Shown: positions 1 to 43,955 of the stretch, piece by piece | How positions within the stretch are numbered: the stretch's first letter is position 1 | Layout of the letters: every line of letters starts with the position of its first letter | Source: a virus | DNA length: 43,955 bases | Direction: 5' to 3' (one strand) | Virus record (IMG/VR): IMGVR_UViG_3300048833_000034 | Span: 1 to 43,955 of that record | The notes under the pieces: model-generated | What the model saw: the letters and a program-made list of their open reading frames with translations, nothing else | The model's database searches: none | What the model was told of the DNA's origin: nothing | Position numbers and translations under genes: made by a program

Positions 1-86
1 CAACTGATGTAACGTTCTTGGATGTCAACTATAACACACAAGATGATGGGATGTTGACACCTGAAGAGGAAGATGCCATAGTATAA
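1..86 (+). CDS. ssb: 3' end of ssb (partial, duplicate of 43829-43914)
   Basis: The window opens at the second base of an ssb codon and reads in frame to a TAA at 84-86. It is the C-terminal tail of the single-stranded DNA-binding protein encoded in full at 43528-43914. It is a second copy only because of the terminal overlap. Confidence 0.95.
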   Translation, partial: TDVTFLDVNYNTQDDGMLTPEEEDAIV

Positions 87-105
87 GGTTGAGTTCAGAG
101 GGGTC

Positions 106-114
106 TTATCCACA
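106..114 (+). promoter_or_regulatory. DnaA box TTATCCACA
   Basis: Perfect 9-bp consensus DnaA box. It lies 17 nt upstream of the -35 element at 132. The same box-to-promoter spacing (16-18 nt, same orientation) recurs at 5013 and 36924, which suggests host DnaA acts at these promoters or at a dispersed origin. Confidence 0.6.
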
Positions 115-131
115 GTCGTTTCATAATGCTC

Positions 132-160
132 TTGCTTTTTGATAACGATTGTGCTATATT
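132..160 (+). promoter_or_regulatory. Sigma70-type promoter for the nuclease-helicase operon
   Basis: TTGCTT at 132-137, a 17-nt spacer and TATATT at 155-160, with TGC just before the -10 (extended -10). Transcription should start near 167 and read into the gene at 211. A perfect inverted repeat begins at the base right after the -10. Confidence 0.75.
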
Positions 161-198
161 GGGAGTTAGGAGAAAAGCAAAAAACCTAACTCCCTTTT
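161..198 (+). terminator. Inverted repeat with T-run overlapping the start site
   Basis: GGGAGTTAGG (161-170) and CCTAACTCCC (185-194) form a perfect 10-bp stem with a 14-nt loop, followed by TTTT at 195-198. It can terminate transcripts arriving from ssb. Transcripts starting near 167 would lack most of the left arm and escape. It could instead be a repressor operator, since the half-site CTAACTCCC also lies just after the promoter at 4058-4086 (at 4101-4109). Confidence 0.6.
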
Positions 199-210
199 GC
201 TTAAACAAAA

Positions 211-1119
211 ATGCCAGAAATAAAATTCCCAAGTGGCCAATTTGTATTAGTTGAGTTTGATGACGTGGCTCATAGTTACGTTGTAGCGCATAAATTAGCA
301 GATGGTAAGTTTACCGACACACGCCCGACTCATGGTATAACGGCACCACTAGAAGTTGTACCAAAACCATATTTGACGCCATGGGGTGCTAAGATGGGAG
401 TTGAGGCGTTATTAGAAGAGTTAAGAAATCACCCACTAGACCCAGAACAGTTAGAGCAGTTTTTCATTGACAAGGCACTAATGGACGAAAACGCCAGAAC
501 CGAAAACGACAAACCGGTCATGTCAACTTATAAGTTCAAGAAACTATATCCTTGGTTTGGTAAGGCTAAATCAGCTTATAAAGAGAAGTCTAAGGAAGGT
601 AAAGAGATCGGCTCATGGATTCATGGGGCTATTGAAACCTATTACAAATCAGCACGTCAGACAATTCCAGAGCTCAATGAGTTTACTACACCAGTCTGGG
701 AGTCTTTTGTTATGTTTGACAATTTCTTTAAACCATTTCCTGATAGTGACGGCCTAGAGTTCTTGGTTTACTCACTAATGTTTGGCTATTCTGGCCAAGG
801 TGACTACCGTGGGATGATGTCCGGCAAACACTGTATTGGTGATTGGAAGTCCACTAATAGATCGTCTGCTAATAAGGATGGCATATCCTCTGAGAACTTT
901 TTCCAGTTAGGTGGACTCGCACAAGCTGAATTTGAGCGTACTGGTAAATGGGTGGAAGACCTGTTTATAGCTAACTTTGATAAGAAGGGAGACGAGCCGA
1001 GGGTAATTTGGGCAAGTGACTTCGGAGCCAGTCCACAGGATTGCGCCCGAGCGTATATAAGCTGTTTTATGAACTACCACACCATAAAGGAGTGGGATTA
1101 CAAGTTTAGTAAGAGATAA
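211..1119 (+). CDS. PD-(D/E)XK nuclease, Cas4/RecB-like
   Basis: 302 aa, probably a phage recombination or DNA-processing exonuclease. RecB-family motifs are visible in order: a helix with H138 (GSWIHGAIE), D198 in GQGDYRG, the core D211-W-K213, and the Q-containing motif FQLGGLAQAE at about 231-240. These give the metal-binding D...DxK signature of the fold. No Fe-S cysteine cluster is evident, so it is not a classical Cas4. It is the first gene after the promoter at 132-160. The next gene follows after 11 nt with its own Shine-Dalgarno site. Its neighbours (possible OB-fold protein, DnaB-like ATPase, NinG-like nuclease) support a role in replication or recombination. The family call is firm; the exact substrate is inferred. 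Confidence 0.85.
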   Translation: MPEIKFPSGQFVLVEFDDVAHSYVVAHKLADGKFTDTRPTHGITAPLEVVPKPYLTPWGAKMGVEALLEELRNHPLDPEQLEQFFIDKALMDENARTENDKPVMSTYKFKKLYPWFGKAKSAYKEKSKEGKEIGSWIHGAIETYYKSARQTIPELNEFTTPVWESFVMFDNFFKPFPDSDGLEFLVYSLMFGYSGQGDYRGMMSGKHCIGDWKSTNRSSANKDGISSENFFQLGGLAQAEFERTGKWVEDLFIANFDKKGDEPRVIWASDFGASPQDCARAYISCFMNYHTIKEWDYKFSKR

Positions 1120-1130
1120 GGAAAAATAAA

Positions 1131-1409
1131 ATGATGATAAGTGGAGATGAAATAATAAGGGAGACTACGGAGAGCTATGAGTTTAACACTGTTGCAAGCC
1201 AACAGACACAGCTTGACAGAGCTTTTGATTTATTGCAAGATGCTGACCAATTAATGGACACGTTGTCCAAACGCTTACAGCCGGTTAGTGATGTTAGCCC
1301 CCGACCAGAAGGAGCTGATAAGACTAGAGGCCATATAGTAGACATCAACAGTCAACTAGCACATCTAAATGATGACTTACGACGAATCATAGACAACTTA
1401 GTAATATAA
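1131..1409 (+). CDS. Hypothetical protein, helical
   Basis: 92 aa, not recognised. The protein is acidic and predicted mostly helical from its Leu/Asp/Gln pattern (around QLDRAFDLLQDADQLMDTL). The start is the first of two consecutive ATGs, preceded by AAGGAAAA. It lies between the nuclease and a possible OB-fold protein with short gaps, so it is almost certainly co-transcribed with them. It may be an accessory factor of DNA metabolism, which is only inference from position. Confidence 0.75.
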   Translation: MMISGDEIIRETTESYEFNTVASQQTQLDRAFDLLQDADQLMDTLSKRLQPVSDVSPRPEGADKTRGHIVDINSQLAHLNDDLRRIIDNLVI

Positions 1410-1427
1410 AAACTAGAAGGAAATAAA

Positions 1428-1910
1428 ATGATATATACCGTTAAATCAGTCATGCCAACTGGCAAGACACACGATATGTACGGAATCGAGTTTTACGTGC
1501 AGTTTGAAGAGGATGAAAAAGCTTACCCACTATGGTTTAAGACGCCACCAGAGATTGGTTTTCAGCAAGAGGGTGAAGTAGTCGGTGGGAAGTTTAAAAA
1601 GTTCAAAAAAGAATACAACCCGCAGACCGCTGATAGCAGTAAGCCGGCTGGCAAGTCTACCTATAAGGACAACTCAGACGGCATGAGACAGGGCATGTGC
1701 ATGAATAACGCGGCCAACTACGTTGCTACTCTTGAGTTCCCTAAGGCACTTACTGACACTGAATGGGCAAAACTTGTATATGGATACGCAAACGCATTAT
1801 ATGTGCTTGGAGACCTAAAAGTCGTTTCTGAAGCCTCTGAGAGCGTCACAGAGCCTACTAAGGATGAAGTGTTGGAAAATGTATCGCAGTTGATGGCGGG
1901 AGCCAAATGA
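1428..1910 (+). CDS. Hypothetical, possible OB-fold DNA-binding protein
   Basis: 160 aa. The first 65 residues look like alternating beta strands (IYTVKSVMP, GIEFYVQFE, LWFKTPP, GEVVGGKFKKFKKEYNP), compatible with an OB-fold. A central segment DNSDGMRQGMCMNNAANYV resembles the helix that follows the OB-like part in some phage ssDNA-binding or annealing proteins. The tail is acidic (EPTKDEVLENVSQ). Shine-Dalgarno AGAAGGAAA precedes the ATG. The stop codon overlaps the next start (ATGA). A true SSB is encoded at 43528, so this would be a second, specialised protein. The function is a guess from strand pattern and neighbours. Confidence 0.7.
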   Translation: MIYTVKSVMPTGKTHDMYGIEFYVQFEEDEKAYPLWFKTPPEIGFQQEGEVVGGKFKKFKKEYNPQTADSSKPAGKSTYKDNSDGMRQGMCMNNAANYVATLEFPKALTDTEWAKLVYGYANALYVLGDLKVVSEASESVTEPTKDEVLENVSQLMAGAK

Positions 1911-2293
1911 CCCCCGAGCAGATAATTGCAGAACTTGACAAGTTTCAAGTAAGATTGTTTGTTAAGCGTAATGGGATGGTAGAGCCGGCCGACCCAGTGA
2001 CTCTATCTAACAACCTCTTACTTATCCGAGGTCTGCTGATCCAGCTCGTAGATGTTGTGGCAGATGCAGAGCTCGCACACAAGAAGGCCAAGGCCTCTAG
2101 GTTTGACAAATTCATAAAAGAAGGTGTAAAAAAATCTCCCGCATTTGATCTACTCAAGATGGAGCCAGATCTAATCGAGATGGAAATCGAGACAGAACGT
2201 GTTCGTAATTATATGCGCTATGTTGACGGCTTGTGTACGTCGATTCAATCAGTACTTAAAGTCCAAGCCGGAGCCGACAAAAACCAATACTAA
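1907..2293 (+). CDS. Hypothetical helical protein
   Basis: 128 aa, translationally coupled to the preceding gene by a 4-base ATGA overlap. It is almost entirely alpha-helical with charged heptad-like stretches (LLIQLVDVVADAELAHKKAKASRFDKF). No known domain is recognised. The small helical type and the position between a putative ssDNA-binding protein and a DnaB-like ATPase would suit a helicase loader or recombination accessory factor, but no motif proves it. Confidence 0.75.
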   Translation: MTPEQIIAELDKFQVRLFVKRNGMVEPADPVTLSNNLLLIRGLLIQLVDVVADAELAHKKAKASRFDKFIKEGVKKSPAFDLLKMEPDLIEMEIETERVRNYMRYVDGLCTSIQSVLKVQAGADKNQY

Positions 2294-2343
2294 CCCTGTG
2301 CTTTCTGCACCTAAAGACATACTAGATAGGTTCAAACTCTACT

Positions 2344-3216
2344 ATGAAAGAATCCCAGAAGACGAAAGTTTCAAACCTAAGCGATCTATTGTCAGATTCC
2401 CAAAGTGGTAGCGACATACACGATATAGCTTACCTTGCAGAGTTCGAGGAAGAGGCTATGGAGTACATCAAGAATCAGGGCAAGTACACTGGGGTTTCTA
2501 CGGGTTACGAGAACGTAGATGCACTTCTAGGCTCATTCTTGCCCGGAGAGCTTCTGACTATCGGTGGGGATACCGGGCACGGCAAGTCTATTTTCGCCAT
2601 GAACATAGCTCAGAACGTTTACGAGAATTTGAAGAAACCTGTACTAATGGTTAATCTGGAACTGACACGTAATCAGGCGGTACAGCGATTCTACAACCTA
2701 TCAGGTGAAGACCACGATTATGCCGGTATTATGGTTCAGAGATCGTCGGCCGTCAAGTACAAAGACATAGACATCTTAATGAAGAAAGCCAAGGCTGAGG
2801 GTTGTGCGTTGGTCGTGATAGACCACCTTCACTTCTTTTCAAGAAGTTCCGATAACTCAGTCCAAGAACTTAGCCGGATAATGAAGCACTTCAAAGAATG
2901 TGCAGTACAAAACGACCTTCCAGTGATCTTGCTATCGCATGTAACCCCAACCAGAGTAATGGACTCCGAAGGGAATGTTAAAAAGGTTAACAGACCCGGA
3001 CTACACAACTTTAAGGGCAGTTCGTCAATAGAGCAAGATTCAGACATGGTGGGCTTTGTATTCAGAAATGATGACTCGCCTAAAAGCATTGAGTTCTACA
3101 TGAGAAAAAACCGATCACGGCCACTAAACCCAGAGTCGGTCACACTAACACAAAATGAATGGAAATTAAAGGAAGAACCATGGTCACTAAAAAACTTACC
3201 GCCATATGGCATATAA
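2344..3216 (+). CDS. DnaB/RAD55-like RecA-fold helicase or ATPase
   Basis: 290 aa from the ATG at 2344; a stronger Shine-Dalgarno (GAGGAAGAGG) precedes an in-frame ATG at 2458, which would give 252 aa with the whole ATPase core. The core carries Walker A GDTGHGKS (about residues 75-82), Walker B-like ALVVIDHLHFF, the DnaB segment GSSSIEQDSDMVGFVFRND and an arginine-finger-like RKNRS near the end. It lacks the N-terminal DnaG-binding domain of full DnaB. It probably unwinds DNA at phage forks together with host polymerase and primase, since none is encoded here. It could instead be a recombinase-like ATPase. The family call is confident; the start codon is not. Confidence 0.85.
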   Translation: MKESQKTKVSNLSDLLSDSQSGSDIHDIAYLAEFEEEAMEYIKNQGKYTGVSTGYENVDALLGSFLPGELLTIGGDTGHGKSIFAMNIAQNVYENLKKPVLMVNLELTRNQAVQRFYNLSGEDHDYAGIMVQRSSAVKYKDIDILMKKAKAEGCALVVIDHLHFFSRSSDNSVQELSRIMKHFKECAVQNDLPVILLSHVTPTRVMDSEGNVKKVNRPGLHNFKGSSSIEQDSDMVGFVFRNDDSPKSIEFYMRKNRSRPLNPESVTLTQNEWKLKEEPWSLKNLPPYGI

Positions 3217-3389
3217 TCACAAAAGGAAAAACTCTTGAAGGAAAAATGAAACTGCTTATTCTTATGCAGAACTTCTATATGGATGTAGCTCAAGACTTAG
3301 AGCAGACCGCTATTGAGGCCGGAGAACTACACACACTGAATGCACTTAGAGCATTGACAATAGAAAAGATTGAAGATGGCCGGAACTAA
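3180..3389 (+). CDS. Hypothetical small protein
   Basis: 69 aa from the ATG at 3180, which has GGAAG five bases upstream. The reading frame is open further 5', but that would extend deeper into the helicase gene. It overlaps the helicase end by 37 bases and the next gene start by 14, typical of a tight operon. The sequence is basic at the N terminus, then helical and acidic (LEQTAIEAGELHTLNALRAL). Not recognised. Confidence 0.65.
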   Translation: MVTKKLTAIWHIITKGKTLEGKMKLLILMQNFYMDVAQDLEQTAIEAGELHTLNALRALTIEKIEDGRN

Positions 3390-3615
3390 AGCGGGTGGAG
3401 CCAAGGCCGCAAAGACCAACAAGGCTCTCTTTGGCGATGATTGGTATAAACAAATAGGTAAAGACTCTTGGAAGAATCCTAACCGATCACGGAAAACTGG
3501 CTTTGCGGTAATGTCAAAGGAAAAACACATTGAAATCAGTAAAAAAGGTGGGCAAGTCAAAAAAGAAGACTACCATATCAAGCCTGAAAAAATCAACACA
3601 GGCGTTAGCGAATAG
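3376..3615 (+). CDS. KGG-motif small phage protein
   Basis: 79 aa. The start MAGTKAGGAKAAKTNK followed by FGDDWYKQIG and a later SKKGG matches a widespread small phage protein that resembles the KGG stress-protein repeat (GG-K-AA-TNK, Y/W..IG.KGG). The function of that group is unknown; it may bind nucleic acid because it is very basic. Here the first KGG triplet is replaced by KDSW, so the repeat is partly degenerate. A TTG codon two codons upstream is the alternative start. It overlaps the following NinG-like gene by 86 bases. Confidence 0.7.
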   Translation: MAGTKAGGAKAAKTNKALFGDDWYKQIGKDSWKNPNRSRKTGFAVMSKEKHIEISKKGGQVKKEDYHIKPEKINTGVSE

Positions 3616-4048
3616 ATATGCAAGAGAACGGGATTGTTTTATGGAGGGGGGCGCGTCTTGTATTTCATGCGGAGTCTGGAAGGACTTCAGTGAGTTGGAT
3701 GGTGGTCACTTTATACCCACAACCAGTTCCGCTATTCGTTTTGACGAGAGAAATATTAACGGACAATGTTTCAAATGCAACCGTTTTCTACATGGAAATC
3801 CCAGGCACTACCTTAGAGGAATGCAAAGAAAATATGGAGAAGGGGTGGTTGCAGATCTTGAAGCCCTTGAGCACACTACAAAAAAATGGACGAGGGAGGA
3901 ACTAATTGAAATTAGGAACTACTACAACGAGAAGCTCAAAGACCTCAGAATGGGCAGAGACCCGAACCCAGCCCCCGAAATGGATATGCACACAATGTTT
4001 GTCGATCTCTCTACACCCGAAAGTGTGTCACGAAATGCTAATGCGTAA
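3530..4048 (+). CDS. ninG: NinG/Rap-like recombination nuclease
   Basis: 172 aa from a TTG start (AAAGGA nine bases upstream); a GTG at 3548 is an alternative. It resembles lambda NinG (Rap), a Holliday-junction and D-loop endonuclease: an SCISCG cysteine pair, DGGHFIP, an R...NINGQC block, CFKCN, then GNPRHYLRGM and a helical C-terminal half. The two CxxC pairs and the His suggest an HNH-like, zinc-bound core. The long overlap with the preceding gene and the need for a non-ATG start are unusual, but every ATG in this frame lies inside the domain. It completes the early DNA-metabolism operon. Confidence 0.8.
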   Translation: MKSVKKVGKSKKKTTISSLKKSTQALANRYARERDCFMEGGASCISCGVWKDFSELDGGHFIPTTSSAIRFDERNINGQCFKCNRFLHGNPRHYLRGMQRKYGEGVVADLEALEHTTKKWTREELIEIRNYYNEKLKDLRMGRDPNPAPEMDMHTMFVDLSTPESVSRNANA

Positions 4049-4057
4049 ACTTTAGAC

Positions 4058-4086
4058 TTGACAAAGTGCTAGTGCTTTAGTATACT
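4058..4086 (+). promoter_or_regulatory. Strong sigma70 promoter
   Basis: TTGACA (4058-4063), a 17-nt spacer and TATACT (4081-4086): nearly perfect consensus. It lies in the gap after ninG and drives the small membrane protein at 4125 and the genes after it. CTAACTCCC follows at 4101-4109, the same word as the right arm of the inverted repeat at 161-194, so both promoters may share an operator. Confidence 0.85.
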
Positions 4087-4124
4087 CCCCTTGTCAACAA
4101 CTAACTCCCAAAGGAGAAATAAAA

Positions 4125-4307
4125 ATGGCAAATAATGATAAATGGTACGATAAAGTTATAAACTTTGTCTCACTCTGGGGTGCTCGCGTGTCCCTAGCGG
4201 TTCTAGCAGTAGCAGGAATGCTTCACCTTTTAGGTGGTGTAGATCCTATGATTGTATATCCCGTAACGTTTGTTTCTGTAGCACTTTTGCTCAAAGAAAC
4301 ACTGTAA
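4125..4307 (+). CDS. Small membrane protein
   Basis: 60 aa with AAAGGAGAAA upstream of the ATG. Two hydrophobic segments (about residues 22-37 and 43-56) are separated by a short GGVDP turn, so it is probably a two-pass inner-membrane protein. It sits between a strong promoter and the transglycosylase-like protein. It could be a holin-like or superinfection-exclusion protein, but nothing specific shows this. Confidence 0.7.
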   Translation: MANNDKWYDKVINFVSLWGARVSLAVLAVAGMLHLLGGVDPMIVYPVTFVSVALLLKETL

Positions 4308-4328
4308 ATATACAGGAAATATGGTATA

Positions 4329-5012
4329 ATGAGTAGGTTAAAAAGGACAACGAGGTCTATCCGTAGACCGACTTTGAAAAAAACAAACCCCAAAGCCCTC
4401 AAAAAGCTAGCACTCGCTTTCGCTATCGTGGCCTCGGCGTTGGTAATTTACACAAGTTACCTGTACCCGAACACCTTAGAAGCTAGGCAGAAGGCTGAAT
4501 TAGAAAGCACTCGAACCGAACTAATAGAATCACAAAAAACGCTACAAGAGACCGAGACTAAAAATCAGCAAGAAGACGCTAAGCAACAGAAACAATTACA
4601 AGAAATTCAACTAAAGCTCAAGGAGACCGAAAAGGCTCTACAGGCTAAAAGAGAGTCTCAGGCTGTATATGCAGAGGCTCAGGCTCCCCCAGAAACACCG
4701 CAGGGCACACATACACCACCAAGTGGTGATTGGGTGGCGAACTGTCACGCTTGGGCTAGTCAAGTTGGTATTGCACTAGATTCGTGGGCGATCGAATTGA
4801 TTGATAGAGAGTCTAACTGTGACCCTAACATTTGGAACACAGCTGGATCTGGTGCGTGTGGCATAGCACAGGCTCTTCCGTGCTCAAAGCTACCCAACGG
4901 CATCAACACCCCCCCACAAGACCAGGTTAGGTGGATGCACGGCTATGTAATGGGTAGGTACGGATCCTGGCAAGCCGCAGTGGAGTTTCATAATGCCAAT
5001 AACTGGTACTAG
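4329..5012 (+). CDS. Membrane-anchored transglycosylase-like protein
   Basis: 227 aa. A basic N terminus is followed by one transmembrane segment (about residues 27-46), a long charged coiled coil (about 50-115), a Pro-rich linker and a C-terminal lysozyme-like domain. The domain has the catalytic-type Glu in IDRESNC followed by SGACGIAQALPCSKL, a form I know from SLT/Rpf-like domains of Actinobacteria and Patescibacteria. It would cut or remodel peptidoglycan from outside the membrane. Its place in an early-type plus-strand operon, away from the M23 endolysin at 13.5-14.1 kb, suggests a role other than final lysis, such as wall remodelling or exclusion. AGGAAA lies eight bases before the ATG. 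Confidence 0.75.
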   Translation: MSRLKRTTRSIRRPTLKKTNPKALKKLALAFAIVASALVIYTSYLYPNTLEARQKAELESTRTELIESQKTLQETETKNQQEDAKQQKQLQEIQLKLKETEKALQAKRESQAVYAEAQAPPETPQGTHTPPSGDWVANCHAWASQVGIALDSWAIELIDRESNCDPNIWNTAGSGACGIAQALPCSKLPNGINTPPQDQVRWMHGYVMGRYGSWQAAVEFHNANNWY

Positions 5013-5066
5013 TTATCCACAGATATAGAGAAAGCACTTGCATTTTCATTGAGCTTGTGCTAACAT
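5013..5066 (+). promoter_or_regulatory. DnaA box plus extended -10 promoter
   Basis: A DnaA box (TTATCCACA, 5013-5021) begins one base after the preceding stop. Sixteen bases later comes TTGCAT (5038-5043), a 17-nt spacer and TAACAT (5061-5066) preceded by TGC. The layout copies that at 106-160. It drives the MazG-like gene and the RNA ligase. Confidence 0.7.
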
Positions 5067-5163
5067 CAGTACAAGGTTAAAACAGCAAGCGATTGCTAAA
5101 CAAAAAACCTTCCTCAACAAATAAAAATCTAGCAACGAGCATTGTTCGCTAGTGGAGAAAAAA
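5067..5163 (+). promoter_or_regulatory. Leader with hairpin next to the ribosome site
   Basis: No gene in this stretch. CTAGC-AAC (5129-5136) pairs with GTT-c-GCTAG (5144-5152) to make a hairpin that ends at the GGAG Shine-Dalgarno of the next gene. A smaller GCAA/TTGC hairpin lies upstream. The structure may stabilise the mRNA or tune translation. Confidence 0.45.
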
Positions 5164-5406
5164 ATGGCAGATCTAACAAAAGCACAAAGTGATCATCTCG
5201 ACAAGATTCACACACGTTTCACGGCACTAAGCACAGAGAAATATATTAAAGGCCAAAAAGAACACGGTGGAGACCTATGGCGCAAAATTGGCTTGATTGA
5301 CATGGCCATAGATGAAGCTATCGACCAAGTAGTCTACCTTATCACATTAAAGGGTCAAATAGAAGCCTCCGGCGTAAAGCTTGGGGAGATCGAAGATGAA
5401 GCTTAG
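5164..5406 (+). CDS. MazG-like small phage protein
   Basis: 80 aa. The pattern KYIKGQKEHGGDLW followed by a helix with D-E-x2-D (IDEAIDQVVYL) resembles small phage proteins related to the all-alpha NTP pyrophosphohydrolases (MazG/dUTPase-like), where paired acidic helices bind magnesium. If active it would clean the nucleotide pool or hydrolyse (p)ppGpp-type alarmones. The ATG at 5164 has GGAG eight bases upstream; an upstream in-frame GTG is part of that Shine-Dalgarno and is unlikely. It overlaps the RNA ligase start by 11 bases. Confidence 0.55.
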   Translation: MADLTKAQSDHLDKIHTRFTALSTEKYIKGQKEHGGDLWRKIGLIDMAIDEAIDQVVYLITLKGQIEASGVKLGEIEDEA

Positions 5407-6667
5407 TAAGCCAGAGAACGACTCATATGCAGCAATCATCACCACAATTAGCGAACTTCACCCCTTCGAGGGATCAGATAACATTGTTGGAACAAATCTG
5501 TTCGGATTCCAAGCTATCGTTAGTAAAGACACTGCACCGGGGACGCGGGGAATTTTCTTTCCTGCTGAGACCCAACTCTCAGAAGAATACTGCTACGAAA
5601 ACAACCTCCACGAACACGGAAATCTTAATAAAGATGAAGGGGTCAAGGGTTATCTCGGTGATAATAGACGAGTACGGGCACTTAGACTTAGAGGCAATAG
5701 ATCAGATTGCTTATTCATGCCCCTCTCCAGCCTCTCCTACATTAAGGGACTCGATGTCAATGCCCTGCAGGATGGTGAGACTTTCGACGCCATCGGCGAC
5801 CACCCAATCTGCAATAAATATGTAATAAAACGACCAAATTCGGAGGTCAGAGTTGAAAAAAACAAAGACAAATTCATCAGAGTCGATAAGAAGTTCCTAC
5901 CAGAGAACTACGACCAAGACCAGTGGTATAAGTATAATGAAGTGGTTCCCGACGAGGCTACGGTTATTATTACTCAAAAGTTACATGGTACTTCCATCAG
6001 AGTCGGCAATACAATTGTTCGCCGCAAGCTTAGTTTACTTGAATCCATTCTAGGGAAACTGGGCGTCAAGGTAAAGACAGACGAGTTTGACTACGTGTTT
6101 GGTTCACGGAGAGTCATTAAAGATCCTAACAATCCCAACCAAGACCATTTTTATAGTGAAGACATTTGGACAGGCGAGGGCAAAAAACTTGAGGGTAAAA
6201 TACCCGAGAACTTCCTTGTCTATGGAGAACTTATCGGTTGGACTCCAACTGGTACACCTATTCAACGCAACTACACTTACCAAGTCCCACGTCAAACTTG
6301 CGATTTATACGTATATCGTGTCGCGTTTGTAAACGGACAAGGCAAGGTGGTTGACTTAGCGTGGGATCAAGTAGTTGAGTTCTGTAAAGACGCTGGCCTC
6401 AAGAGTGTCCCGGAGCTATGGCGAGGCAAGAAAAAAGACCTCGAGATGAATACTTGGTTTGTAGACAAAAGATTCCGAGACGATGGGTACCCACAGGCAG
6501 TCCCACTAGACCCAGAAAGTCCAGTAGACGAAGGTGTGTGTGTCCGGCTCGATGGAATGGCACCATATATACTAAAATCAAAAGGTCCACAATTCTATGA
6601 GCACGAAACAAAAATGCTTGACGAAGAGGCGGAAGACCTAGAAACAGAAGGTAGTGAAAATGTTTGA
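5396..6667 (+). CDS. RNA ligase (DraRnl/TIGR02306-like)
   Basis: 423 aa. It seals 3'-OH/5'-PO4 RNA ends by lysine adenylylation. The nucleotidyltransferase motifs are clear: motif I K195-L-H-G198, motif III VYGELIG (275-281), motif IV DEGVCVR (E379) and motif V ILKSKG (K394/K396). The first ~150 residues form a separate domain like the N-terminal OB-type module of the Deinococcus-type ligases. The start at 5396 has GGGGAG upstream. Together with the polynucleotide kinase/phosphatase at 9787-10686 it makes the T4-style pair that heals and seals tRNAs cut by anticodon nucleases. It lies 0.4 kb upstream of the Ro-like gene, separated by two small genes. Confidence 0.9.
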   Translation: MKLSKPENDSYAAIITTISELHPFEGSDNIVGTNLFGFQAIVSKDTAPGTRGIFFPAETQLSEEYCYENNLHEHGNLNKDEGVKGYLGDNRRVRALRLRGNRSDCLFMPLSSLSYIKGLDVNALQDGETFDAIGDHPICNKYVIKRPNSEVRVEKNKDKFIRVDKKFLPENYDQDQWYKYNEVVPDEATVIITQKLHGTSIRVGNTIVRRKLSLLESILGKLGVKVKTDEFDYVFGSRRVIKDPNNPNQDHFYSEDIWTGEGKKLEGKIPENFLVYGELIGWTPTGTPIQRNYTYQVPRQTCDLYVYRVAFVNGQGKVVDLAWDQVVEFCKDAGLKSVPELWRGKKKDLEMNTWFVDKRFRDDGYPQAVPLDPESPVDEGVCVRLDGMAPYILKSKGPQFYEHETKMLDEEAEDLETEGSENV

Positions 6668-6842
6668 TGAAGACGATGCCCAAGGGTATTTAAATGATTT
6701 CGTCTTGGGCTGGGCTAGTGAAAACGGCGTCAAGACAGAAGAAGACCTTAAAAACTTAACATCAGAGTTCCCAGATTTTGTAAGAAACGCTCTGGAAATA
6801 GCCGGTGCATTGCCAGATCCACTAGATGTGGAGATTGAGTAG
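6660..6842 (+). CDS. Hypothetical small acidic protein
   Basis: 60 aa from the ATG at 6660, which has GAAGG eight bases upstream and overlaps the RNA ligase stop. Strongly acidic and helical (FDEDDAQGYLNDFVLGWASENGV). Not recognised. The stop TAG shares bases with the GTG start of the next gene, so the two are translationally coupled. Confidence 0.65.
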   Translation: MFDEDDAQGYLNDFVLGWASENGVKTEEDLKNLTSEFPDFVRNALEIAGALPDPLDVEIE

Positions 6843-7027
6843 TGGCTGCTATTGTGTCAATTCTAGTCGCCGGGGTGCTGTTTACAGGTTTTTTAGCAGT
6901 AGCAGTATTCCCTGCTTGGCTACTAATGCTCTTAATGGGAGTGTTGGCTAGTGTCACGGGTTGGCCTGTAGCTATTGGGTTTATACCATGTTTCATAATA
7001 GTACTAATTATGGCGATACTCGCCTAG
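6842..7027 (+). CDS. Two-pass small membrane protein
   Basis: 61 aa from a GTG that overlaps the preceding stop. Nearly the whole chain is hydrophobic, in two segments (about residues 3-35 and 42-60) with a GWP turn between. Not recognised. It is the only membrane protein inside the RNA-repair island. It might anchor a neighbour or be a phage exclusion peptide; there is no direct evidence. Confidence 0.55.
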   Translation: MAAIVSILVAGVLFTGFLAVAVFPAWLLMLLMGVLASVTGWPVAIGFIPCFIIVLIMAILA

Positions 7028-7032
7028 AGGAG

Positions 7033-13463: not shown

Positions 13464-14081
13464 CTATTTTACGTTAGTGTTGCCAGACCAAACATAGTTG
13501 CCTTTGTTTGACTTATGCCATTTATTATTGCCGCTCACAGAGTCGCCTTTGACAAGGCCAACACTGGTGAACTTGTCGCCCTTAACTAGGGACTTGCTGC
13601 CAGACAGTGGTGCAGATAGTTTAGGTTTGCTACGTACATTTGCTCCACTAGCAGAAGTTACAGTGACAGTTTTTGGGTACTCTGGTTTTGGGGCAAGAGC
13701 TGCGATTCTAGCGTTCATCCAAGGATCCGGGTCAACTCGGACTCCCTTGACTTTGATTACAAGGTGTAAGTGGACGCCATTAGCCTGTCCTGTATTACCC
13801 ATAATTCCAATAAGAGTACCTTCTTTGTAGGTCTTGTTGATTTGAACCCCGACATCTTTGAAATGACTGAATTCGTAAACTACGTCGCCTACTTGTAGAT
13901 CAACGTATTTACCGCGGGTTGGGTGATTGAGTCCGACACCTATAACTTTACCCGTCTCTGGGGCTAAGACGTTTCTTCTAGGTATTAGATTGTACTTTGA
14001 GATGTGCCAGCTGTAGTCGGTGGCTAGGTATCCGTGACATGCTGAGTTGCACGTGATCCAGTTGTATGTTGGTTTTATCAT
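13464..14081 (-). CDS. M23 peptidase endolysin with SH3b domain
   Basis: 205 aa. The N-terminal two thirds is an M23 metallopeptidase: H16 and D22 (CHGYLATDY), H73, and the H104-L-H106 motif (GVHLHLVI), which coordinate zinc and cut peptidoglycan cross-bridges. Residues about 138-200 form a bacterial SH3-like wall-binding domain (ANVRSKPK, then GNYVWSGN). No signal peptide is obvious, so it depends on a holin. It lies between the 115-aa membrane/coiled-coil protein and the 52-aa holin-like protein. Confidence 0.9.
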   Translation of the reverse strand: MIKPTYNWITCNSACHGYLATDYSWHISKYNLIPRRNVLAPETGKVIGVGLNHPTRGKYVDLQVGDVVYEFSHFKDVGVQINKTYKEGTLIGIMGNTGQANGVHLHLVIKVKGVRVDPDPWMNARIAALAPKPEYPKTVTVTSASGANVRSKPKLSAPLSGSKSLVKGDKFTSVGLVKGDSVSGNNKWHKSNKGNYVWSGNTNVK

Positions 14082-14082
14082 A

Positions 14083-14430
14083 TTATTCCTTTTCTCTTAC
14101 TACTTGATGTTCTACTGTTTGTTCGGTAACTTGTTGATTAAGTTTTAAACCATCTATGGCTTTTAAAATGGCGTCTTTGTTTTGGATTGAGATTTCCGCG
14201 AGGTGGCCGTTTCTCTGTTCGGCCTCTTTGGCCTGACGCTCGGTAGCTTCAGCCACTCTGTCAAAGGTCTCTATTAGTTTCTGGCGTTCTTTTCTGTCCT
14301 CCGAAGTTGTGTTGCTAGCGTTACTAAGAATGAACTTAATTATGGCGTAAAAACCTGCGAGCATACCTGCGAGTACGGTTAATATGGGCATAAACTCCGT
14401 TAGGGTTAGGGCTGCTAATATTATTGACAC
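14083..14430 (-). CDS. Membrane plus coiled-coil lysis protein
   Basis: 115 aa from a GTG with AAGGA eight bases upstream. One hydrophobic segment (about residues 3-32), then a long charged coiled coil (KERQKLIETFDRVAEATERQ). It sits next to the endolysin, as holin or spanin-like accessory proteins often do, and starts two bases after the tail protein stop. It may be a holin, an antiholin or a wall-contact protein; the family is not recognised. Confidence 0.65.
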   Translation of the reverse strand: MSIILAALTLTEFMPILTVLAGMLAGFYAIIKFILSNASNTTSEDRKERQKLIETFDRVAEATERQAKEAEQRNGHLAEISIQNKDAILKAIDGLKLNQQVTEQTVEHQVVREKE

Positions 14431-14432
14431 CT

Positions 14433-16148
14433 CTATAGTCCTTCTGGTATAGCTTTTATCTGGTGGAGACTGCCGTTGTATGTGAGCAATGTTCCGACCG
14501 ACTGAGAATTAGTAACACCGTAGATAGTTGTTGCTGCTGCATAAGTCTTGTTAGTTTTACAGTTTGAGGTCGCGCCAGCCACAAACGTTGGAAGGTTTGC
14601 CGCCGTTTGTACAACATTTACAGATTCTTCGTAACCAGGCGTTAGCGATGTAGTGGCCTCAGAAAGCGCGGTTGCCCCCGCAACTCCAGTACCTCCGGCA
14701 CGGGTAAACGAACCCGTGATTTGGCCATTCAGCCTCCACGATCCGACTGGGACTGTCAGCATTATTGAACCAGAGTTAGCCCAAGCAGTCGTACCAAGGC
14801 TAGATGAATTATCGGCCGATAGAGATACAATCGCCCACCTTGACTCTTCCTTAGGGAACCCGAAAGGCACATCCTGGGTTGAATATTCAAGTGTAGTAAC
14901 TCCACCAGAAGTAGGGATTGTACAACCCTCTGGGACTTGGACTGTGACTGTAGTACCAGCGACCTTCATCACCAACCCATAGTCTATGGTACTAGAGATT
15001 GTGCCGTCAGCCTGTTCGCCAAAGGGTGAGTCGGCATCTGTGGCTACCGCTGAGCCGCTAGGCGTCAAATCATTAGCGTTGCCGGTATTTAAGTCCGTTA
15101 CGGAGTTGTTGAAAGAATGTGCCGATATAAGGCTAGACTCGTTACCGATTAAGCCCTGAGTCATGTATGAGCGGATAGTAGAAGCCGACAGGATTGATGA
15201 GAACACTGCTGCTTGAGCAATCTTACCGTCCATTGGCCCAGTACCAGCAGATTGATACGCACCTACAACATAGTCTGTAGAGGGCTGTACAATTGCCGTG
15301 ATAGTTCCGACAGTAGCAGTTTCAAATGGTACAGAAACACCATTTATGTACATGGTGTGGGTGTTGGCCGAGTTATCCATGGTTGCTGCAACGTGCACCC
15401 ACTTGCCAAGCGGGATAGACTGGTATGAAATAATGTTGCGGTTATTAGATGCGATTCTCATTGATGAGGCACTTAATCTACCCTCTGCTTGTATCTCAAA
15501 CGAGAAGCCAGCGGTAGTACCGTTGCGTCTTGCTAAGATACCGCGAGTAGCACCGTAACTCTCCAGCTTAACCCAAGCCATCATAGTGAAGTCGTCTGTA
15601 AACGTCATCCCGGCCGGTGAAGCCTTTGAGAAGTACTGCGAACTAGAGGTTTCTAGGTCAGTACACTTAGTCGGGGCTGCTACTGTACGAGTAGTTTTAA
15701 GTCGCATACCAGGAGATAGTGTCGCTGAAACATCTGAATCCATAACAATATCGTAAGAGCGGTTTCCGTTATTAGTAACCGTAGAAACATCTACTCCTAC
15801 TGGAGTCCAGCCCTGTGGAGTGGTTGTGAATAAAGCTTTTAGGGTTTCGTAATAGGCCGCGACAGAGGCCATAATGACTGTAGCACCTGTGGCGTGAGCA
15901 ACTGCAGTGGTGTCGTCTTGACCGCGACCATCCCCGACTGAAGGACAAACAACCTTGATAGAGGTCTTTGAGTTATAGTATATAATCTCGCGATTAGAAG
16001 TACTGTCCGGTTCAATGACCAAAAAGCCCTCTGTTCCGTTTGGAACTACGTCAAGCGGTATGTCTGTTGAGCTGGCTGTAATATCGCCTGTTAGAGTAGC
16101 TTGAAAGAAGTTTTGATAACTTAAGTTTGTTGTGGGAGTTGCGACCAT
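14433..16148 (-). CDS. LamG-domain tail or virion surface protein
   Basis: 571 aa. The N terminus is beta-rich. Residues about 170-330 form a LamG/concanavalin-like jelly roll (FTMMAWVKLESYG, GKWVHVAATMDNSANTHTMYINGV, IAQAAVFSSILSASTIR), probably binding sugars on the host surface. The C-terminal part is Ser/Thr/Ala-rich. It has its own promoter at 16188-16216 and ends at the lysis cassette. It is likely a receptor-binding or decoration protein of the late region. Confidence 0.78.
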   Translation of the reverse strand: MVATPTTNLSYQNFFQATLTGDITASSTDIPLDVVPNGTEGFLVIEPDSTSNREIIYYNSKTSIKVVCPSVGDGRGQDDTTAVAHATGATVIMASVAAYYETLKALFTTTPQGWTPVGVDVSTVTNNGNRSYDIVMDSDVSATLSPGMRLKTTRTVAAPTKCTDLETSSSQYFSKASPAGMTFTDDFTMMAWVKLESYGATRGILARRNGTTAGFSFEIQAEGRLSASSMRIASNNRNIISYQSIPLGKWVHVAATMDNSANTHTMYINGVSVPFETATVGTITAIVQPSTDYVVGAYQSAGTGPMDGKIAQAAVFSSILSASTIRSYMTQGLIGNESSLISAHSFNNSVTDLNTGNANDLTPSGSAVATDADSPFGEQADGTISSTIDYGLVMKVAGTTVTVQVPEGCTIPTSGGVTTLEYSTQDVPFGFPKEESRWAIVSLSADNSSSLGTTAWANSGSIMLTVPVGSWRLNGQITGSFTRAGGTGVAGATALSEATTSLTPGYEESVNVVQTAANLPTFVAGATSNCKTNKTYAAATTIYGVTNSQSVGTLLTYNGSLHQIKAIPEGL

Positions 16149-16187
16149 TTTTTGTTTTTATCCTTGCACTCTTGTGCGTTTTATTCT

Positions 16188-16216
16188 ATTATACTATATT
16201 TTGCTGTAAAAATCTA
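16188..16216 (-). promoter_or_regulatory. Late promoter for the LamG protein
   Basis: On the minus strand TAGATT (16211-16216), a 17-nt spacer and TATAAT (16188-16193). The -35 has the TAGAYT variant also seen at 21295-21300. Confidence 0.6.
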
Positions 16217-16224
16217 GTGTGAAG

Positions 16225-19200
16225 TTAGAGATTGATTGATATTTTCTTGCTTGATTTCTTAGGTTTAGCCACGCTGACAGAGCCCTTAGCCGATCGCCTT
16301 TTAGATGAGAACTTAGGCATAGACTTGCCAGAACTGCCAGTCGATTCACCTGGAAGAAGAGCTGATAGATACGCTCGCTTAGTAGTGTCGCCGTCCCCAG
16401 AGCCCCCAGAACCGCCACCCGAGCCACCTTTACCGCTTGGTACACCATATCCGAACTCGTTGCGGAACTTCTTAGAGAACTTAAGTGATCCCGACAGTCC
16501 TGAATTAAATAGTTCGTTGTCGAGCTGTATGGCCGCATTTAGATCATCCTTAGACACAGAGCCAGCCTTGAGTAGAGCTCGTAGGTCTGAACTTGAGCCC
16601 TCAGTAAACACTTCGCGCTGAGGCGATGAGTAGTTCAGCTTGTAAACGTACTTCTGGAACTCTTTGGCTTTATTCTGTTTATCAATGGCACTGTAGTCTG
16701 GGTGAGTGTTGAGGTCTTTTTCGTACTCTGCATATGCTTTAGAGAGCTCGTTAGAAGGTTTGAACTCAGGCAAGCCGGCGACACGTTCCTTATTAAGTAG
16801 CTCAGTGATAGTCTTGGCTGTTTCGTCTGGAGCTTCAGCAAGCCATTTCTTCTGAGCTGATTCACTCTTAGAGTTGTAGGTGCGGTAGAACTGCTTGCCT
16901 AGTTCTGATGTGACACCTTCAGGGATTTCTACGCCGTCAACGTTATCAATATCCTGGTGGTACTGTTGGATCTGATCATAGCGTTCCTGTGTGATTTTAC
17001 CGTCATCAACATAACCCTTTAATTGATCTTGGGTAAGTTTAAGTAGAGCCTGGTCTTCACTTGACAAAGTGCGTCGATACTGGTCTGATAGTGCTGACTT
17101 CCTTTTGTCGTCCATCAAGGCTTGCTTTTCAAGGTCGGTAGCGTCTTTAGGGAACTTGATCTTTATAGGTCGACCCTTGTCGTCGAGAACAGGTTGATCC
17201 CCGTCCATCACCATATCGTCAGTTATCTTGCCGGTGTATTTGCCGTCTTTGCCAACGTCCTGAGCAGGTTGAGCACCGTATGTTTGAACACCCACGCCGA
17301 AGAATGATGGCACGTTTTTGGCCACTGATTCTGCGATATTGCCAGTATCTTTAAATGTCTCGTAGACACCTTGGATGCCCAGTGGAGTCGCAAGACCCTT
17401 GACAAATGTGTTTTCAAATGGGTTAAGATTGCCCATGTTCTCTATCGCTTCAATTCCTCTGTATCCGCCACCGGCTAGTGCATTAGCCAGCCCAAGTAAT
17501 GGGTTGAGTTTGTTCTCGGCGTATTGTTGTATGATTTCTTTTCTACTACCGAAGAAGCTTTGGTCTAGATCCTCGACTTCACCAGTCTCAGAGTCAACTT
17601 TTTCACCAATCATAAAGCGGTACATAGCCACAAAGTCTTGCTGTAGTCCACCTAATATGTCATAGCGGGTATTGCCTAGCTTGATCTTACCGAAGTCTGC
17701 AGATCGTGGGTCCATCCCAACTTCTGCGCCAGCGGCAGCGGCTATTGACATCAAAACTCCTGCAGTACCAATGAAACTAGCTTGAGTTTCCATAGCCAGT
17801 TTAGCGGCTTTAGGGTTTGCCTTATAGAGATCGTAGTAATATTTAGGGTTAAGTCGTTCTACTGTACCGGCCCACTTTCGAGGTGCCCAGAATAGTGTTT
17901 GAGGTAGGTCGCCACTTCGTGCAATGAGCCCGCCCTTTTTACCGCCAGATCCAGTAAATGTGTTAATGTATCGTCCGAAGCCTTCTGCGGCATCTTTATC
18001 ATAAGTCTTAGTGAACTGATCAATACCACCAGATTGTTCAATAATCTTGTTAGCTAGGTCGAAGCGTAGTTTTGTCAGACCACCACTGTAGGCACGATCT
18101 GAGAGGTCAACTCCCTTGCCGACACCTGGAATGGCACTAGCGTAGTCAGCATTAGCAAATGCGTCGTCGGCTACATCTCCACCGGCTGCAGGTAGTCTTA
18201 CGCCCATTAGATCAGTTACGGTCTCATAGGAGTCATCGCCTTCAATCTTCTTCATTTCATCCTGGAAGTACTTGGAATTCCCGGCGTATTTTACTGATTC
18301 AATGTTAGCGTTTGTCCACTCTTTTATGTGTCGAGCACCAACTGGAGCACCCTGTCTACCACCGAATGAAAGGTCGAATGAAGCCAACAGAGCCCTTGGA
18401 GTTCCTGCCACCTGTGCGATTACATCTTTCCAGCCTTTAGGTGACTCGTCGATAGCAGTCTTGACAGTATCGGCTAGGTCATCTCCAAAGTACTTACGGA
18501 TATAGTTAATATCAGATGTAGTAGGCTTAGACTCATTGGCACCCCAGATTTTGCGTATAGCATTTTGAGTATTTAGCTTCTCAAAAGGACGTAAATCAGA
18601 TTTTTCAATGTCATCGAGAATAGCGGTTTGGGTTTTTTCACTCGCTTGTATAGGTTCAAAACCAGACACAGCTTGCTTGCCCTTGAGCGATCCTAGCTTG
18701 GCTCGGAACCCGGCTTCACCACCACCTGCAGACTCATAGGAGCCAGTTCCTTTAGCTATTTTCTGAGCTTTTTCTTTTGTCCGGACTTTGGATACCTTAT
18801 CGTATTCGCCCTCAGCATTGTTCAAACTGTCAAGAATCTCTTGTACGGCTTGTCTGGTAGGCTCGTCAGCATCTTCTGCTACTATTTCATCTGCTTTTTG
18901 TGCAGCAACGCTCTCAGACGCGTTTTCAGGCGATTGTGGAGCACTTTGGCCCAGTTCTGTATTAGGTGCAGTATCGGGCTCTATAGCCCCTTCTGGAGCC
19001 TCTACGGCTGTCCCAGACTGTTCTGCCATTTCGTCGACTTGGGAGACTGGAGTTGTTGCTTCATCGACTGAGTTGGCTACCTTTTCTACCAGTGGTACGT
19101 CTTCAATACCAAGAGACTGTAAAGCTTCAAGTCGGTGTCTGCCATCGTCTACCATAAATTCGCCATTTGGTCCACGTCCTACTATAATAGGCTCAATTGG

Positions 19201-20211
19201 TCGGCCGTTTGAGATGTCGTCTATATACTTAGCAACTTGATCCATGTCTGGGGCTTCTGTCGGGTCAGTGTTTGGGCCTAACACTAGGTCGTTTAGTTTG
19301 CCCTCGAATATGTCGCCCTTAATGAGTCCTACATCAACCAATCCTTGGTCAACTTTAGATTTAACACCTGAGGCTGTAGTGAACTCACCCTTGACAGACT
19401 TAGGCAATTCTGCTTTAGTAGATTTTCCAATAACCGTATTAATCTCATCTGCTAGTTCGTCTGTAATGCCTGGGGCTAGTTCTTTTATGGCTTTTCTTGC
19501 TTTGATAAGTTCTTGACCACCACCAATAACTGCACCTGGTATAGTGTTTATAGCTACATCGGCTGCAGTGATTTGTTCGCCCTTAGATGCGGGTTGTCCT
19601 AGCCCAGTGATCGCGTCAGCGGTGACATCTGCCACTACGTCAGGACGAGTTAGAAATCCTAGTTTATTAACACCGGGGATCTTAGAAGCTATCTTGCCAG
19701 CTCTTGATATAACACTAGCTACTTTAGGTGCACTCGTAACCGCTTTTATGCCACCCTTAATGGCTCCACCGCCAGCAAAAATAGTTCCCACGTCACCGCC
19801 GGCTTGCGACAATTTGTAGGCAATATCATTTTCACCTACCATTTTTTGTCGTTCGTCAACCTGCTTAGCAAACTCATCAAGACCCTTAGAGAATCTATTA
19901 GTACCCTTGCCTGGTGACACAAGATCAAAGATACCACTAACACTCTGAGCCGTTCCGGTGCCAGATCGTAAGAAGCCAAGACCAAGGTCGGCCAAAGCCC
20001 CCTTAGCACCCCTATTAGAGGCATTGTAGTTAACCCCTGGGTTGGGAGCGGCAGGGCGTTGTTGTTGAGCACTAGGCTTAATAACCTTGTCGTTTACGTA
20101 TAGATCACGTTGTTGGACGTTCTTAACAGACAGTGGCTTGCCTTGGGAGGCTGCCACTCGTAAGCTAGGATTAGTATTGTTTAATACTTGTAACCGACGT
20201 CTTGGGTCCAT
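16225..20211 (-). CDS. 1328-aa internal virion/ejection-type protein with ParB-like domain
   Basis: 1328 aa. It is disordered and Gln/Pro-rich at the N terminus, with hydrophobic Gly/Ala-rich helices at about 140-185. A ParB/Srx-like segment lies at about 345-385 (EPIIVGRGPNGE, VDDGRHRLEALQSLG), then a long acidic region and helical domains to a Gly-rich tail (GKGGSGGGSGG). In podoviruses the largest late protein after the nozzle genes is usually an internal virion protein ejected to form a trans-envelope channel; the Ala/Gly-rich segments would suit this. The ParB-like module may bind DNA or act as a nucleotidase. The role is by position and composition. AGAGGAAA precedes the ATG. Confidence 0.7.
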   Translation of the reverse strand: MDPRRRLQVLNNTNPSLRVAASQGKPLSVKNVQQRDLYVNDKVIKPSAQQQRPAAPNPGVNYNASNRGAKGALADLGLGFLRSGTGTAQSVSGIFDLVSPGKGTNRFSKGLDEFAKQVDERQKMVGENDIAYKLSQAGGDVGTIFAGGGAIKGGIKAVTSAPKVASVISRAGKIASKIPGVNKLGFLTRPDVVADVTADAITGLGQPASKGEQITAADVAINTIPGAVIGGGQELIKARKAIKELAPGITDELADEINTVIGKSTKAELPKSVKGEFTTASGVKSKVDQGLVDVGLIKGDIFEGKLNDLVLGPNTDPTEAPDMDQVAKYIDDISNGRPIEPIIVGRGPNGEFMVDDGRHRLEALQSLGIEDVPLVEKVANSVDEATTPVSQVDEMAEQSGTAVEAPEGAIEPDTAPNTELGQSAPQSPENASESVAAQKADEIVAEDADEPTRQAVQEILDSLNNAEGEYDKVSKVRTKEKAQKIAKGTGSYESAGGGEAGFRAKLGSLKGKQAVSGFEPIQASEKTQTAILDDIEKSDLRPFEKLNTQNAIRKIWGANESKPTTSDINYIRKYFGDDLADTVKTAIDESPKGWKDVIAQVAGTPRALLASFDLSFGGRQGAPVGARHIKEWTNANIESVKYAGNSKYFQDEMKKIEGDDSYETVTDLMGVRLPAAGGDVADDAFANADYASAIPGVGKGVDLSDRAYSGGLTKLRFDLANKIIEQSGGIDQFTKTYDKDAAEGFGRYINTFTGSGGKKGGLIARSGDLPQTLFWAPRKWAGTVERLNPKYYYDLYKANPKAAKLAMETQASFIGTAGVLMSIAAAAGAEVGMDPRSADFGKIKLGNTRYDILGGLQQDFVAMYRFMIGEKVDSETGEVEDLDQSFFGSRKEIIQQYAENKLNPLLGLANALAGGGYRGIEAIENMGNLNPFENTFVKGLATPLGIQGVYETFKDTGNIAESVAKNVPSFFGVGVQTYGAQPAQDVGKDGKYTGKITDDMVMDGDQPVLDDKGRPIKIKFPKDATDLEKQALMDDKRKSALSDQYRRTLSSEDQALLKLTQDQLKGYVDDGKITQERYDQIQQYHQDIDNVDGVEIPEGVTSELGKQFYRTYNSKSESAQKKWLAEAPDETAKTITELLNKERVAGLPEFKPSNELSKAYAEYEKDLNTHPDYSAIDKQNKAKEFQKYVYKLNYSSPQREVFTEGSSSDLRALLKAGSVSKDDLNAAIQLDNELFNSGLSGSLKFSKKFRNEFGYGVPSGKGGSGGGSGGSGDGDTTKRAYLSALLPGESTGSSGKSMPKFSSKRRSAKGSVSVAKPKKSSKKISINL

Positions 20212-20220
20212 TAGTTTCCT

Positions 20221-21228
20221 CTAGACTACTGGTTGTTGTTTGTTTAGATCGCCCTGGAAAGATGTTAGAAGTTTCTGGGCGTCTTCTGGAGCTAAACCAG
20301 CACTAGCGATAAGCTGTTGGCCGATTTTGGCTTTTTGAGCAGGGTCAGCGTTACCGGCCACAATCTGGCTAAGTGTAGTCTGAAGTTTAACGGCTCGTGC
20401 ATTTGAAGGAGCAATCTTCTGAACAGTTGCCCTGTTGTCTGCGGCTGTGTTGTAGTCAGCACCACCTGCACCAAGTTCTGAAATTCTACTTTCAAGTGTG
20501 TTGCGGATCTGAGTAAGCTCATTTGGATCGGTACTTTCTGCAAGACGAGATATGACCGAATCAATGCCCTTCTTCTGTGAGTCGAATCCAGCTTTTTGTT
20601 GGTTGACCCAAGTAGCAATGGAGTTGATGTTTTCCTCAAGTTCAGTACCTAGATCTCGGACTTGTCGTTCACCAGCCTTGGTGACTGTATCAACGTTGTT
20701 GCCTCGGTATGAGCTGTCAAAGCTTCCTGAAGCGGCGTGTGCGGCACCCAGTGCTTGGTTTTCGCCTTCTACTTGTTGTCCAACATCTGCAGATTCAGTA
20801 TTGAATCTCTTATTGAGGTTGCCCGTTTGTTCTTGACCGGCCTTAGTTACAAGACCGTATCGACTGTTAAATATGTCTTTAATTGAGTTAGCGATTGTAG
20901 TGATCTCACCACGTAGTTGTCCGGCTCGTGCTGCGTCTAATGCAGCCTGTGCATCTACGCCAGAACCAGCATCGTCTTGAGCTACTTCTGCACCAACACC
21001 GAGAGCTGCACCACCACTTGGTGTCATGCTCACGTTATTAGGGTTTGTAGTTACTTGTAGGGGAGTCTTGTTGCCCTGGATGCTTTTTTTGTTGCCCTGG
21101 ACAGCCACAGTGTTTCCCTGTACCGGTGTTCCGCTTCCCTGCATCCTACCAGAGGCACCGGGGAAAGTAGCAACCTTGTTTGTGCCTTGCTTGAGAAACC
21201 AGGATGGGGCCTTGTATTCGTTCGCCAT
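20221..21228 (-). CDS. Structural protein with heptad QGN repeats
   Basis: 335 aa. Residues 29-63 hold five 7-residue repeats of the form hydrophobic-Q-G-N-x-x-x (VQGNTVA, VQGNKKS, IQGNKTP). The rest is helical with coiled-coil character (GEITTIANSIKDIFNSRYG; LEENINSIATWVNQQKAG). Not recognised. It lies between the nozzle gene and the large internal protein with its own promoter, so it is probably a virion component or ejection protein. Confidence 0.7.
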   Translation of the reverse strand: MANEYKAPSWFLKQGTNKVATFPGASGRMQGSGTPVQGNTVAVQGNKKSIQGNKTPLQVTTNPNNVSMTPSGGAALGVGAEVAQDDAGSGVDAQAALDAARAGQLRGEITTIANSIKDIFNSRYGLVTKAGQEQTGNLNKRFNTESADVGQQVEGENQALGAAHAASGSFDSSYRGNNVDTVTKAGERQVRDLGTELEENINSIATWVNQQKAGFDSQKKGIDSVISRLAESTDPNELTQIRNTLESRISELGAGGADYNTAADNRATVQKIAPSNARAVKLQTTLSQIVAGNADPAQKAKIGQQLIASAGLAPEDAQKLLTSFQGDLNKQQPVV

Positions 21229-21271
21229 TATTTATTTTCCTTAGTAGTTTTTATTTTAGTTCTTTTCATAT

Positions 21272-21300
21272 ATTGTATCACAATTTTACCAAAAAGTCTA
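21272..21300 (-). promoter_or_regulatory. Late promoter before the 335-aa gene
   Basis: On the minus strand TAGACT (21295-21300), a 17-nt spacer and TACAAT (21272-21277), with TGA before the -10. The -35 overlaps the last codons of the nozzle gene. Confidence 0.6.
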
Positions 21301-22965
21301 CAGGTAGATCTTTCTTGAAGAATCGAAGACATAGTGGGATTTTGGATAGTACGCATATATCATGCCTAGCAGCACGAAGTTCTCATTTACTCTGTTGTTA
21401 TAAATCTTGAATTTAATAGTTCGGGAATCTAGGTTCAACCCAATAGATTGAGGGTTATCGACAAACGTAGATACAGCCTCTCCTGAAGGATCCTCGCCAT
21501 CAGTTCCCAGCATAACAGTACCGAGCATGTTGAGCCCGATACCTCTCGTAGCACCCGAACCAATAGTGGTTGTTCCTACTTCTACACCATCATCTGAATA
21601 TATTGTCAACGTTACTTGACCACTTATCCTGCGGAACATAAGTCGAATATCTACCCAAAACTTAGTGATGTCCGGGTTCTCAAGAGCTTGTGCCTTAGAT
21701 ACCACGTAAGCTTCAATAGGTGCCCCGTCATCAGAATACGTGCCGTTAATTCGTTTGTATACCTGAGTTCCATTGTCGTCTAGGAAGTACAGGTCCTCGT
21801 TATTAGTAGAGTCGATAAACTTAACCATGGCTTGTGCGTTAAAGTTTGTCCAAACTGAATAGGCCTGGAACCTTCGGTCGTACGTCAGAGTCTTTGTGAT
21901 GGCCGAGGTGCTGCCCGAAGGGTGGGCTAGAATATATTTGTTATCAAAGTAGATGCCGTTGGCTCGCGAGTAGTACTGTTTAGCAATTGAGTCTATAGTA
22001 GATTGAACTCGTATAGATAACACTTGAGTACGTATAGCGGTGAAGAACTGCGGCTCGTTACCAAGAACACGGTGCCCCTCTCTTGACAAGAATGAAATAT
22101 CATTTTCTACGTTAACAACGCTTCTGTGGGAAACACAACCTGTAGCGTAAGTAACTGGAGTGATCGTAGGGTTGCCAGAACTGTCGAAAGTAACCTGGTA
22201 TATAGCACGTTCTTTGAACACAATTAGAGCGTCCTGGAAGACTCCGAGTGCTGTAATCTTGTCGCCATCGTTCTTACGAATGTCAACAACGTTAGCTTCT
22301 GTTAAAGCCGGAGTTCCAGCATAGACAGTAGCACCGGGAACGTTTGTGACGCCGTTTTCAGCGTCTAGGGTGTTGTCTGGCTGCGGTTGAGTGCCGCCAG
22401 TTGTCACAGTGAAGTCTGAAGCATTGGTGAGGTTTGAAATATAGATGCGTGAAGGTTGACCGCTGACGCCAGCACAGATGTGTTTATTCTGGTAGTAGAC
22501 AGAAAACTTAGCTTCTGGCATGGTCCCGGGTCTAGCGGTTACTGAACCATCAAAGGTAGCACCACCATCAGTACCATTCCATATATACAGTTTGAGTCTT
22601 GCTTGAGTGAATGAGATGTCTTGGCCTGTTGAGAACGATACCCCTGACGCGGTTGCCCAGTTACCTGTTGTGCGGTACTTGAGGGCGGTACCGTCAATAG
22701 TGACCATATAGTTGGTAGAGGCTGTAGAGTACACTCCTAAACCTTTAGCTGCAGTTAGGGCGTTACCGGCCGTAACATAGCCAGCTCGTTTGCGTATTAC
22801 ACCACCTTCGTCATACTCCATGTTCTGGAGATCAGAGAATTCTTTGTTATCAATAAGTGAAGGCGACACTAAATTATTAAGACCCTTCGAAGGGTTCATG
22901 ACTACCAACCGTTGAGGTGGTTTTACCTTTTTCGAAGGTATGTCTTCGTTATCTCTTTTACTCAC
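21298..22965 (-). CDS. Tail tubular/nozzle protein (gp12-like beta-propeller)
   Basis: 555 aa from a GTG next to the preceding stop (GGAGA upstream). The start of the domain, NPSKGLNNLVSPSLIDNKEFSDLQNMEYDEGGVIRKRAGY (read in two parts), matches the opening of short-tail nozzle proteins (T7 gp12-like/stabilisation proteins). Repeated beta-strand blades follow (YMVTIDGTALKYRT, KLYIWNGTDGGATFDG, IYFDNKYILAHPSG). It would form the distal tail tube. Its pairing with the connector-like gene upstream is the usual podovirus order. Confidence 0.78.
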   Translation of the reverse strand: MSKRDNEDIPSKKVKPPQRLVVMNPSKGLNNLVSPSLIDNKEFSDLQNMEYDEGGVIRKRAGYVTAGNALTAAKGLGVYSTASTNYMVTIDGTALKYRTTGNWATASGVSFSTGQDISFTQARLKLYIWNGTDGGATFDGSVTARPGTMPEAKFSVYYQNKHICAGVSGQPSRIYISNLTNASDFTVTTGGTQPQPDNTLDAENGVTNVPGATVYAGTPALTEANVVDIRKNDGDKITALGVFQDALIVFKERAIYQVTFDSSGNPTITPVTYATGCVSHRSVVNVENDISFLSREGHRVLGNEPQFFTAIRTQVLSIRVQSTIDSIAKQYYSRANGIYFDNKYILAHPSGSTSAITKTLTYDRRFQAYSVWTNFNAQAMVKFIDSTNNEDLYFLDDNGTQVYKRINGTYSDDGAPIEAYVVSKAQALENPDITKFWVDIRLMFRRISGQVTLTIYSDDGVEVGTTTIGSGATRGIGLNMLGTVMLGTDGEDPSGEAVSTFVDNPQSIGLNLDSRTIKFKIYNNRVNENFVLLGMIYAYYPKSHYVFDSSRKIYL

Positions 22966-23607
22966 CTAGAATTCTCCAGTTGAACTTCTGGTCTGGCCTT
23001 GAGCCGATCGACGTCGCTTTCGTGGTGCAGGTACTTGGTGGGTAGCGATGTTGTTTGACAAAGCCTTGCTGAAAATCTTTTCGTCTTGTGAAATGTCGGC
23101 GTCTGGGTTCTGACCAAGCTTGACATCGCGTCGGGCACCCAAGGCGACTGTTCGCTTCCACGGGTATGGGGTAGTAACGGTACCGGCGTTGTCCAGGATA
23201 GGAGCTCTCTTCTGGTAGCGGAAAGGAACGTCAACAGCTAGTGTGTCTTTGGTGTGTAGAATATAACGCTCATCGTCTGAGTCTGTTGTAGTTATCCACA
23301 TAGCTTTATCGCCGTCAGTTACCTGATTTGAATCGTCTTCATAAATAGGGTCAAGTCTTACTTCGTCAACGCCAAACTTAGCGAATGACGGATGATTGTC
23401 GTCGTAGTTTGTAGGAAGAGTAGCTATGCCATTTGATATAGTAAGTGTAGCGTTAGCACGAGCAAAACGCCACGGGTGTGAGGCGTAGATTTCGTCTAGA
23501 GTAGACTGAATAAAATCTGCACGGGGAGCGGATGTCGTAGCGTTGACAGATCGTTCTCCAAGCAGATATGCGAGAGTTGTTAGTAATTGAGTTTGGTTTA
23601 AAGCCAT
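22966..23607 (-). CDS. Head-tail adaptor (gp11-like)
   Basis: 213 aa. The N-terminal helical part (QLLTTLAYLLGE; FIQSTLDEIYASHPWRFARANATL) is typical of tail tubular A/adaptor proteins, where a helical bundle contacts the portal. The C-terminal part is basic (APRKRRRSAQ). It starts inside the stop of the 124-aa gene and is followed immediately by the nozzle gene, as in T7-like tail modules. Family call from pattern and order. Confidence 0.7.
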   Translation of the reverse strand: MALNQTQLLTTLAYLLGERSVNATTSAPRADFIQSTLDEIYASHPWRFARANATLTISNGIATLPTNYDDNHPSFAKFGVDEVRLDPIYEDDSNQVTDGDKAMWITTTDSDDERYILHTKDTLAVDVPFRYQKRAPILDNAGTVTTPYPWKRTVALGARRDVKLGQNPDADISQDEKIFSKALSNNIATHQVPAPRKRRRSAQGQTRSSTGEF

Positions 23608-23981
23608 TAGTAGTTCCTAGCTATGCGATATTCGGGGAAGGCGTCGTAGAGTTGCTTTCCAATTAGTGCTTCTAATCCCTTATTCTTGCCACTCATCTCG
23701 ATCCTTAGTTCTGGGTCAAGCTTCATCATGCTAGTAAGAACAGGGCCATACAACTTCATTGTGTTTCGCATAGTTCCTGACTTAGATGAGGCAAACTTGT
23801 TTTCGGTCTTTTGTCTAAGTTCTTTACAGGCTTGAGCAAACTCGGCTTCGTCTTCTACCAACCAGGGCTTGAGTTCAAGAGTTAGCTTCTTGATAAGACG
23901 CCACTTTTCTGGGCGGTCTGCTTTCTCGATTCTCTCTATTGCTTTTAAGTGTTTCTCTTTTTGTTCGGGCGTTAAGTCCAT
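23607..23981 (-). CDS. Hypothetical structural accessory protein
   Basis: 124 aa, helical and highly charged (EQKEKHLKAIERIEKADRPEKW). It lies between the major capsid gene and the adaptor with GGGGGGAGAAC upstream. Position suggests a head-completion or minor capsid protein. No family recognised. Confidence 0.65.
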   Translation of the reverse strand: MDLTPEQKEKHLKAIERIEKADRPEKWRLIKKLTLELKPWLVEDEAEFAQACKELRQKTENKFASSKSGTMRNTMKLYGPVLTSMMKLDPELRIEMSGKNKGLEALIGKQLYDAFPEYRIARNY

Positions 23982-24038
23982 ATTTAGTTCTCCCCCCTGA
24001 GCTCCGAAGAGCTCAGTCCGGGGAATTCTACTAACGGA

Positions 24039-24968
24039 TCAGAAGAATACAGAGCCTTGAGCGTTTGCAAGCTGGTTGCGTGACTCAACAGTTACTTCTT
24101 GGATAATTTGCTTAGCCGTAAAGTCGCCTGTTTCAGCAAGGTCTTTAGTGAATGGTCGGCGGTACCAAGCAGAACCCCAAGTATCTTCGACTAGTGAAAG
24201 TACGTCGAAACCAGGTGTTGCAGTTGTACCGTAGTCACCTGAACGTGTAACGTGTCGGTGAGGGAACAGCTTGACCATCTTAGCTGCGTCTGACTGATAC
24301 ACATCAACTGCGTTAATCAGACGGCGATCCTTAAGATCGACATTTTTTGTAGCTCCAGCTGTGAAAGCTGAGATACGACGCTTACCCTTCATTGAAGAGT
24401 AGACGGCATCAGAACTAGCACCTTGGTTCCACTGAGCTTCGAACATATCGTTTAGGATAGTTTCAGTTAGTGAAACACCAGAGTAGTTTGATGTGTTAGT
24501 TGTAATCCAGCTCTTAACACCACGCATACGTCGTGCAGATGCGGCTGTGTTTGAAGCTACACCAGAAGCGATAGTACCGCGGATGAACGCAAGTTCTGTA
24601 TCGTTCTTAAGGGCTTTCATTTTCTTAACTAACTCACGGCTCATTCTTTTGCCTGAAACCCTCTTGAGGTTATCAGCGTTTTCTGAACCAGTGACCTTAG
24701 CAGTTTTACTAAGGATTTGGGTGACGTTTTGCGGACGAGTTGGGTCGTTTGATACGTCTGCTGGTGCTTCTGCACCTTCGCCTTGAGCGTTGTCGCCAAC
24801 AGCTTCAAGTGTATCAATTGTCCATTCGTGTAACGTGTTATTTGCAGGACCCTGCATGATTCCGTTAAGCAACTGGTTGTCAGTTGGCTCAAGCATGTTC
24901 ATAGCGTCAAGCAATGATTCACGTCGTGCAACGTCGGGATAGGTATATACATAACCACCTACGGCCAT
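24039..24968 (-). CDS. Major capsid protein, SU10/DUF5309-like
   Basis: 309 aa. The N-terminal pattern YTYPDVARRESLLDAMNMLEP, followed by LHEWTIDTLEAVGDNAQGEG (both quoted in part) and later KRMSRELVKKMKALKNDTELAFIRG matches DUF5309 capsid proteins of the SU10-like group, an HK97 fold. The order scaffold, capsid, head-completion, adaptor, nozzle supports the call. AAGGAAT precedes the ATG. It is the shell protein made in large amounts. Confidence 0.85.
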   Translation of the reverse strand: MAVGGYVYTYPDVARRESLLDAMNMLEPTDNQLLNGIMQGPANNTLHEWTIDTLEAVGDNAQGEGAEAPADVSNDPTRPQNVTQILSKTAKVTGSENADNLKRVSGKRMSRELVKKMKALKNDTELAFIRGTIASGVASNTAASARRMRGVKSWITTNTSNYSGVSLTETILNDMFEAQWNQGASSDAVYSSMKGKRRISAFTAGATKNVDLKDRRLINAVDVYQSDAAKMVKLFPHRHVTRSGDYGTTATPGFDVLSLVEDTWGSAWYRRPFTKDLAETGDFTAKQIIQEVTVESRNQLANAQGSVFF

Positions 24969-25011
24969 AATTTAATTCCTTTGATTAAGTGTTTGTTTTG
25001 ATTTAGAGTCT

Positions 25012-25857
25012 CTAGACTTTGCCATCTTCTTGCCATTGATCCATCAGTTCCTCGAAGGCACTGTCGTCGTTGGCTTTTAGGCGTTTGTCAAGATTATCGG
25101 CTTTACTTGTATCAGGTTTTACCTGGGTAGCACCGGTCTCAACTGCAGCATTTTTCTGGATAGTAATGGATGCTTTAGTGCTATTAACACCTGCGGCCTT
25201 ACTTTCGGCAGCGACTTTATCAATCTCTGCTCGGACACCGTTAGCGGCGTCAACCATATCCTGGGGATCATTTGATGATAGAAGTGTGTTCCTAAGCATC
25301 TTCTGTAATCCTTCGTTATCCTTTACTTCTGGCAATACTCTTTCCACCTCGGCGAACGCAACTTCGAGAACCTGATCGTTGTATTGATTAAGTTTGCTCT
25401 TATATTCTGTTCTGGCTTCGAGATAGTCAGCATACGCCTCAAGGTCTACTTTACCGTCTGCGTCTGGCTCTGGAGGAAGAATTTCTTTATCCTCTGGTGC
25501 GGTTGGCAGATTGGCGGTCCAGTCTACTGCGTCTGTTTTTGTTTCTTGTGAAGGTTCTTCTGCCGGAGCTTCGGTTGTTTGAACTTCTGGCTCATCCGTA
25601 GCTGGAACTGGTAGTCGGGAAAAGTCCTGAGTGTCTAGTCCGTCTGCGTTGTCACCTGTGGGTTCATCGTCTACTGCTTCGTCTTTTGTTTGTTTTGGGG
25701 GATGTGTGTTTTGTGGGCCGGTTGCTCCTGTAGCTGCAGGGTCGCTTGCGGCTTTGTCGCTTTGTCCGCGACTGGTGTAAAGTTCGTGATTAGTTTTTGC
25801 AACTTCTTCGAATACACCATCTGGAACGTTTTCGTTCCCTTGTTCATTGGGTTCCAT
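25012..25857 (-). CDS. Capsid scaffold protein (probable)
   Basis: 281 aa, strongly acidic and low-complexity (EAVDDEPTGDNADGLD; PAEEPSQETKTDAVDW), with helical stretches at about 135-190 and the C terminus. Directly upstream of the major capsid gene, it has the composition and place of a phage scaffolding protein that templates the procapsid and is then lost. GGAGAC precedes the ATG. Confidence 0.75.
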   Translation of the reverse strand: MEPNEQGNENVPDGVFEEVAKTNHELYTSRGQSDKAASDPAATGATGPQNTHPPKQTKDEAVDDEPTGDNADGLDTQDFSRLPVPATDEPEVQTTEAPAEEPSQETKTDAVDWTANLPTAPEDKEILPPEPDADGKVDLEAYADYLEARTEYKSKLNQYNDQVLEVAFAEVERVLPEVKDNEGLQKMLRNTLLSSNDPQDMVDAANGVRAEIDKVAAESKAAGVNSTKASITIQKNAAVETGATQVKPDTSKADNLDKRLKANDDSAFEELMDQWQEDGKV

Positions 25858-25884
25858 TTTGTCTCCATGTAAGCTATAAAAGCC

Positions 25885-26133
25885 TTACGTAATGTTTTTA
25901 TTTTTCGCCGGTAGGATATAAAACCCGACACCACATTTGTAATTCGCGCAACCGTGATATACGGCGTCCCCGATTGTGTCATCGAGATCAGCAACGAGAT
26001 TTTCGTGCTTGCACTTAGTGTCGTTAATAGGACGTTGTTCATCCATCTTAACGATCTGCGGTCGCATTAGAATGTTGTCTACGATCGCTTCATTTAGATC
26101 ATTAGTGGTATTATAACTCATTTCCTCTGACAT
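25885..26133 (-). CDS. Small putative zinc-binding protein
   Basis: 82 aa. A C-x-H pair (CKHEN) and a C-x4-C pair (CANYKC) could bind one zinc ion. The N-terminal half is acidic. It lies between the scaffold and the 107-aa gene in the head operon. Function unknown. An internal ATG four codons in has a closer Shine-Dalgarno-like GAGG, so the start may be slightly downstream. Confidence 0.6.
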   Translation of the reverse strand: MSEEMSYNTTNDLNEAIVDNILMRPQIVKMDEQRPINDTKCKHENLVADLDDTIGDAVYHGCANYKCGVGFYILPAKNKNIT

Positions 26134-26143
26134 GTCAACAACT

Positions 26144-26467
26144 TTATTCTTCTACTTCTAGTTTTTCAATAAGCTTAGCTTTGCGTTGCGGGCTTGCGGC
26201 CACCTGCATCATCTTTAAAATTCGTTTATATGCCAATAGGTCAGATAGTGCTATGTTGTAGCCGACTTGATCTTTGCGGTACTTCTCGGAGGTAATTTCT
26301 CGGGTGATTCGAGTAATCTCGGCAGTAGCTAGTTTAACCCATAGCTTGCCTGAGGCCGTGTCGAAAAAGCCTTCTGCGGCTACTGCTTCCCGTAATTGCT
26401 CCTCATATATCTCTGTTTCTCTATTCGGTTGGTTGAGAGCTTCCTGCTCCCGCTGGTGATTGTCCAT
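26144..26467 (-). CDS. Hypothetical helical protein after the portal
   Basis: 107 aa from the ATG at 26467 with CAGGAGAA upstream; it overlaps the portal end by 47 bases. Charged and helical throughout (KLATAEITRITREITSEKYRKDQ quoted in part). Its place after the portal would suit a head-completion or minor capsid protein. No family recognised. Confidence 0.65.
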   Translation of the reverse strand: MDNHQREQEALNQPNRETEIYEEQLREAVAAEGFFDTASGKLWVKLATAEITRITREITSEKYRKDQVGYNIALSDLLAYKRILKMMQVAASPQRKAKLIEKLEVEE

Positions 26468-28394
26468 CAAATTCTCCTGGTATTACTGGGTTCTCTGCCT
26501 GGGCTTGTCTAAGGCCAGCTTCGGCGGCTTGTGTCACCATATCGGTATCGTGCATAGCTGAAGGCTGTAGTCCATACATTTCTTCAATCTGTGACTTGAC
26601 ATCAGATGGCGCATCTTTGTAACTAAAGTTTAAGTATTCTTTTGTGTTGTCTGGCTCTTCCTCTTGAGGTATTTCTACGGTAGAGTCTAGAAGGTATCGG
26701 TTGAAGTCCTTCTTAGAATACAGTTCGGCAGAATCCTCAAGCATCTCGTGGAAGTTGAGTCTAGGTATATCGCTCATGTCTTTGAAGATCATAGCTTGGT
26801 CCATGGCGGCTTTTTGGAAGGATATAACTTCCTGCGTGAACTGAGAGTTCATATCCCGCTTTTCAGCCTTAGATAGCGGAGTCATAGAGTCATCGTCAAT
26901 GTCAAGCTTGATTTCACCTTGGTAATCACTCGGGACTACTAGGTCTGGGACTTCTTTACCGCCAGTGACTCTACGGATCTCGCTAGGTTCGTCTGCAAAC
27001 TGAGCTAGGTTTGATACCCAGATTTGACCGACTACACGCATAGACTGCTTGAAGTTGTCTCGGAAGAATCCAATCTTTGTCGTAGCGGCTTCAGTGATTG
27101 TTCTAACACCGTATGCGGTACCCTGTGTTTTATCTGTCTTAGAATCTGGTACGCCGGATGCGTAGTTTGAGAAGGTTGCGTTTTCAACACCCTTTTCTAG
27201 AACTTGTAGAACTACAGAAAGCTGTTGCGGGTTTGGTTCTGGGAACTTGAACTGAGTAGGTTTCTCGCCTGTATAGGTGATTTCTCCGCCCGGTTCAATT
27301 ATGAAATCGTTGGTCAGCGATCCGTCTTCGTACATCAACATAGACTCAATAGATAAGTTCCAGTTGTCTAGGTAGTGATTGAACAGATCGTTGGTTGCAC
27401 TTTGCATAGTGCGGTTATTTTCAAACAGTGATTCACCAAATGGTGAGAATGATCTGCGACGACAGTAGAAGGGGACGAGAGGATAGAAGTCGTGCCAATA
27501 TGGCTTAGATCTAGTTCGGATTTCAACCCAAGGGGTTTCTTCGGCATCACCACTTTGTCCTTCGGCGTAAGTAGTAAGATAAATACCGTCCTCACAACGT
27601 TCGTAACATTCATAGTACGTTACAAGCTCAACGCTTTCATCTACGATGACCTGCTCATTCACAATCCTATTTCGGGAAATGTTGTAAAGGTCTTTGTCGT
27701 CCGAGCGGAACTTAGTGTCGACCTTATCGAGGTTCTTATATATACCACTTTTGTTCATGTCTACAAGTGTTGATTCGCCACGGATGATCAGGTACGGAAT
27801 CTTGAAGAAGCTGGCTCCAGCGGCAGGAAATACGTTATAGAAGTTAACGCCTTCGAAACCGTTATGGCCTGTGAGGGTTTTCTTAACTACCACGTTCTCG
27901 TTGTCCATCAGCCCTTGGTCGTCAAATTGGCGAGCATAGCTCTTCTTCTCTTCAAATACCCAAGGTGCGTAAGCGTAGCCTGTTCCTGCTACAACTGCAT
28001 CTACTAAAGGATCAAAGACTCGGAGTTTCATTGGCTCTTCGTCTCCACCTACGTAGTCGGCGTGTAGTTTAGCCTCAATCCTGCGTTGGCGTTCTTCGAC
28101 ACCTTCAGCTAGTTTAAAGTTCAGTGTCTCGTCATCTATCTCTAGTTCGTTCTGGATGCTAACATTAAACAGGGGAACGACGTCTGACATTCTGGCAATA
28201 AGATCCCAAGCTTTGCCGGCTAATACTGGTACATATACTTTCGACTTCCAAGGACTAATCTTAGTGGTATTCTGTACGGCATACATAATGTCATAGTATT
28301 TTTGAGCGTTTTCAAACATCGGTGCCAATGCTTGCTTACGATTCTCAAATCGCTGTTGCCAAACGGCAGCTGACTTCTTATCTGTTTTTGTCAT
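26421..28394 (-). CDS. Portal protein
   Basis: 657 aa from the ATG at 28394, with AAGGAAAA upstream. It has the podovirus portal pattern: an N-terminal helical part with WKSKVYVPVLAGKAWDLIARM, a middle beta-rich part, the conserved YPLVPFYCRRR...FGESLFE segment, a long helix with NDLFNHYLDNW, and later SKTDKTQGTAYGVRTITEA. It forms the dodecameric ring through which DNA enters, binding the terminase at 33.5-34.9 kb. The C-terminal tail is acidic and Gln/Ala-rich. It has its own promoter at 28448-28476. Confidence 0.85.
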   Translation of the reverse strand: MTKTDKKSAAVWQQRFENRKQALAPMFENAQKYYDIMYAVQNTTKISPWKSKVYVPVLAGKAWDLIARMSDVVPLFNVSIQNELEIDDETLNFKLAEGVEERQRRIEAKLHADYVGGDEEPMKLRVFDPLVDAVVAGTGYAYAPWVFEEKKSYARQFDDQGLMDNENVVVKKTLTGHNGFEGVNFYNVFPAAGASFFKIPYLIIRGESTLVDMNKSGIYKNLDKVDTKFRSDDKDLYNISRNRIVNEQVIVDESVELVTYYECYERCEDGIYLTTYAEGQSGDAEETPWVEIRTRSKPYWHDFYPLVPFYCRRRSFSPFGESLFENNRTMQSATNDLFNHYLDNWNLSIESMLMYEDGSLTNDFIIEPGGEITYTGEKPTQFKFPEPNPQQLSVVLQVLEKGVENATFSNYASGVPDSKTDKTQGTAYGVRTITEAATTKIGFFRDNFKQSMRVVGQIWVSNLAQFADEPSEIRRVTGGKEVPDLVVPSDYQGEIKLDIDDDSMTPLSKAEKRDMNSQFTQEVISFQKAAMDQAMIFKDMSDIPRLNFHEMLEDSAELYSKKDFNRYLLDSTVEIPQEEEPDNTKEYLNFSYKDAPSDVKSQIEEMYGLQPSAMHDTDMVTQAAEAGLRQAQAENPVIPGEFDGQSPAGAGSSQPTE

Positions 28395-28447
28395 CAATTT
28401 TCCTTGTTTTTGTTTTCCGAGAAATGGGTGTTGTATTCGTTACTCAC

Positions 28448-28476
28448 ATTATACCAAAAAAGTCAACTCTTGACAA
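28448..28476 (-). promoter_or_regulatory. Late promoter for the portal-capsid operon
   Basis: On the minus strand TTGTCA (28471-28476), a 17-nt spacer and TATAAT (28448-28453), preceded by TGG. It lies between the methyltransferase gene and the portal. Confidence 0.78.
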
Positions 28477-28478
28477 GT

Positions 28479-29168
28479 CTAGTTATATCTGACGTTAATC
28501 AGTTCGTTGTGAACTGCAAGCTCTTGAATACGCTCTTCACCTATTTCTTTATAGATGCTTGTTGCTTTTCTTACATTGCCATATTTGTTTGGGCGTTCGT
28601 AATCTTCTTTAGCGGTTGTATACAAACGGACGTGGCACTTATTAGCCTCGTCATCGGCTCCATAGTAAGGAGACTCAAAATCTGGGGTAGACACTAACAC
28701 CGAGCCTCCAGGTGCTAAGACTTTATCAATTAAACTAAGTACAAGTTGTACGTCTTCTACGTGCTCTATGATCTCAAAGAACGTCACAACATCAAACACT
28801 AGTCCTCGTTCGGCAAACTCACGGAGTCTATCTTCAATTCTTCCTTGGTAGAACTGAGCTTCCAGCCCATGCTTTTCAGCTCGTCTGGTTGCAAGGTCAA
28901 TACCGTCTTTGGTGAGGTCAACTCCCACCACGGGAATCTTGAGCTGGTCGCACACGGAAAGGGCGAAGGAGCCGTCCAGGCATCCAAGATCCAATAGGTT
29001 CTTAGGCGCAAGTTCCTCAACTTGGTCAAAGGCCCAGCCAAAACGCGGGATGACTTCATCGACTGTAAGACAGTTTTCTTCTGGGATTGGTTCAAAGTGG
29101 TGGTGTTCGTAGAACTTTTCATAATCGTTAATTTCATCAAATTGCGTTTCAACGTAATGTCCTATCAT
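28479..29168 (-). CDS. Class I SAM-dependent methyltransferase
   Basis: 229 aa. Rossmann methyltransferase with motif I NLLDLGCLDGSFAL (about 57-70), an acidic end of strand 2 (VVGVDLT), FDVVTFFEIIEHVEDV and an LAPGGSVLVSTPD strand. This is the type often paired with glycosyltransferases in glycan pathways, so it may methylate a sugar on the virion or host surface. It is coupled to the upstream glycosyltransferase half-gene by an ATGA overlap. Confidence 0.82.
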   Translation of the reverse strand: MIGHYVETQFDEINDYEKFYEHHHFEPIPEENCLTVDEVIPRFGWAFDQVEELAPKNLLDLGCLDGSFALSVCDQLKIPVVGVDLTKDGIDLATRRAEKHGLEAQFYQGRIEDRLREFAERGLVFDVVTFFEIIEHVEDVQLVLSLIDKVLAPGGSVLVSTPDFESPYYGADDEANKCHVRLYTTAKEDYERPNKYGNVRKATSIYKEIGEERIQELAVHNELINVRYN

Positions 29169-29728
29169 TTTATTTTAGCCTCGATCACTGCGTCCCACTG
29201 CTTGGCGACATCAGCCCAGTCAACGTTAGGTATGGGTGTCCCGGTCTTCTTCTCTTTTAAAGCTTCAACTACAGCCTTGATGAACTTCTCTTGCTGGTAC
29301 TCATCGGTGTATATCACTTTAGTTTTTATCTTTGTACCACATCGTACAGTTTCGTCAAGGGCACCTACGTTTGTAGTAACTGGATAGCAGCCAGCCTCTT
29401 GAGCTTTGAGAGCGGTGATGCAGTGAATCTCGGTGAACTCAGTCGGGTAAGCCCATACCTGAATTTCTTTCATGGCTTTTGCTAGCTTAGTGTGCGATAC
29501 CCGGCCATATACAGTAACGCCTTGGTCTGCCAGTTCAGCGAACATACGCTCCATTCGGTCATAGAAATCGTCTTCACCCTGAAGGCCAACCCACGACTCC
29601 CAACCATAATATACAGACAGTGTCGCGTCGGGCACTGCCTGACGGATAGCGGGCCACATTTTGAGCAAACACTCAAGCCCTCTGTAGTAAGCACTGAAAT
29701 ATCCAACACTATTCTCCTTTTTAGTCAT
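29165..29728 (-). CDS. Glycosyltransferase GT-B C-terminal half (split gene)
   Basis: 187 aa that begins in the middle of a GT4-type fold: SVGYFSAYYRGLECLLKMWP and ATLSVYYGWESW are the first strand and helix of the nucleotide-sugar-binding C domain, and the donor site EFTEIHCITALKAQEAGCYP is present. The matching N domain is the end of the protein at 31393-33042. GroEL and a 36-aa gene lie between. It starts within the groEL stop (8-base overlap) with GGAGAAGGA upstream, so it is translated separately and must assemble with the N half, or is inactive. Confidence 0.8.
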   Translation of the reverse strand: MTKKENSVGYFSAYYRGLECLLKMWPAIRQAVPDATLSVYYGWESWVGLQGEDDFYDRMERMFAELADQGVTVYGRVSHTKLAKAMKEIQVWAYPTEFTEIHCITALKAQEAGCYPVTTNVGALDETVRCGTKIKTKVIYTDEYQQEKFIKAVVEALKEKKTGTPIPNVDWADVAKQWDAVIEAKIK

Positions 29729-31289
29729 CGTCCTTCTCCAAATCTTCTTTCTCTTTTTTGTTTGTAATCAATACCCCGGTAGTCAGGACTGAGCCGGCAA
29801 CCGATACAGCGTTTGTGATAGCTTGTTTAATTACCATAGTAGGGTCTATGATCCCATGTTCTTTTAGGTCAACCAAACTACCGTCTCCGAGTACATCAAA
29901 GCCCTTGCCGAAGTCCTGTAGCTCGTCTAGCTTTTGACCAGATCTTAGACCTGCGTTCTTCATTAGAACCTTGAACGGACTCAATAGAGCTTCTTTTAAT
30001 AGCCTGTGGCCGTCTGAGAGCTCCTCTAAGCGTCTTGAGATCTCAACATAGGTAGTAGCACCTCCTGGCACTATTCCGTCCTTTAGAGCGGCTTCTGTTG
30101 CCGCAACCGCATCGTCTACCAAGTACTTGCGTTCTTCAGCTTCCATTTCAGTGTTTCCACCAACATGGATTTGCCCGACCTTAGCGCGAAGCTGGCCGAT
30201 ACGTTTTTCAATCTTACTCTTATCAAACTGGCCTTTAGTAGCTTCTAGCTTGGACTCGAGGTTCTTAATGTACTCGTCTACATTAGATCCACCAGTTATA
30301 ACAGTTTCGCCGTGGGTTATGATGATCTCCTCACAGGTGCCTAAGTCTGCTATTGACAAATCAGATATATTCTTAGGTAGTGAGTTTCCTACGGCTTCAG
30401 TGCCGGTGATAGCAGCTAAGTCTTTCATCAACTCTACCCTGTTCTCTCCAAAGCCAGGTGCCTTTACGCCAATAACCTGGAAGTCCTGTTGCATACTCCT
30501 TAGAGCTTTTTCTAGCATGTCTGCTTTGAAGTCGTCACAGACTATTACTAGACAATCTTTTCCGTCTTCGTAAAGAGCAGGGGCTAGTTCTGCAATATCT
30601 TTAGCTGTTATGGTTTGGTGGGCAACCAAGACGACGGGATTCTTGATAGTAGTACTTTGTGTGCGAGCGTCGGTAATCTGCATTGGATTGATAAACCCTC
30701 GATCCATTGTGTAACCTTCTACAATCTCGTATTCGATTACTGGCTTGGTCCCGATCTCAACAACAACCATTCCATCTTTGCCAAGTACGTGGTACATGTG
30801 CCCAACTTCTCGGCCGATGTCTGCGTTCTCACTAGATATAGTTGCAACCTCTTGAGTCTCTTTTTCGGTAGTAACTGGTAGTGTTAGATCCTTTAATTCT
30901 TCCAAAGCGGCTTCAGAAGCAACGTCAAGTTCCCTACGGAGAACCATAGGGTTCATGCCCTTCTTGATGAGTTCGATGCCTTTGTCCATTAAGTGATAGG
31001 CCAGAATCGTACTCGTGGTGGTACCGTCCCCGACGTTATCATTTGTTTTGCTCGAGCTGGCTTTAATCATTTCAATACCAACCTGAGCACCCAAACTAGC
31101 ACCTTCTACGTTTTCGATAGACTTAGCTACAGTTACGCCATCGTGTGTAACAATAGGTTCGCCGAAGGCCTGGATAACGCCATTTTGACCTTTTGGCCCG
31201 AGGGTTGTTGACACGGCTTCATATAGGAGACGTGCACCCTCAAGTAGTTGTTCTTTGGCTTCTTCGCCTGTAATTATTTGTTTTTTCAT
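29721..31289 (-). CDS. groL: GroEL-type chaperonin
   Basis: 522 aa, full-length group I chaperonin: D50 in THDGVTVAK, NDNVGDGTTT (about 82-91) of the ATP site, LVDDAVAATEAAL and GIVPGGATTY near the C terminus. The usual Gly-Gly-Met tail is replaced by a charged KEKEDLEKDDD end. No GroES is encoded in the window. Phage GroEL can help fold capsid or other late proteins, and single-ring phage chaperonins without GroES are known. The start overlaps the stop of the 36-aa gene. Its insertion between two halves of a glycosyltransferase suggests a later arrival. Confidence 0.95.
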   Translation of the reverse strand: MKKQIITGEEAKEQLLEGARLLYEAVSTTLGPKGQNGVIQAFGEPIVTHDGVTVAKSIENVEGASLGAQVGIEMIKASSSKTNDNVGDGTTTSTILAYHLMDKGIELIKKGMNPMVLRRELDVASEAALEELKDLTLPVTTEKETQEVATISSENADIGREVGHMYHVLGKDGMVVVEIGTKPVIEYEIVEGYTMDRGFINPMQITDARTQSTTIKNPVVLVAHQTITAKDIAELAPALYEDGKDCLVIVCDDFKADMLEKALRSMQQDFQVIGVKAPGFGENRVELMKDLAAITGTEAVGNSLPKNISDLSIADLGTCEEIIITHGETVITGGSNVDEYIKNLESKLEATKGQFDKSKIEKRIGQLRAKVGQIHVGGNTEMEAEERKYLVDDAVAATEAALKDGIVPGGATTYVEISRRLEELSDGHRLLKEALLSPFKVLMKNAGLRSGQKLDELQDFGKGFDVLGDGSLVDLKEHGIIDPTMVIKQAITNAVSVAGSVLTTGVLITNKKEKEDLEKDDD

Positions 31290-31396
31290 TGACCCAGCTC
31301 CGTCCAGTTATTCATTTGTGTATTCCAGTAGAAAACTACGCCGGCTTCATCTAGGCCGTAGAGTTCTGTGTCTGTGGCTGTTATCTGTACTATCAT
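31286..31396 (-). CDS. 36-aa protein coupled to groEL
   Basis: Between the glycosyltransferase N half and groEL, with ATGA overlaps at both ends and AAAGGAG 10 bases upstream of its ATG. The sequence MIVQITATDTELYGLDE then VVFYWNTQMNNWTELG looks like a small beta-hairpin unit of the type found in beta-propeller or surface proteins (a W-N-T...N-W-T-E-L strand pair). It seems to have come in with groEL. Not a GroES: no mobile-loop or OB-fold features and far too short. Confidence 0.6.
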   Translation of the reverse strand: MIVQITATDTELYGLDEAGVVFYWNTQMNNWTELGQ

Positions 31397-33042
31397 ACAA
31401 ACTGCTCCTTTGCGATGCCATTACCAATCACCTCGCGGTCTACGTCTTCGGGGAGTAGGTCGCTGTGGTATTGACTTTTTACTAAATATGTTACGTCAGG
31501 ATAGTTTTTAACAATGTCTTTAGGGAGTACGTCGTGGACATCTACGAGCTTGACTTTGGCGTCAATTCTTTCGATGTACTGCGGAGCTCTCCACGATACG
31601 AAGATGTTAAACTTATCTCTAGTGTCTATCTTTTTCCAGTGTCTCCAGAACACGGCCTGATCTGTACCCTCGTCAGTCACCCCGTCGGCTTCGGCATAAA
31701 CAGTAACGTTATAGCCCAGCTTTGAGAGTTCCTTAGACAGGTAGACTACCGCCTCTTCAGAACCGCCCATTCCCTTATCAAGGGTGTGAGGACCCCATTC
31801 TTCATAGCCTTGGCCACAGAATATTACGATAGAATCTTCGCTCCACTCTTTTGGTTCATTGACAGAAAAGCGTAAAGGTTGTATGCGTGTGTCGTACTTA
31901 ATGTCATCTGTTAACGCATTCCAAAGTGCTCCGTCGCTCTTGAAGAACTTTCTCATCTTAGGGAGAACTGAGATAAATACTTCGGCGTCAGCCTCGTCAA
32001 GAAAATCTTTGTAGATGCTTTGAACTTCTGGCATATCTCTGATCTTACGTAGTTCGGCTAGAGCTTCGGTGTAGCGATGTAGCATGAATAGTGATCTAGC
32101 AGCAATCAGCGTAGCTCTGGCTCGTGAGCTCGGGTCCCAGACGGATAAGGTCTCTGGGTCTGGCTTAGTTTCTGAAACTCTAACCCATTCAAGTGCCTCT
32201 TCGAAGTGGTCTTGGTCTGCCTCGTACTGAGCGAGTAGCCAATACCCCATTGGATATTGCGGTTTGAGAGTTGTACACTTTGTTGCGTACTCCAAGGCTT
32301 CGTCATACTTACCGAGATGATAGGCGCACTCGCTGAGAAGACCGAGAGTTCTGTATATGTCTTCGATAGATCCACCCACTTCAAGATAGTCACTCATGAG
32401 ACCAGCGGCAGTTCTGTAGTCTTTTTTTGTAAAGTATGACATGCCTAAGTAGTGCAGGTAGCGGGGATCCTTAGTCTCAGCGTATGCGACCTCTAAGATC
32501 TTATGGTTTCGTTCGTAGGAGTTTTTCGCGTCATCAATAGTAGCGTTGTGTTTAACCTCTAGTTCAATCTTATGGGTCATAGTTGGCTCATCAGTGATAC
32601 AAGTTTCGTGCACCCATCCACGCCATGAGTAACCTTTATTAAGCTTGACAAGTCGCTCTCTCCAGTGTCTAGTGATACAGTTGCCCTGTTCGTCTTGCAT
32701 GTAGTTGTATGGCATGAAAATAGCATCTATATCATTTTCTTCGGCTATGTCAACAAGCTCAGGAATAGTCGAAAAGTCGAATGAGTCGTCAGCATCCAAC
32801 CAAAACATGTAGTCGGTTGTGCACATTTCAAGTGATGCGTTCCTTGCTTCGTCGAACTTATCGTTCCATTTACGGTACTTAAAGTTAAACGGAGCATGGT
32901 TGAAGTTATCCCTCAACTTATCAAAAGTCTCGGCATCTGATACTACAACATTGATTTCGTCAAAATAGTTCTCAGCTTGTGCGAGTAGTGTTGTTACTTC
33001 AGCCAATTCATCCTTGACAATCATTGATAGTGCTACCGTCAT
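31393..33042 (-). CDS. GT2-TPR-GT4 glycosyltransferase, N-terminal part
   Basis: 549 aa. Residues 1-130 form a GT2/GT-A domain with the D83-A-D85-D86 metal site (MFWLDADDSFDF). Residues about 180-330 are TPR-like helical repeats (YLHYLGMSYFTKKDYRTA; ALEWVRVSETKPDPE). From about 405 comes the N domain of a GT-B enzyme (GMGGSEEAVVYLSKELSKLGY, quoted in part; NIFVSWRAPQYIE) that stops at VIGNGIAKEQFV, the linker where a GT4 protein normally enters its C domain. That domain is encoded 1.7 kb on, at 29165-29728. It probably glycosylates virion or host-surface components. Confidence 0.82.
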   Translation of the reverse strand: MTVALSMIVKDELAEVTTLLAQAENYFDEINVVVSDAETFDKLRDNFNHAPFNFKYRKWNDKFDEARNASLEMCTTDYMFWLDADDSFDFSTIPELVDIAEENDIDAIFMPYNYMQDEQGNCITRHWRERLVKLNKGYSWRGWVHETCITDEPTMTHKIELEVKHNATIDDAKNSYERNHKILEVAYAETKDPRYLHYLGMSYFTKKDYRTAAGLMSDYLEVGGSIEDIYRTLGLLSECAYHLGKYDEALEYATKCTTLKPQYPMGYWLLAQYEADQDHFEEALEWVRVSETKPDPETLSVWDPSSRARATLIAARSLFMLHRYTEALAELRKIRDMPEVQSIYKDFLDEADAEVFISVLPKMRKFFKSDGALWNALTDDIKYDTRIQPLRFSVNEPKEWSEDSIVIFCGQGYEEWGPHTLDKGMGGSEEAVVYLSKELSKLGYNVTVYAEADGVTDEGTDQAVFWRHWKKIDTRDKFNIFVSWRAPQYIERIDAKVKLVDVHDVLPKDIVKNYPDVTYLVKSQYHSDLLPEDVDREVIGNGIAKEQFV

Positions 33043-33263
33043 AGTTCACTCTCCAGAATTGTTACTTTTCCATAGTCGCTGTGGATAATAGCTGGACCGC
33101 CTGGTATGGTAGACACCATAATTTCACAAGGGTTAACGCTGCAACCTTCTACGTATAGTACTTCTAGTAAAGCATTGACAGCGTTAGTTATAGATGGTGT
33201 AACCCAATCTCGATCATCGCTCAGGTCTACTAGTAAATGGTCTTCGTTTTCTTCGTCTGGCAT
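33039..33263 (-). CDS. Hypothetical small acidic protein
   Basis: 74 aa, acidic N terminus (MPDEENEDHLLVDLSDD), two cysteines near the middle (GCSVNPCEI). GAGGAAT precedes the ATG and its stop overlaps the glycosyltransferase start (ATGA). Not recognised. Confidence 0.65.
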   Translation of the reverse strand: MPDEENEDHLLVDLSDDRDWVTPSITNAVNALLEVLYVEGCSVNPCEIMVSTIPGGPAIIHSDYGKVTILESEL

Positions 33264-33265
33264 TT

Positions 33266-33553
33266 CTATTCCTCTCTGTTTTTACGTGCTTCGTTGATGA
33301 AGCGATTAACTGTCTTAAGTGATCTGTGGTACTTCTTTAGGTCTCCTACAGCTTTGCCAAATCTCCACTCCTGTTCTAATTGTGGAATCACGTCGCTGTA
33401 TATAAAGACGCACACTTCTCGTTTGTAATCGTTTGGATCTTGTACAGAACCAACTAACTTATGTCCGCTGAATTGTAGGTATGCAGCAAACGGAGTGTCA
33501 GAGGTCTTATACGGTTCAAGATCAGTTGAGGGCACGGCCGGTGTCTGGGTCAT
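33266..33553 (-). CDS. DUF5659-like small phage protein
   Basis: 95 aa from the ATG at 33553, with AAAGGAAA upstream; it overlaps the terminase end by 32 bases. The pattern TSDTPFAAYLQFSGHKLVG, a beta strand VCVFIYSD, then FGKAVGDLKKYHRSLKTVNRFI resembles DUF5659, a small domain common near phage head genes and of unknown function. The in-frame start further 5' would extend deep into the terminase and has no ribosome site. Confidence 0.65.
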   Translation of the reverse strand: MTQTPAVPSTDLEPYKTSDTPFAAYLQFSGHKLVGSVQDPNDYKREVCVFIYSDVIPQLEQEWRFGKAVGDLKKYHRSLKTVNRFINEARKNREE

Positions 33554-34871
33554 ATTCTCGTTTCCTTTTCTTACGCTCTGTTGGGGTGGCCTTATCAAGT
33601 GCTAGGTACCTAACCCAATCCATTGCGTGGTTATTTTTATCTTCTGGTACATTAGTTACATTTTCAGATGAATCCCTGAGGAAAGAGTAAACTTGAAACT
33701 CCCTCTGAGTATTCTTGGTAGTTGATTGTCGTAGGAACATTTTAGGCTTGCCTGTGTCTTGTCGGATAGCGAGCAGGGCTTTTACTTCCCTAATACCGTT
33801 GGCGATAGAGTCAGCCCCCTTCTTAGCGGCAGTAATACGGAATCGGCGTTTGCGTAGGGACTCAATTTCAAACCTAGCGGCACCGTCACCCAGAACTCGG
33901 GTGTATAGGTTGTCGCCCATCTTATCTTTTAAAACATATATAAGTTGATCGAGGTGTAGATCCTTTTGGTAGATCTCATCAAACACCCACCAAGTACCCT
34001 CATAGTCGATCATAACAAACCCGGCGGCAGTAGGATCGGTCATACCAAAGTCGATAGAACAGTTGTATGTTCCCCTAAACGGCATACGTTCATCGAATTC
34101 TTTATCAGGCAATACATGGACGTCACTGTCAAACTCGTTATAAACCAACTGGGTGGGGTTAACAAATTCAGCAAGCCACTCCTGGTTGAATTGATCTAGC
34201 TTGCCTTCGCGCTCATACTCTGCCCGGGTCTCTTCGAACTCGTGCTTAGGGAAATAGGTGTTGTCCATAGCAGTAGCATGTGAGTAGAAATATCTCTCTG
34301 GATCATTTTTAGCTCGTTGCATGAGTTCGTAGAAGTCGTTGATGACTCCGTTCGGTGTAGAAATAAATACAGCCCAGCCGTTCTTATCGGCTAGGGATGC
34401 TCGAATAATAGTGTCATAGAGGTATTGGCCGTCCGGGATAAAGGCGAACTCATCCATGACAGCACCCATGATACCTGTACCACGAAGTGAGTCAGGGTTA
34501 TCAGCACCCTTAAGTTCGATGCGTGTTGGAGGAAGTTCAGGGTCATGGTTGACAAGGATCTTGCCTGAAGTAGTCTCAATCTCCATACCAGATAGATGGT
34601 CGAAAGTGACGGCGAGCTCTTGCTCGTTAAACGTCATAAAGTCACCCTTATAGGTTTTACAGATGTCTCTCCAGTAAATAGACTTGGCTTGCTTATATGT
34701 CGGAGCTATGATGTAGTATGTGCCTTGTCGGAGCATACCTTCAAGCACAACTTTTTCCCATACAGCAACAGACTTACCAGAACGTCGGCCCCAGTTCAGG
34801 ACTTTGTAGCGGTGATTGTCTGCGAGAAATTCAGCTTGTTTTTCGTGCGGGTTAGGCAAAAGCAAGGCCAA
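33522..34871 (-). CDS. terL: Terminase large subunit
   Basis: 449 aa from a TTG start with a strong AAGGAGG seven bases upstream. Packaging motor: Walker A WGRRSGKS (27-34), Walker B GAVMDEFAF (about 137-145), coupling motif ISTPNG, and RNase H-like nuclease residues in CSIDFGMTDPTA, VLGDGAA and NNHAMDWVRYL. Its partner small subunit appears to be the divergently placed gene at 41165-41659, over 6 kb away. It is preceded by an HNH nuclease gene that overlaps its start by 20 bases. Confidence 0.95.
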   Translation of the reverse strand: MALLLPNPHEKQAEFLADNHRYKVLNWGRRSGKSVAVWEKVVLEGMLRQGTYYIIAPTYKQAKSIYWRDICKTYKGDFMTFNEQELAVTFDHLSGMEIETTSGKILVNHDPELPPTRIELKGADNPDSLRGTGIMGAVMDEFAFIPDGQYLYDTIIRASLADKNGWAVFISTPNGVINDFYELMQRAKNDPERYFYSHATAMDNTYFPKHEFEETRAEYEREGKLDQFNQEWLAEFVNPTQLVYNEFDSDVHVLPDKEFDERMPFRGTYNCSIDFGMTDPTAAGFVMIDYEGTWWVFDEIYQKDLHLDQLIYVLKDKMGDNLYTRVLGDGAARFEIESLRKRRFRITAAKKGADSIANGIREVKALLAIRQDTGKPKMFLRQSTTKNTQREFQVYSFLRDSSENVTNVPEDKNNHAMDWVRYLALDKATPTERKKRKREYDPDTGRALN

Positions 34872-35298
34872 AAGACACCTCCTTTTTCAACTTCCGGTAC
34901 TTTGCAGCCCTTATGTTATTGCAAGGCTTACACTGTCGTGTTCCATTATCAATGCGTACATTTTCAGTAGATAATTCGTGGCCTCTTTTGCAATGTGTCT
35001 TTCGAGCGTTGACACCTGAAACGGAATTACCCCTCAAATTGTTTTCTCTAGGCGTAACAGGTTCTAGGTGGTCTGGGTTGATGCAGTTCGTGATTCGACA
35101 GAGATGATCTAGATACAACCCTTTAGGTATGGGTCCGACGAATACTTCGTATGATAACTGATGTGCCCCCCAGTTTTTACCCTCTGCGAAGATCTTGCCA
35201 TAGCCATTAGTGTGCTTATCAACGATCCAGTGATCGTTAACTTTTATATAGCTTTTCCGTATTCTAGTAATAAGTTTTTCGTTTTGGAAGAGAGACAT
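34852..35298 (-). CDS. HNH endonuclease with zinc finger, homing type
   Basis: 148 aa. HNH core LYLDHLCRITNCINPDHLEPV, in two parts: D-H (the first catalytic His), C-N-P-D-H and R-x-N-N. A C-terminal zinc motif follows (C-K-R-G-H...C-K-P-C), typical of phage homing endonucleases. The N-terminal segment may contact DNA. It lies between the late promoter and terL, a common place for HNH genes; its insertion left terL with a TTG start just inside its 3' end. It may cut packaging-site DNA or be a selfish gene. Confidence 0.88.
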   Translation of the reverse strand: MSLFQNEKLITRIRKSYIKVNDHWIVDKHTNGYGKIFAEGKNWGAHQLSYEVFVGPIPKGLYLDHLCRITNCINPDHLEPVTPRENNLRGNSVSGVNARKTHCKRGHELSTENVRIDNGTRQCKPCNNIRAAKYRKLKKEVSFGLAFA

Positions 35299-35334
35299 TT
35301 TTCATATTCATTTTTGTTTTGATTCTTTAGATAA

Positions 35335-35363
35335 AGTATAGCACAGATCTATCAAAAAGTCAA
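35335..35363 (-). promoter_or_regulatory. Main late promoter
   Basis: On the minus strand TTGACT (35358-35363), a 17-nt spacer and TATACT (35335-35340) with TGC before the -10. It starts two bases after the last tRNA and drives HNH, terL and the glycan/groEL genes. Confidence 0.82.
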
Positions 35364-35365
35364 TA

Positions 35366-35439
35366 TGGTTCAGGTGCTAGGGTTCGAACCTAGATTGCTG
35401 GGATCAAAACCCAGAGTCCTACCGTTAGACGACTCCTGA
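35366..35439 (-). tRNA. tRNA-Gln (TTG)
   Basis: Cloverleaf with anticodon TTG in stem CTGGG/CCCAG, T-arm CTAGG-TTCGAAC-CCTAG and encoded CCA. The acceptor TCAGGAG pairs with CACCTGA, with one A-A mismatch at position 6. Last gene of a seven-tRNA cluster. Confidence 0.93.
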
Positions 35440-35442
35440 TTG

Positions 35443-35517
35443 TGGCTGGATCGGTGAGGGTCGAACTCACAACCTATTGGTTAACAACCAAGTGCTCTAC
35501 CATTGAGCTACAATCCA
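35443..35517 (-). tRNA. tRNA-Asn (GTT)
   Basis: Anticodon GTT, stem CTTGG/CCAAT-type, D-arm GCTC/GAGC, acceptor TGGATTG with CGATCCA, G73 and encoded CCA. Its 5' end abuts the CCA of tRNA-His with no spacer. Confidence 0.95.
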
Positions 35518-35594
35518 TGGTCGGAGCAGCAGGGAGTTGAACCCTATCCTTCGGTATCACAAACCGACGTGCAAACCAGTTACACTACTGTCCT
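35518..35594 (-). tRNA. tRNA-His (GTG), unusual acceptor end
   Basis: Anticodon GTG in stem TCGGT/ACCGA, D-arm GTGT/GCAC, T-arm TAGGG/CCCTG with loop TTCAACT, encoded CCA. The acceptor is weak: AGGACAG against CTGCTCC gives A-C at positions 1:72 and 4:69. There is no G at -1, and one extra base precedes CCA. Identity as His rests on the anticodon. Confidence 0.82.
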
Positions 35595-35598
35595 ATAT

Positions 35599-35676
35599 TG
35601 GAGATCCTGGCGGGATTTGAACCCGTGACCTCTCCCGTGACAGGGGAGTGCTCTAACCTGGCTGAGCTACAGAATC
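35599..35676 (-). tRNA. tRNA-Asp (GTC)
   Basis: Anticodon GTC in stem CTCCC/GGGAG, acceptor GATTCTG with CAGGATC (one G-T wobble), D-arm GCTC/GAGC, encoded CCA. The discriminator is T rather than the usual G. Confidence 0.93.
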
Positions 35677-35679
35677 ATT

Positions 35680-35764
35680 TGGTGTATCGGGAGAGATTTG
35701 AACTCTCAATCCCAAAGGGCACTAGTTTCTAAAACTAGCATGTATACCGTTCCATCACCGATAC
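35680..35764 (-). tRNA. tRNA-Leu (TAG)
   Basis: 85 nt with a long variable arm. Anticodon TAG in stem CTAGT/ACTAG, perfect acceptor GTATCGG/CCGATAC, A73 and encoded CCA. Confidence 0.93.
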
Positions 35765-35839
35765 TGGTCAAGGTAGCAAGATTTGAACTTGCGATCTCGT
35801 GTTCCCAAAACACGCGGATTACCACTTTCCTATACCCTG
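35765..35839 (-). tRNA. tRNA-Pro (TGG)
   Basis: Anticodon TGG in stem CGTGT/ACACG, acceptor CAGGGTA with TACCTTG, A73 and encoded CCA. No spacer to tRNA-Leu or tRNA-Trp. Confidence 0.93.
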
Positions 35840-35914
35840 TGGCTAGAGATGAAAGATTCGAACTTTCGCTAACGGTTTTGGAGACCGTCGTGCTGCCGCT
35901 GACACTAATCTCTA
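35840..35914 (-). tRNA. tRNA-Trp (CCA)
   Basis: Anticodon CCA in stem ACGGT/ACCGT, perfect acceptor TAGAGAT/ATCTCTA, G73 and encoded CCA, D-arm GTGT/GCAC. First gene of the tRNA cluster, a few bases after a terminator-like hairpin. Confidence 0.95.
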
Positions 35915-35919
35915 ATATT

Positions 35920-35940
35920 AAAAAAGGCCCTTGTGGGGCC
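35920..35940 (-). terminator. Terminator hairpin just before the tRNA cluster
   Basis: On the minus strand GGCCC-CACAA-GGGCC followed by six T. The same stem, loop and T-run occurs on the plus strand at 40820-40839. Here it lies between the promoter at 36112 and the first tRNA. Confidence 0.8.
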
Positions 35941-36105
35941 CTGGCTAATCGTTTGTAAACAAACAGCTAGATACTGACCCCATAGGTGTCTAGATCGAAA
36001 TACGGCTGGTGTTGATTGAGATTAGTCATAATTTACGAAGCCTAGTTTACTTTCGTTTGAGCGGTATTAATGCGAGGAGAGAAAGAAATCTAGGAAAGAA
36101 ATCGT
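35920..36105 (-). ncRNA. Leader RNA or small RNA ahead of the tRNAs
   Basis: About 185 nt from a consensus promoter to a terminator, with tRNA-Trp beginning five bases further. Helices include CTAGA/TCTAG enclosing ACC/GGT (around 35962-35990) and a GTTTGT/ACAAAC palindrome (around 35950-35965). A 20-codon ORF (MTNLNQHQPYFDLDTYGVSI) lies inside but has no Shine-Dalgarno. It is either a free RNA or an attenuator that lets some transcripts into the tRNA genes. Confidence 0.5.
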
Positions 36106-36111
36106 ATGTAC

Positions 36112-36140
36112 ATATTAGCACACATTGTTAAAAATGTCAA
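36112..36140 (-). promoter_or_regulatory. Promoter for leader RNA and tRNA cluster
   Basis: On the minus strand TTGACA (36135-36140), a 17-nt spacer and TAATAT (36112-36117) with TGC before the -10: one of the best promoters in the window. Confidence 0.85.
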
Positions 36141-36143
36141 GAC

Positions 36144-36183
36144 AAAGAGAAAGGCTCAACCGAGAACGAGCAACAGTTGAGCC
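36144..36183 (-). terminator. Terminator after the glutaredoxin gene
   Basis: On the minus strand GGCTCAAC pairs with GTTGAGCC (36176-36183 and 36153-36160), followed by TTTCTCTTT. It ends just before the -35 of the tRNA promoter. Confidence 0.8.
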
Positions 36184-36222
36184 GAGGAGAAAAGCCACGA
36201 AGGTCCGAAGACCATCACGACT
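36153..36222 (-). ncRNA. Candidate small RNA from the 3' end of the glutaredoxin gene
   Basis: A possible promoter on the minus strand (TTTACT 36251-36256, 17-nt spacer, TATAAT 36228-36233, TGG before it) lies over the last codons of the gene. The ~70-nt product would hold a GGTC-TTCG-GACC tetraloop hairpin and the terminator stem. Weak -35; speculative. Confidence 0.3.
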
Positions 36223-36228
36223 CCCTTA

Positions 36229-36459
36229 TTATACCATAAGTAGTTCTGAAAGTAAACCGAGATTAGCTCCAGAAACTACCTTCTCTCCCACCAAAATCAT
36301 TGGCACCATACTGAAGCCAGTCCGCTCTTGGACCTCGCTCATCAGTTCTGGGTTATCGTCCAACGACTTTTCCTGATAGGCAACATTTTTCATATTAAGC
36401 CAACGCTTTACGAGCTGGCAGGGTGGACATGTTTTTCGACTGTAGATTATAACGTTCAT
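36229..36459 (-). CDS. Glutaredoxin/NrdH-like thioredoxin-fold protein
   Basis: 76 aa, usual length for a small glutaredoxin. Active site C11-P-P-C14 after a first beta strand (VIIYSRKTCPPC), then the cis-Pro motif SMVPMILVG and a glycine-containing end (VVSGANLGLL). It would reduce disulfides or ribonucleotide reductase; no reductase is encoded here, so the host enzyme is the likely partner. AAAGG precedes the ATG. It sits at the end of a ~400-nt structured RNA stretch with no terminator between, which may be its long 5' leader. Confidence 0.88.
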   Translation of the reverse strand: MNVIIYSRKTCPPCQLVKRWLNMKNVAYQEKSLDDNPELMSEVQERTGFSMVPMILVGEKVVSGANLGLLSELLMV

Positions 36460-36479
36460 GTTAACCTTTCTTTAGATAC

Positions 36480-36881
36480 TACACCCCCCTATCCGTGGAA
36501 GGAGTGGGGAGAAGGGGATCTGCCCACAGTTCCTACGGTCTTAAGCCTATGATCTATCGTAGACACTTCGGGTTATAGGGAGGCTACCGGTCGGGTCTGG
36601 GACTTTCTTCGTAGCTCTTTGGACAGATGGGGTGTGCGAGATCTGTGTCCGTGGTCCGCTATTCCTAGTTTCTACTCTCGGCTGATCGACTTATCTCCCC
36701 TCGGGGAGCTTCCACATTGGTCGGGGTCAAGGCTCGGACTTGTTGCCCCTTCGCCATCAGCGTTGCTTGGTCGAGAGTGTTTAGTGTACGTTGGTTTTTG
36801 GTAGAACGTAGAACTACCTCTACAATAAATATTTGTTTCCTGGAAGGAAGGGCTATTTGCAAAATCAGGCAAATATACTTG
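36480..36881 (-). ncRNA. Large structured noncoding RNA, about 400 nt
   Basis: Gene-free stretch behind a minus-strand promoter. The 5' hairpin TATTTGC/GCAAATA (36854-36875) has the loop CTGATTTT. Further pairs: ACTCTCG with CGAGAGT and GCTGAT with ATCAGC, which together close a ~90-nt domain holding CTCCC-CGAG-GGGAG; GGACA-GAT with ATC-TGTCC; and a long 3' hairpin CCGT-GGAA-TGTGGG with CCCCAC-TTCC-ACGG (36483-36540). Not a recognised family. It may be a free RNA or a riboswitch-like leader of the glutaredoxin gene. Confidence 0.5.
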
Positions 36882-36886
36882 TCCTA

Positions 36887-36915
36887 ATTCTAGCACAAAC
36901 AGCAGTTTTTTTCAA
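36887..36915 (-). promoter_or_regulatory. Minus-strand promoter of the large RNA
   Basis: On the minus strand TTGAAA (36910-36915), a 17-nt spacer and TAGAAT (36887-36892) preceded by TGC. Divergent from the promoter at 36951. Confidence 0.68.
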
Positions 36916-36923
36916 GTGTAAAG

Positions 36924-36979
36924 TTATCCACAAGAATAGCAATATTGGTATTGACAATAATATAGTTTTGTGCTAATAT
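36924..36979 (+). promoter_or_regulatory. DnaA box plus extended -10 promoter
   Basis: TTATCCACA (36924-36932), 18 nt, TTGACA (36951-36956), a 17-nt spacer and TAATAT (36974-36979) with TGC before it. The box lies between two divergent promoters and could control both RNAs. Confidence 0.75.
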
Positions 36980-36985
36980 GTATAT

Positions 36986-37107
36986 GCACTACAAGATCCT
37001 GTATATATTTACTCCTTGGTCGGGCTGTAAATATTGGGACTCCGTAATAGGGAAGACCAAACCGCTCCGTTTACTTCTTGCAAAATCAGGCAATCGGGGC
37101 GGTTTTT
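36986..37107 (+). ncRNA. Small structured RNA, about 120 nt
   Basis: Between a near-consensus promoter and a strong terminator, with no ORF. GGTC (37018-37021) pairs with GACC (37055-37058) around an internal domain. The terminator loop contains a second hairpin TTGC-AAAATCAG-GCAA (37078-37093). Its 16 bases are the exact complement of the 5' hairpin of the divergent RNA at 36480-36881, so loop-loop pairing between the two RNAs is possible. Confidence 0.65.
37060..37107 (+). terminator. Terminator with nested hairpin
   Basis: AACCGCTCCG (37060-37069) pairs with CGGGGCGGTT (37095-37104), followed by a T-run to 37107. The loop carries a smaller TTGC/GCAA hairpin. Confidence 0.85.
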
Positions 37108-37109
37108 AA

Positions 37110-37138
37110 TTGACAAAACCCTTGTAGTCTGATACAAT
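37110..37138 (+). promoter_or_regulatory. Promoter for the tail-fibre operon
   Basis: TTGACA (37110-37115), a 17-nt spacer and TACAAT (37133-37138). Begins three bases after the T-run of the preceding terminator and drives the genes from 37207 on. Confidence 0.85.
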
Positions 37139-37206
37139 ATAAGTACATGTTAGATCATCGAGAATTTTACGTAGATTCTTGAAATATAAAATAAAAAGAG
37201 AACAAT

Positions 37207-37464
37207 ATGGCAAATCCATTTAAGAAAAACAAGACTCCAGCAGATCACGGAGCTCTACCACACAACACAAATGACTCACTTCAGCGAATCATAGAGTCAA
37301 ACGACGAAGCTAATAACCCTACGGTTCAGGGTGAAGTTGACCGTAGCACAGTTTTAGACCGCAAAAAGGGTGAAACCCAGGCTGAATACAACGAGCGAGT
37401 ACCTATTGGCAACCAACCAGTACAACCTGCTCCGACTACAAGCTACCTCGGCGAAAAACTTTAG
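37207..37464 (+). CDS. Hypothetical small hydrophilic protein (paralogue A)
   Basis: 85 aa, hydrophilic, AGAGAAC upstream. The C-terminal half, around KKGETQAEYNERVPIGNQPV and ending SYLGEKL, matches the next protein: G-E-T-x2-E-Y-x2-R-V-P, a Pro-rich stretch, then Y-L-G. Probably a small virion or fibre-associated protein. No family recognised. Confidence 0.7.
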   Translation: MANPFKKNKTPADHGALPHNTNDSLQRIIESNDEANNPTVQGEVDRSTVLDRKKGETQAEYNERVPIGNQPVQPAPTTSYLGEKL

Positions 37465-37473
37465 GTAACAGCC

Positions 37474-43955: not shown

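Follow-up and report, generated by a model that had tools for sequence, protein, structure and literature searches.

How does a glycosyltransferase come to be encoded in two pieces with a chaperonin gene between them, and do the pieces still make one enzyme? The question concerns a family of uncultured phages and is raised by IMG/VR virus record IMGVR_UViG_3300048833_000034, in which a stretch of 43,955 bases, called here the window, was analysed. The minus strand carries, in this order, terL, a 110-aa gene, a 74-aa gene, a 549-aa N half, a 36-aa gene, groEL, a 187-aa C half, a methyltransferase and the portal gene. A preceding sequence-only reading had described the N half, the 36-aa gene, groEL and the C half as a single enzyme gene with an inserted pair of genes, and all four ORFs were recovered on the minus strand at the positions that it gave. 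The features of the locus are as follows:

33039..33263, minus strand: 74-aa gene, with a 4-nt overlap with the start of the N half
31393..33042, minus strand: N half, GT2 (SunS-like)-TPR-GT-B N domain, 549 aa (ORF, Pfam, SunS and profile match)
31393..31827, minus strand: GT-B N domain part of the N half, about residues 406-549 (Pfam, GT-B N model, fold of the uncut homologue L031)
31405..31410, minus strand: AAGGAG in the linker codons for K-E-Q, the Shine-Dalgarno sequence for the next gene (not in uncut homologues)
31286..31396, minus strand: 36-aa gene, a variable small cargo gene of family f36 (ORF; 4-nt overlaps on both sides)
29721..31289, minus strand: groEL, 522 aa, a divergent phage group I chaperonin (Pfam, phrog, alignment, tree)
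29731..29739, minus strand: GGAGAAGGA within the 3' end of groEL, the Shine-Dalgarno sequence for the C half
29165..29728, minus strand: C half, GT-B C domain (donor-site Rossmann domain and crossover helix), 187 aa
28479..29168, minus strand: SAM methyltransferase, with a 4-nt overlap with the C half, adjoining the uncut gene in sister phages too

The genes had been described as joined by ATGA-type overlaps at every junction. This holds for the 4-nt overlaps of the N half with the 36-aa gene, of the 36-aa gene with groEL and of the C half with the methyltransferase, but not for groEL and the C half, which overlap by 8 nt, ATGACTAA. An assembly artefact was ruled out by the identical order in nine distinct phages, including the circular record MW202497. 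Elsewhere in the window, an HNH_3 endonuclease gene (34852-35298) stands just before terL and overlaps its start, and seven tRNA genes (Gln, Asn, His, Asp, Leu, Pro, Trp) are clustered on the minus strand at 35366-35914.

The break lies at the boundary of the two GT-B domains, where the sequence-only reading had placed it. By Pfam, the N half consists of Glycos_transf_2 (residues 16-126), TPRs and the start of Glyco_transf_4 (425-504), and it ends in ...GNGIAKEQFV; the C half starts with MTKKENSVGYFSAYYRGLE and contains only the C-terminal Glyco_trans_1_4/Glycos_transf_1 domain (residues 8-158). Mapped on the fused homologue L031, the N half stops at residue 573 and the C half starts at 576, inside a 9-residue loop (573-581) modelled between the GT-B domains. 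The C half was ruled out as a complete enzyme, since its matches to solved GT-B enzymes are confined to their C domain. A search of the C-half profile against the PDB by sequence gave no match. Among the loci examined, no other clear case of a split elsewhere in the gene was seen. Locus L047 (4226-7167) has its GT2-TPR and GT-B parts in two overlapping frames; the near-identical L046 is intact, and the state of L047 is probably a frameshift error, judging from the two sequences.

The homologue set was obtained by scanning viral contigs with the C half and its alignment and then mapping every ORF with HMMs. It comprises 74 non-redundant loci: both GT-B domains are found in one ORF in 54, nine are split with groEL in the gap and 11 are split with other gap content. 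The HMM map shows the N and C halves together and in fixed order in every split locus. The search for uninterrupted homologues spanning both halves, proposed at the outset, was thus answered by the 54 single-ORF loci, and neither halves that are always separate genes nor a complete stand-alone C half, the two patterns named beforehand as contrary to a split enzyme, turned up when they were looked for. The six uncut sisters L031, L032, L034, L037, L041 and L043 measure 735-761 aa from start to stop, in good agreement with the single GT2-TPR-GT4 gene of about 735 codons that had been postulated. The contigs of L037, L041 and L033 show the gene uncut, with orf110 on one side and the methyltransferase, portal and major capsid protein genes on the other. 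The neighbours are therefore kept, and the insertion took place in situ, in an orthologous gene.

Other insertions were seen in uncut members of the family. In locus L044 (5863-6012), as well as in L045, L048 and L056, the interdomain linker that is split elsewhere contains an insert of about 45 aa, which is Cys-rich and resembles a zinc ribbon. In-frame inteins are present in L084/L085 (6319-7329), L087 (6316-7305) and L089 (5336-6130), inside the GT-B C domain near EIH|CITA, next to the donor site. A bacterial donor of the fused enzyme was also sought; genome contigs gave only two cyanobacterial GT-B relatives at 32-33%, and for this reason no donor is named.

In a tree of both GT-B domains, the nine groEL-split rows form one clade (support 95/96), which is joined with nine uncut rows at 100/100. 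The uncut homologues are accordingly the sister group of the split clade, as expected if an originally single gene was opened at the GT-B linker. Split and uncut forms are interleaved in this tree, and further splits at the same linker are found in L008-L015, L014, L069/L070 and L086. A tree constrained to hold the groEL and small-gene splits in a single clade was rejected (AU p 4.4e-6; p 6.7e-6 with L069/L070 added). The groEL rows stay with the same uncut sisters in separate trees of the N domain, the C domain and GT2; they are monophyletic in the N-domain tree only and unresolved as a clade in the C-only and GT2-only trees. Hence, the same GT-B linker was opened at least three times and probably four or five times, L086, on a long branch, being the least sure of the separate openings.

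The content of the gap differs among the split loci. Members of the groEL clade all have groEL in the gap but differ in their small genes. Family f36 (36-44 aa) occurs in five of the nine groEL gaps (the window, L003, L007, L020 and L026), a second small-gene family occurs in L003, L005, L006 and L026, and the gap of MW202497 contains two other small genes. In L018, groEL directly follows the N half. The proposal that the 36-aa gene and groEL were inserted as a pair was consequently abandoned, given the lack of a small gene in L018 and the different ones in other members. The 36-aa ORF itself represents a real gene family. Its single occurrence beyond the groEL gaps is in L014 (1767-1871), directly after the C half and outside the gap.

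The remaining gaps lack groEL. Those of L008-L011 and L013 hold two small genes, which L012 and L015 share and to which these add a DNA methylase; L014 has one 43-aa gene and L086 one 92-aa gene. A 50-aa gene is common to the gaps of L069 and L070, with HNH endonucleases in or beside the gap. These two loci (L069, 5200-6060; L070, 5080-6060) are more than 99% identical on both sides, and their HNH endonucleases differ in type and place: the gene lies between the N half and the 50-aa gene in L070 and at the start of the C half in L069. The 3' ends of the two N halves have diverged, which is what gene conversion at a homing site would be expected to produce.

In the linkers of most split loci, the codons ahead of those for the last QF (encoding KE, RS, RG or KG) read AAGGAG, AGAGGAG or similar. 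The mean anti-Shine-Dalgarno duplex energy is -6.1 for 18 unique split sequences versus -3.0 for 40 unique uncut ones (p 1e-6, for rows that share descent), a contrast partly expected for any gene end that stands ahead of another gene. Little or no linker Shine-Dalgarno sequence is present in L007, L069, L070 and L086. The Shine-Dalgarno sequence of the C half is found in the last groEL codons in all nine groEL loci. Thus, both the linker peptide and the chaperonin tail do double duty.

Both halves are conserved. dN is about 0.15-0.28 in the N half, the C half and groEL alike, with dS nearly saturated or, in most pairs, saturated. The invariant residues of the family are all still present in the C half, and the crossover-helix residues W171, V174, A175 and W178 are invariant in the alignment of split and uncut forms. 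This conservation makes it likely that the N and C halves form a two-chain enzyme. Modelled alone (pLDDT 89), the C half is well folded save for its last helix; in the model of uncut L031 (pLDDT 93), the last helix is confidently placed. The models fit a last helix of the C half that lies against the N domain, an arrangement known from other GT-B enzymes.

The GT-B part of the L031 model (residues about 410-761, from 409) has two Rossmann domains and a C-terminal crossover helix, and in a search with its fold aligned to GT4-type enzymes of solved structure, with Z-scores of 29.5 to 6kih, 29.2 to MshA and 28.0 to PimA (VIA). The E-x7-E donor motif is incomplete: E100 is kept, but every aligned member, whether split or uncut, has K108 at the second position. 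The change was rejected as a mark of the split, K108 being common to uncut relatives, and with K108 in place of the second E, the exact assignment to GT4 is tentative. Residues 2-203 of the N half match SunS (PDB 7msp) with E 5.9e-11. SunS is a peptide glycosyltransferase, and the SunS-like GT2 part may be read as pointing to a peptide or protein acceptor. From this match, the TPRs and the place among head genes, a reasonable guess is that the enzyme glycosylates a phage (virion) protein or a host protein.

The chaperonin gene is assigned by PF00118 (172.8 bits) and phrog_5725 (E 5e-113). The Cpn60 domain spans its full length, and the ATPase residues D50, D88, D393 and D482 are invariant in the alignment. 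In the tree, the groEL of the split loci is monophyletic within this phage group, on a long branch, with about 31-40% identity to other GroELs found outside its clade. A GroES gene (PF00166) was sought in the window record and none was found; host GroES could serve as the partner of the phage GroEL. L074 1804-5699 (L094) has a divergent groEL between terL and an uncut GT2-TPR-GT-B gene, which this groEL immediately precedes. This single case is suggestive of a link between groEL and the enzyme.

The account that we consider probable, with good confidence in it as a whole, is that a single glycosyltransferase gene was opened in situ at the GT-B linker, took up groEL as cargo and gave two halves that dock as one enzyme. 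An ancestral phage would have carried one bifunctional gene (SunS-like GT2, TPR, GT4-type GT-B) beside the genes for its head. The opening of this gene at the interdomain linker would date from the ancestor of the group to which the window belongs, and the new gap would have received groEL and exchangeable small genes, with both halves still translated. Linker codons would have been turned into the ribosome-binding site of the cargo, and the end of groEL would provide that of the C half. Most likely, the two chains meet through the interface that is customary for GT-B enzymes, with the C-terminal crossover helix as part of it, and work as a single enzyme, whose target may be a protein of the virion or of the host. 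For GroEL, the likeliest status is that of cargo with a general folding role of its own rather than a dedicated assembly factor.

On the role of GroEL, the sequence-only reading found no support. It had suggested that the chaperonin perhaps helps to assemble the halves, and a dedicated assembly chaperone, fixed between them since the split enzyme needs it to fold or join, would be in keeping with the retention of groEL in nine of nine clade members, with the correlation of groEL and N-half distances (r 0.83), with the coupling of the translation of the halves and groEL through overlaps, and with the groEL upstream of the enzyme in the distant L074. However, the correlation may be accounted for by simple linkage, GroES was not found in the window, the 36-aa gene is optional, and the enzyme beside the L074 groEL is uncut. 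The same linker is split in L008-L015, L069/L070 and L086 with no groEL in the gap, nor was any found in their contigs, most of which are fragments. The C half alone is predicted to fold well but for its last helix, and a structure has been solved for the GT-B C domain of glycogen synthase on its own (2bfw). The groEL-free split loci and 2bfw speak against the need for a chaperonin in a split of this type, and a dedicated chaperone seems unlikely. We are similarly sceptical of a broader version, in which GroEL would capture the halves during translation and be needed for assembly, the split enzyme and the chaperonin would form an inherited unit, and the hinge would be a reusable cargo port.

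The opening itself could have come about by another route. Homing endonucleases may have opened the gene first, in the style of mobE/nrdA, with groEL or small genes replacing the endonuclease later. The different HNH genes at different gap positions in L069/L070, with their diverged N-half ends, speak for this route, as do the LAGLIDADG or HNH inteins that invade the C domain of the same gene in L084, L085, L087 and L089 and the HNH gene just before terL in the window. Yet no endonuclease or remnant was seen in the gaps of the groEL clade, L008-L015 and L014, and the presence of the 50-aa gene in both L069/L070 gaps means that the endonucleases may have entered a gap that was already open; we regard such an origin as possible, if somewhat doubtful. 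An ancient split, with re-fusion in the uncut sisters, is highly improbable. Split and uncut forms are interleaved, and by parsimony alone some losses are conceivable, but the linkers of L041/L042 (KKVKRDPHK, KTIEKKPYS) still have the pattern that is found in distant uncut relatives, which joining across 100-1800 nt of cargo would not restore, and the linkers of the uncut sisters are without a Shine-Dalgarno sequence. The joining of the pieces into one chain after transcription or translation, by an intron, a split intein or ribosome bypass, can be practically dismissed: inteins do exist elsewhere in the gene family, but here the gap is occupied by a run of intact overlapping genes that have Shine-Dalgarno sequences of their own, the N half has a stop right after the linker, and the C half has its own start and Shine-Dalgarno sequence. 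No intein sequence was found at the ends of either half from ORFs and Pfam. An intron was rejected after Rfam scans of the window and six split loci gave only tRNAs.

With opening in situ at the linker as the preferred account, the loci make up a natural series of one enzyme, uncut, cut with a small gene, with an endonuclease and with a chaperonin, in which the change from one protein to a two-chain enzyme can be followed stepwise. One interdomain hinge is a repeated insertion port whose codons double as a ribosome-binding site. With the series, it can also be cleanly tested whether a phage chaperonin has a client that its neighbours encode.

Phage enzymes in pieces have been described before: nrdA/mobE of Aeh1, topoisomerase gene 60/mobA of T4 and gene 43 of phages 25 and 44RR, the split Aeh1 ribonucleotide reductase and phage 25 polymerase being reported as active (PMC2988022). 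In these as in the window, a phage enzyme is translated in two pieces from separate genes, and the gap between them holds another gene. The stop/start overlaps are in the same style as those of Aeh1 mobE, and an uncut orthologue is present at the same genome position in relatives (here L037, L041 and L033). In the Aeh1/T4-type cases, the insert is a homing endonuclease or non-coding; here it is mainly a chaperonin. An endonuclease insert is true of mobE/nrdA and mobA/gene 60, not of every case, and here only of L069/L070 and not of the window. Unlike in those systems, the break lies in an interdomain linker, and the same linker has been opened repeatedly with different inserts.

The bipartite GT-B enzymes Alg14/Alg13 and EpsE/EpsF have an active site between N- and C-domain chains and exist in fused and split versions (PMC8993221). 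The window enzyme likewise has its GT-B N and C domains on separate chains. However, Alg13/Alg14 is GT1/GT28-like and the window enzyme is GT4-like, its N chain also bears GT2 and TPR, and its halves are separated by groEL. The likeness to Alg13/Alg14 and EpsE/EpsF is one of architecture only, as the Pfam matches here are to group 1/GT4 families and not to Glyco_tran_28. SunS (7msp, 7msn), which aligns to residues 2-203 of the N half, is a single glycosyltransferase without a GT-B part.

For the phage chaperonins of phi-EL and OBP, independence of a co-chaperonin has been reported (PMC5934643). The window resembles them in having a phage GroEL orthologue and in that a GroES gene was not found; the present groEL clade is set apart from the other GroELs found by its low identity and long branch. 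No description of groEL inside a glycosyltransferase gene was found in the literature, nor were the chaperonin insert, the repeated opening of a hinge with exchangeable inserts and the recruitment of hinge codons as a ribosome-binding site found described. In kind, a phage enzyme in two genes, as in Aeh1 nrdA, and a GT-B enzyme in two chains, as in Alg13/Alg14, are already known.
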